The notes beneath the pieces are model-generated. The model had not been told where the DNA came from and made no database searches. It saw nothing but the letters and a program-made list of their open reading frames with translations. A stretch of DNA of 64,000 bases, from positions 1-64,000 of the forward strand of contig JAKUNJ010000006.1 of assembly GCA_022451965.1 (NCBI GenBank), in the 5' to 3' direction. Shown piece by piece: positions 1 through 64,000 of the stretch (the stretch's first letter is position 1; each line of letters begins with the position of its first letter). The position numbers were made by a program, and so were the translations under genes. The DNA is from Dehalococcoidia bacterium. GTDB lineage: Bacteria > Chloroflexota > Dehalococcoidia > Lucifugimonadales > Lucifugimonadaceae.

Positions 1-93
1 CCTTCATGGTCATCATGTCCTTCATGGTCATCATGTCCTTCATGGTCATCATGTCCTTCATGATCATCATGTCCTTCATGGTCATCATGTCCT
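1..93. repeat. 18-bp tandem repeat encoding the ZnuA His-rich loop
   Basis: The unit ccttcatggtcatcatgt is repeated five times from base 1 to 90 with one substitution in the fourth copy, and it probably continues left of the window. On the minus strand each unit encodes EGHDDH, so the array is a coding repeat in the metal-binding loop of the ZnuA-like protein. Copy number may vary between strains by slippage. Confidence 0.9.
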
Positions 94-524
94 TCTTCAG
101 AAAATTCTATCGGGTCTATACTTTCACCAATTTCAATTAGAATATCCTGGGATTTGGCTGAATTTTCTAGCAGTTCTACTAGACTTGTTGATTCATATTT
201 CAATCCAACATAAAAAATTAGATCTGCATCTGCAATTTTTTTTGCATCTTGTGGGGAAGCCTCAAAACCATGTGGATCGACAGAATAAGGCATCAAAATA
301 TTTAGGTCAATATTATCATTACCTACCTGCTTAACGTATTCACCAATCATAGGTGTAGTCGCTAAAACGTTTAGTTTTTCTAATTCTTCGCTTTCAATTA
401 CAACTTCTGTACTATCATCTGGTGATACAACATCGGTTATTGCCTCTTCTGCACTTTCACATGCGAAAAAGATCATAACTGAAATGCTGATCAATGCTAG
501 CTTTGATAGATGTTTAAGAAACAT
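1..524 (-). CDS. znuA: ZnuA-type metal ABC transporter substrate-binding lipoprotein (C-terminus beyond window)
   Basis: Reading leftward from ATG at 524, the frame stays open to the window edge, so only about 174 N-terminal codons are present. The first residues form a signal peptide with a lipobox ending in FFAC (Cys22), followed by an acidic linker. The segment LNVLATTPMIGEYVKQVG and the later DPHGFEASPQDAKKIADADL are typical of cluster A-I (ZnuA/TroA) periplasmic metal-binding proteins, where the His of DPH is a metal ligand. From about residue 145 a His/Asp-rich loop repeats EGHDDH, as in zinc-specific ZnuA proteins. The likely role is capture of Zn2+ (Mn2+ possible) for an ABC importer whose other genes lie left of the window. 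The leader holds palindromes that may bind a metal-sensing repressor. Confidence 0.85.
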   Translation of the reverse strand, partial: MFLKHLSKLALISISVMIFFACESAEEAITDVVSPDDSTEVVIESEELEKLNVLATTPMIGEYVKQVGNDNIDLNILMPYSVDPHGFEASPQDAKKIADADLIFYVGLKYESTSLVELLENSAKSQDILIEIGESIDPIEFSEEGHDDHEGHDDHEGHDDHEGHDDHEGHDDHE

Positions 525-557
525 TTATTTTTCCTCCATAACTAAAATCTTTGGTAA

Positions 558-574
558 TTGATACTTTGTATCAA
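558..574. promoter_or_regulatory. palindromic operator candidate in the znuA leader
   Basis: TTGATACTTTGTATCAA is a perfect 7-bp inverted repeat with a 3-nt centre, 33 bp upstream of the znuA start codon. The 328-bp gene-free stretch 525-852 holds at least four other places with the same half-site, TTGATA(T/C) or (A/G)TATCAA: 633-652 (inverted pair), 656-662, 726-741 (imperfect inverted pair) and 814-830. Nothing else is seen in that stretch. A zinc or manganese repressor (Zur/DtxR/ArsR type) is a reasonable guess but the motif matches no consensus I can name with confidence. Confidence 0.45.
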
Positions 575-813
575 ATGTTTTTTCAATTTATATTATTATA
601 AACAAGTTTAAGGTGCTAAATATATAAAATTTATATCAATAATTTTTGATATGTAATATCAATAAATATAATAGCAACCTGTCAATTATACATTATTAAT
701 TTTTGATTTGCATAATTAATAATAATGATATTATGTATCAATTAAATTTACTATACATACATTGATTCCAAGATAGTAATATGATTTATAAATGAATTTG
801 AAGTTACACATTA

Positions 814-830
814 TTGATACCTAGTCTCAA
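814..830. promoter_or_regulatory. second copy of the palindromic operator motif
   Basis: TTGATACCTAGTCTCAA has the same 7-3-7 layout as the site at 558-574, with one mismatch in the right arm. It lies just beyond the 3' end of the LRR lipoprotein gene, at the far end of the znuA leader. The shared half-site and spacing suggest both are bound by the same dimeric regulator; this is inference from pattern only. Confidence 0.3.
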
Positions 831-852
831 ATATTATCAGTCTTGAATGTTT

Positions 853-2442
853 CTAATAATATCCTCTGGATTCATCTTTAATTGAATTATATACAAACCA
901 AATTGTGTCTAGAGCTCTTACTTGACCTGGTCTATTGAACAATCTTTGTAGAAACCCTCCATCTGTGTCTTGATCTGGGAAAAATAATACTATCATAGGC
1001 GCTTCATTAGGATTATTAGCTGAGTTTCCGTTTGCAACACTTGCAATTGATACTTCAACTTCTCTCATACCATTGCACTCAGCTTTAGCATACCCTATTC
1101 CATTTTCACCATATTCATAACCTGTCATAACGCTATTTACATTTGATCTAAAAGACTCTTTTATCCAGCTAATATCCGTTATAGTTGTTCCAACAGGACA
1201 TATCAAAATATATATTTCATCAAGTATATTACCATCACCATCAAAATCTATTACAGGGAATCCTTTTTCTAAGCTGAAAGTAGGGGCATCGCCAATACTT
1301 GGATCAATTAAGGTTTGAGAATATGTTGTATAGGCCCAATTTTCAATAATTGCTATAGCAGTAGGTGTAGCAGTAGCAGTAGGTGTAGCAGTAGCAGTAG
1401 GTGTAGGTATAGGCGTAGAAGTCATGGTAGCATTTGGTTGGGGTGTAGGAGTCATAGTGGGAGTAGGAGTCATAGTAGGAGTAGGAGTCATAGTAGGAGT
1501 AGGAGTTATAGTAGGTGTAGGTGTCATAGTGGGTGTAGGTGTCATAGTGGGGGTAGGTGTTGGTGTTGGTATAACAACGTCACAACTCACTTTATCTGAC
1601 CAGCAGACTGGTCCAAGTCCTCTTATGTCATTTATCGGATTATCTTCTATTTTTATAGATTTTAGGCTATTCAATGTAAATATTGGCCTTACATCTCCAA
1701 TATTATTATCATTCGCAATTAAGATGCTTAGGTAATCTTTATTTGATAAGGCATAAATATTTGAAACTTGATTTTCAGAAAAATCTAGTAACTCTAATGA
1801 GTTAATATTTTCTAATGAAGAAATATCACTAATATAATTAGAATTTAAGTTTAACTGCTTTAGATTAAATAATCCTGACAGAGGTGCAATTGACCTAATA
1901 TCGTTTTCAAATAAATTTAAGTTTGTTATTTTAGTTAGATTGCTCAATGGTGTCAGATTCAAGATTTGATTATTTGGTAGGTCTAAACTAGTGATATTGT
2001 AAGCAAATTCTATTCCAGTTAAGTCCGAAATTCCTCTTCCTGACCCAGATAAAGAGTTCAACTTTTGCATATCACTTTCTGTTATATTTCCATCTATTTT
2101 ATTTATCTCAAATCGAATGATTTTTTCTAAATTAATGTCTGGTATAAATACATCAGGTGAAGTCGGAGTGGGTGTAGATGTTGGGGTGTTGTAGACATAA
2201 GCTTCTCTATATTTTGAAGAATCAGATGATTTACTTATGGTTGGCAAGATCTTTCTCTCAAAATTTCTAGTATTCTCTTTCTCTTCATCAATAATTTGAG
2301 TAGGAATTGGATTTTGAGATATAGGATCGAGAGGACTTTGAGTAGGTAAAATAATATTATCCACCATATTTGGTGATTGATTTTCAGCTTCGGCACATGC
2401 TGAGAGCACAATTATAGAAAGAATAAATATATATTTTTTCAT
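853..2442 (-). CDS. secreted LRR lipoprotein with Thr-Pro repeat linker
   Basis: The 529-residue protein starts with a signal peptide and lipobox VLSAC (Cys16), so it should be a lipid-anchored surface protein. Residues about 135-285 are internalin-like leucine-rich repeats of 21-23 residues (for example [20 protein letters not shown]), closed by a two-Cys segment near 280-287. Residues about 291-370 are a low-complexity linker of TPTPTM and TATATP repeats, and about 160 C-terminal residues form a further domain that I do not recognise. LRRs usually bind proteins or glycans; the ligand here is unknown. The gene starts 4 nt after the rsmG stop codon and is probably co-transcribed with it. Proline/threonine linkers of this kind are common in Chloroflexota exported proteins. 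Confidence 0.75.
1436..1572. repeat. tandem 18-bp repeat encoding TPTPTM linker
   Basis: About seven imperfect 18-bp units of the type ggagtaggagtcatagta encode (TPTPTM)n on the minus strand. A second, shorter array at about 1365-1410 with unit gtagcagtagcagtaggt encodes TATATP. Both are coding repeats in the linker of the LRR lipoprotein. They also create long open frames on the opposite strand that are not genes. Confidence 0.85.
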
Positions 2443-2446
2443 TAAA

Positions 2447-3187
2447 TTACTTTTTTTTAATTATAGGATTTTTTTTTGGTATTCCATTTCTTCTTGGATA
2501 ACCTTTTGGCGTTTTGCTATTTTTTTTCCAAATTATAAAATTATCTTTTGGTAAATATTTGGGGGCTTCAATGAGAATGATATCAGTTTTTTTAATACCT
2601 AAAATTTTTGTAATATATTTAGACTGTTCAAGTTCAATCTTTGGGAATTCACCTTTTGCAGTTATTACAAATCCACCAACCCTTAATAAAGGAACTGATA
2701 GTTCAGCTAGAGTTGGAAGCTTAGCTAATGCCCTTGTTAGAACAATGTCATATTTTTCTCTTTCTTCAGAAACTCCCAACAATTCTGCTCTATTGCACTG
2801 TGTATTTATTTTTCTTAATTCCATTATCGAAATAATTTCTTCGATAAATTCGCATTTTTTTTCCGATGAATCAACAAGTTTTAAGTCTAAGTCTGGGTAG
2901 ATAAACTTAATTGGTAATGAAGGAATTCCCGCACCAGTTCCTAAGTCTAATACATGTAAGTTTTCTTTCAGATATAAATTATTATTTTTATAATTCTTAA
3001 TCGCTTTGATGTATCTAAATGACCTTATAAGTAAGAAGTCAACTATTTCATCAATACTTTTATATCCTGTAAGATTAAAATTTTTAGATGTTTCGAATAA
3101 TTTATTACTAAAAAAAATTAATTTCTCTATTACTTCATTTGAAAAATCAATATCTAATTCAAGTAAACTTTTTTTTACTTTTTCCAA
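2447..3187 (-). CDS. rsmG: 16S rRNA (guanine527-N7)-methyltransferase RsmG
   Basis: This is a 246-residue SAM-dependent methyltransferase that methylates G527 in the 530 loop of 16S rRNA. The SAM-binding motif [14 protein letters not shown] is at residues 80-93, the N-terminal NLT segment (38-40) is present, and the C-terminal [13 protein letters not shown] is the usual RsmG signature. The start is a TTG at 3187 with a purine-rich GAAAGA upstream. In many bacteria rsmG (gidB) sits near parA/parB or mnmG; here it is followed directly by a lipoprotein gene and is divergent from etfB, 57 bp away. Confidence 0.93.
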
Positions 3188-3244
3188 TTTATCTTTCGTA
3201 TAATATAACTAAAGTTATAATATATTACCTTCAATAAAATTGTT

Positions 3245-4039
3245 ATGAAAATATGTGTTTGTATTAAAGAAGTACCTGATTCAGATGTTCCTTCAAATAA
3301 ACTTAAGATAGATAATGAAAATCTAGAAATAAAGCCAACTGAAAATATTTCAAATATAGTAAACACATTTGATCTTAATGCAGTTGAACTGGCATTGAGG
3401 TTCTCTGAAAATTTTGAAAATTCTTCTATATCAATAATTTCGGTAGGTCACAATCTTACAAGTGATGTAATAAAAAAGCCTATAGCCATGGGAGCAGATG
3501 AAATAATTACTTGCGACGAAGAAGGCTTAAATAATCTCGATATTAATGCAATTTCTCATATTATTTCTAAAATTATTGAAAAAACAGGACCATATGATGT
3601 TATTTTTTCAGGTAGACACGCCTCAGACTTTGATATGGCAACTGTACCATTCGCACTTTCTGAAATTTTGTCAATTCCAATTGTGAATATCGTGAAAAGC
3701 ATCAAGATTGAGGGTGAAAACCTAATTCTAGATAGAGTTATTACTGATGGCCTTCAAGTCATAGAAGCTAAATTACCATTAATTATTACTGCTGGGAATC
3801 AAGTAGGAGATCCAAGATATCCTACTCTAAAAGGTATAATGGCTGCATCCAAAAAAGAAATAAAAAACTTCACTTTAGATGATTTAGAAATTAGTAAAAA
3901 TGAAATAAATTCTAAAGTAAATCTTGAGGAAATATATTTTCCAAAAAATGATAATCAAGTAGAAATTATTGAAGGAAAAGATAATAAAGAGAAAGCTGCA
4001 ATCTTGATTTCTAAGTTGAGAGAAGAGGGAATAATATAA
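3245..4039 (+). CDS. etfB: electron transfer flavoprotein, beta subunit
   Basis: The 264-residue protein begins MKICVCIKEVPDSD and carries the ETF-beta signature around residues 175-205 (VEAKLPLIITAGNQVGDPRYP, ending in GIMAASKKEI). With EtfA it forms the soluble heterodimer that takes electrons from acyl-CoA dehydrogenases and passes them to ETF:quinone oxidoreductase. The stop codon is followed at once by the etfA start, so the two are translationally coupled. Likely electron donors in this window are the two acyl-CoA dehydrogenases at 20.7-23.0 kb. Confidence 0.95.
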   Translation: MKICVCIKEVPDSDVPSNKLKIDNENLEIKPTENISNIVNTFDLNAVELALRFSENFENSSISIISVGHNLTSDVIKKPIAMGADEIITCDEEGLNNLDINAISHIISKIIEKTGPYDVIFSGRHASDFDMATVPFALSEILSIPIVNIVKSIKIEGENLILDRVITDGLQVIEAKLPLIITAGNQVGDPRYPTLKGIMAASKKEIKNFTLDDLEISKNEINSKVNLEEIYFPKNDNQVEIIEGKDNKEKAAILISKLREEGII

Positions 4040-4990
4040 ATGAATATATTATCGATAATTTTTAATGAAAATGATAAGTTTGATGATTCTTGTTTAGAGA
4101 TATTTTCATTTATAGATATTTTAAGTTCTGATAGTAATATTTCATCACTATGTTTTGGTGGAGATAAAAAAATAATTTCTAAGTTGCCAACTGATGAAAA
4201 TTTTTATATTGATATAAATTCTGAAACAGAAAACCCCTCTCATATCATTGATACTATTGAGAAATTTCTTGAAAATAAATCGTTTGATTATATATTGTTC
4301 CAAAAAGATGATTTTTCAAATTATATTGCACCTGCAATATCATACAGGAAAAAATTTCCCTATTTACCAGATGTAAAGGCTTTAATAAATAAAAATTCAG
4401 ATTTGAAATTTATAAGACCAATTCATGGTGAGGCAGCCGAAGGTGTTTACAGCATAAGTCAAGAAACAACAATTGTTCTTAAGATAAGAAAAAGTTCCTT
4501 TGAGAAGAAAGAGTTGTTAGATACTTATAATGATGTTAAAGATATTATCCTTACTGAAGCCAAAAATAATACTTTTAGGATACTTGAAACACAAAGATCA
4601 AAACCTCAAGGTATTCAACTTGAGGAGGCCGAAATAGTCATTTCTGGAGGAAGGGGATTAGGTAGTAAAGATGGTTTTAACTACATTAGAGAACTTGCCT
4701 CGATATTGAATGGGGCAGTTGGGGCATCAAGAGCTGCTGTTGAGTCAGAATGGATAGAGCCTACTAATTTAGTAGGACTTACAGGTAAATGGATTAGCCC
4801 TTCGCTTTATATGACTTTTGGTATATCAGGGGCTAGTCAACATTTAGCAGGGTGTTCAAATTCAAAAAATATAATTTCAGTTAATACAGATCCTGATGCA
4901 TCTATATTTAATCATTCTAGATTTGGTGTGGTTGCAGATTGCAATGAATTTATAAAAGAAATTATTGAAGAGTTGAAAAATTCAAATTAG
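4040..4990 (+). CDS. etfA: electron transfer flavoprotein, alpha subunit
   Basis: The 316-residue protein carries the FAD-binding C-terminal domain of EtfA from about residue 195, with VISGGRGLGSKDGF, GASRAAVESEWI and GISGASQHLAG followed by NTDPDASIF, all standard FAD contacts. It pairs with the EtfB encoded immediately upstream. The final codons overlap the presumed beginning of the next gene, a membrane-anchored metallopeptidase, so the three genes probably share a transcript. Confidence 0.95.
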   Translation: MNILSIIFNENDKFDDSCLEIFSFIDILSSDSNISSLCFGGDKKIISKLPTDENFYIDINSETENPSHIIDTIEKFLENKSFDYILFQKDDFSNYIAPAISYRKKFPYLPDVKALINKNSDLKFIRPIHGEAAEGVYSISQETTIVLKIRKSSFEKKELLDTYNDVKDIILTEAKNNTFRILETQRSKPQGIQLEEAEIVISGGRGLGSKDGFNYIRELASILNGAVGASRAAVESEWIEPTNLVGLTGKWISPSLYMTFGISGASQHLAGCSNSKNIISVNTDPDASIFNHSRFGVVADCNEFIKEIIEELKNSN

Positions 4991-6020
4991 TAAATTAAAA
5001 AATATTTTTATAAGTTTTCTAATTTCTGTAATTTTTCTTTTCTCAGGAGATCGTTCACATATCTCTTATGTTGATAAAATTACTTCTGGAGTTCAGTTTG
5101 ATATTATTTCATGGGAATTTAAGAATTTTCCAAAAAAATATTTTACTATTTTTAGCTCTGCAGATCTTAAAGAGGATCAAGTTCGTAAAGCCCTTTTGGG
5201 TGATAATGAAATTAGTCTAAACGAAATTGAGTTATTTTTAGAAAAAGAAGTCTCAAAAAAAATAAAGAATAAACTAAATAAAAATTTTTTATTTCCACCT
5301 TTAGATTTTACTTTTCAAAAAACACCTAAAGTCTTAATTATTTCTCCAAGAGATAGGATTTATCAAGAATTTGCGATGTTAATTTCTCCTGAAATTACTT
5401 CTGAAAGAATTTCAGATATAGAAAGGAAAATTTATGAAAAAAATTTATCAGGAATTATAGTTAACACAGGTGGATTTGCTGCTTATCCTAGTCTCATAAA
5501 GAAAAGATCAGATTATGACTATATTGTTTCAACAATAGCTCACGAATGGCTCCATCAATACTTATTTTTTTCTCCTCTTGGTCAGTCATATTTCCAAGGA
5601 GGTGAAATGATATCTCTTAATGAATCTTTAGCTGATATTTTTGGAGAAGAAATATCAGGCTCCAATGAAAAAAATATTTTTTATCCCGATGATTTTTATA
5701 ACAATTTCATGAAAGAAACAAGATTAGAAACAGATAGATTATTATCTAATAATCAAGTACAAGAAGCTGAAATTTATATGGAAAATAGAAGGCTTATGTT
5801 GAATAAAAATGGTTATAAAATAAGAAAAATTAATCAAGCCTATTTTGCATTCCATGGTAACTATGGATCTTCACCATCTTCAATTTCAGATTACGATCAA
5901 AAATTAAGATTATTAAGAACTGAATACAAATATCTAAATGATTATATTGATGATCTAAAAAAAATAGACTCAATTGAAGAATTTAACAGATTAATAATTC
6001 TAAAAACGACTGAAAATTAA
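4986..6020 (+). CDS. membrane-anchored gluzincin-like metallopeptidase, non-canonical start
   Basis: The frame is open from just after a TGA at 4974 to 6020, but it has no ATG, GTG or TTG until a TTG at 5196. Codons upstream of that TTG are clearly coding: they read SKLKNIFISFLISVIFLF then SGDRSHISY, a signal anchor. The best start is ATT at 4986, overlapping the etfA stop (ATTAG); this is inferred. The TTG start would give 274 residues without an export signal. Counted from ATT, HEWLH (186-190) is a zinc-binding HExxH motif and NESLADIFGEE (from 212) supplies a probable third Glu ligand. The fold resembles gluzincin peptidases. The substrate is unknown. hflKC follows 23 nt downstream, which hints at membrane-protein quality control. 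Confidence 0.65.
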   Translation: MSKLKNIFISFLISVIFLFSGDRSHISYVDKITSGVQFDIISWEFKNFPKKYFTIFSSADLKEDQVRKALLGDNEISLNEIELFLEKEVSKKIKNKLNKNFLFPPLDFTFQKTPKVLIISPRDRIYQEFAMLISPEITSERISDIERKIYEKNLSGIIVNTGGFAAYPSLIKKRSDYDYIVSTIAHEWLHQYLFFSPLGQSYFQGGEMISLNESLADIFGEEISGSNEKNIFYPDDFYNNFMKETRLETDRLLSNNQVQEAEIYMENRRLMLNKNGYKIRKINQAYFAFHGNYGSSPSSISDYDQKLRLLRTEYKYLNDYIDDLKKIDSIEEFNRLIILKTTEN

Positions 6021-6043
6021 TAAAATAATATATAATTGTAATT

Positions 6044-7123
6044 ATGGAATTTCTAAAGAGGACATTTGGTATTGCTAAATCATATAGACCCCCTTCAGGA
6101 GGAGGTCGTGAGGAATATGATATTTCCTTTCAAGAATTTTTTGATAATCTCAAAAAAAATATACCTTTCTTAAATAATTTACCCAATGGAAATAAATCGT
6201 ATATTGTTATTGGATTAGTTATATTGTTAATTATTTGGGCAGCATCAGGAATATATACAGTTGGCCCTGATCAACAAGCAGCTACAAGAATGTTTGGAAA
6301 ATTTCAGTCAATTCAAGGTAATGGATTGCATTGGTGGTGGCCTTCTCCTATAGGTAAAACAGATACAGTTGTTGTTACTGCTACCAGACAATTAGAACTA
6401 GGATTTAGATCCGAAGGCCAGGAAATAACTAAACCTGTCAGATATGAATCAATGATGATCACAGGTGATGAAAACCTTGTAGATGTTCAAACTGTAATTC
6501 AATATAAAATTATAGACTTAAGGAAATATTTATTCTTTGTTGATGACCCAGGAGAACAAGACCGTGATGTAAGCCCTGGAAGTCCAGATGGAGTTACATT
6601 ACGAGATATAACTGAGACTGCTCTTAGACAAGTAGTAGGTAAGAGAAATATCGATGATGTTCTAACTACTCAAAAAGGTGAAGTTCAGGATGAAGTTCTC
6701 AGGCTAATGAAATCCCTTGCGGAAAATTACAATACAGGTCTTGAAATAATTGCAGTAAGATTACAAAATGTTAACCCACCTGTACAAGTTCAGGATGCTT
6801 TTGATGACGTAACCCGTGCTAGAGAAGAAAGAGATCGTATAATTAATTTGGCTCAAGCATATCAAGAATCAGAAATTCCAAAAGCTATCGGTGAAGCAGC
6901 TAAAATAACTGAGTCTGCAAATGCTTTCAAGCAAGGAAGGATTGCAAGAGCAGAAGGTGAAGCAGAAGGGTTTAAAAAACTGCTTGAAGCTTATGAAAAA
7001 TCTCCAGATGTTACAAGGCAAAGACTTTATCTTGAAATGGTCGAAAGAGTCTTTCCAAATTTTAATAAGTACATCATTAATGATTCCAAAATTTTACCTC
7101 TATTAGATATAGAACCAAACTAA
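6044..7123 (+). CDS. hflK: HflK, SPFH/band 7 membrane protein
   Basis: The 359-residue protein has a Gly-rich N-terminus, one transmembrane segment at about residues 52-68 (SYIVIGLVILLIIWAASGI) and then an SPFH/prohibitin domain starting YTVGPDQQAATRMFGK. A coiled-coil rich in Glu, Ala and Arg (GEAAKITESANAFKQGRI) follows at about 285-330. HflK and HflC form a large ring complex around the FtsH protease in the cytoplasmic membrane and modulate its access to substrates. The hflC gene follows after 6 nt. No ftsH is in the window. Confidence 0.93.
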   Translation: MEFLKRTFGIAKSYRPPSGGGREEYDISFQEFFDNLKKNIPFLNNLPNGNKSYIVIGLVILLIIWAASGIYTVGPDQQAATRMFGKFQSIQGNGLHWWWPSPIGKTDTVVVTATRQLELGFRSEGQEITKPVRYESMMITGDENLVDVQTVIQYKIIDLRKYLFFVDDPGEQDRDVSPGSPDGVTLRDITETALRQVVGKRNIDDVLTTQKGEVQDEVLRLMKSLAENYNTGLEIIAVRLQNVNPPVQVQDAFDDVTRAREERDRIINLAQAYQESEIPKAIGEAAKITESANAFKQGRIARAEGEAEGFKKLLEAYEKSPDVTRQRLYLEMVERVFPNFNKYIINDSKILPLLDIEPN

Positions 7124-7129
7124 TAAATT

Positions 7130-8167
7130 ATGAAAAAAACAACTCCAATATTAATAGGATTAGCAATACTAGCAGTAGTAGGGTTTCAATCAATATTTAC
7201 CGTTGATGAAACAGAAGTAGCTATCGTAACAACTTTTGGTGAGTTTAAGGCCTCATACACTGACCCTGGATTAAAAACAAAAGTTCCATTTATTGATTCT
7301 GTTACTAAATTTGATAAAAGGCTCCAGAGAGTTGATGTGCCACCTGAAACGATTCTAACAGAAGATAAAAAAAGAATTAGAGTCGACGCATATGCTAGAT
7401 ATAAGATCATAAACCCATTGCTATTTTTCAAAAATCTTACTAATGAAACTACAGCTGATTCTCGAATTGGAAGTATTGTTGCTTCTAGATTAAGAGAAGA
7501 AATTGCTCAAGATACACAAGATGAGGTAATTTCAGAAAAACGTGAATCTGTAATGAAAGCAGTTACAAATACATCTAATTTATTTGAAATTTCCGAGCCT
7601 GAAGCATTATCTATGGATAGCGGTTTGCAAAGTCCTGATTTGTCATTTTTTTCAAAATCACCTGGTGATAATTCTTTTAGTCCTGTAACCTCTGATATGA
7701 AGGCTGCTATCTTAAATAATACCTTAGATGCAACCATAGAGCTAAAATATTTTATCCCCTTGCAAGATGTATGGGGAGTTGAAATTATAGATGTAAGAAT
7801 AAAACGAGCTGACTTCCCAGATGAAGTTGAAGCCTCAATATTCGAAAGAATGGTAGCTGAGAGATTTAGAAAGTCTAGTGCATTTAGAGCTGAAGGAGAA
7901 CAACAAGATAAAGAAATTCGAGCTTTCGTTGATAGGGAAGTGGAAATAACACTTGAAACAGCAAATGGTCAAGCTGCTATAACTCGAGGTGAGGGTGAAG
8001 CTCTTGCTATTGAAGCATTAGCTGAAGCTTTGAAATCCGACCCAGAATTCTATGGATTTGTAAGATCTTTAGAAGCATATGAAAATTCTTTAGATGGATC
8101 AACAATTATTTTGGATCCAACAAGTGAATTATTTAAGTACTTAGAAACATATTCAAACACTAAATAG
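7130..8167 (+). CDS. hflC: HflC, SPFH/band 7 membrane protein
   Basis: The 345-residue partner of HflK has an N-terminal membrane anchor (residues 5-20), the band 7 domain beginning FTVDETEVAIVTTFGEF, and the C-terminal helical part with EVEASIFERMVAERFRKS and RGEGEALAIEALAEAL that is characteristic of HflC. An insertion at about 145-190 (MDSGLQSPDLSFFSKSPGD) is unusual but HflC proteins vary here. The gene ends 2 nt from the stop codon of the convergent protease gene. Confidence 0.93.
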   Translation: MKKTTPILIGLAILAVVGFQSIFTVDETEVAIVTTFGEFKASYTDPGLKTKVPFIDSVTKFDKRLQRVDVPPETILTEDKKRIRVDAYARYKIINPLLFFKNLTNETTADSRIGSIVASRLREEIAQDTQDEVISEKRESVMKAVTNTSNLFEISEPEALSMDSGLQSPDLSFFSKSPGDNSFSPVTSDMKAAILNNTLDATIELKYFIPLQDVWGVEIIDVRIKRADFPDEVEASIFERMVAERFRKSSAFRAEGEQQDKEIRAFVDREVEITLETANGQAAITRGEGEALAIEALAEALKSDPEFYGFVRSLEAYENSLDGSTIILDPTSELFKYLETYSNTK

Positions 8168-8169
8168 TT

Positions 8170-9207
8170 TTAGTCAAAACTTGTATTTCTATTAGCCTTG
8201 AGATCTTCCCAGACATCATTTATTGAAACCATATTAGTGCCTAACTGTTGACCTGTGGTTCTCTTTCCTCCAGCAGATTCAAGGAAACCATAAACTATAC
8301 CAATAGCATATCCGTCCTTATCAAGTATAGGACCTCCTGAATCTCCGGGATCAGCAGCAGCATCAAAGACTACAATAGAAACTTTTGAATCAACTTCATC
8401 TCCCCTATAATATGATTTGCCTTTCTCAAATTGAAGTGTTGTATCAGCTAACTTTACATAACTTATAATACCTGAATGGCTTGAAGGTACCCCTGGGTTC
8501 CCAGCTGAGTATCCTAAAGTAAAAACATCTTTTCCAATATCTCTAACATCAACCTCTCTTGTTTTTATTGGTTCAATGCCATGATCTAATTTTATGGCAG
8601 CTAAATCTCTCTTCCTATCAACTCCAAATACATTACCTGCAAAGCTTGTATATCCTGCCGCTTCGCCAGACATTGGTATATGAACTATCACATTTTTATT
8701 TGAACCAACTACGTGTTCATTAGTTATAATCCATCCCTCTTCTATTACCCAGCCTGTTCCAGTGCTATTTCCAACCTCAATCATCAATACTTTTTCTCTA
8801 TTCTTTTGATAAATATCATAAGCTGCATCGAAACTATATATACTTTGCGGAGTAGGTGTAGGTTGTGGGGTTGGCATAGGTGCTAGCTGAGGAACTACTT
8901 CTGGTATAAATTCTTCTATAATAAAATTATCTCTTTCTTTAGAAAACTCATTAACATCATTAGCATAAACTTCTGCAATCTCTTTTGCAATCTCCTTAAC
9001 ACTTTCTTCTTGAAAAGGTATAACTGTAGGTGTAGGCTGAGGAGTTGAAGTTGGTAATGGAGTCGGAATAGGTTGTGGGGTAGCTGTACTTATATTATTT
9101 ATATTATCCATTGAAATTCTTAGTGCTCTTGCATCAATAGTAGCTTCTATATCAACTGCTTCACCACAGGAAAATGAAATTATAATAATTAAAAAAAATC
9201 TTTTCAT
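8170..9207 (-). CDS. HtrA-like trypsin-fold serine protease lipoprotein
   Basis: The 345-residue protein has a signal peptide with lipobox SFSC (Cys14), two Pro/Thr/Gln-rich linkers (about 41-63 and 108-121), a helical spacer, and a trypsin-like domain from about 135. The catalytic triad is visible: His165 in ITNEHVVG, Asp201 in RDLAAIKL and Ser290 in PGDSGGPIL. There is no PDZ domain after the protease domain, unlike full DegP/HtrA. It is probably a surface-tethered protease acting on exported or misfolded proteins. The start overlaps the stop of the upstream serine hydrolase gene by 4 nt, making it the last gene of the long operon that begins at 19.4 kb or of a sub-operon of it. Confidence 0.85.
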   Translation of the reverse strand: MKRFFLIIIISFSCGEAVDIEATIDARALRISMDNINNISTATPQPIPTPLPTSTPQPTPTVIPFQEESVKEIAKEIAEVYANDVNEFSKERDNFIIEEFIPEVVPQLAPMPTPQPTPTPQSIYSFDAAYDIYQKNREKVLMIEVGNSTGTGWVIEEGWIITNEHVVGSNKNVIVHIPMSGEAAGYTSFAGNVFGVDRKRDLAAIKLDHGIEPIKTREVDVRDIGKDVFTLGYSAGNPGVPSSHSGIISYVKLADTTLQFEKGKSYYRGDEVDSKVSIVVFDAAADPGDSGGPILDKDGYAIGIVYGFLESAGGKRTTGQQLGTNMVSINDVWEDLKANRNTSFD

Positions 9208-10229
9208 AATTTCATTTTATTCAAATCTAAAATTATTGCTGAAATTAGTTGTGTCATTCTATACTCATTTAATTCATCAGATAATAATAGGTTGTTTAGT
9301 ATCGCAATTGAAATATTTTGTTCAAATGAGCCTAATCCAACACAAGAAACTAATCCTGAATGACCAAAAGTCTCTGAGTTATCATTAGAACTTATATTTA
9401 TTATCTTACTATTTAATCTTACTCCTAGGCCTAGTTTAGTAAACTTTAGTTCACTATTATAATCATTTCCTTCTATATGAGATCTCAAAATATTCTTTTT
9501 AAATTTTCTTCTTAACCATTTATTATTATTTATAAGTTCGTTATAGAATTTTGCTAAATCATAACTATTTGAAATACAAGTTCCTGAAATTAGTGGAATC
9601 TGATTCGCATAAAAAATATTAAATATTGTTGGAATAGTTGTAAGTTTCGAAGAGTTATGTCTAATTATTTTTTTTGGATATTTTTGTGTTCTTGAATTGA
9701 AAGATATGCTACTTAATCCCAGAGGATCTCCTACTAAATCTTTGAAATTTTCTTCAAATGTTTTATTGGTAACTCTATAAATGAGTTCTCCTAATATCCA
9801 ACCATAAGTTACCTCATGATAAGCAATTCTTTCTCCAGGTTCTGATTCTGGAATGTAATTTTCTATCCATCTCGATACCCTATTTAAGTCTGTGTAATCT
9901 CTATCAGACAGACTTGAGGTTAGTGAGACTCCTGAAGAATGTGTGAGCACATGTTTTATAGTAATTTTATCTTTATTTTTCTTTCCAAATTCTGGCCAAA
10001 ATTTACATATAGGATCGTTAAAATTTATAATTTCTTTTTCAACAAGCTTCCAAATTATTGCAGCTATTAATGGTTTTCCAGCAGAAAAAATATAAAAAGA
10101 ACTGGTTTCACCTATTTTTTCAAACTCTTTTATAAATTTATTTTTACTAAATACAGATATAGATAAATCTTTAATAAAGCCCTTTTCAGTAAGTTCCTTT
10201 ATTACTTTTTCAGTATTTATGGGAACCAT
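9204..10229 (-). CDS. serine beta-lactamase-like hydrolase (class C / esterase family)
   Basis: The 341-residue protein has the beta-lactamase/D,D-peptidase fold motifs: SAGK at 49-52 supplies the nucleophile Ser and the Lys of SxxK, a Tyr at 137 in YHEVTYGWILGE lies where the YxN element sits, and FGHSG near residue 290 is the HxG element. No signal peptide is seen, which fits cytoplasmic esterase-like members better than true beta-lactamases. The substrate cannot be read from sequence. It lies directly downstream of the LarA-like gene (1-bp spacing), so it may act on an ester or lactone in the same pathway; that is speculation. Confidence 0.8.
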   Translation of the reverse strand: MVPINTEKVIKELTEKGFIKDLSISVFSKNKFIKEFEKIGETSSFYIFSAGKPLIAAIIWKLVEKEIINFNDPICKFWPEFGKKNKDKITIKHVLTHSSGVSLTSSLSDRDYTDLNRVSRWIENYIPESEPGERIAYHEVTYGWILGELIYRVTNKTFEENFKDLVGDPLGLSSISFNSRTQKYPKKIIRHNSSKLTTIPTIFNIFYANQIPLISGTCISNSYDLAKFYNELINNNKWLRRKFKKNILRSHIEGNDYNSELKFTKLGLGVRLNSKIINISSNDNSETFGHSGLVSCVGLGSFEQNISIAILNNLLLSDELNEYRMTQLISAIILDLNKMKL

Positions 10230-11486
10230 TTATGATTTGAAAGGAATAGTTTGTGGACCCTCTGGTAAAACACATATTGAAGGATTACTAATTTTAGTTT
10301 TAATTTCTTCAATAATTTTTTCAACATTTTCTATTTTTGAAAGATGAGCTTCTGAAGTATCTAATTCATTAAGTTTTGAATATAAAAACACTTTATTTTT
10401 TTCTTGTAATTGAGCTTGAATTTGTAACTGCCATTGATCAGGCTCTAATGTGTCACTATTTCTTAGACGTTCAATATATTCTTCAGGATTATTTACAGAT
10501 TTCAGTAATTTTTCATAAGGGCTATTAAATGGAATTCCATCTGAGCACTCTGAGATTGCAATTATGTATCCTCCCGGTTTTGTTATTTGGGAAGCAGCAG
10601 AAACACCCTTAATTGTTTGGTATAGATTTTGATCCAAAGGATATCCGGAATTTGAAGTAATAACTAAATCATACAGTTTTTTAGTTTCTATCATTGAATC
10701 TTTTCTTACTTCATTACAAGCAATACTATGTTCTGAAAATAAATCACCTGAAAAGATCCCAGTGATGTGGTTTTCTCTATTCAGAGTTAGATCAACTGAA
10801 AAATCAGGTTTTAATACTCTTGATATCTCACTTATTTCTTCATGAATAGGATTACCTTCAATAATTCCCCAAGAAGATTTGAGATTATTTATTCGATCAT
10901 AATCATGTAAGTTCATAATTGTTTCTATTCCTGCAAGACCTGGAGCTGTCATTTTGGGACCCCCTGAAAATCCCGCAAAAAAATGTGGTTCTACGAATCC
11001 TGTTGTAATTCTTAAATCGCAGGAAATCCATTCTTTATTAATTAAAATAGGAGTTTTTTTTGATGTTTTACCTAAATTTTTAAGATTAGAGCTATCCTCT
11101 GAATCATGGATTATAATTGTAGTATTAGAAATTATTTCAGTATTAAATATTTCATTAATTTCTTCTTTTGTAGTTGCTCTATGGCTTCCAGTAGCAATGA
11201 ATATTATTAGATCTTCTTTTCTTATACCATCAAAAGTTTTTAGTAAAGAATTAATTATTTCATTTCTAGGTTGAGCTCTAGTATGATCACAAACTGAAAC
11301 CCCAACTTTCATTCCCTTTTTGTAAAGAGATCCTAATGGGAGTGAGTCAATAGGATTTTCTAGTGACTCAATAATTTTACTTACTGGATCAGATAATTTT
11401 TTTTTATGATTAGGTAATAAAACATCTGAATTATCAGGCAACTCAAAATACACACCCTCCTTACCATAATCCATCTTAATCTTCAT
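10230..11486 (-). CDS. LarA-family nickel-pincer 2-hydroxyacid racemase/epimerase
   Basis: The 418-residue protein belongs to the lactate racemase family (DUF2088). The residues that hold the nickel-pincer nucleotide and catalyse proton transfer in Lactobacillus LarA (His108, His174, Lys184, His200) all appear with the same spacing: His102 in GSHR, His168 and Lys178 in EPHFFAGFSGGPK, His194 in NLHDYDR. The DHTR motif (67-70) that binds the cofactor phosphate is also present. Many family members racemise hydroxyacids other than lactate, so the substrate is open. The cofactor needs LarB, LarC and LarE, none of which is in the window. It overlaps folB by 11 nt. Confidence 0.85.
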   Translation of the reverse strand: MKIKMDYGKEGVYFELPDNSDVLLPNHKKKLSDPVSKIIESLENPIDSLPLGSLYKKGMKVGVSVCDHTRAQPRNEIINSLLKTFDGIRKEDLIIFIATGSHRATTKEEINEIFNTEIISNTTIIIHDSEDSSNLKNLGKTSKKTPILINKEWISCDLRITTGFVEPHFFAGFSGGPKMTAPGLAGIETIMNLHDYDRINNLKSSWGIIEGNPIHEEISEISRVLKPDFSVDLTLNRENHITGIFSGDLFSEHSIACNEVRKDSMIETKKLYDLVITSNSGYPLDQNLYQTIKGVSAASQITKPGGYIIAISECSDGIPFNSPYEKLLKSVNNPEEYIERLRNSDTLEPDQWQLQIQAQLQEKNKVFLYSKLNELDTSEAHLSKIENVEKIIEEIKTKISNPSICVLPEGPQTIPFKS

Positions 11487-11850
11487 TTTTACTCCGTTTA
11501 ATTAAGATTCCTACATTATTAGATATTTTTAATGCCTCAGGTTTATTAATCTTTACTTCAACTTCCAATACCTTTTCATTTCTTAGGCATAGAAAAGCTA
11601 TCTCTTTACCCATTGTTTCAATTAGTTCAAAATTATTTTTTTCAACTAATTCTTTGATTGAATAACTTATATTTTTATAATCTACAGTTTCTTCTATCTT
11701 ATCTCTATTATTTTTCTTAATTTTTTCAATAAAAAGACTTAAGTCAATTATGACTGGCTGTTTTGTATTCTTTTCCCAATTATTTATTCCTATCACAGAA
11801 TAAAATTTTAGACCCTCAATAAAAATCTTATCGTAGTTTTTCATAATCAA
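11476..11850 (-). CDS. folB: dihydroneopterin aldolase FolB
   Basis: This small 124-residue protein has the FolB pattern: IFIEGLKFYSVIGINNWEK at the N-terminus (family: G-hxhxxxhGhxxxE), a central QPVIIDLSLF, VDYKNISYSIKELVE, and the C-terminal EVEVKINKPEAL. It converts 7,8-dihydroneopterin to 6-hydroxymethyl-dihydropterin in folate synthesis. The listed start is a TTG with GGAGGAAGG upstream; an ATG two codons later is the alternative. It overlaps the stop of the upstream SDR gene by 4 nt. With folE and the SDR it forms a pterin sub-operon. Confidence 0.88.
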   Translation of the reverse strand: MIMKNYDKIFIEGLKFYSVIGINNWEKNTKQPVIIDLSLFIEKIKKNNRDKIEETVDYKNISYSIKELVEKNNFELIETMGKEIAFLCLRNEKVLEVEVKINKPEALKISNNVGILIKRSKNED

Positions 11851-12566
11851 TAAATATGCCTTCCTCCATCTAAGTAAATTTTTTCACCTGTAATAAAATC
11901 ATTTTTTAGTAACATTTCGATACATTCATTTATTTCAGACATTTTTGCAATTCTTTGTATAGGTCCAAGATTGATTTTTTGAGGTATACGATCTGGCTCA
12001 TCCGCAGGAGGCAACATAGCTCCAAAAGCTATTTCATTAACTTGGAAATTTGGTGCCATAGATACTGCTAAAGATTTAGTCAGTCCAAATATTCCTGATT
12101 TAGAGACTCCATATGAAAACCTATTAGTTCTTGCTGTTTTCCAGTCACTAATATTAATTATTTTTCCCTTACTTAGATTTTTATTTTTGAAAATATTTTG
12201 AGCTAAAATAAAAGGTGCCAATACATTTACAAAATAGTCTTCTCTTAACTCATTAATTGTAGTATTTTCTAAATTATTTTTTCTAAATGTTGATGCATTA
12301 TTTATTAATATACTTATTGGTCCTAAAGATGCATTTACTTTTTTGTAGAGTTCTAAGCATTCAGACTCTACTGAAAGATTTGCATTAAAGATTTCTGATT
12401 CAACATTATTACTCATAACTTCATTTAAAGTTCTAATTGCATTTTCTTTAGAATTATTATAATGAATTGCTACATTAACCCCAAGTTTAGATAAATGAAT
12501 TGCTATTTCTCTACCAATTCTATTCGCAGAACCCGTGATCAGGGCATATTTACCTTTAATTTCCAA
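11847..12566 (-). CDS. short-chain dehydrogenase, pteridine reductase-like (FolM/PTR1 type)
   Basis: The 239-residue NAD(P)-binding protein has TGSANRIGRE (11-20), where Arg16 replaces the usual Gly; TGxxxRxG is the signature of PTR1/FolM pteridine reductases and specifies NADPH. The catalytic Tyr152 and Lys156 are in SYGVSKSG and NNAS is at 89-92. After the central strand comes ISDW (139-142), placing an Asp near the active site as in pteridine reductases. Its position between folE and folB supports reduction of a dihydropterin or dihydrofolate. No dihydrofolate reductase (folA) is visible here, so this enzyme might supply that activity. A generic 3-oxoacyl reductase is the alternative. Confidence 0.75.
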   Translation of the reverse strand: MEIKGKYALITGSANRIGREIAIHLSKLGVNVAIHYNNSKENAIRTLNEVMSNNVESEIFNANLSVESECLELYKKVNASLGPISILINNASTFRKNNLENTTINELREDYFVNVLAPFILAQNIFKNKNLSKGKIINISDWKTARTNRFSYGVSKSGIFGLTKSLAVSMAPNFQVNEIAFGAMLPPADEPDRIPQKINLGPIQRIAKMSEINECIEMLLKNDFITGEKIYLDGGRHIY

Positions 12567-12576
12567 AATAAAAGCC

Positions 12577-13155
12577 TTACCTTATTAAGTCAAGAAACTC
12601 GTTCCTTGTTCTACTATCTGACTTAAAACTTCCAAATAATGAGCTGGTTACCATTTCTGTTCCGGGCATTTTTACTCCCCTCATACTTGAGCATAAATGT
12701 TGAGCAGTAATTACAACACCTGCTCCTAAAGCATCAGTTTTTTCATAAATAGCCTCACCAATTTGTTCTGTCAATCTTTCTTGTACCTGTAATCTTCTTG
12801 CAAACATTAATGCAATTCTAGGCAATTTTGAAAGACCTATAACTCTATCTTTAGGCAAATATCCAATATGAATTTTTCCAAAAAAAGGTAAAAGATGGTG
12901 TTCGCATAAAGAGTAAAAACTTATATTTCTTACAGTTACTATTTGGTCATGTTTTACATCAAACAATGCATTATTAATAATTGAATCTATGTCAGCACTA
13001 TAGCCTTCAAGAAGTTCTTCATACGCTTTTGCTACTCTCTTAGGTGTATCTTCAGTTCCTTTTTTATCAATATCATCTTTAAGACTATCTAAAATATTTT
13101 TAAAAGATTCTTCTATGATTTTTTTATCTACTTTACCTATTTTATCCTCCTGCAA
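12577..13155 (-). CDS. folE: GTP cyclohydrolase I FolE
   Basis: The 192-residue protein has all zinc ligands of type IA GTP cyclohydrolase: Cys84 and His87 in [10 protein letters not shown] and Cys155 in [10 protein letters not shown]. The segments [16 protein letters not shown] and [12 protein letters not shown] are canonical. It converts GTP to 7,8-dihydroneopterin triphosphate. The start is ambiguous. The TTG at 13155 lies inside moaD and has no Shine-Dalgarno sequence, while a strong AGGAGG at 13146-13151 sits 5 nt before an in-frame ATA at 13140. The protein from ATA would begin with [12 protein letters not shown], a normal FolE beginning. Confidence 0.93.
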
Positions 13156-13405
13156 TAGATGGCAAAAAATGCACTTCTGTTTCTGGTTCTAGTTCTTGTA
13201 AAAGGCCTTTTCTTGTAGCAGAAAAACCACAAATGGCAGCTAAACCTGGCTTTATTCTCTCTTCTTCTACAAGATGCTCTTTAGTTCCAGGAAACATTTT
13301 TTCTAGATTATCTATAACTTCTCTTAAGGTTTTTCCTTGAACTTCTATGAAGTCTTGATTATTTGTAGCCTTTTTTAATTGGTAAGGCAAAAAAACTTTA
13401 GCCAA
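13142..13405 (-). CDS. MoaD/ThiS-family ubiquitin-like sulfur carrier
   Basis: The 87-residue protein has a beta-grasp pattern ([30 protein letters not shown]) and ends in the diglycine that is adenylated and thiocarboxylated in MoaD. Length and sequence resemble MoaD-like proteins found beside molybdenum hydroxylase and tungsten enzyme genes rather than ThiS. It is 1 nt downstream of a large-subunit gene of the xanthine-dehydrogenase family, so a role in supplying sulfur for molybdopterin is likely. Its partner moaE is not in the window, but moaA, moaC and moeA are. The stop codon overlaps the Shine-Dalgarno region of folE. Confidence 0.75.
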
Positions 13406-13406
13406 T

Positions 13407-15659
13407 TTATAAAACCTCTAGAATTTTTCTTGGATTCATTGGTGTTTCAAATAATCTTTTCCCAATAGCATTATTAATTGCATTTCCAACAGCTGCTAAT
13501 GGTGGAACTATAGGTACCTCTCCAACACCTCTTACACCAAAAGGATGAAGTGGATTAGGTACTTCTACAAGTATCACATCTATGTTTGGCATATCTAAAG
13601 CTGTTGGCATTCTATAATCTAAAAAACTAGTATTTGCCATACTTCCATCATTTTCAATATAGTACTCTTCATTTAAAGCCCATCCAATACCTTGAACAGC
13701 ACCACCCTTAATTTGTCCTTCCACATAAGCAGGATAAATTGCTTTTCCAACATCTTGGATAGCTGTGTATTTAATGACATCTGTTTTTCCTGTTTGGGGA
13801 TCAATTTCAATATCACAAATCCCTACCCCAAATCCGTTTCCTGCTACAGATAAATTAACTGAAGCAGTCGATGTTACTGGTCCTCCAGTAGGATTTATTT
13901 TTGATGCTAATTCTGAAATATCTATTTTTCTTTTTGAATCTTCAGAAATAAAAATACCTTTATCAAAAACAATTGCAGATTCAGGTTCTTCCCAAAGTAT
14001 CGAAACTCTTCTTTTCATTTCTTCAATCAATTTATTTGCTGCTTGCCAACCTGCATATCCTGTTGCATATGTAGTTCTAGAACCACCAGTAGTTTGAGTA
14101 AATCCAATAGTATCAGTATCTGGAATTGATGGGTGTATACTTTCTGCGGGTATTCCAAGAGTCTCTGCAACTTGCATAGATATTGAAGTTCTTGATCCTC
14201 CGATATCAGCTGAACCTTCATTCAATGCTATATTACCGTCATCCTGAAGCATTAGATCTACAGTTGATCTACCTCCTCCATTATGCCAGTAACCACAAGA
14301 AAGCCCTCTACCATAAATCTTATTTTTATTTCTTTTATTAATTTTTGAATTCCAATGCTCACTATGTTTTGCGGCTTCTAAAGTTTGGATAAAACCTATC
14401 TTGTGAAATAGTACTCCATCAGGTTTTCTAGTTCCTTCTTTAGAAGCATTATTGATTCTAAAATCAATTTTATCCCAAGTCATTTTTTCGCATATTTCGT
14501 CTATAACACTTTCTACTGCAAATGATACTTGAGGTGAACCAGGAGCCCTATAAGCAGCAGATTTAGGTTTATTAACCAAAACGTCAAATGCATCTACTTG
14601 TATGTTAGGGATGTTATAGCATGCAAGGCAACAAACAGATCCGGCTGCTATTGCAGAACCTGGAAAGGCACCTGCTTCAAACTTTAGATCTACCAATCCA
14701 GACTGTATTTTTCCATCATTACTTACACCCATCTTAACTATGACTTTACCACCTGGAGCAGGACCTGATCCTTGAAACACTGATACTCTATCCATAATCA
14801 TCTTTACCGGTCTATAACCTGATTTTTTTGATAAAATAGCCGCAATTGGAGGTAGGTATACTTTAGTTTTACCTCCAAATCCTCCTCCAATTTCAACTGG
14901 AAAGGTTGTCACTTTTGAAACTGATAAATCTAGAAACCCAGCTGTTAGATCTCTAACTGCAAATTGTCCTTGAGTACTAGACCATAATGATAAATGATCA
15001 TTTTCGTCCCAATGAGCTGTAGCATTATGAGGTTCAATATATCCTTGATGAACCATTTTAAGATTGAATTCTCTTTCAATTATAAGATCGCTTTTTTCAA
15101 ATCCATCTTTTATATTTCCTAATGCATGTCTAAAATGTTGAGCAATATTGCTGTTTCTAACTTTCTCTCCTAAATGATCAGATTCTAAATCTTCTAAGAT
15201 TATTGGCGCATTTTTAGCTATGGCTTCATCTACATTTTTTACGGGATCTAAGACTTCATATTCAACTTTTATTAATTTACATGCTTCCTTAGCAGTATTT
15301 CTATCTTTTGCTGAAACTGCAGCAACTGCATGACCTTTATAAAGTACCTTTTTACTAGCTAAAATATTATCAGCGTCTCTTTTAATAGATTTATTTCCGT
15401 CAGGCTTTTGATTAATTGGTATATCTTTTGATGTAATCACAGAAAAAACACCTTCCATTTTTTCTGCCTTGGATGTATCTATTGAAATAATTTTTGCATG
15501 AGCATACGGACTTCTTAATGTTTCTGCCCAAATCAGATTAGGTAGCTTGACATCTGCTCCATATATAGCTCGCCCTGTAACCTTATCATAACCATCATGC
15601 CTAATAGGATTGGTACCAATTACCTTATAATCCTTTTTTGATTCAAAATTTATTGTCAT
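13407..15659 (-). CDS. xanthine dehydrogenase-family molybdopterin-binding large subunit (copy 2)
   Basis: This 750-residue protein is a paralogue of the neighbouring 759-residue protein at 15767-18046. Both open with the aldehyde oxidase a/b hammerhead domain (NPIRHDGYDKVTGRAIYGAD), then the molybdopterin-binding domain with GGGFGGKTKVY, the active-site loop AAYRAPGSPQ and the catalytic Glu in FGVRGVGEVPI near the C-terminus. The loop is neither the AYxCSFR of form I CO dehydrogenase nor the usual xanthine dehydrogenase motif, so the substrate is unknown. It has no small subunits of its own and presumably uses those at 18.1-19.4 kb. A terminator-like hairpin separates it from the first copy. 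Confidence 0.88.
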   Translation of the reverse strand: MTINFESKKDYKVIGTNPIRHDGYDKVTGRAIYGADVKLPNLIWAETLRSPYAHAKIISIDTSKAEKMEGVFSVITSKDIPINQKPDGNKSIKRDADNILASKKVLYKGHAVAAVSAKDRNTAKEACKLIKVEYEVLDPVKNVDEAIAKNAPIILEDLESDHLGEKVRNSNIAQHFRHALGNIKDGFEKSDLIIEREFNLKMVHQGYIEPHNATAHWDENDHLSLWSSTQGQFAVRDLTAGFLDLSVSKVTTFPVEIGGGFGGKTKVYLPPIAAILSKKSGYRPVKMIMDRVSVFQGSGPAPGGKVIVKMGVSNDGKIQSGLVDLKFEAGAFPGSAIAAGSVCCLACYNIPNIQVDAFDVLVNKPKSAAYRAPGSPQVSFAVESVIDEICEKMTWDKIDFRINNASKEGTRKPDGVLFHKIGFIQTLEAAKHSEHWNSKINKRNKNKIYGRGLSCGYWHNGGGRSTVDLMLQDDGNIALNEGSADIGGSRTSISMQVAETLGIPAESIHPSIPDTDTIGFTQTTGGSRTTYATGYAGWQAANKLIEEMKRRVSILWEEPESAIVFDKGIFISEDSKRKIDISELASKINPTGGPVTSTASVNLSVAGNGFGVGICDIEIDPQTGKTDVIKYTAIQDVGKAIYPAYVEGQIKGGAVQGIGWALNEEYYIENDGSMANTSFLDYRMPTALDMPNIDVILVEVPNPLHPFGVRGVGEVPIVPPLAAVGNAINNAIGKRLFETPMNPRKILEVL

Positions 15660-15677
15660 ACTTATTATGTTCCTTTC

Positions 15678-15739
15678 AAAAAAAAACCGTGATACTAAAT
15701 TTTATAATTATGTTAATAAAACTCACAGATCACGGTTTT
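15678..15739 (-). terminator. hairpin with U9 tract between the two large-subunit genes
   Basis: On the minus strand AAAACCGTGAT (15739-15729) pairs with ATCACGGTTTT (15693-15683), an 11-bp perfect stem, and the transcript then has nine Us up to 15678. The 35-nt loop can form an inner AU helix (TTTTAT with ATAAAA). Downstream, GAAAGGAAC serves as ribosome-binding site for the next gene. As an intrinsic terminator it would lower expression of the second large subunit and everything after it (moaD, folE, folB, larA). Confidence 0.6.
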
Positions 15740-15766
15740 AATTTTCAATTTTTTTTTGTCTTGGGA

Positions 15767-18046
15767 TTAGTCAGATATTTTCCCTAACACGTTTAGAATT
15801 TTTCCTGGTTTCATTGGTGCATCATAGAATCTTTTACCAAGAGCGTCGTGAAGAGCATTACCAATTGCTCCAACAGGAGGACAAATAGGTACTTCTCCCA
15901 CACCTCTAACTCCAAACGGATGTCCTGGATTTGGTACTTCTACTATGATTGTTTCAATGTTTGGCAGGTCTAATGCTGTAGGCATTCTGTAATCTAGGTA
16001 AGAAGTATTAGCCTGAGACCCATCATCTTTCATATAATACTCTTCATTTAGAGCCCAACCTATTCCTTGTACTGCTCCACCAGCCATTTGACCTTTTACG
16101 TATGCAGGATAAATAGCTGTTCCAACATCTTGTACTACAGTATATCTTGCAATATCTGTTTTACCTGTTTCAGGGTCAACATCTATATCAACAATGTGAG
16201 TCCCGAATGCACCTCCAGCTGATTCAAGGTCTACGCTACCTGTTGATGAAGCGGGTCCTCCTGTATTATCAAGATTGGATGCTAGTTCTTTGAAAGAGAA
16301 CTTCAATTCTGGATCTTTTGTTGCAAAAAATGTTCCATCTTCAAAGTCAATATCATTTTTATCTAGTGACCAAATTATTGAACATCTTTCTTTTAGAACT
16401 TCAATTAGATTTTCTGCTGCTTTGACAGCGGCAAACCCTGTAGCATAAGTTGTTCTTGATCCTCCTGTTACATCTGCATAACCAGCTGTATCTGTATCTC
16501 CAACTGATGGTATGAAATTCTCTACTCCTATACCTAAAACTTCAGCAGCTTGCATTGAGATTGATGTTCTTGTTCCTCCAATGTCAGTTGAACCTTCAAC
16601 TAGTGCGACAGAACCATCATTATTCACTGTGAGTGAAACAGCAGATTTTAATCCTACATTAAACCAGTACCCTGAAGCTACTCCTCTTCCCCTTACTCTT
16701 CCTTGAGGGGGTGTACCTAAATCAGAATTCCAATGGTCACTTGATTTTGCTGCTTCTAATACTTCAACATTTCCTATTTTAGGGAATACGACTCCATCAG
16801 CTCTTCTAGTATCCTCTTTAGAAGCATTTCTGAGCCTAAAGTCAATTGGATCCATATTATGTAATCTGGCTAACTCATCAGAAACAGTTTCTGCAGCAAA
16901 AGCAGCTTGAGGTGAACCAGGTGCCCTGTATGCAGCTGATTTAGGTTTATTTACCACAATATCATATCCATCTATTCTAGTATTTGGAATATCATAAGGA
17001 GCAAAAATACATTGAACAGCAGCTCCTACCGCTGCTCCGGGGAAACCACCAGCTTCCAATTTTATTGAAGTTTCAGCAGCAATAATATTAGCATCTTTAT
17101 CTGTTCCCATTTTTACAGTTATAGTTCCTCCTGGAGCAGGTCCTGAAGCTTGAAAAACGCTTGACCTCTCCATTACAGCTTTAACTGGTCTTTGAGATTT
17201 CTTTGACAGGATTGAAACAACAGGTTCCAAATAGACAGGTATCTTACCACCAAATCCTCCTCCAATTTCAAGGGGAGTTACCTTTATTCTTGATACATCC
17301 ATGTCTAGTATAGCTGCCGTTGAAGTCCTTACAGGAAAAGCCCCTTGTGTAGACGTCCATACCTTAATTCTGTCATCTTCATCCCAATGAGCAGTTGCAT
17401 TATGTGGCTCAATATAACCCTGGTGAACCATTTGGAGAGTAAATGTTTTTTCTACTACGTGGACAGCATCCTTAAATGCTTTATCTGGATCACCAAATTC
17501 ATGCCTTGTTATAGAGGCAATATTAGTATTGCTTACTTTTTCACCGATATGGTCTCCTACAAGATCTTCTAGAAGAATTGGAGCATTTTCTTTAGTAGCA
17601 TCTTCTACATTAGTTACAGACTCAAGTACTTCATATTCGACTTTAACTTTTGAAGCCGCATAATCAGCTACATATCTATCTACCGCTGCAACAGCTGCAA
17701 CAGCATGACCTTTGTATAGAGCTTTTTTTGTTCCCATTATATTTTCTGAAGACCATGATATATTCTCGGTACCTTCACCATGATCAATCCAACTATCTGC
17801 TAACTTAGGTAGATCCTTACCAGTCATCACTGCAAAAACACCATCAACCTTTTCGGCTTCAGATGTATCTATATTTTTGATTACAGCATGTGCATGTGGA
17901 CTTCTTACAATAGATGCCCAAATCAACCCTGGAAGCTTTATATCTGCTCCATAAATTGCTCTTCCAGTAACTTTATCGTATCCATCATGCCGTATTGGAT
18001 TAGATCCAATTACTTTATAATTTTTTGAGTCTGATACATTTACCAT
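15767..18046 (-). CDS. xanthine dehydrogenase-family molybdopterin-binding large subunit (copy 1)
   Basis: The 759-residue protein binds the molybdopterin cofactor of a three-subunit molybdenum hydroxylase. It shows the hammerhead domain, GGGFGGKIPVYLEP, the active-site loop AAYRAPGSPQAAFAAE and the catalytic Glu in FGVRGVGEVPICPP. It follows the FAD and 2Fe-2S subunit genes in M-S-L order, as in coxMSL-type operons, and is separated from the 2Fe-2S gene by 15 nt. The paralogue downstream arose by tandem duplication and has diverged throughout. These enzymes hydroxylate N-heterocycles, aldehydes or CO; the loop rules out form I CO dehydrogenase but does not reveal the substrate. Confidence 0.9.
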   Translation of the reverse strand: MVNVSDSKNYKVIGSNPIRHDGYDKVTGRAIYGADIKLPGLIWASIVRSPHAHAVIKNIDTSEAEKVDGVFAVMTGKDLPKLADSWIDHGEGTENISWSSENIMGTKKALYKGHAVAAVAAVDRYVADYAASKVKVEYEVLESVTNVEDATKENAPILLEDLVGDHIGEKVSNTNIASITRHEFGDPDKAFKDAVHVVEKTFTLQMVHQGYIEPHNATAHWDEDDRIKVWTSTQGAFPVRTSTAAILDMDVSRIKVTPLEIGGGFGGKIPVYLEPVVSILSKKSQRPVKAVMERSSVFQASGPAPGGTITVKMGTDKDANIIAAETSIKLEAGGFPGAAVGAAVQCIFAPYDIPNTRIDGYDIVVNKPKSAAYRAPGSPQAAFAAETVSDELARLHNMDPIDFRLRNASKEDTRRADGVVFPKIGNVEVLEAAKSSDHWNSDLGTPPQGRVRGRGVASGYWFNVGLKSAVSLTVNNDGSVALVEGSTDIGGTRTSISMQAAEVLGIGVENFIPSVGDTDTAGYADVTGGSRTTYATGFAAVKAAENLIEVLKERCSIIWSLDKNDIDFEDGTFFATKDPELKFSFKELASNLDNTGGPASSTGSVDLESAGGAFGTHIVDIDVDPETGKTDIARYTVVQDVGTAIYPAYVKGQMAGGAVQGIGWALNEEYYMKDDGSQANTSYLDYRMPTALDLPNIETIIVEVPNPGHPFGVRGVGEVPICPPVGAIGNALHDALGKRFYDAPMKPGKILNVLGKISD

Positions 18047-18061
18047 AATATTCTCCTTTTA

Positions 18062-18535
18062 TTATGAATTCTTTGCAGCCTTCTGAACTGCTTTAATTAT
18101 ATTTTCGTAACCTGTACATCGGCATAGATTGCCTGCAAGCCAATGTCTAATTCTTTCTTCACTAGGATCAGGTTCATTATCTAGCAATCCCTTTGCAGCT
18201 ACTAAAAATCCAGGAGTACAAATTCCACACTGCAAAGCAGCTTCTTCTAGAAAAGCTTGTTGCAGAGGATGTAACCCTTCAGGTGTAGCCATTCCTTCAA
18301 CTGTTTCAATATTTTGTCCATCAACTTCAGCTGCAAGCACTAAGCATGAATCAACGATTCTATCGTTTACTGATACTGTACATGCACCACAGTTACCATC
18401 CAAACATCCTTCTTTACTACCTGTAAGACCTACGATTTCTCTAAGTGCATCTAACAAGCTAACGTATGGATCAGTGAGAAATTCTTCGGGTCTACCATTT
18501 ATAGTAGTTTTAACATGAATCTTTTCAGTGGCCAT
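18062..18535 (-). CDS. 2Fe-2S subunit of molybdenum hydroxylase (CoxS-like)
   Basis: The 157-residue protein has both clusters of the family. The plant-type ferredoxin cluster is seen in GSKEGCLDGNCGACTV with a fourth Cys in DSCLVL. The second, all-helical cluster is seen in LQCGICTPG and LAGNLCRCTGYENI. It carries electrons from the molybdopterin site to the FAD subunit. It lies 1 nt after the FAD subunit gene and before the first large subunit. Length fits the separate small subunits of CoxS/NdhS/QorS-type enzymes. Confidence 0.95.
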   Translation of the reverse strand: MATEKIHVKTTINGRPEEFLTDPYVSLLDALREIVGLTGSKEGCLDGNCGACTVSVNDRIVDSCLVLAAEVDGQNIETVEGMATPEGLHPLQQAFLEEAALQCGICTPGFLVAAKGLLDNEPDPSEERIRHWLAGNLCRCTGYENIIKAVQKAAKNS

Positions 18536-18536
18536 T

Positions 18537-19406
18537 CTATCCTCCTATTCTTTCTAGTGACTTAGTTAGAGTTCTTTTAGTTAGAACTTCAACCAAATGT
18601 TGTCTTTGTTCAACTGTACCTCTCATATCTTCAATAGGAGAACATTCAGTTTTAGCAATACTTGCAGCTTCACTGAAAGATGACTCATTAGCATCTTTTC
18701 CTATTAATGACTCAGAGGCTTTTTTTGCAAATACTGGAGTTGGACCAACTGAAGCTAATGCTATTCTTGCATCCTTAATCTTTCCATCTGACCCTAATAA
18801 AATACTTGATCCGACGGCTGCCACTGCAATGTCCATTTCGTTTCTTGGTATAAATCTTTCATAAGCAGAACCGAAGTTTTCTCCTTGATTAGGTATATCT
18901 ATTGAAACTAACATTTCACCCTTACCTAGTGCATTAGCTCCAGGTCCTGTACAAAATTCTTCAACAGGAATATCTCTTCCACCAGAAGGCCCTTCAACAT
19001 GTGCAACAGCTGAATGAACTATTAGTGGGCAAATACCATCAGCAGATGGGGTTGAATTACATAAATTTCCTCCGAATCCTGATCTAGACTGAATTTGTAT
19101 GCCTCCAATTAATGAAGCGGCATCTATTAATCCCGGGAATAATTCACTAATTTCTTTATCTTCGTAAAGCATATGACAAGGGACAGCTCCACCAATTTTT
19201 AAGTTATCTTTGCTATTTTTTACCTCAGTCAATTCAGGTATCTTTTTTACATCAACTACAACATCTAAATCAAATCGTCCGCCTCTTACTTGAACCAATA
19301 GATCTGTTCCCCCTGCCATTGGCCTAGCTTTATCTCCATGTTTAGTTAATATCTCCACAGCCTCTTCCACTGTTGAGGGTGCAGCATATGCAAATGGTTG
19401 CATCAT
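18537..19406 (-). CDS. FAD-binding subunit of molybdenum hydroxylase (CoxM-like)
   Basis: The 289-residue protein shows the FAD-binding motif AGGTDLLVQVRGG at about 32-44, FGGNLCNSTPSADG near 112-125 and the C-terminal CO-dehydrogenase flavoprotein domain (ARIALASVGPTPVFAKKA). It accepts electrons from the 2Fe-2S subunit and passes them to the respiratory chain or another acceptor. It is the first gene of the M-S-L-L operon; the promoter should lie in the 99-bp gap 19407-19505, where I see pyrimidine-rich sequence and the hairpin at 19457 but no clear promoter boxes. Confidence 0.92.
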   Translation of the reverse strand: MMQPFAYAAPSTVEEAVEILTKHGDKARPMAGGTDLLVQVRGGRFDLDVVVDVKKIPELTEVKNSKDNLKIGGAVPCHMLYEDKEISELFPGLIDAASLIGGIQIQSRSGFGGNLCNSTPSADGICPLIVHSAVAHVEGPSGGRDIPVEEFCTGPGANALGKGEMLVSIDIPNQGENFGSAYERFIPRNEMDIAVAAVGSSILLGSDGKIKDARIALASVGPTPVFAKKASESLIGKDANESSFSEAASIAKTECSPIEDMRGTVEQRQHLVEVLTKRTLTKSLERIGG

Positions 19407-19456
19407 GACTCCTTTCGAGTTTTATCTCTAGTTTATCTCTTTCTTCTTCTTATTAT

Positions 19457-19493
19457 TTTATAACTCTTTACTCAAGAATCAAAGAGTTATAAA
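19457..19493 (-). terminator. 13-bp perfect hairpin after the MFS gene
   Basis: TTTATAACTCTTT (19457-19469) and AAAGAGTTATAAA (19481-19493) form a perfect stem with an 11-nt loop, 12 bp past the stop codon of the MFS gene. On the minus strand no run of Us follows, so termination strength is uncertain. It separates the MFS/acyl-CoA dehydrogenase transcript from the molybdenum hydroxylase operon. Confidence 0.5.
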
Positions 19494-19505
19494 AATTTTT
19501 TAAGG

Positions 19506-20741
19506 TTATTTAACTTTTCCTACTCTATTTAAAGAGCCAATCAAGAGTAATGCTCCCATAGCAATAATAATAAAACTCGTAAATCCTATAAACATAAAAG
19601 TGAAAGATATTGATATAAATTCTCCTAAATAACCTACTAATATTGCACCCAAAGCTACTGAACCCCAACTAAGTTGGCTAATACTCATTACCCTTCCTCT
19701 AAACTTTTCTTCAACATTTGATTGGATTATAGTTGAACTCATAGTATTAAATATTACTTTTGAAAATGAAAGTAAGGAAAATATTATAAATACGTTCTTT
19801 ATACCAAAGCTTGTACCCAAAAGTATAAGAGAAATAGATAAGATTATTCCAAATAAAAAATAGAATATATACATATTTATTTTTTGGCCAAAAATAATCA
19901 AAAAAGTCGTTGATAATAAGCCTGAAATACCTCCAAATAGTAGTAGCTGTCCGTAGGTTTCAGAATTCCCATCTAATAAATCTGTCGTAAGCGCGGGTAG
20001 GAGGACTTCATTTGACCCAGCAGTTATGCCAACTAGTAAACCAATTAATGTTATGTTTCTTATAGTTTTGTTAGAAAATAAATATTTTGCCCCAGATATA
20101 AGATCATTTTTTATGCTTTGTCGACCCATATCTTTAGGTACGAAATGTAGAGAAGAATCCATTTTTAATAAAGTGATGAAAGTTAATATATAAGAGCTAC
20201 CAATTATAAAAAAAAGTCCTTCTAGCCCTAGCTTCATAACAATTGGATGAAATAGAGAAGGACCAATTATTCCCGATACCCCAAATACTATTGAGTACAT
20301 AGATATACCTACTGCAAGAGATTCTTTTTTTACTAATTTTGCAATCATGGATGCTCTTGATGGAATATCTATTGCTAGTAAGCAACCTGTAAAAAAACTA
20401 ATAATAATCAAAATCAGTGGATTCATCAGATTTATAAAAATTATTATCCCTGTTAGAACGGTTAAGATAGCAAAAAAGAATCTAGTAGTTTGAAGAATTC
20501 TTAATCTATTATATTTGTCTGCTATTACTCCGCCAAAAATACTAAATAGTAATACAGGGGTTAAATTTGCACTTGATACTAGGCCTAGTAGCGCTTCTGA
20601 ATCTGTCATGGTTCTCATTAGCCAAAGTCTTCCATAAATTAATGCCCACATTCCTATATTTGAAAATAATGCAGCTACCCAAAATAAAGAATATTCTCTA
20701 GAAAAAAATAATTCTACAAAAGGTTGATCTCTAATTATCAT
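19506..20741 (-). CDS. major facilitator superfamily transporter, MFS_3-like
   Basis: The 411-residue protein is very hydrophobic, with about 12 predicted membrane segments. It begins with the layout of the MFS_3/enterobactin-exporter group (FFSREYSLFWVAALFSNIGMW). The loop between segments 2 and 3 has GGVIADKYNRLR, the MFS motif A, and a second copy-like loop FRGRVMSISQ lies in the second half. It is probably a proton-driven exporter of small molecules; the substrate is unknown. Its start overlaps the end of the upstream acyl-CoA dehydrogenase by 11 nt, suggesting it may export or import the compound handled by those enzymes. Confidence 0.85.
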   Translation of the reverse strand: MIIRDQPFVELFFSREYSLFWVAALFSNIGMWALIYGRLWLMRTMTDSEALLGLVSSANLTPVLLFSIFGGVIADKYNRLRILQTTRFFFAILTVLTGIIIFINLMNPLILIIISFFTGCLLAIDIPSRASMIAKLVKKESLAVGISMYSIVFGVSGIIGPSLFHPIVMKLGLEGLFFIIGSSYILTFITLLKMDSSLHFVPKDMGRQSIKNDLISGAKYLFSNKTIRNITLIGLLVGITAGSNEVLLPALTTDLLDGNSETYGQLLLFGGISGLLSTTFLIIFGQKINMYIFYFLFGIILSISLILLGTSFGIKNVFIIFSLLSFSKVIFNTMSSTIIQSNVEEKFRGRVMSISQLSWGSVALGAILVGYLGEFISISFTFMFIGFTSFIIIAMGALLLIGSLNRVGKVK

Positions 20742-21819
20742 CTGGGTAAAGTCTTTTAGAGTGAAACTCTAAATCACCACCTAAGCTTTTGTTAATTAGG
20801 ATTTTTTTTGTAAGTAAGTGTAAACCATAATCCCAAGTGAAACCAATAGCACCATGAAGTTGATGGGATAACCATGATAATTTATCTAGTTCGGTGTCAC
20901 ATTTGATTTTTGTCATAGATACTTTTTTTGAAAATTCCTTGGTATCTATGTTTTTTGATGTATTTCTAATTAATTCTCTAGTTTCATTAATTGAAATAAA
21001 TATTTCTGAGCATTTATGTTGTAATGATTGGAATCCACCTATTTTTTTACCAAATGCCTCTCTGTTAGATATATATTCAATAGTTTTATCGAATATTTTT
21101 TGACTTAAACCTATTGATTCTGAGCATTGAGCAAGGAGTGATAAATTAAAAATTTGTTCTAAGATTTGTTCAGAGACATCGAAATCAATGATATGTTTTT
21201 TTTCTACTTCGTAATCATTGAAAACCAATTCAACAACTTTGTCTCCTATAAGACTTATTTTTTCATTTCTGGGAATTAATAAATTATTTGGAATAATAAA
21301 TAACTTAATTTTGCTATTATTTTTTCCTACGATAATTGTATCTGTAGAATCATTAAAAAATTCTAAATTTACAATTTTTCCACTTAATATAAAATCATTA
21401 TCTTTCATTTGAAAATTAATAAATTTCTTTGATTCAAACTGATTTGATATAGAGCTGGTGATAATTTTTTTAGATGAAGATAGTTTTTCGATTAGTTTTG
21501 AAGAATTTTGTTTGTCAATATTTTGAAGATTAAAAATACCTGAAATCAAGTTATTTATGATTGGTCCATTACATAGATAATATCCCCATTTTTCCATAAA
21601 TAGGCAAAAGTCAAAAAAATCTAATCCAAATCCTCCGAATTTTTCATCTGTTAGCATACCTAAATAACCTAATTTTGAAACATCTTCATAACCATATCGA
21701 TATTCATTTAAATTTTCAGCTTTTTGATTCAATTTTCTAAAGTCTACTTTGTCAGAAAATGCATTATCTAATGATTCTAAAATCATTTTTTGTGACTCAT
21801 TTATATTGAAATCTATCAT
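20731..21819 (-). CDS. acyl-CoA dehydrogenase, partner-subunit type
   Basis: The 362-residue protein has the acyl-CoA dehydrogenase fold: EDVSKLGYLGMLTDEKFGG near the N-terminus, REAFGKKIGGFQSLQHK around 250 and SWLSHQLHGAIGFTWDYGLH near 315-334. The last motif is typical of the FadE28-like half of heteromeric dehydrogenases such as mycobacterial ChsE1-ChsE2. The two dehydrogenase genes overlap by 4 nt, which fits a heteromeric enzyme. Such enzymes oxidise acyl-CoA with bulky ring or branched groups and donate electrons to ETF. The actual substrate is not known. Confidence 0.85.
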   Translation of the reverse strand: MIDFNINESQKMILESLDNAFSDKVDFRKLNQKAENLNEYRYGYEDVSKLGYLGMLTDEKFGGFGLDFFDFCLFMEKWGYYLCNGPIINNLISGIFNLQNIDKQNSSKLIEKLSSSKKIITSSISNQFESKKFINFQMKDNDFILSGKIVNLEFFNDSTDTIIVGKNNSKIKLFIIPNNLLIPRNEKISLIGDKVVELVFNDYEVEKKHIIDFDVSEQILEQIFNLSLLAQCSESIGLSQKIFDKTIEYISNREAFGKKIGGFQSLQHKCSEIFISINETRELIRNTSKNIDTKEFSKKVSMTKIKCDTELDKLSWLSHQLHGAIGFTWDYGLHLLTKKILINKSLGGDLEFHSKRLYPDDN

Positions 21820-22970
21820 CTTGGTAGTCCTAATCCTCTTTGAGCGATTATATTTTTTTGAATTTCATTAGTTCCTCCAAGAATACCTCCTGAAACAAAA
21901 AAGAATCTATTTTTTATTATTCTTTCTGCAAATAAATCATTATTTTTAGTATCAAGAAAAATAGATTTGGATTTCAATAACTTGAATGCGTAATCATGAA
22001 TATCAATATTTATTTCGGTTGCTAATATTTTGCTCATTGATGGTTCCATATGAATTTCGTTGCTTTGTTCTTTGATCCACAAGGCTTTATAGGTCATTAT
22101 TTTCGCAGACTCTAAATTAGCCCTTAGTATTGCTAAGTTATTTTTAATTTCAGGATTTTCTATAAGATTATTTTTATAGCAATAATCTACAAGATCATCT
22201 AGGCATCTTTCAGCCCATCCAATGTAATCAATTCCAGATCTTTCAAAATTTAACAAATCTAGAGCAATCATCCATCCATCATGTAATTTACCGATAACAT
22301 TATCTGCTGAAACTTTTACCCCTTTAAAAACGACTTCATTAAACGAAGATTTACCAGAGATATTCTTGATGGGGTTAACTTTTATTCCAGGGTCGTTCAT
22401 ATCTAATAAAAGTAATGATAGCCCTTTATGTCTTTTAGTATCTGGTTGAGTTCTAATTAATATGAACATTCTATTTGCTCGATGGGCGAGTGTGGTCCAA
22501 ATTTTAGATCCATTAATAGTAATGGTATTTGACTCTTCATCATAATCACCTTTGGTTGTTATTGATGCTAAATCTGATCCTGAATTAGGTTCAGAATAAC
22601 CTTGACACCATTGGGACTTACCCGATGTTATTTCTGTAAGAAATTTTTTCTTTTGATATTCAGAGCCATATTTCAATATCGTGGGCCCAATCATTCTAAC
22701 GCCAAATCTATCATTGCCAGGAGCCATCCTATATGCCATTGTTTCTGAAAGTATTATTGACTTAGAAAAATCATCACCTAATCCACCATACTCTTTTGGC
22801 CAAGAAGGTGCTATCCATTTTTTTTTAGATAATGCATTCTTAATTTTATTAGATATATCCCAATGGCTATCTAAACTTTCATCAGGATAATTTTGCCAAT
22901 TATTAGGCAAAAAGTTATCTAGCAAAGAGTTTAATTCTTTTTTGAATGATAAATCTTCTTCTGAAAACAT
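21816..22970 (-). CDS. acyl-CoA dehydrogenase, FadE29-like subunit
   Basis: The 384-residue protein has WIAPSWPKEYGGLG, QGYSEPNSGSDLASITTKG (FAD/substrate region), IWTTLAHRANRMF and the C-terminal GGTNEIQKNIIAQRGLGLPR-like end. The Glu of the classical C-terminal YEG motif is replaced by Gly (LGGTNEIQ), as in dehydrogenases that take their base from another helix. It overlaps the second dehydrogenase gene and likely forms a heteromer with it. An XRE regulator gene lies 38 nt upstream in the same direction and may control the set. Confidence 0.87.
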   Translation of the reverse strand: MFSEEDLSFKKELNSLLDNFLPNNWQNYPDESLDSHWDISNKIKNALSKKKWIAPSWPKEYGGLGDDFSKSIILSETMAYRMAPGNDRFGVRMIGPTILKYGSEYQKKKFLTEITSGKSQWCQGYSEPNSGSDLASITTKGDYDEESNTITINGSKIWTTLAHRANRMFILIRTQPDTKRHKGLSLLLLDMNDPGIKVNPIKNISGKSSFNEVVFKGVKVSADNVIGKLHDGWMIALDLLNFERSGIDYIGWAERCLDDLVDYCYKNNLIENPEIKNNLAILRANLESAKIMTYKALWIKEQSNEIHMEPSMSKILATEINIDIHDYAFKLLKSKSIFLDTKNNDLFAERIIKNRFFFVSGGILGGTNEIQKNIIAQRGLGLPR

Positions 22971-23008
22971 TGAAATTCGAAATTATATTAAAATATTCTA
23001 ATTATACT

Positions 23009-23401
23009 TTAAATTGGTATTTCATTATTCCTTTTTTCAAATTCGTCTATAGAATTTAGACGCTTAATTTTTTGCCTCGAAGCTAAATTTGATTTTATGA
23101 TATTTTTTTCATCCTCAGACTTAGCGGATTCAAATCCAAATCTCTCGAAAGATAGTTGTGATTTTTTCTTTGGGTATTTTTGAAATGGGAACCCAGCAGT
23201 TCTTCCCAAAAGATTAAGGAGAGTTATAGATGCTCCTCTTGGTTTGTATTGACCTTGTTCCCATTCACTAATAGTTTGCTGCCTTACACCTAATTCATTG
23301 GCAAGCTTTGTCTGAGAGTTTCCAATATGATCTCTGAGTGCAAGAACTGTTTCAGAATTCCACTCAAAATTATTAATTTTATTGATGTTATTTATAACCA
23401 T
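23009..23401 (-). CDS. XRE-family helix-turn-helix regulator
   Basis: The 130-residue protein has a Cro/CI-type helix-turn-helix at about residues 20-65: ALRDHIGNSQTKLANELGVR followed by QQTISEWEQGQYKPRG. The C-terminal half is basic and has no recognised sensor domain. It is the first gene ahead of the acyl-CoA dehydrogenase pair and MFS transporter, and it is divergent from the large DUF2298 gene. The 200-bp divergent region holds an inverted repeat at 23526-23559 that could be its operator. Confidence 0.8.
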   Translation of the reverse strand: MVINNINKINNFEWNSETVLALRDHIGNSQTKLANELGVRQQTISEWEQGQYKPRGASITLLNLLGRTAGFPFQKYPKKKSQLSFERFGFESAKSEDEKNIIKSNLASRQKIKRLNSIDEFEKRNNEIPI

Positions 23402-23525
23402 AGAAAAAGGTTATTTTAATTTTTTTATCATCGCATAGGATTTTTTAATCGAATTTTTATAACTTTAGAAATTAAAGAAATTTAATTTTAGCCAATTTTT
23501 GAATAACGTTAGAGATAGTTTAGTT

Positions 23526-23559
23526 TGTCATAAATGAATAAATATTTTTTCTTATGACA
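23526..23559. promoter_or_regulatory. inverted repeat in divergent XRE/DUF2298 promoter region
   Basis: TGTCATAA (23526-23533) and TTATGACA (23552-23559) are perfect inverted copies separated by 18 bp. They lie between the XRE regulator and the DUF2298 gene, 43 bp before the start of the latter. Half-sites on roughly successive helical turns suit an operator or a leader hairpin. The function is a guess from position. Confidence 0.3.
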
Positions 23560-23601
23560 TAAAATAATTATGATAGATGTTTCATCAGCAAAAAATATTT
23601 T

Positions 23602-26600
23602 ATGAATCTTTTATATAAGAATAAATTTTATACTAATTATTATTTCGGATTGTTATTATTATTTTTATTTTCTTTTTTTATAAGAATAATAGGTCTAAAT
23701 TGGGATGATGGGTTTCTTTTTCATCCTGATGAAAGAGCAATTCTTATGCATACATACGAGATTAGTTTCTCTTCTTTATCAAGGGGATTTGAAATTTTTG
23801 ATGCAAGTAAAAGTTCTATAAATCCTCAATGGTTTAATTATGGTTCGTTACCTATATATTTCTTAAAATTATCTTCAATACTTATAGGTTTTTTTTATAA
23901 CTTAGATATTTATGAACTAAGATATCCTGGTAGACTTTTTTCCATAATTATAGATTCATTATCAGTTGTTTTTATAACAATTTTATCTAGTTTTTTTGTT
24001 GGTAGAAAATGGAGCTTTTTATCAGGAATATTTCTTACTTTTTCAGTAATAAATATTCAAAATAGTCATTTTTATACTACTGATATTTTTATTACATTTT
24101 TCATAATTATTTTGATTATCACAAGTTATAAGAATATTGAAAATCCAACAACTAAGATATCAATTTTTCTTGCCCTATTTTTTTCAATGGGTTTGGCTTT
24201 CAAATTTTCTTTTTTACCATCTATTATTCCAATATTTTTTTCTTATTTTTTTGTTTACAGGTCAAATTATCTTTCTAGATATGAATTCCTAAAATTATTA
24301 TTAATTTTCTTTTTTTCTGTAATATGCTTTTTGGCTATTTTTCAACCTTATATGTTTTTGGATTACTCTACCTATATTTCTCATATCTTAGAACAATCTA
24401 AGATGGTAAGAGGTATTTATGATTTTCCTTACACAAGGCAATACGAAAATACTTGGAATTATGTTTATCAATTTGATCAATTATTTAAATGGGGACTAGG
24501 ACCTATACTTGGAACTATTTGTTATTTAGGATTTATTTATTTTATTTTTTATACTTACAAATATAAATCCAAATTAGGTTTCATGATCCTGTTATGGGTT
24601 ATTATTTATGTAATTATAAATGGCAACTTTCAGGTGAAATTTATGAGATACTTTTTACCTGTAGTTCCTTTTTTAGTTCTTTTTGGAACGGTTTTATTAA
24701 GAGACCTAAATAAAAAAATATTACAATTCTCAAAAAAATATTTTTACGTAAGATATTTATTGTTATTGTTGTTACTGGTTCCAATAATTCACTTCTCAAT
24801 CTCATTTATAAATGGAATATACCTTACTGATCATCCAGCTGTTTTAGCATCTAAGTGGTTAGAGGAAAATAATAGCTCTAAAATTTCTGTAGTTCAGGAC
24901 CATTGGGAAGAATCTATTCCAAACTCTTCAAAAATAAATTTAGTTCACGAACGTTTGGAGTTATATAATATGGATTCTGAAGATAAGTTCGATAAAATTT
25001 TTTCAAATTTATCATCAGCAGATTATTATGTTATTTTTTCAAATAGGCTATATGGAACAATTCCTCGTTTAGAAGAAAGATATCCTGCCTCTTATTTATT
25101 TTATGAAAAATTATTTGATGGATCTTTAGGTTTTGAAATAGTTAATTTTCAAAAACAATCTATGAATTGGTTATCTATAAATTATTCAGAAAATTATTTT
25201 GAAAGGATAAATATTATTAAGCCTGAAAAAATTTCAAATTATGAGGATAAATTCCTAATAAATATAGATTTAGGATTTTCAGATGAAAGTTTTTCTGTTT
25301 ATGACCATCCAAATGTGATAATTTTCAAAAATAATAAAAATTATACTAAGGAACAGCTATTTGAAATCTCCAATATTACAAATTCAAATGATAACTTCCA
25401 ATTTAATTTTTTCTCTGAGGATTATTATAAAAAATACCCCAAAAATAATTCAATAAATGAAAAAAATATATTTAATTCCCAAATGTATCAAGATGGTAAT
25501 ACGGATATATTAAAGGTTATTTCATGGATAGTTATAATTAGTTTACTGGGATACTTGTCTGTGCCTATTTTTTATAAGTTATTTATAAATTTTCCGGATT
25601 TTGGTTTTTCTTTTTATAAATTTTTTGGATTACTATCTTTTTCTTACATTATTTGGATTCTTACATCCTATGATTTTATAGATTTTAAGCTTACTGATAT
25701 TTTATTTGTATTAATGATTACATTTGTAATTTCTTTTTTCATTTATTTTAGAAATAAGCAAGAAATTAATTTTTATATAAAAAGATCCTATAAACAAATT
25801 CTTACAGTAGAGTTATTATTCTTATTATTAATTTCCTTAGGAATAATAATAAGAATCCTAAATCCTGATCTTTGGCATCCTCATAGAGGAGGTGAGAAGC
25901 CAATGGACTTAGCTTATTTGAATGCTATTGTAAGATCTTTTGATATGCCTCCTTTTGATCCATGGTTTTCAGGCTACTCCTTAAATTATTACTACTTTGG
26001 ACAATTTATTGTTTCAGTCTTAGTTAAATTAACAGGAATACCAACTAATATTAGCTACAATTTAGCTATTCCAACTTTTTTTGCTTATACAGGTTCAATT
26101 ATTTTTGGATTTTCTTCAGGTTTTGTATATCTTTACAAAAAAGCAAGGGGTATAGATGCTAATTGGTTTAAGACTCCTCTATATATTGGATTCTTTGCTC
26201 TTTTTTCTGTTCTTATCTTTGGAAATATTGATGGATTAATTCAGCTAATAAATATAATTTTTGATAGACAAGATTTCTTTGACTATTGGAGAAGTACTAG
26301 AATAATTTCTATGAATTCTTCTGGATTAGAAATAAATGAATTTCCTTTTTTTACATTTTTATTTGCAGATTTACATGCTCATTTGCTTAGTATACCTTTG
26401 TTAATTTCATTAATTACAGTTTCATTTATTTTTTATTATGAGTTTTTTAATAATAATTATGTGTATAAAAATTTAATCATTCTAAGTTACTTAGCTCTAA
26501 TAACCGGATCAATTCAAGCAACAAATACTTGGGATTATCCAATTTCAATTACAATTGTTTTCATTTCTATAATATTTTCAACTTTATTTTCAGGAGCCCA

Positions 26601-27786
26601 GAAACTAGAAAAGTTTAGGTTTCTTGTTATTTATGGATCATTTTACTTTTTTATGACTAAAATACTTTTTTATGATTTTGAGAAAAATTTTATTATGCCA
26701 AATTTAGGTATTTCTTTTTCAAGCTGGCAAACACCAATTTTTTCAATATTTCAAATATCATATTTGCCTATAATTATAATATTTTTATTCTCTTTTATTT
26801 ATCTAAAGAATTTATTTGGTAAGAGAATATTTTTTCCTAAAATAAACTTAAAATTTTTAAGATATAAAATTTTAGCTCTGTCTATTATTTTTATTCTATA
26901 TTTTTCAATACTAATTATTCTTCAGCTTTTTACAATTCTGCTTTTTTCAATTTTAATTGTTTTCATTCTATCGATTGCAGTAATAAAGCTGGTTTTATTT
27001 GAAGGCGATTCAAAGTTATTTCTCTGGATAAGTTTGTTGATTTTTCTAGGATTATCTTTACCAATATTTACAGATATTTTTGTTATTAATGATGATATCA
27101 ATAGGATGAATACTGTATTTAAGTTTCATTTCCAGTCTTGGATACTACTTAACTTAGGAGTATCTTTACTAATTCCTATTATTTTTCAGGAAATAGATAA
27201 AAAAGTAATTAAGAGTCTAACTTTATCACTTATTTCTGTTCTAGTTTTTGTAGGAATGATTTATCCTATTTATTCAATTAGGCCAAGAATTTTAGATAGA
27301 TTTAATAATGATTATAAGGGTCTTGATGGAATAGATTATATGAAGACTTCTACTTACTTGCAAACTGGAAGTTCAATAGATTTATCTAGCACATATTTTG
27401 CTACACAATGGATTAATAATAATGTTCAAGGTAATCCAATAATTATAGAAGCTTCTAAGGATCTATATACCTGGTCCTCGAATATATCTATAAATACAGG
27501 ACTCCCTTCTGTTTTAGGTTGGGATTGGCATCAAAAACAACAAAGATCCTTAAGTCCTGATATGGTAAATTTAAGAAAAAAGCAGATTGATGAATTTTAT
27601 TCAACAAATTCCTTACAATACTTAGAAGACTTTTTAGATTATTACTCAGTAGAACTGATCATATTTGGACCTATTGAAAGAATACATTATCCAGATTTCA
27701 ACATAAGATTTAATCAAAATATGAAGAATAAAATTAATGAAATTTATAACAGTAGTGATTATATAATTTATGAATATAAACAATAA
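23602..27786 (+). CDS. giant membrane protein: GT39-like N-terminal half fused to DUF2298
   Basis: The 1394-residue protein has two polytopic halves. Residues 1 to about 560 resemble GT-C glycosyltransferases of the ArnT/PMT (GT39) type, with an early luminal loop LNWDDGFLFHPDERAI containing the acidic residues expected to bind the metal or polyprenyl phosphate. From about 740 the sequence matches the Chlor_Arch_YYY family (DUF2298): NPDLWHPHRGGEKPMDLAYL, FDPWFSGYSLNYYYFGQFIV and LFADLHAHLLSIP. About 25 membrane segments are likely. DUF2298 proteins are found mainly in Chloroflexi and archaea and are thought to be GT-C-like. The probable role is transfer of sugars from lipid carriers to envelope molecules. 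Confidence 0.8.
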   Translation: MNLLYKNKFYTNYYFGLLLLFLFSFFIRIIGLNWDDGFLFHPDERAILMHTYEISFSSLSRGFEIFDASKSSINPQWFNYGSLPIYFLKLSSILIGFFYNLDIYELRYPGRLFSIIIDSLSVVFITILSSFFVGRKWSFLSGIFLTFSVINIQNSHFYTTDIFITFFIIILIITSYKNIENPTTKISIFLALFFSMGLAFKFSFLPSIIPIFFSYFFVYRSNYLSRYEFLKLLLIFFFSVICFLAIFQPYMFLDYSTYISHILEQSKMVRGIYDFPYTRQYENTWNYVYQFDQLFKWGLGPILGTICYLGFIYFIFYTYKYKSKLGFMILLWVIIYVIINGNFQVKFMRYFLPVVPFLVLFGTVLLRDLNKKILQFSKKYFYVRYLLLLLLLVPIIHFSISFINGIYLTDHPAVLASKWLEENNSSKISVVQDHWEESIPNSSKINLVHERLELYNMDSEDKFDKIFSNLSSADYYVIFSNRLYGTIPRLEERYPASYLFYEKLFDGSLGFEIVNFQKQSMNWLSINYSENYFERINIIKPEKISNYEDKFLINIDLGFSDESFSVYDHPNVIIFKNNKNYTKEQLFEISNITNSNDNFQFNFFSEDYYKKYPKNNSINEKNIFNSQMYQDGNTDILKVISWIVIISLLGYLSVPIFYKLFINFPDFGFSFYKFFGLLSFSYIIWILTSYDFIDFKLTDILFVLMITFVISFFIYFRNKQEINFYIKRSYKQILTVELLFLLLISLGIIIRILNPDLWHPHRGGEKPMDLAYLNAIVRSFDMPPFDPWFSGYSLNYYYFGQFIVSVLVKLTGIPTNISYNLAIPTFFAYTGSIIFGFSSGFVYLYKKARGIDANWFKTPLYIGFFALFSVLIFGNIDGLIQLINIIFDRQDFFDYWRSTRIISMNSSGLEINEFPFFTFLFADLHAHLLSIPLLISLITVSFIFYYEFFNNNYVYKNLIILSYLALITGSIQATNTWDYPISITIVFISIIFSTLFSGAQKLEKFRFLVIYGSFYFFMTKILFYDFEKNFIMPNLGISFSSWQTPIFSIFQISYLPIIIIFLFSFIYLKNLFGKRIFFPKINLKFLRYKILALSIIFILYFSILIILQLFTILLFSILIVFILSIAVIKLVLFEGDSKLFLWISLLIFLGLSLPIFTDIFVINDDINRMNTVFKFHFQSWILLNLGVSLLIPIIFQEIDKKVIKSLTLSLISVLVFVGMIYPIYSIRPRILDRFNNDYKGLDGIDYMKTSTYLQTGSSIDLSSTYFATQWINNNVQGNPIIIEASKDLYTWSSNISINTGLPSVLGWDWHQKQQRSLSPDMVNLRKKQIDEFYSTNSLQYLEDFLDYYSVELIIFGPIERIHYPDFNIRFNQNMKNKINEIYNSSDYIIYEYKQ

Positions 27787-28474
27787 GTCTATATTTTTTG
27801 ATATTTATGGAACTCTCGCGGGTTTTTACCCTGAAAGAGAAAAAATACAAAGAAAAATTTTGAGTAAACATAATATTTTCTTATCTGAATCTCAAATCTT
27901 AAGTGGTTATAAAGAAGCTGATGAGTTTATGGTTTATCAAAAGAAGGTTAAGCCTCTTAGATTAATGAATAAAAATGAACTTCAGATATTTTTTTCCGCT
28001 TATGAAAGCAAAATATTAGAAAAAAATAATATATTTATTGATAAAAATAAAACTTTAGAAATATGGGATGAAATATCTAAAGAAAAGTATGAATTGAAAA
28101 TTTTTTCAGATGTGTATGAGAACCTTGAGTATCTACGAGACAAAAAGATTATTTGTGCAGGAATTACTAACATGAATATATCAGGTAAAAAATTAATTCA
28201 GGACCTAAAACTTCAAAAACACTTAGAATTTATAATTACCTCTTATGATTGTAAATCAGAAAAACCTAATCCAAAGATTTTTGAATATTGTCTTAAAAAA
28301 TCAGGAGCAAAGAAAAAAAATTCTTATTTAGTGGGAGATCAAATTGAATCTGACATAAAAGGAGCTAAAGATTTTGGAATTACTCCCATACTGATAGATA
28401 GGTATAATCACTACAAAGAGTTCAATTTATCAGAAAAGATTTCTAATCTTGATGGTCTAAAAAAAATATTTTAG
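27770..28474 (+). CDS. HAD-superfamily hydrolase
   Basis: The 234-residue protein has HAD motif I as FFDIYGTLAG, where the second Asp is Tyr (DxYGT), as in haloacid dehalogenase-like members. Motif II is in AGITNMN, motif III is Lys in KSEKPNPKIFEY, and motif IV is GDQIESDIKGAKDFGI. The last two are typical of phosphatases of the Gph/YjjG kind. It overlaps the DUF2298 gene by 17 nt and is co-transcribed with it, so a sugar-phosphate substrate is plausible. Its stop codon lies inside the right arm of a terminator-like hairpin. Confidence 0.82.
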   Translation: MNINNKSIFFDIYGTLAGFYPEREKIQRKILSKHNIFLSESQILSGYKEADEFMVYQKKVKPLRLMNKNELQIFFSAYESKILEKNNIFIDKNKTLEIWDEISKEKYELKIFSDVYENLEYLRDKKIICAGITNMNISGKKLIQDLKLQKHLEFIITSYDCKSEKPNPKIFEYCLKKSGAKKKNSYLVGDQIESDIKGAKDFGITPILIDRYNHYKEFNLSEKISNLDGLKKIF

Positions 28475-28483
28475 ACCATCAAG
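28448..28483. terminator. 15-bp perfect hairpin between convergent HAD and glnA genes
   Basis: CTTGATGGTCTAAAA (28448-28462) and TTTTAGACCATCAAG (28469-28483) form a perfect 15-bp stem with a 6-nt A-rich loop. The stop codon TAG of the HAD gene (28472-28474) is in the right arm, and the convergent glnA gene ends 10 bp further on. The symmetry suits a bidirectional terminator for both genes, though neither side has a long U tract after the stem. Confidence 0.6.
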
Positions 28484-28492
28484 ACAATAAAT

Positions 28493-29926
28493 TTACGCGT
28501 CGAAAGATAGATAGAACTCATACGGATGAGGTCTTAATCTAACTGGATCAACATCATTTTCTCTCTTAAAATCAATCCATGATCTTATAATATCCTCTGT
28601 AAAGACTCCTCCCTTAAGTAGAAAGTCATGGTCTTCTTCTAGAGCATTTAAGGCTTCTTCAAGGCTTGAAGGTACCTGTGGTAACTTTGCTTGCTCTTCA
28701 GCTGGCATTTCAAATAAATCCTGTTCCAATGGATCGCCTGGATCGTAACCATTTTCAATACCATCTAAACCTGCTAATAACATCGCTGAGAAAGTTAGGT
28801 AAGGATTACAAGTAGGATCAGCTGATCTAAATTCAATTCTTTTTGCTGCAGGATTTTGGAAATACATAGGAACCCTACAAGCAGCCGATCTATTTCTAGC
28901 AGACAAAGCTAAAATAGTTGGAGCTTCGAAGCCTGGTGTAAGTCTTTTATAAGAATTAGTGGTTGGAGCAGCTAAAGCCATTAGTGCTTTTCCATGCTTT
29001 ATTAATCCTCCCGTATAATTTAATCCTAATTGGGAAAATCCTCCATAAAGATCTCCAGCAAATAAAGGCTTTCCATCTTTCCAAATAGACTGATGTGTAT
29101 GCATACCCGTACCATTATCTTCGAAAATTGGCTTAGGCATAAATGTTGCTACTTTTCCATGTCTTTTAGCAACATTTTTTACAACATACTTATATGCCAT
29201 TACATTATCAGCTGTTTCTAGTAAAGTATTGTAAACTATATCAATTTCACCTTGACCACCTGTAGCAACTTCGTGGTGCTGTTTTTCAACTTTTATACCG
29301 AATGAATCCTGCATAACTCTTATCATTTCGTTTCTAATACCTTGTTGAGTATCAACAGGAGAAACAGGAAAATATCCACCCTTATGTCTAGGTCTATGAG
29401 ATTTATTTAATGTAACTCCATCTAACATATGGCTTTCACCTGAATTCCATATTCCTTCATCAGAATCAACATGATGGAATCCATGATTAGGTCCATAATC
29501 GAAACTAGCAGAATCAAAAATAAAGAATTCAACTTCAGGACCCCAAAAGGAAGTATCTCCAATCCCAGTACTCTTGAGATATTCTTGGGCTTTCTTGGCT
29601 ACATTTCTTGGATCTTTAGAGTAAAGCTCGCCAGATACTGGATCTTTAATATCAGCGATAACTGTAACCTGACCGTCAACAAATGGATCAATCTTTACTG
29701 TAGACTTATCTGGTACTAAAAGCATATCAGACTCATCAATGGATTGAAAACCTCTAATACTTGATCCGTCAAATCCTGTACCGTTAGCAAAAAGACTATC
29801 CGTAACTTCACTTATAGGAACGGAAACATGTTGCCATATACCTGGCAGATCGATAAATTTTATATCTAGTACATCGCATCCATTATCTTGCATTAATTTT
29901 AGTGCTTCTTTAGATTCATTAGCCAT
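28493..29926 (-). CDS. glnA: glutamine synthetase type I, adenylylation Tyr replaced by Phe
   Basis: The 477-residue enzyme makes glutamine from glutamate, ammonia and ATP. Family motifs are clear: GFDGSSIRGF (about 51-60), the metal-binding EVEFFIF, FMPKPIFEDNGTGMHTHQS, and the C-terminal PVRLRPHPYEFYLSFDA. The 25-residue insertion characteristic of the GSI-beta subtype is present, yet the site corresponding to adenylylated Tyr397 of E. coli reads DLFEMPAEE, with Phe at residue 405 (codon TTT). Covalent control by adenylylation should therefore be lost. The gene is single, with only a 49-bp AT-rich gap to the divergent pentapeptide gene. Confidence 0.95.
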   Translation of the reverse strand: MANESKEALKLMQDNGCDVLDIKFIDLPGIWQHVSVPISEVTDSLFANGTGFDGSSIRGFQSIDESDMLLVPDKSTVKIDPFVDGQVTVIADIKDPVSGELYSKDPRNVAKKAQEYLKSTGIGDTSFWGPEVEFFIFDSASFDYGPNHGFHHVDSDEGIWNSGESHMLDGVTLNKSHRPRHKGGYFPVSPVDTQQGIRNEMIRVMQDSFGIKVEKQHHEVATGGQGEIDIVYNTLLETADNVMAYKYVVKNVAKRHGKVATFMPKPIFEDNGTGMHTHQSIWKDGKPLFAGDLYGGFSQLGLNYTGGLIKHGKALMALAAPTTNSYKRLTPGFEAPTILALSARNRSAACRVPMYFQNPAAKRIEFRSADPTCNPYLTFSAMLLAGLDGIENGYDPGDPLEQDLFEMPAEEQAKLPQVPSSLEEALNALEEDHDFLLKGGVFTEDIIRSWIDFKRENDVDPVRLRPHPYEFYLSFDA

Positions 29927-29975
29927 TTAGAAACTCCTGTCTTAAAATAATAATTGTTATTCTATAATAACTAGT

Positions 29976-30431
29976 ATGTGTTACAAAATTGTAAATAAAT
30001 ATCAAACTAAATATCAAACTATGAATAAAGAAGAAAAAATCGTTAAATTAGGTAAGAATTATATAAATGATTGGATCAAGAAAAATCCTAACAAAAGATT
30101 TGATCTAAGTAACCTCTCATTTGAAGGTGTAGATTTTTCTGGATGGAGATTTTCAAAATCATCATTTAACAATTCAAAATTTATAAATTGTGATTTCTCT
30201 AATTCAGATTTATCAGAAGTATCTGCTTTAGGAGTTAATTTTACGGGTTCAATGTTTATCAAATCTGCTTTGTACAGAGCAAATTTATCAAGATCAATAT
30301 GCATTGATGTAAACTTTGAAAATGCTTGGTTATATCGATGCGTATTTACAAATTCTAAAATTATAAACTGTAATTTTCATTTAGCTAAGATTCAAAAAGT
30401 TAGATGGCCAGTTGGATTTAGACTAGATTAG
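29976..30431 (+). CDS. pentapeptide repeat protein
   Basis: The 151-residue (or 136-residue) protein is made mostly of A(D/N)LXX-type pentapeptides, for example LSFEGVDFSGWRF, NSKFINCDFSNSDLS and ADVNFENA-like strings. These fold into a right-handed four-sided beta helix. Function in this family is diverse and unknown here. Two starts are possible: ATG at 29976, or ATG at 30021 (MNKEEKIVKLG), which gives a more natural N-terminus. The first 45 nt contain a 12-bp direct repeat (AAATATCAAACT twice, just before 30021). It overlaps the 3' end of convergent trpF by 9 nt. Confidence 0.75.
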   Translation: MCYKIVNKYQTKYQTMNKEEKIVKLGKNYINDWIKKNPNKRFDLSNLSFEGVDFSGWRFSKSSFNNSKFINCDFSNSDLSEVSALGVNFTGSMFIKSALYRANLSRSICIDVNFENAWLYRCVFTNSKIINCNFHLAKIQKVRWPVGFRLD

Positions 30432-31079
30432 TTGACTGTTCTTTACGAAAAGATTTATTTTATTAGAGTCTTTTTGTTTATTTGATTCTACTCCTGAAGA
30501 AACATCTATCCCCCAAGGGTTATATTGATTTATAAATTTATTGATATTATTTGGATTTAGACCACCAGCTATTATTATGTTTTTGTTGAAAATTTTTTTA
30601 TATTTAGACCAATCGAAAGTTTTTCCGGTGCCTCCTGCTGCAGTATCTGAATATGTATCCAAAATGATGAATTCTGAAACTTTTGAAAAAGATTCTATTT
30701 TTTCTCCTAATTTTTCTATGCTCATATTTTCTATAATATGAATCACTTTTATTACAGGTATCAATGATTTTGAAATATATTCAGTATTTTCATTCCCACA
30801 TAGTTGTACTAGGTCTAGATTAAATTTTTTAGAAATTTCATTCATTTTTTCTACATTTTCATCAAGGAATAATCCAACTTTTTGAATTTTAGCTTTCTTT
30901 TCTTTTCTATATTTATCAATATATTTAGAAATAGATTTTGCTGTAAATTCATCTAAATATCTAATTGATTTTTTGATAAAGTTCAGTCCAATAAAATCCA
31001 CATCTAAATCAATCAATAGTTTTGCTATATCATTATTTTTCACTCCACAAATCTTAATTTTTGGATTATTATCTTTCAT
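30423..31079 (-). CDS. trpF: phosphoribosylanthranilate isomerase TrpF
   Basis: The 218-residue TIM-barrel protein begins KIKICGVKNNDIAKLL, with the catalytic Cys in KICG, and has LVQLCGNE, FIILDTYSDTAAGGTGKTFDW (catalytic Asp in LD) and IAGGLNPNNI with GIDVSSGVE near the C-terminus for phosphate binding. It catalyses step three of tryptophan synthesis. It is the last gene of the trp operon and overlaps trpC by 4 nt. No trpB or trpA follows; the operon ends against the convergent pentapeptide gene. Confidence 0.93.
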   Translation of the reverse strand: MKDNNPKIKICGVKNNDIAKLLIDLDVDFIGLNFIKKSIRYLDEFTAKSISKYIDKYRKEKKAKIQKVGLFLDENVEKMNEISKKFNLDLVQLCGNENTEYISKSLIPVIKVIHIIENMSIEKLGEKIESFSKVSEFIILDTYSDTAAGGTGKTFDWSKYKKIFNKNIIIAGGLNPNNINKFINQYNPWGIDVSSGVESNKQKDSNKINLFVKNSQLI

Positions 31080-31861
31080 TTATTTACGGATATTTCTGAA
31101 ATTATTTTTCTAATATTATTTGATTTAATAATTGATTCTCCAATAAGCAAACCATTGGCTCCAGAATCTATCATTCTTTTGACATCTTGTGAGTTTTTTA
31201 TTCCACTCTCTGCAATTTTATAAATACCAGTAGGAATATATTTAGAAATTTTTTCAAAATTCTCTAAATTAGTTGTGAGATTATCAAGATCTCGGTTATT
31301 TATACCTATAATATTGATATCAGTTTTTAATGCCATATTAAGCTCTTTTAGATTATGGACTTCTACAATAACACTCAATCCTATTTCTTTTGCTATTTCA
31401 TAAAGTCTTAAGTATTCATTTTCATCAAGTATTCTTGCTATAAGTAGAATGCAATCTGCTCCTAAATATCTCGCCTCATAAATTTGATATTCATCAAAAA
31501 TAAAATCTTTTTGTAAAACAGGAATTTCTTTTGGCTTTGATATTTCTAGAACATTAATTAGATCTTCATTGCTTCCTTCAAAATAATCTTCTTCAGTCAA
31601 AACAGATATAGCATCAGTGCCTGATTCAATATAAATTTTTGCTTGATTCTTGGGTATTAAGTCTTTATCTAAAACTCCTCCAGATGGTGATTTTCTTTTC
31701 ATCTCTGAAATCAGGATATTTTTTTTTTGAAATATATTTTCTAGATTGTAGATTTCATCATAATTTGGACTTAAGCTTTGTAACTCAAGTAAGGATAAGA
31801 CTTTTTTTTTGATTTCAAGCCTTTGTTTTTTCTTTTTAACTATTTCTTCTAATATTCCCAT
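31076..31861 (-). CDS. trpC: indole-3-glycerol-phosphate synthase TrpC
   Basis: The 261-residue TIM-barrel enzyme has ISEMKRKSPSGGVLDKD with the substrate-binding Lys, VLTEEDYFEGS, VLQKDFIFDEYQIYEAR with the catalytic Lys, IGINNRDLDNL and IAESGIKNSQD. It forms indole-3-glycerol phosphate from CdRP. It is a separate protein, not fused to TrpF as in enteric bacteria. It starts 2 nt after trpD and overlaps trpF. Confidence 0.95.
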   Translation of the reverse strand: MGILEEIVKKKKQRLEIKKKVLSLLELQSLSPNYDEIYNLENIFQKKNILISEMKRKSPSGGVLDKDLIPKNQAKIYIESGTDAISVLTEEDYFEGSNEDLINVLEISKPKEIPVLQKDFIFDEYQIYEARYLGADCILLIARILDENEYLRLYEIAKEIGLSVIVEVHNLKELNMALKTDINIIGINNRDLDNLTTNLENFEKISKYIPTGIYKIAESGIKNSQDVKRMIDSGANGLLIGESIIKSNNIRKIISEISVNK

Positions 31862-31863
31862 AT

Positions 31864-32880
31864 TTATTTGTTAGTCAAATTGATAAGATTTTTGAGTTTA
31901 GTTTTTGCATTACCGTTTAGAACATTTTCTTTAGCTACGTAATAGCATTCTTCAATACTAGACTCAATATCAGCAAGATAAAGTGCAACAGAAGAGTTTA
32001 TTAATATAGAATGGAGTACTGACTTTTCTTCTTCTTCTGAAGGCTCTTTAACTAATTCAAAGGTATTGATAATTTTTCTAGCTGATTCTTTTGGAGAATT
32101 AACTACTAAGTATTTTGATTCATATCCTTTTTGAAAATCTATTGTTTCTTCCTTGAAATTATTTCTTGAATCGTATAATTTTGTTACGTTATCTATTTCA
32201 ATTTCATCTGCTCCTGAATCGCCACTAACAGTTATTACTCTTTCTGAATTTAGAATCTTAGCTGCTTCTGCTAATTTTTTTGCAATATTATTATTCGTAG
32301 TTCCAATGATCTGTTTTTTTACACCAGCAGGATTTGTCAAAGGCCCTAGAAAATTAAAAATTGTTCTGATACCTATCTCACGTCTTAATGGAGCAGCAAA
32401 TTTCATTGAAGGATGGAATGATTGAGCAAATATAAAAGTCAGGTCTATTTCATGTAAACACTTTTCTACTTTTTCGCTATCAATAAGAATATTTACACCT
32501 AATTCTTCAAGAACATCCGCTGATCCTGAATTACCTGACATAGCTCTGTTCCCATGTTTTGCGACAGGTATTCCTAATGAAGATATTAGAATTGCTGAAG
32601 CTGTAGAAATATTAAACCATTTCAAACCACTGCCACCAGTACCACATACATCAATAGCATTTGGTTTGGATTTTATTTTTACAGAAAATTCTCTCATAAT
32701 TGAGGCCATACCGGCTATTTCTTCAGAAGTCTCTCCTTTTATAGCCATAGATGACATTAAGGCCCCAAATTGCGAAGCAAGAATTTTACCTGACATTATC
32801 TCTTTCATGCAAAATTTAGATTCTTCAAAGGTTAGATTTTTATTAGATGAAACTTTTTTAATTAAATCTATAATATTCAT
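31864..32880 (-). CDS. trpD: anthranilate phosphoribosyltransferase TrpD
   Basis: The 338-residue enzyme attaches phosphoribose to anthranilate. It has the PRPP-binding loop DVCGTGGSGLKWFNIST, KHGNRAMSGNSGSADVLEELG, the anthranilate-site FAQSFHPSMKFAAPLRREIGI (split across the active site) and FNFLGPLTNPAG. It stands alone as a gene, 1 nt after trpG. All standard catalytic motifs are intact. Confidence 0.95.
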   Translation of the reverse strand: MNIIDLIKKVSSNKNLTFEESKFCMKEIMSGKILASQFGALMSSMAIKGETSEEIAGMASIMREFSVKIKSKPNAIDVCGTGGSGLKWFNISTASAILISSLGIPVAKHGNRAMSGNSGSADVLEELGVNILIDSEKVEKCLHEIDLTFIFAQSFHPSMKFAAPLRREIGIRTIFNFLGPLTNPAGVKKQIIGTTNNNIAKKLAEAAKILNSERVITVSGDSGADEIEIDNVTKLYDSRNNFKEETIDFQKGYESKYLVVNSPKESARKIINTFELVKEPSEEEEKSVLHSILINSSVALYLADIESSIEECYYVAKENVLNGNAKTKLKNLINLTNK

Positions 32881-32881
32881 T

Positions 32882-33445
32882 TTATAAACTTATGAAATTT
32901 TTGAGTATATCTTTCCCATTCTCAGTTTCGATTGATTCAGGGTGGAATTGAACGCCTTCTATTGAGAGCTTTTTATGCCTTATTCCTTGGATTATTCCTG
33001 ACTCACTTCTTGCTGAAATATCAAATTCATCTGATAAGGTGGCTTCTTCAATAATTAGTGAATGATATCTTACAGCATTAAATGGATTAGGTATGTTCTT
33101 AAATATACCCTTCTCATCGTGAGTGATAGAAGATTTTTTACCATGCATTATTTCTTTTGATTGAACAATATTTGCTCCATAAGTATTTCCTATGCATTGA
33201 TGTCCTAAACACACTCCTAAAACAGGTATTTTAGTTGAAAAAAACTCTATCGCTTCTTTCGAAATTCCTGCATTTTCAGGATTCGAAGGTCCTGGAGAAA
33301 CGACTAAATGACTAGGGTTATAATCTTCTATTTTTTCCGCTGTTGTTTTATCGTTTCTAATTACTAAAACATTTTGATTAAGTTCACTCAGAAATTGATA
33401 TAAGTTGTAAGTAAAAGAATCGTAATTATCTAATAATATAATCAT
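32882..33445 (-). CDS. trpG: anthranilate synthase glutamine amidotransferase TrpG
   Basis: The 187-residue class I glutamine amidotransferase has the oxyanion strand VVSPGPSNPENAG, the nucleophile Cys in LGVCLGHQCIG, RYHSLI and the catalytic His-Glu pair in GVQFHPESIETENG. It supplies ammonia to TrpE. Proteins of this length and sequence can also act as PabA for folate synthesis, and no separate pabA is seen in the window. It overlaps trpE by 4 nt. Confidence 0.93.
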   Translation of the reverse strand: MIILLDNYDSFTYNLYQFLSELNQNVLVIRNDKTTAEKIEDYNPSHLVVSPGPSNPENAGISKEAIEFFSTKIPVLGVCLGHQCIGNTYGANIVQSKEIMHGKKSSITHDEKGIFKNIPNPFNAVRYHSLIIEEATLSDEFDISARSESGIIQGIRHKKLSIEGVQFHPESIETENGKDILKNFISL

Positions 33446-34935
33446 TCTAAATTGCTTTCCGCTTCATTTACCGATTTTATTAATGCCATCATTTTATTTA
33501 ACGTCTCTTCATACTCATTTTCTACTTGAGAATCTGCAACAATTCCTCCACCTGCTTGGATGTATACTGTGCTATCTTTTAATACAAGTGTTCTAATTGC
33601 TATACATGTATCCATATTTCCATTATATGAGAAATATCCTACTCCTCCTGAATATGGACCTCTTTTTTCAGGTTCTAGATCGGATATAAGTTGCATTGCT
33701 CTAACCTTTGGAGCTCCTGAAACTGTGCCAGCAGGGAAAGCGGCCCTTAAGACATCGAATTCATCTAAATCATCTTTTAGTTCGCCTGTAACATTAGATA
33801 CTATGTGCATAATATGAGAATATTTTTCAATTTCCATTTTTTGATTTACACTTACAGATCCTGGTTTTGAAACTCTTCCAACATCATTTCTGCCTAAATC
33901 CAGCAGCATTAAGTGTTCTGCTAATTCTTTTTCATCATTAATAAGCTCTTCAGCAATTGATTCATCTTCTATTGAATCTGATCCTCTTGGTCTTGTACCT
34001 GCTATAGGGTGAACACTAATTTGTTTATTGGAAGACTTAACCAGCAATTCTGGAGACGCTCCTAAGATATGAAAATCATCAAGATTTAGTAGAAACATGT
34101 ATGGTGAAGGGTTTATTGTTCTTAAACATCTGTATATTTCTATTGCAGACGCTTTAGTTTTCTTTGATAATCTTTGAGAAAACACAACTTGTATAATTTC
34201 GCCTGAGTAAATATTTTCTATACATTTTTCGATAGCACTTTTATATTCTTCTTTAGTCATATTTTTTTGATATTCATCAACTAATTCATTATTAGATTTA
34301 TCGGATGAATTATTGATATTTGAAATGTTATTAAATTTATCTGTAATGGGCTTTCTAATTTTTACGTAGATATCATCAATTTTTTTTTGAGATTCTAAAA
34401 AAACTTTTTCTAGATCAGAATTTTCTTCTATTTTTGCGTAATTTACTATAAAAATAGTCTGCTTAACATGATCAAAAACAACTAAAGAATCAGTAATAAG
34501 AAAAATGGATTCTGGTACTTCTAAATTAGATTTTTTTTTCTTTGTAACAGTATCCTCAAAATATGAAACAGTTTCGTAAGATAAATAGCCTACTGCTCCA
34601 CCAGTAAAGACAGGCAACTCTTCAATTTCAGGTACCTTAAATGACTTAATTTCTTCTTTAACTATTTCTAAGGGATCAATTTCTCCATATTTTTCATTCT
34701 TCCCAGTTTTTATAACTTTTCTTGGGTTAGTTCCAATAATTGAATATCTAGCTAGATTTTCTCCACCGGTGATAGATTCTAGTAAAAATGAGTACTTGTT
34801 ATCTGATAGTTTTATATAAATAGATAAAGGAGTTTCAAGATCAGCTCTAATTTCTTGATAAACCGGAATAAGATTATATTTTTTTGATTTTTCTATAAAA
34901 TCATTAAATTTTGGAGAGTCTAACATATCTACCAA
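33442..34935 (-). CDS. trpE: anthranilate synthase component I TrpE
   Basis: The 497-residue chorismate-binding enzyme makes anthranilate. The N-terminal tryptophan-sensing element is present as [17 protein letters not shown], so feedback inhibition by tryptophan is expected. The catalytic half has [42 protein letters not shown] and [15 protein letters not shown]. It overlaps the end of trpS by 7 nt, so synthesis and charging of tryptophan are encoded on one transcript. Confidence 0.95.
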
Positions 34936-35939
34936 ACTTTTTTATACGATGAGATTTTCATTTTATCACGTACAAGTTCCATAGTTTCATTAGCGATAAT
35001 TCTAGCGTTTGAAACTCCATTATCCAAAGCATCTTCTACAAGATTAATATTATTCTCAAAATGAGCTCTTTTTTCTCTAATTGGTTCCAAGAAATCATTA
35101 AGAGTATTTGACAAATAGTTCTTGATTTCTACGTCTCCAATATTTCCAGTAGTATATCTTTCTTTAAATTCTTCTACTTTTTTATCATTTTCTGTAAAAG
35201 CATCAAGATATTGAAAAACCGGATTGCCTTCTATTTTTCCAGGTATATCAGCTCTAATTCTATTTGGATCTGTATACATACTTCTTACTTTTTTTTCTAC
35301 AGACTCTTTAGTATCGGAAAGTAGAATTACATTTCCTTGACTCTTACTCATTTTCCCTTTTCCATCGATTCCAGAGAGCCTTCCAACTTTTCCTATCAAA
35401 GTTTCAGGTTCAGGGAAAACATAACCATACATATTATTGAATTTTCTAGCTATTTCACGTGACATTTCCAAATGTGGTGCCTGATCTTCTCCAACTGGAA
35501 CTAGATGAGCTCTGGGTAAAAGTATGTCTGCAACTTGACTGATTGGGTAATTAAAAAAACCAGCACTTCTTCTTTCAACTGGAAGAGAATCCAGTTCTCC
35601 TTTGAGTGTAGGGTTTCTTTCTAGCATTCCTAAAGGTGTTACAAAGGATAGAAGCATTGATAATTCTGCATGTTCTGGTACGTAACTTTGTATTACAAAG
35701 TTTGATTTATCAGGGTCTAATCCAACTGATAGCCAATCAAGAGTCACATCTATCACTGATTTTTTTATAAGTTCTATATCATTGAAATGGTCTCCTAAAG
35801 CTTGATAGTCGGCTATTAAAAAATTGCAATCATATTCATTTTGAAGCGAAATCCAGTTATGTAGAGCTCCAACATAATGACCTAAATGCAATGCTCCAGT
35901 AGGCCTAATTCCTGTAAGTATTCTTTTTTTATTTCCCAT
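34929..35939 (-). CDS. trpS: tryptophanyl-tRNA synthetase TrpS
   Basis: The 336-residue class I synthetase has the HIGH-type motif as TGALHLGHYVGALHNW and the KMSKS motif exactly as KMSKS in GKGKMSKSQGN. The segment GEDQAPHLEMSREIARKFN is characteristic of bacterial TrpRS. It leads the order trpS-E-G-D-C-F, an uncommon arrangement that puts tRNA charging first in the biosynthetic operon. Only 22 bp separate it from the aldo/keto reductase gene upstream, so there is no room for a T-box or leader attenuator directly before it. Confidence 0.95.
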   Translation of the reverse strand: MGNKKRILTGIRPTGALHLGHYVGALHNWISLQNEYDCNFLIADYQALGDHFNDIELIKKSVIDVTLDWLSVGLDPDKSNFVIQSYVPEHAELSMLLSFVTPLGMLERNPTLKGELDSLPVERRSAGFFNYPISQVADILLPRAHLVPVGEDQAPHLEMSREIARKFNNMYGYVFPEPETLIGKVGRLSGIDGKGKMSKSQGNVILLSDTKESVEKKVRSMYTDPNRIRADIPGKIEGNPVFQYLDAFTENDKKVEEFKERYTTGNIGDVEIKNYLSNTLNDFLEPIREKRAHFENNINLVEDALDNGVSNARIIANETMELVRDKMKISSYKKVW

Positions 35940-35961
35940 TGATAATTATTTCTAGGTATCG

Positions 35962-36897
35962 TTATGTTAATTGTCTCCAATTTTCATCTAATTTTTCAAA
36001 TATATTTTCATACTCTTTTACGTTATTTTTGAATTTATCAATTTTTTCAGACATGAATTTTATATTTTCTCTAACATGAGATAAATTTTTTGAACCTATG
36101 ATCAATACATGAATTTCATTTCTTAAGAGAGAAAATGCCATTGATAGACCTATGGTATCAATATTACTTAAGTTGATTTCTAGTCTATCGGACATACTTA
36201 GAGCTCTATTAAAGTATTCTTCGTAGGCGCTTCCAAATGATTCGTGAGTTGCATTATTTTTATGATTTTTCACTCCTAATAAAGCTGCATTTCCTATGGG
36301 TCTTTTTGCAATTACTCCTAAATTTCTTGATTTAGCTTCTGATAAAATATTTTTCGTACGAGCTCTTTGATCAGCAATACTATAGCTAGTTTGAAGAGTA
36401 TCAAATAGGTTCGATTTTACAGCCCACTCTGCAGCTTCATTATCACCGGAGTATCCAATAAACTTAGTTTTACCTTCTACTTTACAGTCTTGCAAGGCCC
36501 TAATTACGTCTCCTTGTTCTAAAAGATGAGTTTCACATGAATGTAATTGAACTAAATCTATAATATCTGTTTTTAGATTTTTTAAGCTTTTCTCTACAGA
36601 AGTTTTAATTTTTTCATAAGTCCATTCTGAATCTGGAGAAGTAGTTCTTCCTGTACCTGCTTTGGTTGCTAAGAAATATTCATCTCTTCGATGCCCTACT
36701 GATTTTCCTACAATTGACTCACTGTCAATATACATAGCAGCAGTATCTAAAAAATTTATACCATTATCAAGACTAAAGTTTAATATACTATCAGCTTCTT
36801 TATATCCATCAAATCCTAGTTGAAATCCTACTTGAGCTAAGCCTAAACCAAGTTTACTTACACTTATATCGGTTTTTCCAAATATATTATTTTCCAT
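35962..36897 (-). CDS. aldo/keto reductase
   Basis: The protein starts best at ATG 36897 (MENNIFGKTDISVSKLGLG), which has AAAGGAAT 6-11 nt upstream; a longer frame to 36951 only adds residues encoded by a palindrome. It is then 311 residues. AKR motifs are visible: Asp in FLDTAAMYIDSES with Tyr as catalytic acid, Lys in FLATKAGTGR, His in IDLVQLHSC, and the NADP site IIGSKNLSHVRENI. The closest general type is the L-fucose/D-threo-aldose dehydrogenase and plant-like galactose dehydrogenase group. Substrate unknown. It precedes trpS by 22 nt. Confidence 0.85.
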   Translation of the reverse strand: MENNIFGKTDISVSKLGLGLAQVGFQLGFDGYKEADSILNFSLDNGINFLDTAAMYIDSESIVGKSVGHRRDEYFLATKAGTGRTTSPDSEWTYEKIKTSVEKSLKNLKTDIIDLVQLHSCETHLLEQGDVIRALQDCKVEGKTKFIGYSGDNEAAEWAVKSNLFDTLQTSYSIADQRARTKNILSEAKSRNLGVIAKRPIGNAALLGVKNHKNNATHESFGSAYEEYFNRALSMSDRLEINLSNIDTIGLSMAFSLLRNEIHVLIIGSKNLSHVRENIKFMSEKIDKFKNNVKEYENIFEKLDENWRQLT

Positions 36898-36918
36898 TTT
36901 CAATTCCTTTTTTAAACA

Positions 36919-36954
36919 AAATTGCAAAAAAAACATCCGTTTTTTTTGCAATTT
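36919..36954. repeat. 16-bp perfect palindrome with 4-nt loop in the AKR leader
   Basis: AAATTGCAAAAAAAAC (36919-36934) and GTTTTTTTTGCAATTT (36939-36954) are perfect inverted copies around ATCC. In the minus-strand transcript the hairpin would end about 21 nt upstream of the aldo/keto reductase start, leaving the ribosome-binding site free. It may be an operator, a 5' mRNA stabiliser, or a terminator read from the plus side, where Ts form the right arm. Confidence 0.5.
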
Positions 36955-37326
36955 GTACTAAATAAAAATATGTAAATTTCATAAAAAAACTATGAGCTAA
37001 ATACGGCTTTGCCAATAATGAAAATGTTTATTTCACAAATGAGGTGTATACCTTGATTAGCAGATTTACCATTTTTCATAGTAATTAATTAGAGGTAAGA
37101 CTCAGTCTGTTCCCTATTACCTTTCATGCCAATAAGCTTCCATTTAAACCTTTGGATAATTAACCATTGGTTATTTATAGTTTATATACTATTTCAAACT
37201 AAAATACTACTTTAGTAAAGTAAATAAATTAAAATAAATGAACTAAGATTTTATAAATTTCATCTTTTTAATATAAATTTTGATCATATATGAAATATAA
37301 TTTATGGTAATCAAGAGGATAAAAAT
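36955..37326. other. gene-free divergent region between AKR and pheS
   Basis: About 370 bp without a convincing gene. It holds several small inverted repeats: AGGTAA (37093-37098) with TTACCT (37117-37122) around an inner GACTCAGTC, TAACCATTGGTTA (37161-37173), and ACTTTAGTAAAGT (37209-37221). The part 36980-37150 is somewhat richer in G and C than the surrounding spacer, so an unrecognised small RNA or structured pheS leader is possible. No T-box element, riboswitch or Phe-rich leader peptide was found. Confidence 0.35.
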
Positions 37327-38337
37327 TTGAGTAATACTGAATCTGCATTAATAGAAATTGAAGACCTAAGGCAAATTGCCTTCAGCGATTTGGACAATGT
37401 AACTAATAGTGATGACTTAGAATCTTGGAGAATCAATTATCTGGGTCGAAATGGTAAATTATCATCACTAATGAAAGTCTTAACAACTATAACCAATGAA
37501 GAGAAAAGATTAGTGGGACCCAAGATAAATGAATTAAAAGTTATTCTTAACCAAAAGTTTTCAGATAGAAAAAATAAACTTATTCAAAATCTTACTCCAA
37601 ATGATAATTTTGATAATTCATTACCTGGATTACTATTAGAAATGGGAAATTATCATCCAACAACTCTAATAATTCGAGAGATTTGTAATGCATTTGGATC
37701 CATGGGATTTGAAATTTTAGAAGGTAAAGAAATTGAAACTGAAAAGTACAATTTTGATTTATTGAATATACCATCTGACCATCCAGCAAGAGATCAATGG
37801 GATACAATTTGGCTTAATGCTTCTACAAATGGTGAGAAGCATCTTCTTAGAACTCATACATCCCCTATGCAGGCTAGGATTATGGAAAGAAAAGACCCTC
37901 CTATAAGAGTAGTTGTTCCTGGTAAATGCTATAGGTATGAAGCAACAGACGCAACTCATGAGTGGGAATTTCATCAAATTGAAGGTTTAGCAATTGATAA
38001 AAATATTTCTTTTTCAGAACTCAAAGGAACTTTATTTGAGATGGCTAGAAAAATTTTTGGTTCTGATCAAAAAGTTAGATTTAGATGCGACTTTTTCCCA
38101 TTTGTTGAACCTGGAGTAGATATGTCTATTTTTTGGGATGGGAAATGGATTGAAATTTTGGGAGCTGGTATGGTGCATCCTAAAGTTCTAACTGGCGTAG
38201 GCTATGACCCTAATGAATTTAGTGGGTTCGCTTTTGGAATAGGTCCTGAGAGAGTCGCTATGTTAAAAAATAAAATTAAAGATATTAGGCACTTTCATGT
38301 AAATGATCTTAGATTCCTAAGTCAATTTGTAAAATAA
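37327..38337 (+). CDS. pheS: phenylalanyl-tRNA synthetase alpha subunit PheS
   Basis: The 336-residue class II synthetase subunit has HLLRTHTSPMQARIM (motif 2 region), VVVPGKCYRYEATDATHEWEFHQIEG, the Phe pocket RFRCDFFPFVEPGVDMSI and motif 3 FAFGIGPERVAML. The start is TTG with a good AGAGGA 7 nt upstream. PheS carries the active site, PheT the tRNA-binding and editing domains. The gene is followed after 3 nt by pheT. Confidence 0.95.
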   Translation: MSNTESALIEIEDLRQIAFSDLDNVTNSDDLESWRINYLGRNGKLSSLMKVLTTITNEEKRLVGPKINELKVILNQKFSDRKNKLIQNLTPNDNFDNSLPGLLLEMGNYHPTTLIIREICNAFGSMGFEILEGKEIETEKYNFDLLNIPSDHPARDQWDTIWLNASTNGEKHLLRTHTSPMQARIMERKDPPIRVVVPGKCYRYEATDATHEWEFHQIEGLAIDKNISFSELKGTLFEMARKIFGSDQKVRFRCDFFPFVEPGVDMSIFWDGKWIEILGAGMVHPKVLTGVGYDPNEFSGFAFGIGPERVAMLKNKIKDIRHFHVNDLRFLSQFVK

Positions 38338-38340
38338 ATT

Positions 38341-40728
38341 ATGAAACTTCCAATTAGTTGGTTAAAACAATACATAACTTTTAATAAATCAGATGAAGAG
38401 ATTTCTGAAAATCTAACTATGATCGGAAATGAAGTTGAATCAGTTGAAATCAGAGGAAATATCAAAGGAGTAGTTGTGGCTACTATAAAAAATATCCGCT
38501 CTCACCCTAATGCAGACAAGCTTCAATTAGCACAAGTTTTTGATGGTAAAAAAGATCTCCAAATAGTATGTGGAGCCCCTAATATACGAGAAGGTCAAAA
38601 AATATTCTTAGCTACCATGGGTACTAAACTACCAAATGGTAAAGATTCCTTTATAGAAATAAAGAGATCTAAAATTAGAGGAGAAATATCTGAGGGAATG
38701 ATCTGCTCAGAAAAAGAACTTGGAATAAGTGAAAATGATGATGGAATAATGGTCTTAGAGGATGATTTTCTAGTTGGGGATTCTATATCAAAGTATTTTG
38801 CAGAAACAGTATTTGATATTGATGTGACTCCTAATAGGGTTGATTGTCTATCAATTGTTGGCTTGGCAAGAGATTTATCGGCAAAATTTTCTAGTAAGGT
38901 GAATTTTGAGTATAAGAATAGCTATAAAATTGATAACTCTAATGGAATAGTTAATATTTTAGATAAACAAATATGTTCTAGATATTCTGGAGTAATCATA
39001 GATTCAGTTAAGATATCTGAATCTCCAGATTGGTTAAAATCAAGGCTTTTATCTATTGGTGAGAGGCCAATAAATAATATTGTAGATATAACTAATTTTG
39101 TAATGTTTGAGATGGGGCAACCTCTGCATGCATTTGATTTGTCAAAAATATATGGAAATAAGATATATGTAAGAAAATCAAAAAGTAAAGAAAAAATTAC
39201 AACACTTGATGGAGAAAATAGGGAGCTACCTGAAAATAGTATTGTAATTGCAGATGAAAAAAACTCAATAGGATTAGCCGGAATAATGGGGGGATCAAAT
39301 TCTGAGATAGATGATAAAACTACTAGTATTTTTTTAGAGTCAGCAAATTTTAATCCAAGTTTAATTAGAAATACTTCAAAAAGACTAAATCTTTCTACTG
39401 AAGCTTCTATCAGATTTGAAAGAAACTTAAATCCAGAACTTACTGAATATGCATTATCTAGAGCTATTGACCTTATACTCAAAATAGCAGGTGGAAAAAT
39501 TAGAAATCATATTGAAGATATATATAAATATCCAAAAAATAACGAATCTATTATTTTGAGTAAAGAAAAAATAAAAAATCATTTAGGGCTAGAAATAGAT
39601 GATGAAAAAATTAGCCAAACACTAGAAAACTTAGATTTTCAATTTGAGATAAATTCTGATAAATCTAAATGGTATGTAAATAAGCCATTTTGGAGATCAG
39701 ATATTAATATTTCAGAGGATCTTCATGAAGAAATTGCAAGAATTATAGGTTATGATGAAATCCCTTTGTCATTTTTATCTGGACAAATTCCTAAATGGGA
39801 GCCCAATTTAGAATATGATACAAAAATTTTTTTGCAAGATATTCTTGTTGGAATAGGGTTAAGTGAAACAATTTCATACTCAGCTACATCAGAAAAATTA
39901 ATTAAATTAACACCAGATATTCATAATAATGGAGATTTTATTAAATTAGATAATCCTATTTCTAATGAGCATTCATACTTAAGACAAAGCTTAATTCCCT
40001 CATTATTACTTAATGCTTCAAGGAACACACATAATTGGAAAAAACCTATAAAATTATTTGAAATTGGTAATGTATTCTTCAAAAATAAATCTGAAGTACA
40101 TGAAAAAACAATGGTCTCTGGAATTTTAACTGGATATAGGAATGAATTAAATTGGAATAAAAAAGAAGAATATGTTGATTACTATGATGTAAAAGGAATA
40201 GTTGAGTTTATATCTAAGAAATTTAATATAGATATACAGACTAAAGATTATGATAGTCAAATATTTCTAAATAATAGGTCAGCAAAACTTTATAATAAAA
40301 AAATTGGAAAAGATATAGGATTTATTGGTGAAATATCATCTGAATTATTAGAAGATTTGGACTTTAATTTTAAGAATGCTTCTATATTTGAAATTGATTT
40401 AGGATTGATAATTAAATCCAAATCTGAATATAAATATGAAGAGTTCTCTAGTTTTCCATATGCTCTAAGAGACCTGTCGTTGATTGTAGATAAAAAGGTT
40501 AAGTATGAAGAAATAAAGAATATAATCTTATTAGATAAATACGCAGTTGATACCGTAATTATAGATTCATATGAGGGTAATGAAATTCCTCAAAATAAGA
40601 AGAGCATTTCTATAAGAATTAGTTATCAATCTTTTGAAAATACTTTATCATCAAAAAATCTAGATAAAATTGAAGGAAATATACTCTCTAAATTAAATAA
40701 ACATTTAGATGCATATATAAGAGAATAG
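38341..40728 (+). CDS. pheT: phenylalanyl-tRNA synthetase beta subunit PheT
   Basis: The 795-residue subunit has, in order, the N-terminal tRNA-binding EMAP/OB domain (about 40-150, VVATIKNIRSHPNADKLQLA), the B3/4 editing domain (about 210-380, with PINNIVDITNFVMFEMGQPLH split at 20 residues here), the B5 domain, a catalytic-like core and the C-terminal ferredoxin-fold anticodon-binding domain (FPYALRDLSLIV). It forms the alpha2-beta2 enzyme with PheS. moeA follows after 5 nt in what seems the same transcript. Confidence 0.95.
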   Translation: MKLPISWLKQYITFNKSDEEISENLTMIGNEVESVEIRGNIKGVVVATIKNIRSHPNADKLQLAQVFDGKKDLQIVCGAPNIREGQKIFLATMGTKLPNGKDSFIEIKRSKIRGEISEGMICSEKELGISENDDGIMVLEDDFLVGDSISKYFAETVFDIDVTPNRVDCLSIVGLARDLSAKFSSKVNFEYKNSYKIDNSNGIVNILDKQICSRYSGVIIDSVKISESPDWLKSRLLSIGERPINNIVDITNFVMFEMGQPLHAFDLSKIYGNKIYVRKSKSKEKITTLDGENRELPENSIVIADEKNSIGLAGIMGGSNSEIDDKTTSIFLESANFNPSLIRNTSKRLNLSTEASIRFERNLNPELTEYALSRAIDLILKIAGGKIRNHIEDIYKYPKNNESIILSKEKIKNHLGLEIDDEKISQTLENLDFQFEINSDKSKWYVNKPFWRSDINISEDLHEEIARIIGYDEIPLSFLSGQIPKWEPNLEYDTKIFLQDILVGIGLSETISYSATSEKLIKLTPDIHNNGDFIKLDNPISNEHSYLRQSLIPSLLLNASRNTHNWKKPIKLFEIGNVFFKNKSEVHEKTMVSGILTGYRNELNWNKKEEYVDYYDVKGIVEFISKKFNIDIQTKDYDSQIFLNNRSAKLYNKKIGKDIGFIGEISSELLEDLDFNFKNASIFEIDLGLIIKSKSEYKYEEFSSFPYALRDLSLIVDKKVKYEEIKNIILLDKYAVDTVIIDSYEGNEIPQNKKSISIRISYQSFENTLSSKNLDKIEGNILSKLNKHLDAYIRE

Positions 40729-40733
40729 TCATA

Positions 40734-42044
40734 ATGAATAATAAAATAAGGAAATCCCACTATCATGCAGATATGCTTTCTGTAGAAGAAGCAAGAGATA
40801 AAATATTATCTAAATTTTCTACTCTTGAACCAAAAAATATAGATATATTAGAATCTTTAGGTTGTGTTGTTTCTAAAGATATTATTTCGGATATAAATGT
40901 TCCTCCCTGGGATAACTCAGCTATGGATGGATATGCAATAATCAAATCCGATGTTGAGAAAGCTAATGATAAAAATATTGTTTATTTGAAAGTAATTGAA
41001 GAAATACCTGCAGGTTCAATGCCTGAATTAACTTTATCATCTGGACAAGCTTCAAGAATAATGACAGGAGCCCCTATACCTAGTGGCTCAAATGCTGTAG
41101 TTCCATTTGAAGATACTACAGAGTTAGAAAATACTGATAAGAATTCAATCGGGATAAAAATTAAAGTAGAAAATAATGAAAATATAAGAAAAAAAAGTGA
41201 AGACATAAAAGAAGGAGATGTGATTATAAATAAAGGCTCAATAATAACATCAGCAACTATTGGAATGTTAGCATCTATCGGTCTAAGTAAGGTTTCTGTA
41301 ATAAGAAAACCAGTTATTGGTATATTGTCTACAGGAGACGAGCTAATTGAGCCAGGTGAAAAGAATCAATTAGGAAAGATCTATAATTCTAATACTTATA
41401 CGTTATCATCGTTAGTAAATGAATATGGAGGAATTCCTTTAATTCAAAAACATGCTAAAGATCAAGTTGAAGATCTTGAAAAAAAACTTTCAAAACTAAA
41501 AAATGTGGATTTAATTGTGACATCTGCAGGAGTATCAAAAGGTGACTACGATATTGTTAAGGATGTTTTAGATAAAAATGGAGATATAAATCTTTGGTCA
41601 GTTAATATGCGCCCTGCCAAACCTCTTGCATTTGGAATTATAGATATTGAAGGTAAAAAAATTCCACTTTTAGGGGTACCAGGTAATCCTGTTAGTGCTA
41701 TGATAGCTTTTGAAAAATTTGGTAGATATGCTATTGATAAAATGAAAGGTAAAGAGGTTAGGGATAGACCTATTATAAAAGCTATTTTAGACTCAGATAT
41801 TATAAATCATGACGGCAGAAGATTGTATGCAAGAGTGAAAGTCTTTGTTGATAAAAATTCTAAAAAAACTATAGCAGTTCCTATAACGAATCAAAGTTCT
41901 GGTGTGTTGACTTCTATGCATGAGGCCAATGGCTTTGGAATATGTCCATCAGATATTGATATAATTAAGAGAGGTGAAAAAGTCGATGTTGAAATGTTTA
42001 CCTGGAATGATGAAATTTCAGAAATACTAAATAATAAGGATTAG
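40734..42044 (+). CDS. moeA: molybdopterin molybdenumtransferase MoeA
   Basis: The 436-residue protein has the MoeA order of domains: an N-terminal segment with PPWDNSAMDGYAI, domain II RIMTGAPIPSGSNAVVPFED, the catalytic MoCF-like domain with GILSTGDELIEPGE, SAGVSKGDYDIV and PLLGVPGNPVSAMIAFE, and a C-terminal beta-barrel. It inserts molybdate into adenylated molybdopterin. It serves the molybdenum hydroxylases at 13.4-19.4 kb; mogA/moaB is not in the window. The link to pheST appears to be operon packing rather than function. Confidence 0.93.
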   Translation: MNNKIRKSHYHADMLSVEEARDKILSKFSTLEPKNIDILESLGCVVSKDIISDINVPPWDNSAMDGYAIIKSDVEKANDKNIVYLKVIEEIPAGSMPELTLSSGQASRIMTGAPIPSGSNAVVPFEDTTELENTDKNSIGIKIKVENNENIRKKSEDIKEGDVIINKGSIITSATIGMLASIGLSKVSVIRKPVIGILSTGDELIEPGEKNQLGKIYNSNTYTLSSLVNEYGGIPLIQKHAKDQVEDLEKKLSKLKNVDLIVTSAGVSKGDYDIVKDVLDKNGDINLWSVNMRPAKPLAFGIIDIEGKKIPLLGVPGNPVSAMIAFEKFGRYAIDKMKGKEVRDRPIIKAILDSDIINHDGRRLYARVKVFVDKNSKKTIAVPITNQSSGVLTSMHEANGFGICPSDIDIIKRGEKVDVEMFTWNDEISEILNNKD

Positions 42045-42047
42045 ATT

Positions 42048-42479
42048 ATGACAATAAATAATGAAAGTGCAATTGGATTAGAAAAATATCAAATAAATAT
42101 TGAAAAATTTGCAGATTCAAATCTATCTTTTAATTTTTTGGTGATAGAAAAATTTTTCAATAATAATAAGAAAAAAAAAGAATTAATGAATATGTCTACA
42201 GATCAGATATATGATGAAATTGCTAAAATACAAAATGATACTGATGATTCTCAAGAAGATTTTCTCTTGAAAAAGTTTGTTCTTCCAGGAACTTCTTTAA
42301 TTGAAGCAGTTTTTAGAATATTAATACTTAATCATAATAATCCTATGAGTATATCTGAAATGGAACAAAGCTTGAAAAAAGCTTGGGCTACTGTTATATA
42401 TCTAAAGTCTTATACTAATGAAACAATTAGTACCATGCTTAATGTTAGTAATGAGTATTTTATTTCTCAGGTTGATTAA
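42048..42479 (+). CDS. conserved-looking protein of unknown function
   Basis: The 143-residue protein follows moeA by 3 nt and looks genuinely coding, but I do not recognise the family. It is acidic and soluble, with a Lys/Asn-rich N-terminal half and a predicted helical C-terminal half (PGTSLIEAVFRILILNHNNP then MSISEMEQSLKKAWATVIY). That part could be a winged-helix-like domain: helix, short loop, a second helix, then a Thr/Asn-rich turn. There is no signal peptide or membrane segment. Its stop overlaps that of convergent ctaG by 4 nt. Confidence 0.6.
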   Translation: MTINNESAIGLEKYQINIEKFADSNLSFNFLVIEKFFNNNKKKKELMNMSTDQIYDEIAKIQNDTDDSQEDFLLKKFVLPGTSLIEAVFRILILNHNNPMSISEMEQSLKKAWATVIYLKSYTNETISTMLNVSNEYFISQVD

Positions 42480-43315
42480 CCTTTATATTTTCTAGATTCC
42501 TTCGATTGTTTGTAAGACCACTTAAAAAACAACACTGTTAAGGTTGCTATAAATATAGTATTTCCTGGTATCCACATAATTAGACCACCTATTTTTTGAT
42601 CTTCTATCGCTGAAATGTTTAATAATCTAGGAATGTCGTCTCCATAAATAACTGAATCAGAAAGAGTTATAAAGGCCGCAACAACTGCAGTTGGGGTAAC
42701 AGCTAGAAGTAAATATACAATTCTCATAGGAATTGAAATTTTCTTCGCTCCAATACTCAATCCGATTACAGGCCACCAAAATAATATTCCACTAATGAAA
42801 AAAGATAAGTGTTCAAAGTTATGAACTACAGGATATTCTAGAGCATAATTAAAAAAAATAGGAAGATGCCAAGTCCAAAGTGAAATAATATAAAAAATCA
42901 GACCAAATTTAGGAGAAGTGATTATATTAAGAATTTTTCTAAAAATCTTTTTAGGTCTAAGAAAATCTGCAAATCCAATTCTAATTATTCTTGGGAAAAA
43001 CCATAAATTTGCAGAAAATAAAAGCCCGCTTAATATCAGAGGAGGAACCAACATAATTAGTATTAAGTGTTGAATCATATGAATCCAAAATGTATCTTCA
43101 AAAGCTGATATTGGTCCCACAAGTGAAAATATTAGAAGAATATAACCTAAAAAACCTCTATAAAATTTTATTTTTTGAATTTTATTTTTTGAAATAGATA
43201 AAAGTCTTACTGAGCCAATTATGTATATAAGAAATATGATTATAAGAAAATAGAAAAAATAAGAGCTATAATCCCATGAAGTTATAAATTCTGAAAATCC
43301 TATTTCTTTATTCAA
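42476..43315 (-). CDS. ctaG: cytochrome c oxidase assembly protein, CtaG/caa3 type
   Basis: The membrane protein has about seven hydrophobic segments and the CtaG_caa3 motifs FWIHMIQHLILIMLVPPLIL (His residues likely bind copper), LWTWHLPIFFNYAL and HNFEHLSFFISGILFWWPV. It helps build the copper centres of caa3 oxidases. Start choice is uncertain. ATG at 43402 would overlap the upstream oxidase subunit gene by 73 nt and has no ribosome-binding site; TTG at 43315 leaves a 14-nt gap and gives the usual N-terminal length (280 residues). It is the last gene of the oxidase operon. Confidence 0.85.
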   Translation of the reverse strand: MNKEIGFSEFITSWDYSSYFFYFLIIIFLIYIIGSVRLLSISKNKIQKIKFYRGFLGYILLIFSLVGPISAFEDTFWIHMIQHLILIMLVPPLILSGLLFSANLWFFPRIIRIGFADFLRPKKIFRKILNIITSPKFGLIFYIISLWTWHLPIFFNYALEYPVVHNFEHLSFFISGILFWWPVIGLSIGAKKISIPMRIVYLLLAVTPTAVVAAFITLSDSVIYGDDIPRLLNISAIEDQKIGGLIMWIPGNTIFIATLTVLFFKWSYKQSKESRKYKG

Positions 43316-43329
43316 AATAATTTTGTTCG

Positions 43330-43767
43330 TTAGTTGCCAAAACCATGAAAAGCAGAAAGGAATAAAAATAGAGTAAATATTATGATTCCTATAATCATGC
43401 AAGTTACAAAAACTGTAGAATACATTTTATTATCAAATCTTAGATGCATAAAAAATGCAACAACAAGAATAAATTTTACTAAAGAAAATCCTAACATAGC
43501 TGGAACAAGTAGGTATTTCAATGCTTCAACATCAAACCACCACACTTCTATGAGCGTTATTACTGCTAATATACCTGCAATTGTCCAGTAGTAACCAGGA
43601 CCAGCATGACCCTTACCAGAAGTGATATATGTAAGAAAGTTTTTAGTAAAATTAATTAATCCTCCAAAAGGATGTTCTCGTGGAGGGTTTGATTCAGCTT
43701 CTGCTGTTTTAGGAATTTTCCACCAACCATTTCCGTCATGATGAAATAAATCTTTTAGTAACGACAC
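43330..43767 (-). CDS. ctaF: cytochrome c oxidase subunit IV (CtaF/CyoD-like)
   Basis: The start is GTG at 43767, because TAGGAGAAGAAAA precedes it and it lies 14 nt after the ctaE stop; a longer frame to an ATG at 43800 would overlap ctaE. The protein is then 145 residues: a soluble N-terminal stretch followed by three membrane segments (YYWTIAGILAVITLIEVWWF, LLVPAMLGFSLVKFILVVAF, and TVFVTCMIIGIIIFTLFLFL). The FFMHLRFD element after segment two is the signature of the prokaryotic subunit IV family. It stabilises the oxidase complex. Confidence 0.88.
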   Translation of the reverse strand: MSLLKDLFHHDGNGWWKIPKTAEAESNPPREHPFGGLINFTKNFLTYITSGKGHAGPGYYWTIAGILAVITLIEVWWFDVEALKYLLVPAMLGFSLVKFILVVAFFMHLRFDNKMYSTVFVTCMIIGIIIFTLFLFLSAFHGFGN

Positions 43768-43781
43768 TTTTCTTCTCCTAT

Positions 43782-44432
43782 TTAGTGCCCTCCAGTCCAT
43801 GGAACTCCACCGGGTGGAACCCCATCACCGGCGGTGATTAGGTATAATAATCCAAAAATAATAATCCATACTATATCAACAAAATGCCAGTATAAACCAG
43901 CTAATTCTAGATCGATGGCATTTTCGCTTGTAAGGTTGCCATTATATTCATTATAAAGTAAGAATGCCAACCAAAGAATACCTAGACTTACATGGGCTCC
44001 ATGAAGACTAGTTAATGTGAAAAAAGTAGATCCAAATAAATTAACTTGCGGAGTCATACCAATATGAGCAAAATGTGAAAATTCATAAACTTGAAATCCC
44101 ATAAAAATACAGCCCATTATTATTACTAGCCAAAGCCACAATTTTGCTAATCCTATTTTAGATTCTTTCAAATAATGTAAAGCAAGAACTACTCCAAGTG
44201 AACTCATTAATAGTACAAATGTACTAACTGAAGTGATAGGAATATCTAATGTATCCTCAGGATATGGCCCCACCAAGCTTTTATTTCTATAAGCCATAAA
44301 AGTTCCAATAAATGTCCCAAAAAACATAACATCAGAACCTAAAAATGCCCACATTAATAATTTTTTATTACTGACTCCAGTTGAATTATTTATTTCTTCA
44401 CCGTGGTGAACTGTTATTCCTTCGCTTGACAT
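43782..44432 (-). CDS. ctaE: cytochrome c oxidase subunit III CtaE
   Basis: The 216-residue protein has about five membrane segments, typical of the shorter subunit III of caa3/bo3-type oxidases. Visible are KLLMWAFLGSDVMFFGTFIG with the conserved Glu position occupied by Asp, FTLTSLHGAHVSLGILWL and GLYWHFVDIVWIIIFGLLYL, including the WHFVD motif. It starts 1 nt after the ctaD stop. Role: structural stability of the proton-pumping unit. Confidence 0.94.
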   Translation of the reverse strand: MSSEGITVHHGEEINNSTGVSNKKLLMWAFLGSDVMFFGTFIGTFMAYRNKSLVGPYPEDTLDIPITSVSTFVLLMSSLGVVLALHYLKESKIGLAKLWLWLVIIMGCIFMGFQVYEFSHFAHIGMTPQVNLFGSTFFTLTSLHGAHVSLGILWLAFLLYNEYNGNLTSENAIDLELAGLYWHFVDIVWIIIFGLLYLITAGDGVPPGGVPWTGGH

Positions 44433-46325
44433 TTAATGCGCTCCCTCATGAGGTTCGTTTACAGGCTCTGTACTCCATCCGATAGATCCCCAAAAGACTA
44501 AAATTAATCCTATTGTCACTAATGCATAGGAGTAAAGAACTCCCAATGCAGCAATTGACAAGCCTACACCAATAAAAAAGGGATAATATGACAAATCTGG
44601 CAAATGTATTTTTGATTCGTCAACACCTGTAGTGTCCTCAACTTGAGCAGAAGGTAGATTAGTTTTTTTAGGGCTACCTTCTAATAGTTCAGGATACTTT
44701 TTATACCACCAATCATCAATATGTTCGACTTTTGGTAACTCTACAAAATTATAGTGTGGAGGTGGTGAAGAAATTGACCATTCCAAAGTTCTTGCATCCC
44801 ATGGGTCTCCTCCTGCAATAATCTTTCTTCTACTAGAGATATAAACATTTGCTAAAAATACTAAAATAGAAACTGCTATAAGGAAACCACCTGTAGTAGC
44901 AGCTAAATTAGATAATTCCCATCCCATATTTTCTGCATATGTATATATTCTTCTAGGCATTCCATCTAGTCCAACCCAGTGCATTGGAGCAAATTGAAGA
45001 TTAAAGCCTATAAGCATCAGCACGAAGTTAATTTTTCCTATTTTTTCATCAAGAAACCAGCCAGTAAATTTTGGCCACCAAAAATATATACCTGAAAAAA
45101 TCGCAAAAATAGCTCCACCAAACAAAACGTAATGGAAATGTGCAACCACATAATATGTATCTTGTTGCTGTGCATCAGAAGGTGAGACTGCATGGGTAAC
45201 TCCTGAAAGTCCACCAATGGTAAACATAGCAATAAAGCCGATAGAAAATAACATAGATGTCGTAAACTTAATTGATCCTCCCCATAAAGTTGCAATCCAG
45301 TTAAATATTTTTACACCAGTAGGCACTGCAATAAGCATTGTGGAAATAGTAAAAGCTGTATTTGCCGCTGGGCCTAATCCTACTGTAAACATATGATGAC
45401 TCCATACAAACCACCCCATAAATCCAATAATAGCTCCAGAAAATACTATAAAAGTATATCCAAATAAAGGCTTCCTTGAAAATGTTGGCAAAACTTCTGA
45501 AACAATACCCATGGCTGGAAGTATTAATATATATACTTCAGGATGACCAAAAAGCCAAAATATATGCTGCCAGAAGATAGGATCTCCACCTGCTTCTGAA
45601 TTAAAGAAATTTGTTCCATATACTCTGTCAGCAGTCATCTGTATTCCTGCTACACCAAGAACTGGCAATGCTAGTACTATTAATATAGATGTAATAAATG
45701 TCATCCATGTGAATACTGGCATTCTCATAAGAGTCATTCCAGGAGCTCTCATATTGATAATTGTTACTATGAAATTTAAACCTGCAGCTATAGATGCTAT
45801 ACCTAATACATTTAACCCTAATACCCAGAATGTCATACCATTTCCAGGATTGAACTGAACTGTAGAATTGGGTGGGTATCCAAACCAACCACCATTTGGA
45901 GCTTCACCTGTAAACCAGCTCACATTCATAAGGATTGAACCAAATACAAATACCCATAAACTTAGAGCATTTAGTCTTGGAAATGCTACATCTCTAGCTC
46001 CAATTTGCAAAGGTATAAGCCAATTAAAGAAAGCAGCAGATAGAGGCATAACAACCAAGAAAACCATAGTTGTGCCATGCATAGTAAAGAGCTGATTATA
46101 TAATTCAGGACTTATAATAGAGGCTTCTGCATGTGATAATTGAACTCTAATAAGTAAAGCTTCTATACCTCCCATAATGAACCAAAAAAAAGAAACAATA
46201 CCATACATTGTTCCAATTTTTTTATGGTCAACAGTTCCAAGCCAGTACCACAAACCGCTATGAGCAGAAGGTCTAGGAAAAATTCTAGGAATTTGAAATT
46301 GTTTTGGCCCGGTTATACTACTCAT
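44433..46325 (-). CDS. ctaD: cytochrome c oxidase subunit I CtaD
   Basis: The start is ATG at 46325 (MSSITGPKQFQ) with AGAGGAT 5 nt upstream; a longer frame to 46367 would overlap ctaC. The 630-residue protein carries the binuclear centre: heme ligands in FTMHGTTMVF and VAHFHYVLFGG, the Cu-B/cross-linked Tyr in WLFGHPEVYILILPAMG, and HHMFTVG. The Glu of GHPE places it in the A1 type with D and K proton channels. A C-terminal extension adds two more membrane segments, as in caa3 enzymes with 14 helices. It reduces O2 to water. Confidence 0.96.
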   Translation of the reverse strand: MSSITGPKQFQIPRIFPRPSAHSGLWYWLGTVDHKKIGTMYGIVSFFWFIMGGIEALLIRVQLSHAEASIISPELYNQLFTMHGTTMVFLVVMPLSAAFFNWLIPLQIGARDVAFPRLNALSLWVFVFGSILMNVSWFTGEAPNGGWFGYPPNSTVQFNPGNGMTFWVLGLNVLGIASIAAGLNFIVTIINMRAPGMTLMRMPVFTWMTFITSILIVLALPVLGVAGIQMTADRVYGTNFFNSEAGGDPIFWQHIFWLFGHPEVYILILPAMGIVSEVLPTFSRKPLFGYTFIVFSGAIIGFMGWFVWSHHMFTVGLGPAANTAFTISTMLIAVPTGVKIFNWIATLWGGSIKFTTSMLFSIGFIAMFTIGGLSGVTHAVSPSDAQQQDTYYVVAHFHYVLFGGAIFAIFSGIYFWWPKFTGWFLDEKIGKINFVLMLIGFNLQFAPMHWVGLDGMPRRIYTYAENMGWELSNLAATTGGFLIAVSILVFLANVYISSRRKIIAGGDPWDARTLEWSISSPPPHYNFVELPKVEHIDDWWYKKYPELLEGSPKKTNLPSAQVEDTTGVDESKIHLPDLSYYPFFIGVGLSIAALGVLYSYALVTIGLILVFWGSIGWSTEPVNEPHEGAH

Positions 46326-46335
46326 AATATCCTCT

Positions 46336-47481
46336 TTAATCCTTATTGTATGTCGCCATAGATTCATCTGATGGCTTTAGACTTAATAAATACTTTGCAA
46401 TCTGTTCAATTTCAATATCTGAAAGTTTATTTTCAGTTGTATAAATAGCGGCATGATTTTTCATTCTTGTTCCAATTTTTATACTATCAGGATTTTCTAT
46501 CCACTTAACAAGATTTTCATAATTATTTTCTTGAAGACCTGCTCCTAGAGTAATTCTTCCTCCAAAGTGGGTAAGATTCGGAGCAGAAACTATAGCAGAA
46601 TTTTCTTTATCTTTTTTCCACTCTTCCCATCGGTTATATTGAGAGTTAAGCTCCTTATGATATGCTGCTTTTTTATAGGAATCATAAGTATGACACATAC
46701 TACAATTTCCTACAAAAAGTTTCCTTCCTTCATCTTCATCAGAACCACTCACAAGCTGCTGAGGAGGAGTTCTCATATACTCTAACCAGTTTTGATAATC
46801 TTCATTTGTATGTACAATAACCCTAAATCTCATCATTGCATGCGCAACACCACAAAATTCTGCACATTGACCGTAGTATAAGCCAGGGTTATCAGCTTTA
46901 ATCCAAAGTTGGTTTTCATGGTTAGGAACCATATCAACTTTACCTGCAATTTTAGGGATCCAAAATGAATGTAAGACATCTTGAGATTCAATTTTGACAA
47001 TAATATCAGTATCTTCTGGAATGTGTAGCTCATTAGAAGTTACTACTTCTTCAGAAGGATAGTTGAACTCAAACCACCACTGGTGACCAACTGCATTTAT
47101 AACTAGAGATTCATCTTCATCAGGCATTACTTGAGTTTGCCAAATACCAATAACAGTTGGTATAGCAATAATCACAATTATTATCGCAGGAATAATAGTC
47201 CAAGTAATTTCAAGTTTTAGGTTACCATGAGTTTGTACAGGAAGGTCATCATTTTTTCTTCTGTACCTGAAAGTAACAAAAAGTATTGCTCCTTCAACAA
47301 CTACAAAAACAATTACAGCTATCCAAAATGTAAATAAAAAAAGATTTTTCTGGATTTCAGATACAGGACCTTGCGCATCAAAGGTTGACTGAGGTCCTTC
47401 GGGGTTACATGCCATAAGTAGGGCTGATAATGCCATTACTGCTGACAAACTGAATATAAGTCTTATTCTTTTACTCAACAT
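46336..47481 (-). CDS. ctaC: cytochrome c oxidase subunit II with fused cytochrome c domain (caa3)
   Basis: The 381-residue lipoprotein has a signal peptide with lipobox LLMAC (Cys25), two membrane segments, and the cupredoxin domain with the CuA site GQCAEFCGVAHAMM (two Cys, His, Met) and HSFWIPKIAG. From about residue 245 a cytochrome c domain is fused, with heme motif CSMCH and a candidate axial Met in GTRMKNHAAIY. This makes the complex a caa3 oxidase taking electrons from a cytochrome c or directly from a bc complex. It is the first gene of the ctaC-D-E-F-G operon; the promoter lies in 47482-47612, which is very AT-rich. Confidence 0.96.
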   Translation of the reverse strand: MLSKRIRLIFSLSAVMALSALLMACNPEGPQSTFDAQGPVSEIQKNLFLFTFWIAVIVFVVVEGAILFVTFRYRRKNDDLPVQTHGNLKLEITWTIIPAIIIVIIAIPTVIGIWQTQVMPDEDESLVINAVGHQWWFEFNYPSEEVVTSNELHIPEDTDIIVKIESQDVLHSFWIPKIAGKVDMVPNHENQLWIKADNPGLYYGQCAEFCGVAHAMMRFRVIVHTNEDYQNWLEYMRTPPQQLVSGSDEDEGRKLFVGNCSMCHTYDSYKKAAYHKELNSQYNRWEEWKKDKENSAIVSAPNLTHFGGRITLGAGLQENNYENLVKWIENPDSIKIGTRMKNHAAIYTTENKLSDIEIEQIAKYLLSLKPSDESMATYNKD

Positions 47482-47612
47482 AAATTAATTTATTTTTAAA
47501 ATTATTCCTGAAAATTTTTTTATTAATTATAATTGTAATATTTTTTTATCTCATTTAGACAGGAAAAATTATAGCATTTATTATGAATTATTGTAATTAA
47601 GTAAAAAAATAT

Positions 47613-48215
47613 ATGAAAATTTTAGTCGCGACCACTAATAAAGGTAAAGTTAAGGAGTTTCAAGACATATTTAATTCAAAATTTTTTTTTGAGATAGTAA
47701 CCTTAAATGATCTAAAAATCTCTTCCGATGTAGAAGAAACTGGATCTACTTTTGAAAGAAATGCCGAAATTAAGGCAAAATACTATAATAAAATTTCTTC
47801 CTTACCCACAATTTCTGAAGACTCTGGTCTGGTAATAGAATCTCTTAATGGAGAACCTGGGGTTTATTCTGCAAGATATGGAGGCGCATCATTGAATGAT
47901 GATGAAAGGCTTGATCTTGTTCTTAGAAAAATGCACAAAATTCCCAAAAATAAACGATCTGCTAAGTTTGTTTCAGTTATATGTGGAGTTGGTTTTATGA
48001 AAAATAAATTATTTTTTTCTAGAGGGGAATTAAGAGGCTACATTTCTTTTGAAAGAAAAGGTAAAAATGGTTTTGGATATGATCCAATTTTTTGTGCAAA
48101 TAAAGATAATCATACTTTGGCATCTAAAACAACTGAGTATAAAAATTCAATTTCTCATAGAAGAAAATCTATTGAAATATTCTTAAGTAAACTAATTAAG
48201 GATAAAATAATTTAA
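47613..48215 (+). CDS. rdgB: non-canonical purine NTP pyrophosphatase (RdgB/HAM1)
   Basis: The 200-residue protein begins MKILVATTNKGKVKEFQDIF, has SEDSGLVIESLNGEPGVYSA with the catalytic Asp, then FGYDPIF and ISHRRKSIE near the C-terminus, all signatures of the ITPase family. It removes dITP, dXTP and related nucleotides. It is the first gene of a short plus-strand run with moaA, rnhA and moaC, and is divergent from the oxidase operon. Confidence 0.94.
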   Translation: MKILVATTNKGKVKEFQDIFNSKFFFEIVTLNDLKISSDVEETGSTFERNAEIKAKYYNKISSLPTISEDSGLVIESLNGEPGVYSARYGGASLNDDERLDLVLRKMHKIPKNKRSAKFVSVICGVGFMKNKLFFSRGELRGYISFERKGKNGFGYDPIFCANKDNHTLASKTTEYKNSISHRRKSIEIFLSKLIKDKII

Positions 48216-48226
48216 TATAGTTCTAT

Positions 48227-49246
48227 ATGAATATGAACATGCCTTTAGATAAATTAAATAGACCTGTCAAAGACCTAAGAATATCTGTAACTGATAGATG
48301 TAATTTTCGATGTACATATTGTATGCCGAAAGAAGTCTATGGTGAATCTTTTAAGTTTTTACCTAAAGAAGAATTATTAGATTTTGATGAAATTTTTAGA
48401 ATCGCAGAATGCTTTGCTAAGCTTGGTGTTAATAAAATCAGACTAACTGGAGGAGAGCCTCTCGTACGAAGAAACATTGATCAACTAATAAGTAAATTAT
48501 CTACAATTGATGAAATTGATGATATTGCTATGACCACAAATGCTTATCTTTTAGAATCAAAGCTAGATGCCTTAATTGATGCAGGGCTCAAGAGACTTAC
48601 TGTGTCTCTTGACTCTATTGATGATAAAACATTTAAGAAAATGAGTGGACAGGATTTTGATGTAAATAAGGTGCTATCAGCTATAAATCAAGCAAATAAA
48701 AAAGGCTTTAAGAAAATAAAAATAAATTGTGTAATACAAAAAAATGTAAATGAACATTCAATACTTGATCTGCTAGATTATTTTAGAGATTCCGGGAATA
48801 TAGTAAGGTTTATTGAATATATGGATGTAGGCAATCTAAATGGCTGGGAACTAAGAGATGTTCTTTCAATTACAGAAATACTAAAAATAATTGAAAAAAA
48901 GTATAAAGTCAAAAAAATTCCTCCAAACTATCAAGGTGAAGTAGCTAAGAGATTTTACCTTGAAGAATATTCAACTGAATTTGGATTTATATCGTCAGTT
49001 TCTCAACCTTTTTGTTCAACATGTACACGTGCTAGAATCACCATGGATGGAAAGCTTGTGACATGTTTGTTTGCGAATGCAGGATTTGATTTAAGAGAAT
49101 CTATAAGAAAAGGTTGTTCAGATGAAGAATTAAAAGAATTAATTCGAAATATTTGGATAAAAAGAAAAGATAAATATTCTGAAATTAGAAATGAGTTGAC
49201 CAAATCTAATTATAAAAAAATAGAAATGTTTCAACTCGGAGGATAA
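48227..49246 (+). CDS. moaA: GTP 3',8-cyclase MoaA
   Basis: The 339-residue radical SAM enzyme catalyses the first step of molybdopterin synthesis with MoaC. The SAM cluster motif CNFRCTYC is at residues 25-32. KIRLTGGEPLVRRNI and TVSLDSIDD follow, and a second 4Fe-4S cluster near the C-terminus is bound by FCSTCTRARITMDGKLVTCL. The protein ends in the conserved GG that reaches into the active site. All catalytic elements are intact. Gene spacing to rnhA is 3 nt; moaC is two genes downstream. Confidence 0.95.
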   Translation: MNMNMPLDKLNRPVKDLRISVTDRCNFRCTYCMPKEVYGESFKFLPKEELLDFDEIFRIAECFAKLGVNKIRLTGGEPLVRRNIDQLISKLSTIDEIDDIAMTTNAYLLESKLDALIDAGLKRLTVSLDSIDDKTFKKMSGQDFDVNKVLSAINQANKKGFKKIKINCVIQKNVNEHSILDLLDYFRDSGNIVRFIEYMDVGNLNGWELRDVLSITEILKIIEKKYKVKKIPPNYQGEVAKRFYLEEYSTEFGFISSVSQPFCSTCTRARITMDGKLVTCLFANAGFDLRESIRKGCSDEELKELIRNIWIKRKDKYSEIRNELTKSNYKKIEMFQLGG

Positions 49247-49249
49247 TTT

Positions 49250-49732
49250 ATGAATAATCAAGTATTAATCTTTTCAGATGGATCTTCTATAGGCAATCCA
49301 GGCCCAGGAGGCTTTGGAGTTATTATGCGATGGAAAGACAAGCAAATAAAAATCTCTGAAGGTTTTAGAAAAACTACAAATAATAGAATGGAGCTATTGG
49401 GCCCAATAATTGCTCTCAAAAAATTAAAAAGACCACAAAATATACTCATCACAACCGATTCAAGGTATGTAATAGATGGTATTGAAAAAGGTTGGGCTAA
49501 AAAGTGGAAAAAAAATAATTGGATGAGAGATAAAAAGAATAAAGCACTAAATTCAGATTTATGGGAATTACTAATAGATCAATGTGATTATCATCTTAGT
49601 GTAAGATTTAAGTGGGTTAAGGGACACAAAGGTCATCTAGAAAATGAAGAATGTGATTTATTAGCTAAAGATGCTGCTATGTCCAGTAATCTAAAAATCG
49701 ACGAAATTTTTGAAATGAAAGAATTGGAATAA
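49250..49732 (+). CDS. rnhA: ribonuclease HI
   Basis: The 160-residue enzyme has the four acidic catalytic residues: Asp in IFSDGSSIGNPGPGGFGVI, Glu in NNRMELLGPI, Asp in LITTDSRYVIDGI and Asp in NEECDLLAKDAA. The basic handle region (KGWAKKWKKNNWMRDKKNK) and the catalytic-loop His in WVKGHKGHLENE are present. It degrades RNA in RNA-DNA hybrids. It sits between moaA and moaC without an evident functional link, and its stop overlaps the moaC start by 1 nt. Confidence 0.95.
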   Translation: MNNQVLIFSDGSSIGNPGPGGFGVIMRWKDKQIKISEGFRKTTNNRMELLGPIIALKKLKRPQNILITTDSRYVIDGIEKGWAKKWKKNNWMRDKKNKALNSDLWELLIDQCDYHLSVRFKWVKGHKGHLENEECDLLAKDAAMSSNLKIDEIFEMKELE

Positions 49733-50214
49733 TGGAACATAAAAACTTCTCACACATAGATAATGATGGGTCTGCAAATATGGTTGATATATCTTCAAAA
49801 AAAATATCTAAAAGAGAAGCTATCGCCTCTTCTGAAATAATTTTTAATAATGAAACCTACCTTATGATAAAAGATAATCAGATGACAAAAGGAAATGTGA
49901 TTAATATAGCTCAACTTGCTGGAATAACAGCAAGTAAAAAAACTCATGATCTAATTCCACTATGTCATCAAATTCCAATTAATAAAGTTGATTTATCATT
50001 TGAATTTGATGATGCTAATAATAAAATTTCAATTATTTCTTATGTATCATCTGATTGGAAAACTGGAGTTGAGATGGAAGCCTTGGTTGCTGTTTCAGTA
50101 GCGAGTTTGACAATATATGATATGTGTAAATCTTTGGATAAGTCTATAATAATCAATAAAATCCAATTAGAGAAAAAAACTGGAGGAAAGTCAGGAACTT
50201 ATATTAGGGATTAG
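49732..50214 (+). CDS. moaC: cyclic pyranopterin monophosphate synthase MoaC
   Basis: The 160-residue enzyme converts the MoaA product to cyclic pyranopterin monophosphate. Key segments are DNDGSANMVDISSKKISKRE, KKTHDLIPLCHQIPINKV with catalytic His/Cys-region residues, KTGVEMEALVAVSVASLTIY and the C-terminal KTGGKSG. It supplies molybdopterin for the hydroxylases at 13-19 kb. The next 100 bp to the tRNA-Met gene contain a hairpin TACCGA/TCGGTA (50276-50308) ending 7 nt before the tRNA. Confidence 0.95.
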   Translation: MEHKNFSHIDNDGSANMVDISSKKISKREAIASSEIIFNNETYLMIKDNQMTKGNVINIAQLAGITASKKTHDLIPLCHQIPINKVDLSFEFDDANNKISIISYVSSDWKTGVEMEALVAVSVASLTIYDMCKSLDKSIIINKIQLEKKTGGKSGTYIRD

Positions 50215-50314
50215 ATACTAGTTTTTTCAAAGTTTTTTGAACTTTTCATTATGATAAAATTTAAGTTTCAAGGTTTACCGATTATGAAATGCTAAGTATT
50301 TTTCGGTAACAATT

Positions 50315-50390
50315 GGCTACGTAGCTCAGGGGTTAGAGCGAGCGCTTCATAAGCGTTAGGCCGGTGGTTCAATTCCACCCGTAGCCACCA
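50315..50390 (+). tRNA. tRNA-Met (CAT), elongator
   Basis: The sequence folds as a full cloverleaf: 7-bp acceptor GGCTACG/CGTAGCC, D stem GCTC/GAGC, anticodon loop TTCATAA with anticodon CAT, T arm GGTGG-TTCAATT-CCACC, and an encoded CCA end. The first pair is G1-C72, and the anticodon stem lacks the three G-C pairs of initiator tRNA, so it is an elongator Met tRNA. A CAU tRNA modified to lysidine (Ile2) cannot be excluded by eye. The next CDS begins 22 nt later. Confidence 0.95.
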
Positions 50391-50412
50391 AAATAATAAA
50401 AGGGAATATATT

Positions 50413-51390
50413 ATGAGTAAACCAAAAGTTGTTGTTACTAGGAAACAATTTGATTCAGAAATGAATAGATTGAGAGAAGTTTCTGAATTAACTATTATTG
50501 AACAAGATTATCTTCCTACTCAAGAAGAATTGAAAAATAAAGTGAAAGGTGCAACTGCGATATTTGTTCACATTAATGATGATATTAATGGAGAAATAAT
50601 GGATGCTGCAGGGGGTTCACTAAAAATAATAGGTCAATTTGGAGTTGGTTATGATAATGTCGATGTAGATGCAGCTAGCAAAAGAAATATAGCAGTTGCA
50701 AACACTCCTGGTGTGTTGACAGAAACTACAGCTTCTTTCGCATTTACTCTTATGCAAGCTGCTGCTAGAAGAATTGCAGAATGTGACAGATTTGTAAGAG
50801 ATGGCAAATGGAAGTATTTTGAACCTCTTGATTTATTAGGCTTCGATTTATCATCTTCAGTACTTGGAATCATTGGATTTGGAAGAATTGGGTCATACTT
50901 AGCTAAAATAGCTTCTGAAAATAATATGAAAGTTCTTTACTTTAATAGATCAAACCCTAAAGAAACTTATGGTGCTCAAAAAATCGATACTATGAAAGAA
51001 CTATTAGAAAAATCTGACGTTGTATCTATACATTGCCCTCTAACACCAGAAACAAATAATTTGATATCAAAAAAAGAATTATCGTATATGAAAAAAAACT
51101 CTACCCTTATTAATACTGCTAGAGGTCCAATAGTAAATTTAGATGATTTATATCAATCATTATCAAAAAATGAGATTGCATATGCTGCACTTGATGTAAC
51201 AGATCCTGAACCAATTAATATGGATCATCCAATTCTTCATTTAAATAATCTTACAATATTACCTCACATAGCCTCAGCAACTGTTGAAACTAGAAGAAAA
51301 ATGTCAAAAATGACGGTTGATAACATAATTGAAGGGTTAAATTCAAAATTACCTACCTATTGTGTTAATTCTGAAGAAATTTCTTGGTGA
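50413..51390 (+). CDS. D-isomer-specific 2-hydroxyacid dehydrogenase
   Basis: The 325-residue protein has the NAD(P)-binding GIIGFGRIGSYLAKIA (about 155-170) and the catalytic Arg in NTARGPIVN, Glu in VTDPEPINM and His in LPHIASATVE. It resembles glyoxylate/hydroxypyruvate reductases and phosphonate-type dehydrogenases; the substrate is not fixed by sequence. It starts 22 nt after tRNA-Met with GGGAAT as a ribosome-binding site, and so is probably transcribed with that tRNA. tRNA-Arg begins 38 nt after its stop. Confidence 0.9.
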   Translation: MSKPKVVVTRKQFDSEMNRLREVSELTIIEQDYLPTQEELKNKVKGATAIFVHINDDINGEIMDAAGGSLKIIGQFGVGYDNVDVDAASKRNIAVANTPGVLTETTASFAFTLMQAAARRIAECDRFVRDGKWKYFEPLDLLGFDLSSSVLGIIGFGRIGSYLAKIASENNMKVLYFNRSNPKETYGAQKIDTMKELLEKSDVVSIHCPLTPETNNLISKKELSYMKKNSTLINTARGPIVNLDDLYQSLSKNEIAYAALDVTDPEPINMDHPILHLNNLTILPHIASATVETRRKMSKMTVDNIIEGLNSKLPTYCVNSEEISW

Positions 51391-51427
51391 GTTAATTTTT
51401 CTGTACAATCTTAATAAAAAACTATTT

Positions 51428-51504
51428 GCGCCTGTAACTCAGATGGATAGAGTGCAGCCCTGCGACGGCTGAAGTCGTGAGTTCGAGTCTCGCCAGGCGC
51501 GCCA
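51428..51504 (+). tRNA. tRNA-Arg (GCG)
   Basis: The cloverleaf is complete: acceptor GCGCCTG/CAGGCGC, D stem ACTC/GAGT, anticodon stem CAGCC/GGCTG around CTGCGAC, variable AAGTC, T arm GTGAG-TTCGAGT-CTCGC, discriminator G73 and encoded CCA. The anticodon is GCG, reading CGC/CGU. Most bacteria use ACG (deaminated to ICG) here, so the GCG form is unusual. The following CDS begins only 12 nt after CCA. Confidence 0.93.
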
Positions 51505-51516
51505 GTGGAGGGAATA

Positions 51517-53478
51517 ATGTCAATAAAATCAATAGAAATACGTGAAGATAATCTATTAGAAAATGGTAAAACCTTTGGAAATATAGGTCAATATAGAGAA
51601 ATTAAGGGAATAGCAAAATTTATACTTGATCCCAACGATGAATATAATAAAAAGATTACTGATATAGAAAATATTTCAACTAATAACCAAGGATTAGTGG
51701 AATTTTCTTCAGATATCCATATTATGCTTCCTTTAGATTCAAGTAAATCTAATAAAAAAATTATTTATGACGTAAATAATAGAGGCAACAAAGTTATGCT
51801 ATCTCAATTTAACTCAGCCTCTAGAGGGGTTATGGTTGCAGGAGTAGCTCCAGAAGATGATATTGGGAATGAATTCTTGATGCTAGAAGGCTATACATTA
51901 GTTTGGTGCGGTTGGTCTCACGATGCTCCTCCCATTAATGGAAAGTTAAGACTTTTCTCTAGTGAAATTGCAAAAGATGGGGAGCCAATTAGAGGAAAAA
52001 TTTATTCCCAATTTCAACCTATGAAAGATGTAGATCAAATTATGTTAAGTGATAGAATGCATACCCCATATCCAGCAGTAGATACCAATGAAAAAGAAGC
52101 TATTTTAAGTTTTAAGAAATATCCAGATGATGATCCGATAGTTATTCCTCGAGATAAATGGAGATTTGCTTGGAATGATGGAAATGAGATTATAGATAAC
52201 CCAAATTTCATATATATGTCGGATAAATTTAAAGCAGGAATCATGTACCAAGTTTCATATAATGCTTATGGAGCAAAACCTACAGGATTAGGTTTAGCTG
52301 CAACTAGGGATCTTGTAGCTTATCTTAGGTATTCAGATAATCCTGATAATCCGACTAATGGAGATATTGAGCAGGCTTTTGCATTTGGAGTTTCTCAAAG
52401 TGGTAGATTCTTGAGGCAATTCATTTATCTAGATTTTAATTTTGATAATTTAGGCAGAGAAGTATTTGATGGAATTATGCCACATGTTGCAGGTGGAATG
52501 AGAGGAGAATTTAACCAAAGATTTGGTCAAGCTTCTAAAGATTTGCCCTCCGTAATATCTCAACTCTATCCTGCTGCATCAATTATTACAGATGATATAG
52601 AAGGATCGTCTCATGATGGCCTTATGGAAAAATTTAAAGAAAGAAAATCAAAATCAAAAGTTTTTTTTGTTAATACAGGTGCAGAATATTGGAGGGGAGA
52701 TGCTTCATTAATTCACACTTCTGCAGATGGTAAAAAAGATTTAGAATCTAATGAAAACTCAAGGGTTTATCATCTTTCTTCTTGTATGCATGGACCAGGT
52801 GTATGGCCTCCTACGGATACTCAAGAAGCTGATGGCATGAGAGGTCAAAATTACTTAAATTCCATAGATTATACTCCCTTAATGAGAGCCCTTCTAATTA
52901 ATTTAGATAAATGGGCTTCTGAAGGAGTAGAACCTCCTGATAGCTCTCATCCAAAAGTTAGTGACGGAACTGCTGTTGACCCTAATTCTCTTAGAGAAAA
53001 ATATTCTAAAATTCCTATTAATTTTCCTGAACATTTTTCTTTTCCTAGAAAAATGAATTTTGGTTCAAATGAGGATATTATTGAAACAATTCCACCGACT
53101 CATGGTGAAAAATACTCATCAATTGTTTCAGATGTAGATGAAGATGGGAATGAAATTGCAGGAATAAGGCACCCAGATGTACAGGTGCCATTAGCAACTT
53201 CTACTCCTTGGAATCTCAGACATCCTGATGTAGGAGCTCCTTACCAAATAATTGGGTTAACTGGTGGCCCTCGAGGTGCTACTGTTCCTTTACCAAAAGA
53301 AAAAAAAGATGATGATTCAAGATTATCAATTTCTGAAAGATATTCTTCTAAGGACGATTATTTAGAAAAAATATCTAATTATTCTAAAGAATTAATAAAA
53401 CAAAGATTTTTATTAGATTTTGATCTGGAGAATATTCTTAGTAGATCTGAAGAAAGATGGGATTATTTCAACAAATAA
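51517..53478 (+). CDS. alpha/beta hydrolase domain-containing protein (Abhydrolase_10-like)
   Basis: The start is ATG 51517 ([10 protein letters not shown]), 6 nt after a GGAGGG that lies against the tRNA-Arg 3' end; a GTG at 51505 only overlaps this signal. The protein is 653 residues. The nucleophile elbow is [13 protein letters not shown] (GxSxSGR) near residue 295. It resembles the large alpha/beta hydrolase-domain proteins of catabolic bacteria whose substrates are mostly unknown. No signal peptide is present, so it is cytoplasmic. The gene's leader is essentially the tRNA, which suggests a processed tRNA-mRNA transcript. Confidence 0.75.
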
Positions 53479-53525
53479 TATCTAGATTAAAATATAATAA
53501 GTAGAGTAAATAATTTGAGGGAAAT

Positions 53526-55382
53526 ATGTGTGGTATTTTTGGTTGTGTAGGTGAAAAAGATGTTTCAAGTCTAATAATTAAGGGATTGAAACGACTAGAA
53601 TATAGGGGTTATGACTCTGCAGGTTTATGTCTTGAGATAGATAGTGGTAATTTTGAGATATTAAAATCATCTAATTCAAATTATCCAGTGGATGTTCTTA
53701 ATAAATCTTTAGAAAAATCAAAAATAAGCTCAAATGCTGGAATTGGGCACACACGATGGGCTACCCATGGTCCAATTAACAATATTAATACACATCCACA
53801 TTTTTCTTACAGTAAAAATATTTCCATTGTTCATAACGGAATAGTAGAAAATTATGACTTTCTAAGTAAATTCTTAGTAAGAAAAGGGGTTGAAATAAAC
53901 AGTCAGACTGATTCTGAATTAATTGCTCATTTGGTTGATTTAATGTTGTGTAGCAAGGGCGATTTACAATCGGCGATTTTTTCTGTTGCTAATATGCTTG
54001 AAGGAAATAATACAGTTGCGCTTATGAGTAAAGAAATCCCAAAAACTATTTTTGGCTTTACTACAAATTTGTCAGGTGGGTTAGTTGTTGGTGAAAAAGA
54101 TAATTATCGCTTTCTAAGTAGTGACTCTTATGCTCTGGAAAATTTTTGTGATTCAGTCAGCTTTACTAGTAAAGATGATCTTGTAATTATTTCAAATAAT
54201 ACTCTAAAAATAATAGATCAAAATAATTTAGCTACCTCTCCTAAAAATATAAATCTAATTAAGGATAAGAAAGATAATAATCATGAAATTAAAGATTTAC
54301 AAACAAATTTTATAATTGAAAAAGAGATATCAGAGCAAGATATTACCTTGAAAAAATTAATCACAAAAAGAATCCTAGATAAACCACAAGAAGCCTTCCC
54401 TGAAATAAACCGCCATAGATTATTATCATCAAGAAAAATAATTTTTACGGGTATGGGTTCTTCTTATCATGCTGCTCAATATGGGTCTTTACTTTTTGAA
54501 GATTTGCTTGAAATTGATACAAAGGTTGAATTTTCATCGGAGCTAAAAAATAAAAAAATAATTTCTCCAGACCAAACTACTGTTTTTGCTATTACTCAAT
54601 CAGGAGAAACAGCAGATACCATTGAAGCCATAAGAAATGCTAAACATCAAGGTGCATATGTAGTTTCAATTGTTGAGGAATCAAATAGTAAAGCTGCTAT
54701 TAATTCTGATTCATATTTACTTTTAGAAACTGGTAAAGAAATTTCAGTTGCTGCGACAAAAACTTTTTCTTCTACTTTATTAATGTGTAACTCTATTTGT
54801 ATTTATCTTGCAAGCTTGTTAGACAAAAATAATAACCTTGTCACTAAACTTAAAGAAGATTTTATGAAGATAGATAGTAACATCCAAAAAGTTCTTGATT
54901 GTTGCGATTATGATTATCTCAAAGTCTCTAAATTTATTTCAGATAGTGAAAAGGTTTTTTTTATAGGAAAAAATTTATCTTTTCCAATAGTAAATGAAGG
55001 TTCATTGAAAATTCAAGAAATTTCTAAAATAAACTCTAACTCATTCATAGAAGGAGAGTTGAAACATGGCCCCAATGCTTTATTAGATAAAAAATCAACA
55101 ATTATTTCTTTAATAGGCCCTGATGAAAATATTAAGAAATCTATAAGTTCTCTTAGAGAGATTGCTTCTAGAAACGCAAATATTATTACAATCAGTTTTG
55201 TTGAAAATAGTGAAATACAAGAGTTATCAAATTATAATTTTGTTATAGAAAACAACAATAAATATATATTTCCAATTTTATCTGTTATACCTTTGCAGAA
55301 ATTAGCATTTATGTCAGCTTTGAATCTAGGATTAGATCCAGATAGACCTCAAAATCTGGCCAAAACAGTAACTGTTGAATAG
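53526..55382 (+). CDS. glmS: glucosamine-6-phosphate synthase GlmS
   Basis: The 618-residue enzyme makes glucosamine 6-phosphate from fructose 6-phosphate and glutamine. The N-terminal amidotransferase half has the nucleophile Cys2 in MCGIFGCVG, LEYRGYDSAG and GHTRWATHG. The C-terminal half has two SIS domains with TGMGSSYHAAQYGSL, ITQSGETADTIEAI and KHGPNAL, and it ends with the conserved NLAKTVTVE. Only 47 bp separate it from the upstream gene, so there is no room for a glmS ribozyme. It provides amino sugar for peptidoglycan or surface glycans. Confidence 0.96.
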   Translation: MCGIFGCVGEKDVSSLIIKGLKRLEYRGYDSAGLCLEIDSGNFEILKSSNSNYPVDVLNKSLEKSKISSNAGIGHTRWATHGPINNINTHPHFSYSKNISIVHNGIVENYDFLSKFLVRKGVEINSQTDSELIAHLVDLMLCSKGDLQSAIFSVANMLEGNNTVALMSKEIPKTIFGFTTNLSGGLVVGEKDNYRFLSSDSYALENFCDSVSFTSKDDLVIISNNTLKIIDQNNLATSPKNINLIKDKKDNNHEIKDLQTNFIIEKEISEQDITLKKLITKRILDKPQEAFPEINRHRLLSSRKIIFTGMGSSYHAAQYGSLLFEDLLEIDTKVEFSSELKNKKIISPDQTTVFAITQSGETADTIEAIRNAKHQGAYVVSIVEESNSKAAINSDSYLLLETGKEISVAATKTFSSTLLMCNSICIYLASLLDKNNNLVTKLKEDFMKIDSNIQKVLDCCDYDYLKVSKFISDSEKVFFIGKNLSFPIVNEGSLKIQEISKINSNSFIEGELKHGPNALLDKKSTIISLIGPDENIKKSISSLREIASRNANIITISFVENSEIQELSNYNFVIENNNKYIFPILSVIPLQKLAFMSALNLGLDPDRPQNLAKTVTVE

Positions 55383-55384
55383 AT

Positions 55385-56389
55385 TTACCAATCTACATTA
55401 AAGTCTCTAACAGCATTTCTCCAAAAAATATCTTCAAGTTGATCATTACTTAATTCACAAATTATTGAAGCTTGTTTCATTGCAATTAATTGTTCATAAA
55501 TACAAAGTATCGGCCTATTTTTTGTATGAGAAAAAGTAAGAGAAGGAAGATTATCCGTCTCAACCTGTTGGTGTGCATGACCATATGCTGTATAAGCTCC
55601 ATGGAAAGACACAGATTCTACAGCATCACTTCCGTAGAAAATTCTTTTATGATCTTCATTATTAAATAGAGTAATATATGGCCTTATATCTGTAACTGCA
55701 GATAAGTCGTACCAAATATTTGGCAGATTCTTTAATGTGTCTACACCTTGTTGTATTGGTCTGTAGGTAAATGATCTTGCTATATGTGCAAGAATCCATT
55801 TAATATTAGGATATCTTTTTGTAGTAAACTCTGTTAAGTCATTTAGATTTTTTTCATCACCACCTCCGTCTTCTCTAGACAAATGTAATGTAACCCAAAG
55901 TCCCAGCTCATTTGCTAATTCTAATTGTTCATGAGGTAGATATTCTTCTATAGTGCAATTTGCCATATCACCTGTAACTGAATACATTCTATAAACTTTT
56001 AATCCTTGAAATCCTTTATTTTTTATATCGTATTCAATATCTTCTAAGGAATCAGAAGGAGTAGTTAGTCTATGCGATTTAGTAAATTTATTATCCTTAA
56101 GTTCATTAAATAACCAATCATTATATTCATTTATTCTTGTACCTAAAGCTGGTCTTCCTAAAATTAAGTTATTTACATCTCTATTTGGAAAAACGGTTTT
56201 TTGCCAACCTCTTATACCTTCAAAATCAGCATCAGGAAATACATCTTTATGCTCACTAGAATCGTCTATTAGGCTATTATTAAGCATATGAGCGTGACAA
56301 TCATAGATTCTTTTTGGTACCCACTCTTCTAATTCTTCATACCAAAATTCTTTATCGTAATCTCTATAATCAATTAATTTTGAAGTCAT
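55385..56389 (-). CDS. amidohydrolase family protein (Amidohydro_2-like)
   Basis: The 334-residue protein has a TIM-barrel amidohydrolase pattern: the metal-binding YDCHAHM near residue 32, an internal His in WVTLHLSREDGGG, WILAHIARS and the Asp in IFYGSDAVESV. These are the four elements of the ACMSD/hydrolase-type Amidohydro_2 family, which includes decarboxylases and lactonases. The substrate is unknown. Gene order gives no pathway: the 3' neighbour is convergent glmS (2 nt), and an unknown membrane protein gene lies upstream by 15 nt in the same direction. Confidence 0.8.
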   Translation of the reverse strand: MTSKLIDYRDYDKEFWYEELEEWVPKRIYDCHAHMLNNSLIDDSSEHKDVFPDADFEGIRGWQKTVFPNRDVNNLILGRPALGTRINEYNDWLFNELKDNKFTKSHRLTTPSDSLEDIEYDIKNKGFQGLKVYRMYSVTGDMANCTIEEYLPHEQLELANELGLWVTLHLSREDGGGDEKNLNDLTEFTTKRYPNIKWILAHIARSFTYRPIQQGVDTLKNLPNIWYDLSAVTDIRPYITLFNNEDHKRIFYGSDAVESVSFHGAYTAYGHAHQQVETDNLPSLTFSHTKNRPILCIYEQLIAMKQASIICELSNDQLEDIFWRNAVRDFNVDW

Positions 56390-56404
56390 AATTTTACCCT
56401 TATT

Positions 56405-57118
56405 TTACGATTTATTTAAAATTTTATTCCTAAATAAATATAAAACAACTAAACAAACAGTAATTATGCTTATGATTAGGATGATTATTCTTAAGCTAGA
56501 TTCTTCTTGTTTTATTTCAAGACTTTCTTTTATGTCAGGTTTATCTTCAATGGAAGAAGTCTTTGAGTACCAAGATTGTATACCACTTGAACCTAATTCA
56601 ACAGTATCTCCTGAAGAATATTTTCTATTGAAAATTTCTTTATATCCTACAGAAAAAACAAATCTACAATTTTTATTAGACTTAACTATAATTCGTGCAC
56701 TTTTATGATTATAGTTTGTATCTTTATATGTGATTACCCTTATAAGATTCATTCTGCTATATGGTTCATAAAACCCAATTCTTTCATAAGATAAAAATTG
56801 CATTTCATCTTTAGATTCAGTTATAAGTCTTACTTCTGGTAGTTCTGTTGGAGAAAATATATTTTCTGGAGATTTATCTGGTATAAGAATGCTGAATTGT
56901 AAAATAGGTGCTGAAAAACCTTTCAGATCAAAAATTATTTCTTCTTGATCAGATAAAAATTCACCATAGTAGGCATGTGATACTGTTGCATCAGATAATT
57001 CTATAATTGTCTGATCTGTGGAGTTTTTTATTTCGTAGGGCTGATGAGCATAAATTTCATCAGTAGATACAATAAAAAAAGAAGTTAAAATTGCAGATAC
57101 TATAAAAAATCTTTTCAT
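56405..57118 (-). CDS. exported type I membrane protein of unknown function
   Basis: The 237-residue protein has a signal peptide (KRFFIVSAILTSFFIVS, cleavage probably after YAH), an extracellular beta-rich domain of about 170 residues, and a single C-terminal membrane helix (LRIIILIISIITVCLVVLYLF) followed by a short basic tail. I do not recognise the domain. The layout resembles envelope proteins that carry a beta-sandwich on the outside. It is probably co-transcribed with the amidohydrolase 15 nt downstream and lies next to tRNA-Val. Confidence 0.6.
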   Translation of the reverse strand: MKRFFIVSAILTSFFIVSTDEIYAHQPYEIKNSTDQTIIELSDATVSHAYYGEFLSDQEEIIFDLKGFSAPILQFSILIPDKSPENIFSPTELPEVRLITESKDEMQFLSYERIGFYEPYSRMNLIRVITYKDTNYNHKSARIIVKSNKNCRFVFSVGYKEIFNRKYSSGDTVELGSSGIQSWYSKTSSIEDKPDIKESLEIKQEESSLRIIILIISIITVCLVVLYLFRNKILNKS

Positions 57119-57130
57119 TTTATTATTTTC

Positions 57131-57207
57131 TGGTGGGCGATGAGGGACTCGAACCCCCGACCCCCTCGGTGTAAACGAGGTGCTCTAGCCAACTGAGCTA
57201 ATCGCCC
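57131..57207 (-). tRNA. tRNA-Val (TAC)
   Basis: On the minus strand the acceptor GGGCGAT/ATCGCCC, D stem GCTC/GAGC, anticodon stem CCTCG/CGAGG around TTTACAC, T arm GGGGG-TTCGAGT-CCCTC, A73 and an encoded CCA form a full cloverleaf. The anticodon TAC reads GUA/GUG valine codons. It lies 12 nt upstream of the start of the exported membrane protein gene on the same strand, another case of a tRNA abutting an mRNA. Confidence 0.95.
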
Positions 57208-57312
57208 TTAATAAATATAATTTTACCAGTAATAATTACATTTGAAGTGAGATAGCCAATATTTTTTCTAGAAATAATTTGTATTATAAATTTTCTAAAA
57301 AAACATTAAATC

Positions 57313-57399
57313 CTACTTAGTTAAGAACCAAGAAACAAAAATAACCAATAAAAATAAGGTAACTAAAATAATTAGAGCTTTGGCAATAGATTTATTCAT
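57313..57399 (-). CDS. putative 28-residue membrane peptide overlapping ppnP stop
   Basis: An ATG at 57399 overlaps the ppnP stop (ATGAATAA) and opens a 28-codon frame. It encodes MNKSIAKALIILVTLF and a further LLVIFVSWFLTK: a short basic N-terminus, one strong membrane helix and a Lys at the end. The overlap suggests translational coupling to ppnP, and the composition is that of a genuine small membrane protein. No ribosome-binding site is obvious and there is no homologue I can name. It would be missed by usual length cut-offs. Confidence 0.4.
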   Translation of the reverse strand: MNKSIAKALIILVTLFLLVIFVSWFLTK

Positions 57400-57709
57400 C
57401 TATGTAATCGCAGCCGTAATTTGTTATTTCAATTATTTTTATTTTGAAAGAGCTATTTTTTGGTACTTCAAATGTGTCGCCAGATTTCATAGTTATCCAT
57501 TCTGATGAATTAGAGATTAATACTTCTAGCTCTCCAGATATTATTTCCATTATTTCTTTTTGCTCTGTATTGAATTCATATTCACCTTTTTGCATAATAC
57601 CTAAGGTTTTTTTCAAACCATTTGGCAGTGAAATTGACATACTCACAACCTTGCCTTCAAAGTATATATTAGCTTCTTTTTGTACTGTCACATTATTAAG
57701 TTCAGTCAT
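57392..57709 (-). CDS. ppnP: pyrimidine/purine nucleoside phosphorylase PpnP
   Basis: The start ATG at 57709 has AAGGGAAAAT just upstream; a longer frame to 57730 includes that signal. The 105-residue cupin-like protein aligns by eye along its whole length with E. coli PpnP (YaiE): YFEGKVVSMSISL, LGIMQKGEYEFNTEQKEIME, IISGELEVLI, WITMKSGDTFEVPKNSSF and the C-terminal YGCDYIDE. It splits nucleosides with phosphate into base and ribose 1-phosphate in nucleoside salvage. It is monocistronic except for the tiny membrane ORF at its end. Confidence 0.88.
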   Translation of the reverse strand: MTELNNVTVQKEANIYFEGKVVSMSISLPNGLKKTLGIMQKGEYEFNTEQKEIMEIISGELEVLISNSSEWITMKSGDTFEVPKNSSFKIKIIEITNYGCDYIDE

Positions 57710-57867
57710 ATTTTCCCTTTTCAAGAACATATATTAAAATTTTACATCAACCAATGGTCTTATTATTAATTATGAGTATCCTAACTAATCCCCTTTTTAT
57801 AAATTAGCTATATTATATTTTTGTTTATAATATGTAATTATGATTTTTAATAGATCTACTTAATTAT

Positions 57868-58776
57868 ATGAACTCAAGTATTGAAGGAATAAAAATAGGT
57901 CACTGGACTGATAGTGTAAATAAAACTGGTTGCACAACTCTAATTTCTGAAAAATCTTTGACTGCATCTGTAGATATAAGAGGAGGAGCTCCAGGTACTA
58001 AAGAAATAGCTCTTTTGGATCCTATTTCTACAGCTCCTAATATTAATGGAATATTACTGACTGGAGGAAGTGCGTTTGGGCTTAATGCTTCTGCTGGAGT
58101 AATGAAATTTCTTGAAGAGCAAGATATAGGAATTAAGTTTGGAGGCAGTACTATACCTTTAGTGCCTTCTGCAGTAATTTTTGATTTAAATGTTGGAAAT
58201 TCTAAAATAAGACCTGGATTAGAAGAAGGCTATTTGGCAGCAAAAAATTCATCCTATGATTTTGAATTAGGTAACGTAGGGGTAGGTACAGGTTGTTCAG
58301 TTGGTAAATTACTTGGTTCAAAATATAGTATGAATGGAGGAATAGGTTTTTCTTCATTCATCTTTCATGACGGAACAGTTGTTGAATCTTTAGTTGCAGT
58401 TAATGCTCTAGGTTCCATAGTAAATCCTGAAAATGGAGAAATTATAGCAGGTCCAAAACGTGAAGGTAAAATTTATGATTCAGTTGATTTATACTTGAAA
58501 GGTAAACCAGAAAAAAGAGGATTTCAAAATACAACTATAGGAATAATCATTACAAATGCAAAAATAACTAAAGTTGATTGCAAAAGACTTTCTATTGCAG
58601 CTCATGATGGCTTAGCTTTATCAGTTAGACCATCACATACCTCAAATGATGGAGATCTTTTTTTTGCAGTTTCAACTAATGATAAACCAACTAAGCTCAC
58701 TATTGATCAAATTTTTACAGCTTCCATGAAAGTGACTTACCAAGCAATAAATAATGCTGTTATTCAATCTAACTAA
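57868..58776 (+). CDS. P1 family peptidase (DmpA/S58-like, N-terminal nucleophile)
   Basis: The 302-residue protein has the P1/DmpA layout: GIKIGHWTDSVNKTGCT, LLTGGSAFGLNASAGVMKFL, PSAVIFDLNVGN, GVGTGCSVGKLLG and NPENGEIIAGP. The motif QNTTIGIIITNA at 220-231 fits the self-cleavage site, with Thr222 becoming the N-terminal nucleophile of the beta chain. Members are aminopeptidases or amidases acting on beta-amino or D-amino peptides; a cytoplasmic location fits the absence of a signal peptide. It overlaps the convergent NHL gene by 8 nt. Confidence 0.85.
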   Translation: MNSSIEGIKIGHWTDSVNKTGCTTLISEKSLTASVDIRGGAPGTKEIALLDPISTAPNINGILLTGGSAFGLNASAGVMKFLEEQDIGIKFGGSTIPLVPSAVIFDLNVGNSKIRPGLEEGYLAAKNSSYDFELGNVGVGTGCSVGKLLGSKYSMNGGIGFSSFIFHDGTVVESLVAVNALGSIVNPENGEIIAGPKREGKIYDSVDLYLKGKPEKRGFQNTTIGIIITNAKITKVDCKRLSIAAHDGLALSVRPSHTSNDGDLFFAVSTNDKPTKLTIDQIFTASMKVTYQAINNAVIQSN

Positions 58777-59797
58777 TCTTAACTAATTTTTGGAGAGACC
58801 TGAGCTCTCTTTTAGGATTTAGAAATTGCCCATAATCACTGTAAGAAACTTCAGCAACATAAATATTACCCTTTGAATCTACAGAAATTCCATGAGGAGA
58901 ATAAAATCTTCCCACACTTGGACCATAGCTATTTACACCAAGTCTTGATAAAAGATCGCCTTTTTTATTAAAAATTGAAATTCTTGGCCCTAAGTTAGTA
59001 CCTGTGTCATTAGATGCTATTCCAGAAAAATATTCACCTACATAGAAGATATCTTCTGAACCTCTTTTATCTATGTAAATACAAGCTGCTCTAGATAAAT
59101 TTATCCATTGATCAATATATTTCCCATTACTATCAAAAATCTGCACTCTGTGGTTCTCTCTATCGGCCACATAAACAAGGCCATCTCTATCAGTCGATAT
59201 ATTGTGAACTATATTAAACTGTCCTTCTCCAGTTCCTGACTCTCCCCAAGAAAAAAGATATTTTCCATCTTGATTGTATTTGTGAACCTTTGCATTTGAA
59301 TAACCATCAGCAACATATAGTTCATTATTATTTTCATCTATTGCTACTTGTGTTGGAACTGCGAAAGGTAGCCCGCTCATTTTGCCAGCTTTTTCTCCTT
59401 CTTTTCCAATCTGAAAAACTAGCTCACCAGAGGAATTAAATTTTCTAACAGTATTATCACCGGAATCAACGCAATAAATATTATCTGAACTATCTACACT
59501 AATTCCGTGTGCATTTGAAAAAATATTTTCTCCCCAAGATCTTAGATAATTTCCATCTTGATCAAAAATTATTATAGGCTTTGTTCCTCTATTGAAAACA
59601 ATTATTTCATCAAGACTATTTACAGCAACAGCAGTAGCTTCACTTAGGGTCCATCCTTTGGGAAGATTACCCCATTCTTTACCATCAATTTGATACTTAT
59701 AGGGAGAACTTCCATATATAACAGATCCACTTCCTTTTTCCATATCTTCATGGCTAGGAAGACCATACTCTAAATTTTCTTTTTGTTCTTCACTCAT
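58769..59797 (-). CDS. NHL-repeat beta-propeller protein
   Basis: The 342-residue protein consists of about six NHL-type blades, for example NAHGISVDSSDNIYCVDSGD, TQVAIDENNNELYVADGYSN and VGRFYSPHGISVDSKGNIYV. No signal peptide or catalytic motif is seen. Similar propellers are found as enzymes (peptidylglycine-lyase-like) or binding modules. It overlaps the stop of the rhodanese lipoprotein gene by 4 nt and is the last gene of the sulfur operon, so a role in the same process is possible but not shown by sequence. Confidence 0.78.
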   Translation of the reverse strand: MSEEQKENLEYGLPSHEDMEKGSGSVIYGSSPYKYQIDGKEWGNLPKGWTLSEATAVAVNSLDEIIVFNRGTKPIIIFDQDGNYLRSWGENIFSNAHGISVDSSDNIYCVDSGDNTVRKFNSSGELVFQIGKEGEKAGKMSGLPFAVPTQVAIDENNNELYVADGYSNAKVHKYNQDGKYLFSWGESGTGEGQFNIVHNISTDRDGLVYVADRENHRVQIFDSNGKYIDQWINLSRAACIYIDKRGSEDIFYVGEYFSGIASNDTGTNLGPRISIFNKKGDLLSRLGVNSYGPSVGRFYSPHGISVDSKGNIYVAEVSYSDYGQFLNPKRELRSLQKLVKIS

Positions 59798-60699
59798 TTT
59801 ATTTCAATTGGTAAATCTGAGTTACCCCATTCGATCCAAGATCCATCATAAACTTTTACATTATCATATCCTAAAAGTTCTTGTAATACAAACCATGTAT
59901 GAGTAGCTCTAACTGCTGTTTGGCAAAGAGTGTAAACGGCTTTATCAGTCTTGATTCCTTTACTTTCATATATAGTTTGTAGATTTTGAGCACTTAAGAA
60001 TCTTCCAGATTCATCGACTGCATTTACCCAGTTTACATTTTCTGAACCAGGAATATGGCCACCTCTATCAGCTCTTACATCTTTACCTATATACTCATCT
60101 GGACTTCTTGTGTCACAAACGATTTTTGAAGGATCATCAACAGCCTCTAGTATTTCCTCAAAACCAGCTATTAAGCTACTGTTTACATTCCCAGAAAATT
60201 TATAGTCAGATTTCTCTACTGATTCAGATTCGCTAGTAGTTGGAAAGCTATTTTCTGACCAATAGTTCCAAGATCCATCTAGTAATCTTGAATCTTCATG
60301 TCCATAAACCTCTAAAGCCCATAAACCTCTAGATGCCCAAAGATTGCTGTTTCCATCATAAAATATCACAGTATCATCTTCATTAATTCCAACTGAACTT
60401 AAGGCAATTGCAATATGATCAGATGATGGAAGCATTCCTTTAACTCCGTTAGAGTCTTCCCATTGAAAAACTTCATTTGGAGTCAATCTAACAGCGCCTG
60501 GAATATGCCCAAGATCATAATCTTCTTTTTTTCTTACATCAATTATTTTTACGTTATTAATGTTTTCTTCCAACCATTCAGCTGACACTAATTTTTCAGT
60601 ACTTGAATAGCCTCTATCATCAAAAGAAGTTTCAGATGATTCTGAACTGCAAGCTAAAATTATAGCAATTGCTGATGTTATTAAAATTATTTTTTTCAT
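59794..60699 (-). CDS. rhodanese-type sulfurtransferase lipoprotein
   Basis: The 301-residue protein has a signal peptide with lipobox IILAC (Cys17), then two rhodanese domains. The first (about 35-150) has DVRKKEDYDLGHIPGAVRL and no active Cys. The second (about 175-301) has DTRSPDEYIGKD, GGHIPGSENVNW and the catalytic Cys in YTLCQTAVRATHTW. It resembles thiosulfate/mercaptopyruvate sulfurtransferases (SseA), which are normally cytoplasmic; here the enzyme should be lipid-anchored outside the membrane. It is downstream of tusA and the YeeE-type transporter, which suggests processing of thiosulfate or another sulfane-sulfur compound at the cell surface. Confidence 0.88.
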   Translation of the reverse strand: MKKIILITSAIAIILACSSESSETSFDDRGYSSTEKLVSAEWLEENINNVKIIDVRKKEDYDLGHIPGAVRLTPNEVFQWEDSNGVKGMLPSSDHIAIALSSVGINEDDTVIFYDGNSNLWASRGLWALEVYGHEDSRLLDGSWNYWSENSFPTTSESESVEKSDYKFSGNVNSSLIAGFEEILEAVDDPSKIVCDTRSPDEYIGKDVRADRGGHIPGSENVNWVNAVDESGRFLSAQNLQTIYESKGIKTDKAVYTLCQTAVRATHTWFVLQELLGYDNVKVYDGSWIEWGNSDLPIEIK

Positions 60700-60728
60700 A
60701 AATCCCCCTAAATTAATTTATTTATACT

Positions 60729-60965
60729 TTAACCATCTTTTTTTAATGTAATTTTCCATTCACTATTATCTATTTCATCAATTTCTACTTCATAGCCACG
60801 CTTAAGAGCTTGAGGAGGAATAGTTGATAATGCTGGCGAATGATCAGTTAGAACTTCTAATATATTTATTTCTTTATCCGAGTCTAATTCTTCATTTGTT
60901 TTCAACATAGGATATGGACAGATTTCTCCTCTAAGATCAAGCTTTCTTATTTCTTTTTCAGACAT
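60729..60965 (-). CDS. tusA: TusA-family sulfur carrier
   Basis: The start ATG at 60965 has AAAGGGAGT 5 nt upstream; a frame extended to 60995 overlaps the previous gene. The 78-residue protein has the TusA signature LDLRGEICPYPMLKTNEEL with the persulfide-forming Cys in CPYP, and ends with a beta strand EWKITLKKDG. TusA proteins accept sulfur from a desulfurase or rhodanese and pass it on. In YeeE/TsuA loci the TusA-like partner (TsuB/YeeD) is essential for thiosulfate uptake. It overlaps nothing and is 29 nt from the rhodanese gene. Confidence 0.9.
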   Translation of the reverse strand: MSEKEIRKLDLRGEICPYPMLKTNEELDSDKEINILEVLTDHSPALSTIPPQALKRGYEVEIDEIDNSEWKITLKKDG

Positions 60966-60967
60966 TC

Positions 60968-61192
60968 TTACTCCCTTTCTAGCGTTATTCGCCATACATC
61001 GTCTTTATACTTAAACTTAATTTTTATTTTCATTTCTATCGCTTTTGGAGGTATATACTTAACTAATAATTCTTCATTGGTAAGTATTTCTACTGAATTT
61101 GTTTTAGTAATACTTTTTAAGATTTCTTCTACCGCCAATAATTGATCTTTAACCGATTTCCCTTTTAGATTTAATTCACTCTTTGTACTCAT
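60968..61192 (-). CDS. TusA-like protein lacking the catalytic cysteine
   Basis: The start ATG at 61192 is 2 nt after the YeeE stop; a longer frame inside yeeE is not used. The 74-residue protein aligns with the neighbouring TusA: SELNLKGKSVKDQLLAVEE corresponds to LDLRGEICPYPMLKTNEE, IPPKAIEMKIKIKF to IPPQALKRGYEVEI, and VWRITLER to EWKITLKK. The CPxP motif is replaced by SVKD, so there is no Cys to carry sulfur, and no Cys elsewhere in the protein. It may pair with TusA or gate the transporter. Identification as TusA-like is from pattern alignment by eye. Confidence 0.75.
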   Translation of the reverse strand: MSTKSELNLKGKSVKDQLLAVEEILKSITKTNSVEILTNEELLVKYIPPKAIEMKIKIKFKYKDDVWRITLERE

Positions 61193-61194
61193 TT

Positions 61195-62427
61195 TTATCC
61201 AATTGCCTTTATTATTTTTGTTCCTATAAATGCTCCTCCAAAAAGGCTTATACCAAATACCCACCCGGAAAGGGAAAGTGAAGAAATAGCAGAAAAAAAT
61301 GCTCCAATTGTACATCCTATTCCAAGGCTTGCAGAAAAACCCATCATTATTCCTCCACCTAAAGATTGAATATATCTCTTGTAGTTATTAGGAGTTCTTA
61401 TCTTGAATTCCTTGGCCATTAGAGCTGACACTAATGCACCATAAAAAACTCCAACTGTACTTACAAATGTATGAGATATCAATCCTTGACCTACGCTAGC
61501 GCCAAGACACCCACTTAATGATGAAATACCTTTAAGAGCTCCCTCTGATAAGTTTACAGATTCACTAAAGCTCATTGATTGTTTCATTATTTCTCCAGTA
61601 ACCCCTGGAGGTGAGTGAAATAAAAAATAAATTATTCCAATGAATCCAATTGCAACTCCTCCTGTTTTTGCCGACCAACTGTTGGAGAATATATTTACAA
61701 GATTTTCATTGATTTTTTCTAGAAATGTTTTTGGTATTAGTTTCTCTTTTTTATTTATCTTAAATTCAGTAATTCCTGATCTAGATTCAATGTAAATAAC
61801 AAGCACATAAAGACCTAAAAGCAGAATTAGGGTAATAACTAAGCTAAAACCGTAACCCAAAGAAAATGTTGAAGGTAAAAATATTTTACTTTCTTTACTA
61901 ATTAAAGAATCCCACCAAAAATCCCAGCTTATTATCAATAATATTGATCCTATAAAAATACCAATCATAGTAACAACCGAAGCAACATATCCTTCTGCAA
62001 TTCTATATATTGTTCCTGATACACAACCTCCGGCAGTAACCATTCCAATTCCAAATAAAGTCCCAGCAATTATTGTAGATAAACCTACGGGTAAAATATG
62101 AGCAGAAGAAGGATATTCGCCAGGAAGGGGACTAGGCAAAATCCAGCTTAATATACCTACAAAACCAATTGATGCTATTATGATTGCTATTATTACTCCT
62201 TTCATATTCTGTCCAGATCCAAATAAAAATAGGTCTCTAAATGAAGAAGCAAAACAGAATCGAGATTTTTGGAGAGCAAAGCCTAAACCTGATGCAGCTA
62301 ACCAAATTGCTGCATCTGAAAAGTTATTATTTGATATTAAATAACTAATCAAAAAAATTGATAATAGCAAAATAAAACCAATATAAAATTGGCTCGTATA
62401 GTAGGTTTTATATGCTTTTGTGGTCAT
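61195..62427 (-). CDS. tsuA: YeeE/YedE-family thiosulfate transporter (TsuA-like)
   Basis: The start is ATG 62427 (MTTKAYKTYY) with GGAA 7 nt upstream; a TTG four codons earlier lies in the terminator U tract. The 410-residue protein has about ten membrane segments and the conserved Cys motifs of the family: KSRFCFASSFRDLFLFG, GMVTAGGCVSGTIYR, SSLSGCLGASVGQG and ASLGIGCTIGAF. These Cys residues are thought to relay thiosulfate through the membrane. It heads an operon with two TusA-like proteins and a rhodanese lipoprotein. A Cys-codon leader ORF and terminator precede it. Confidence 0.9.
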   Translation of the reverse strand: MTTKAYKTYYTSQFYIGFILLLSIFLISYLISNNNFSDAAIWLAASGLGFALQKSRFCFASSFRDLFLFGSGQNMKGVIIAIIIASIGFVGILSWILPSPLPGEYPSSAHILPVGLSTIIAGTLFGIGMVTAGGCVSGTIYRIAEGYVASVVTMIGIFIGSILLIISWDFWWDSLISKESKIFLPSTFSLGYGFSLVITLILLLGLYVLVIYIESRSGITEFKINKKEKLIPKTFLEKINENLVNIFSNSWSAKTGGVAIGFIGIIYFLFHSPPGVTGEIMKQSMSFSESVNLSEGALKGISSLSGCLGASVGQGLISHTFVSTVGVFYGALVSALMAKEFKIRTPNNYKRYIQSLGGGIMMGFSASLGIGCTIGAFFSAISSLSLSGWVFGISLFGGAFIGTKIIKAIG

Positions 62428-62437
62428 AAAATATTCC

Positions 62438-62462
62438 AAAAAAAAAACCCCTCTCGGGGTTT
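62438..62462 (-). terminator. intrinsic terminator in the tsuA/yeeE leader
   Basis: On the minus strand AAACCCC (62462-62456), loop GAGA, GGGGTTT (62451-62445) and a run of ten Ts (62447-62438) make a textbook Rho-independent terminator. It lies upstream of, not after, a gene: its U tract ends 10 nt before the tsuA start codon. Its position points to regulation by premature termination. Confidence 0.88.
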
Positions 62463-62526
62463 CTTATAAATCTATTTATTGAAAAAATTAGCAAATCAAA
62501 GAAACCCGTAGAGGTTATTACTACAG
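62451..62526 (-). promoter_or_regulatory. attenuator: alternative leader RNA pairings before tsuA
   Basis: Segments read on the minus strand: 1 = CTGTAG (62526-62521, in the Cys codons), 2 = CTCTACGGGTTTCTT (62513-62499), 3 = AAGAAACCCCGAGAG (62465-62451), 4 = GGGGTTT (62451-62445). Segment 1 pairs with CTACGG in segment 2 (6 bp, one G-U). Segment 2 pairs with 3 over 13 bp with a 2x2 internal loop. Segment 3 pairs with 4 to form the terminator. The leader stop codon (62498-62496) abuts segment 2. A ribosome stalled at the Cys codons would free 2 to pair with 3 and let transcription proceed. Confidence 0.8.
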
Positions 62527-62567
62527 CAACAAATACAGTTTTCTTTTACTAAGATTTCGTTTCTCAT
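62496..62567 (-). CDS. cysteine-rich leader peptide upstream of tsuA
   Basis: ATG at 62567 opens a 23-codon frame ending in TGA at 62498-62496. The peptide is MRNEILVKEN then CICCCSNNLYGFL: four Cys in five codons (TGT ATT TGT TGC TGT) at residues 11-15. An in-frame ATG at 62576 would add three residues. Cysteine is otherwise rare in proteins here, so this cluster is strong evidence of a sensing leader peptide. No good Shine-Dalgarno sequence is seen; the predicted start of transcription is close to the ATG. Confidence 0.8.
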   Translation of the reverse strand: MRNEILVKENCICCCSNNLYGFL

Positions 62568-62579
62568 AATTGCCATACT

Positions 62580-62607
62580 ATCATAAAATCAATAATAATA
62601 ATGTAAA
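62580..62607 (-). promoter_or_regulatory. candidate promoter for the tsuA leader
   Basis: On the minus strand TTTACA (62607-62602) and TATGAT (62585-62580) are separated by 16 bp and match the -35 and -10 consensus at five of six positions each. This would start transcription near 62573, just before the leader ORF. The region is AT-rich, so chance matches are easy and sufS runs divergently from the same 66-bp stretch. Confidence 0.4.
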
Positions 62608-62633
62608 ATATAAATAAGTACTAAATTATTATT

Positions 62634-63866
62634 ATGAAAACAAAATTAGATCCAAATAAAATACGAAAAGATTTTCCAGTTTTAGAAAGAATTGTTAATG
62701 ATAAAAAACTAGTATATTTGGATAATGCTGCTACGTCTCAAAAACCAAAATCAGTGATTGATAGTCTTACGGATTATTATTCAAACTATAACTCTAATGT
62801 TCATAGAGGGGTGCATACACTTTCTGTTGAGGCGACAGATTCATACGAAAATGCAAGAGTAAAGGTTGCTGAATTTATTGGAGCTATTCCTGAAGAAACA
62901 ATTTGGACCAGAAATACTAGTGAGTCTATCAATATAGTTGCATATGGGCTTAAGAGTAAACTTTCGGCAGAAGATAATATAGTTGTTTCAAGAATGGAGC
63001 ACCATTCAAATTTAGTACCATGGCAGCAATTATGTACTCAAACAGGTGCATCATTAAGGTATTTAGAGCATAATATTGAAGGAAGAATTGACTTAAAAGA
63101 TGCGAAGTCAAAAATTGATGAGAATACAAAAATAATTGCTGTAACTCATATGTCCAATGTTCTTGGAGTTATAAATCCAATAAGTGAGATCAGAGAGATG
63201 TCTAAAAAATTTGGTTCTTATTTAGTGCTAGATGGTGCTCAAAGTGTTCCACACTTTAAGGTTAATGTAAAAGAAATAGATTGTGATTTTTTATCATTTT
63301 CAGCTCATAAAATGTTAGGACCCACTGGGATAGGTATACTTTATGGTAAAGAAGAGCTGCTCAATGAAATGCCACCATTTTACTTTGGAGGTGATATGAT
63401 TTCAGAAGTTTCATATGAATCTGCAAAATGGAATGATTTACCTTATAAGTTTGAAGCAGGAACTCCTAATATAGCAGATGCTATAGCTACAGGGGTCGGT
63501 GTAGATTATCTTAATAGCCTAGGTATGGATAATGTATTTCAGCATGAAGAGGAAATAACACACTATGCAATAGAAAAGATTATGGAATTAGGAGATTACA
63601 ATATCATTGGTCCTGTAGACGATCATTCTAGAGGAGGAGTAATTTCCTTTACTCATAATCAAATACATCCTCACGATATAGGAGAAATATTAGATAAATT
63701 TGGTATTGCAATTAGAACAGGTCATCATTGTGCGATGCCTCTAGTAAGATCGTATGAAATAGTTGCAGCAGCTAGGGCAAGTTTTTATTTCTACAATACT
63801 AAAGAGGAAATAGATATATTTATAGAAGCATTGAAAGAAACAGTGAACTATTTTAGCAAGTTCTAA
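62634..63866 (+). CDS. sufS: cysteine desulfurase SufS
   Basis: The 410-residue pyridoxal-phosphate enzyme has KIRKDFPVLER at the N-terminus, VYLDNAATSQKP, the cofactor Lys in SFSAHKMLGPTGIG (about residue 224) and the catalytic Cys in RTGHHCAMPL (about 363). The short Cys loop and sequence are of the group II (SufS) type, not IscS. It removes sulfur from cysteine for Fe-S assembly. It is divergent from the thiosulfate-uptake operon with about 67 bp between the leader ORF and its start, so both draw on the cysteine pool. No sufU, sufE or sufBCD is in the window. Confidence 0.94.
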   Translation: MKTKLDPNKIRKDFPVLERIVNDKKLVYLDNAATSQKPKSVIDSLTDYYSNYNSNVHRGVHTLSVEATDSYENARVKVAEFIGAIPEETIWTRNTSESINIVAYGLKSKLSAEDNIVVSRMEHHSNLVPWQQLCTQTGASLRYLEHNIEGRIDLKDAKSKIDENTKIIAVTHMSNVLGVINPISEIREMSKKFGSYLVLDGAQSVPHFKVNVKEIDCDFLSFSAHKMLGPTGIGILYGKEELLNEMPPFYFGGDMISEVSYESAKWNDLPYKFEAGTPNIADAIATGVGVDYLNSLGMDNVFQHEEEITHYAIEKIMELGDYNIIGPVDDHSRGGVISFTHNQIHPHDIGEILDKFGIAIRTGHHCAMPLVRSYEIVAAARASFYFYNTKEEIDIFIEALKETVNYFSKF

Positions 63867-64000
63867 TTTATTTTTGGATTGAATGATTCAAATGATTTTC
63901 TACAAAGATCTGATGAATTATACTCTGTTCCAATAGTATTTTTTACAGATACAAATTTTGAATTTTTCCAAACACATTTAAGTTTCCACATATAATCCTT
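63863..64000 (-). CDS. C-terminal end of an unidentified gene (runs off the window)
   Basis: The minus strand is open from the right window edge to a TAG at 63865-63863, encoding 45 residues ending FESFNPKIN, with KDYMWKLKCVWKNSKF at the visible beginning. It overlaps the sufS stop by 4 nt in convergent orientation, as other convergent pairs here do. The fragment is polar and has two Cys; the family cannot be told from it. Confidence 0.5.
   Translation of the reverse strand, partial: KDYMWKLKCVWKNSKFVSVKNTIGTEYNSSDLCRKSFESFNPKIN

Follow-up and report, generated by a model that had tools for sequence, protein, structure and literature searches.

The region upstream of the tsuA gene in a stretch of a Dehalococcoidia genome (64,000 nt, contig JAKUNJ010000006.1, positions 1 to 64,000; hereafter the window) very probably (about 0.88 by our estimate from sequence) carries a ribosome-mediated transcription attenuator sensing charged tRNA-Cys. 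The leader, its codons, the stop position, the complementary segments, the terminator, their conservation and the cysteine-supply targets are read directly from the DNA. The type of attenuation is known, while the phylum and the regulon seem new for cysteine.

Leader, pairings and genes in the window

The elements of the locus are as follows.

62602–62607, minus strand: putative −35 box TTTACA, matching at 10 of 12 positions jointly with the −10 box; an equivalent promoter is seen in relatives
62580–62585, minus strand: putative −10 box TATGAT, a promoter-like match
62496–62567, minus strand: leader ORF, 23 codons plus TGA, MRNEILVKENCICCCSNNLYGFL, with Cys-rich counterparts in relatives
62523–62537, minus strand: regulatory codons TGT ATT TGT TGC TGT (Cys-Ile-Cys-Cys-Cys, residues 11–15)
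62508–62526, minus strand: putative 1:2 hairpin GUAG...CUAC, 4 bp, weak (sequence reading)
62499–62513, minus strand: segment 2, the antiterminator 5′ strand, CUCUACGGGUUUCUU, overlapping the final leader codons
62451–62465, minus strand: segment 3, AAGAAACCCCGAGAG, the antiterminator 3′ strand and terminator 5′ arm
62444–62463, minus strand: 3:4 terminator hairpin GAAACCCC-GAGA-GGGGUUUU, −11.7 kcal/mol
62438–62447, minus strand: U tract of 10 U (sequence reading)
61195–62427, minus strand: tsuA/yeeE-like thiosulfate transporter gene (PF04143, E 2.3e-58), its start backed by the G004 alignment
60968–61192, minus strand: gene of a 74-aa TusA-like protein, an operon member between tsuA and tusA, lacking the CPxP cysteine
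60729–60995, minus strand: TusA sulfur-relay protein gene (PF01206, E 1.6e-17)
59794–60699, minus strand: gene of a two-domain rhodanese (thiosulfate sulfurtransferase-like) lipoprotein (PF00581 twice, E 2.5e-35)

Base-by-base reading of the minus strand confirmed the 23-codon ORF with Cys-Ile-Cys-Cys-Cys described in the first-pass annotation. It opens with ATG at 62567 and ends with TGA at 62498–62496; cysteines are residues 11, 13, 14 and 15 (codons 62537–62535, 62531–62529, 62528–62526 and 62525–62523). The longest ATG ORF at this place has 26 codons and starts at 62576, only 3 nt past the probable −10 box, which makes the 23-codon form more plausible. Transcription likely starts 0–6 nt 5′ of the leader ATG, which would make the transcript leaderless or nearly so. 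In leaders of relatives the start codon mostly lies 6–13 nt past a −10-like box according to a promoter scan whose search window favours short −10-to-start gaps; consensus-like promoters occur 7, 9 and 10 nt from the start codon (e.g., TTGACA-17-TAGACT-7-GTG). Such spacing suggests that Cys-leader transcripts in general are leaderless or nearly so, like the mycobacterial ones.

In DNA the terminator reads GAAACCCC-GAGA-GGGGTTTT, followed by ten Ts at 62447–62438, and the tsuA ATG at 62427 lies 10 nt past the last U (62438), in agreement with the earlier description. It was missed by one promoter/terminator scanner of the region, the likely reason being A-U pairs that use up part of the U tract. 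The 2:3 helix is perfect over 9 bp, GGGUUUCUU (62507–62499) with AAGAAACCC (62465–62457), and is extended by an outer CUCU/AGAG pairing. The 62513–62451 piece folds with −15.8 kcal/mol (z = −3.4 versus shuffles), and the entire leader has a folding z of −3.1 versus shuffles. Thus, of the three mutually exclusive pairings proposed at first, the 9-bp 2:3 helix and the 3:4 hairpin with its ten Us stand, but the 1:2 pairing comprises only 4 bp in the window and its conservation is mixed among tsuA leaders; leaders of DUF4395 genes, described below, possess a clear 6-bp 1:2 hairpin, AGAAAC/GUUUCU. The proposal that the ORF ends exactly where the pairing segment begins had to be revised: the last three codons and the stop lie on segment 2, as an attenuation mechanism needs. 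The TGA is situated directly 3′ of the segment 2 core, where a terminating ribosome could block this segment. Ribosome-masked folding of the window leader gave a terminator probability of 0.00 with the ribosome stalled versus 1.00 with the ribosome at the stop codon.

From this arrangement we infer that the leader is translated, that transcription terminates behind it and that the element responds to Cys-tRNA. RNA polymerase would begin just 5′ of the leader ORF. At high levels of Cys-tRNA, the ribosome would pass the Cys run and halt at the TGA, covering segment 2; segment 3 could then pair with segment 4, and RNA polymerase would terminate before tsuA. At low levels, the ribosome would stall within the Cys run, some 10 codons before the stop, leaving segment 2 free to form the 2:3 helix, which would block the terminator. 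The tsuA-tusA-rhodanese genes could then be transcribed, providing thiosulfate import and sulfur relay. Cysteine shortage would, in this manner, probably let the cell read on into its sulfur-acquisition genes.

Genes located behind the leaders considered here fit cysteine supply (tsuA, tusA, rhodanese, ThiF-family and PALP-family, the last being cysteine synthase-like). The 74-aa TusA-like protein gave no Pfam match, and its likeness to the adjoining TusA was judged by eye; this second, CPxP-less protein (61192–60968) is kept in G004. A SufS-like cysteine desulfurase gene (62634–63866, plus strand) diverges from tsuA, both sharing a short intergenic region.

Such a leader is rare in the genome of the window (G000; 1,253,666 bp, 30.5% GC, scanned as joined contig stretches), where Cys makes up 0.83% of residues across long ORFs. 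At least four Cys in six residues were found in 5 of 14,326 short ATG ORFs, the window leader being the only intergenic one and the other four lying inside long ORFs. An upstream terminator hairpin precedes 84 of the 1,183 long ORFs; just two of these 84 genes have a Cys pair or run in the leader, namely tsuA and moeB-cysM (with the ThiF/moeB-like gene first).

Cys leaders in relatives and before other genes

TsuA is present in 27 of 76 genomes of the family of the window. A Cys leader with a terminator precedes tsuA in 21 SAR202-related genomes examined (genera g1, g5 and g6, one g12, family f16, and contigs L136 and L143), one of which (G051) belongs to another family; the attenuators of L136 and L143 are unrelated in sequence to that of the window. 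The leader peptides (Cys clusters CMCCCC, CICCCC, CICSCC, CCCC, CCCSC, CCCSCC, CLCCC and others) are alike only in the cluster, and their length, start and tail differ. The distance from stop to hairpin is mostly 21–36 nt. Comparison of homologous leaders, a check proposed at first pass, thus revealed the Cys run and the alternative pairs, but in eight GC-rich members of the family tsuA lacks a leader of this kind. Cys-rich ORFs were few at TsuA loci outside SAR202 (among L153–L212), and those of L167 (Armatimonadetes) and L170 were rejected because visual inspection showed no convincing terminator.

Fourteen g1 and g6 leaders share an unchanged GGUUUCU motif. In the window its codons are GGG-TTT-CTT (Gly-Phe-Leu); most leaders translate it to either Gly-Phe-Leu or Arg-Phe-Leu, and G002 and g6 use the other frame, G-GTT-TCT (Val-Ser); therefore, the constraint acts on the RNA and not on the peptide. 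In the g1/g6 alignment, 84% of the cells for the nine 2:3 pairs are able to pair, versus 38–69% when slid. The compensatory changes sought in the folding check are scant there for 2:3 by covariation counts, because segment 2 does not vary in these genera, but between lineages segments 2, 3 and 4 differ wholly in sequence and retain complementarity (by eye: GGGUUUCUU/AAGAAACCC, UCGAAC/GUUCGA, GGGGUU/GACCCC and GUGAGGU/ACCUCAC). Complementarity of segment 2 to segment 3 exceeds that of shuffles with a median z of −1.7, and with p < 0.05 in 43% of 63 leaders.

Equilibrium folding with a masked ribosome gave the full switch for the window leader and some others only; in most relatives the terminator was still favoured with a stalled ribosome (mean 0.76–0.86), so a kinetic advantage of the 2:3 helix must be assumed there. 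Since these folds were not clean, transcripts ending before segment 4 were folded. The terminator 5′ arm was then paired with a probability of 0.80 (tsuA), 0.68 (DUF4395) and 0.53 (moeB) with the ribosome on the first Cys, of 0.29, 0.33 and 0.13, respectively, with the ribosome on the stop, and of 0.52, 0.55 and 0.38 in shuffles. The antiterminator barely overlaps the terminator arm in g1 moeB-cysM leaders (0.01–0.43 paired). Owing to kinship among the 63 leaders, pooled p-values (4e-9 versus shuffles) are too optimistic.

The DUF4395 and moeB-cysM leaders were pointed to by a noisy scan of the genus for a U tract plus three TGY codons. The gene of a DUF4395 membrane protein (PF14340) is preceded by a Cys leader and terminator (example leader MRKCCCCCCCRNERFL) at 32 of 55 loci in the family of the window, from 27 to 65% GC, and CxC-type leaders with a terminator are also found in families f2, f6, f16, f19, f23 and f26 of the order. 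DUF4395 genes with Cys attenuators are many across SAR202 (L103–L108, L113–L132, L213–L237, L340, L344), which suggests a role in cysteine or sulfur supply for this uncharacterised family; a literature search found no functional paper on it. The complete genome of ‘Candidatus Lucifugimonas marina’ JH1073 has a leader of the DUF4395 type, MIFLHAPQTDCLCCCTTSEEMAL, with the DUF4395 gene located near 2,430,291 of CP046147, and a trial in a SAR202 strain is therefore thinkable. In a Lucifugimonas-like genus (L027, L123) the tsuA leader of one genome resembles the DUF4395 leaders, with a near-identical peptide DCLCCCTTSEEMA, a likeness that would fit copying of the attenuator from one gene to another.

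In g1 and g5 a Cys leader and terminator also stand before moeB-cysM, where a PALP-family cysteine synthase gene comes after one of the ThiF family. This arrangement occurs in the genus of the window, including the same genome, whose second Cys attenuator lies on contig 6 near 94,000 (leader MNILSINLNLCCWRAIEL). GC-rich moeB loci, taken as a negative control, had no leader with at least three Cys; thus, the leader detector does not fire freely. The attenuator interpretation of the first-pass annotation is supported by homologues that differ in sequence and frame yet retain the Cys run, the terminator, 2:3 complementarity and a stop located on segment 2 or just 5′ of it, as well as by the same element in front of a cysteine synthase operon in this genome.

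Known systems and alternative explanations

The element shares with the trp, his and leu attenuators of Proteobacteria a run of end-product codons in the leader peptide, a stop that falls on segment 2, 2:3 and 3:4 pairings that exclude each other, and a U tract before the first gene. It differs in that Cys would be sensed, the 5′ UTR is apparently short or absent, the 1:2 pairing is weak in tsuA leaders, and the targets are sulfur import and relay, DUF4395 and moeB-cysM in Chloroflexota. A close cysteine precedent with a terminator is the predicted uORFC-8-2 motif, a Cys-Cys uORF with an intrinsic terminator before cysS in Rhodobacterales (Brewer et al. 2021, PMC8632094). Both have a uORF with tandem Cys codons, an intrinsic terminator and a proposed ribosome-mediated attenuation, whereas the motif has two Cys codons and concerns cysteinyl-tRNA synthetase in Alphaproteobacteria; no common target was seen, the gene behind the window leader being tsuA in SAR202 and not cysS in Rhodobacterales. 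Cys-run leaders without terminators were described in Actinobacteria (Seliverstov 2005, PMC1262725), and mycobacterial polycysteine leaders respond to cysteine according to Canestrari 2020 (doi 10.1111/mmi.14498), as cited in PMC13236596. These have the Cys run near the stop of a short, (nearly) leaderless ORF before cysteine or sulfur genes but no conserved terminator, which, together with an antiterminator, follows the ORF here. No report of Cys attenuation in Chloroflexota or at tsuA, DUF4395 or moeB-cysM was found in a search that was thin on subscription journals. The statement that no such system was known therefore holds for TsuA and Chloroflexota as far as this search goes, but not for Cys-codon attenuators as such, and the element is of a known kind in a new phylum and regulon.

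The Actinobacterial and mycobacterial leaders lend some weight to the idea, already put forward for the mycobacterial ones, that Cys-dependent stalling acts mainly on tsuA translation or via Rho, the hairpin being of minor importance. A hairpin and U tract follow nearly every leader at a set distance, 5′ of the gene, which makes this very unlikely. Slightly less probable still is a working small protein, e.g., a metal- or persulfide-binding peptide, next to an ordinary terminator: Cys runs are generally known to bind metals and small Cys-rich peptides are known beside metal genes, yet the peptide is kept only in its Cys cluster, the RNA motif occurs in two reading frames, each ORF is cut off from its gene by the terminator, and the arm of this terminator has its complement in segment 2.

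Control of the terminator by a ligand-binding riboswitch or a T-box for cysteine would also account for a terminator with an alternative fold, and this genome does have a T-box-like sequence in front of ilvB. This explanation is extremely improbable, however, as an Rfam scan found no relevant family, riboswitch or T-box match at the leader, the stretch from promoter to segment 2 holds only the ORF and no conserved aptamer-like domain, and the Cys codons would be left unexplained.

Possible sulfur control in SAR202

Other leaders were observed in the same genome. On the minus strand of contig 9, at about 38,010 (L320), an O-acetylhomoserine sulfhydrylase-like gene has a Met leader MELFVKTMNMNMMMTFLKGDV and a terminator in front of it. 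The leader has a consensus-like promoter 7 nt 5′ of the ATG, its Met run is kept in five genomes of the genus (also L321–L324, L328), and it looks like a Met attenuator. A Tyr leader MNKNYYTYYYFRLAESF with a terminator stands before a DAHP synthase-like gene (contig 6, minus strand, about 111,492). The T-box-like sequence AAGGTGGTAACGCGG, also with a terminator, lies before the acetolactate synthase-like gene ilvB (contig 5, plus strand, about 56,969), and the genome thus appears to use T-box as well as codon-reading attenuators.

It could be supposed, at roughly even odds, that codon-reading attenuators, placed on nearly leaderless transcripts, govern a sulfur regulon of SAR202: Cys leaders would act on thiosulfate import, DUF4395 and cysteine synthase, and O-acetylhomoserine sulfhydrylase would be under a Met leader. 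If so, it would place the unstudied membrane protein DUF4395 in sulfur acquisition by association; the Cys leaders tie this family to cysteine supply. Cys attenuation with an intrinsic terminator would be extended to a further phylum, and a concrete control circuit for sulfur acquisition would be provided for SAR202, abundant deep-ocean bacteria with few cultures.
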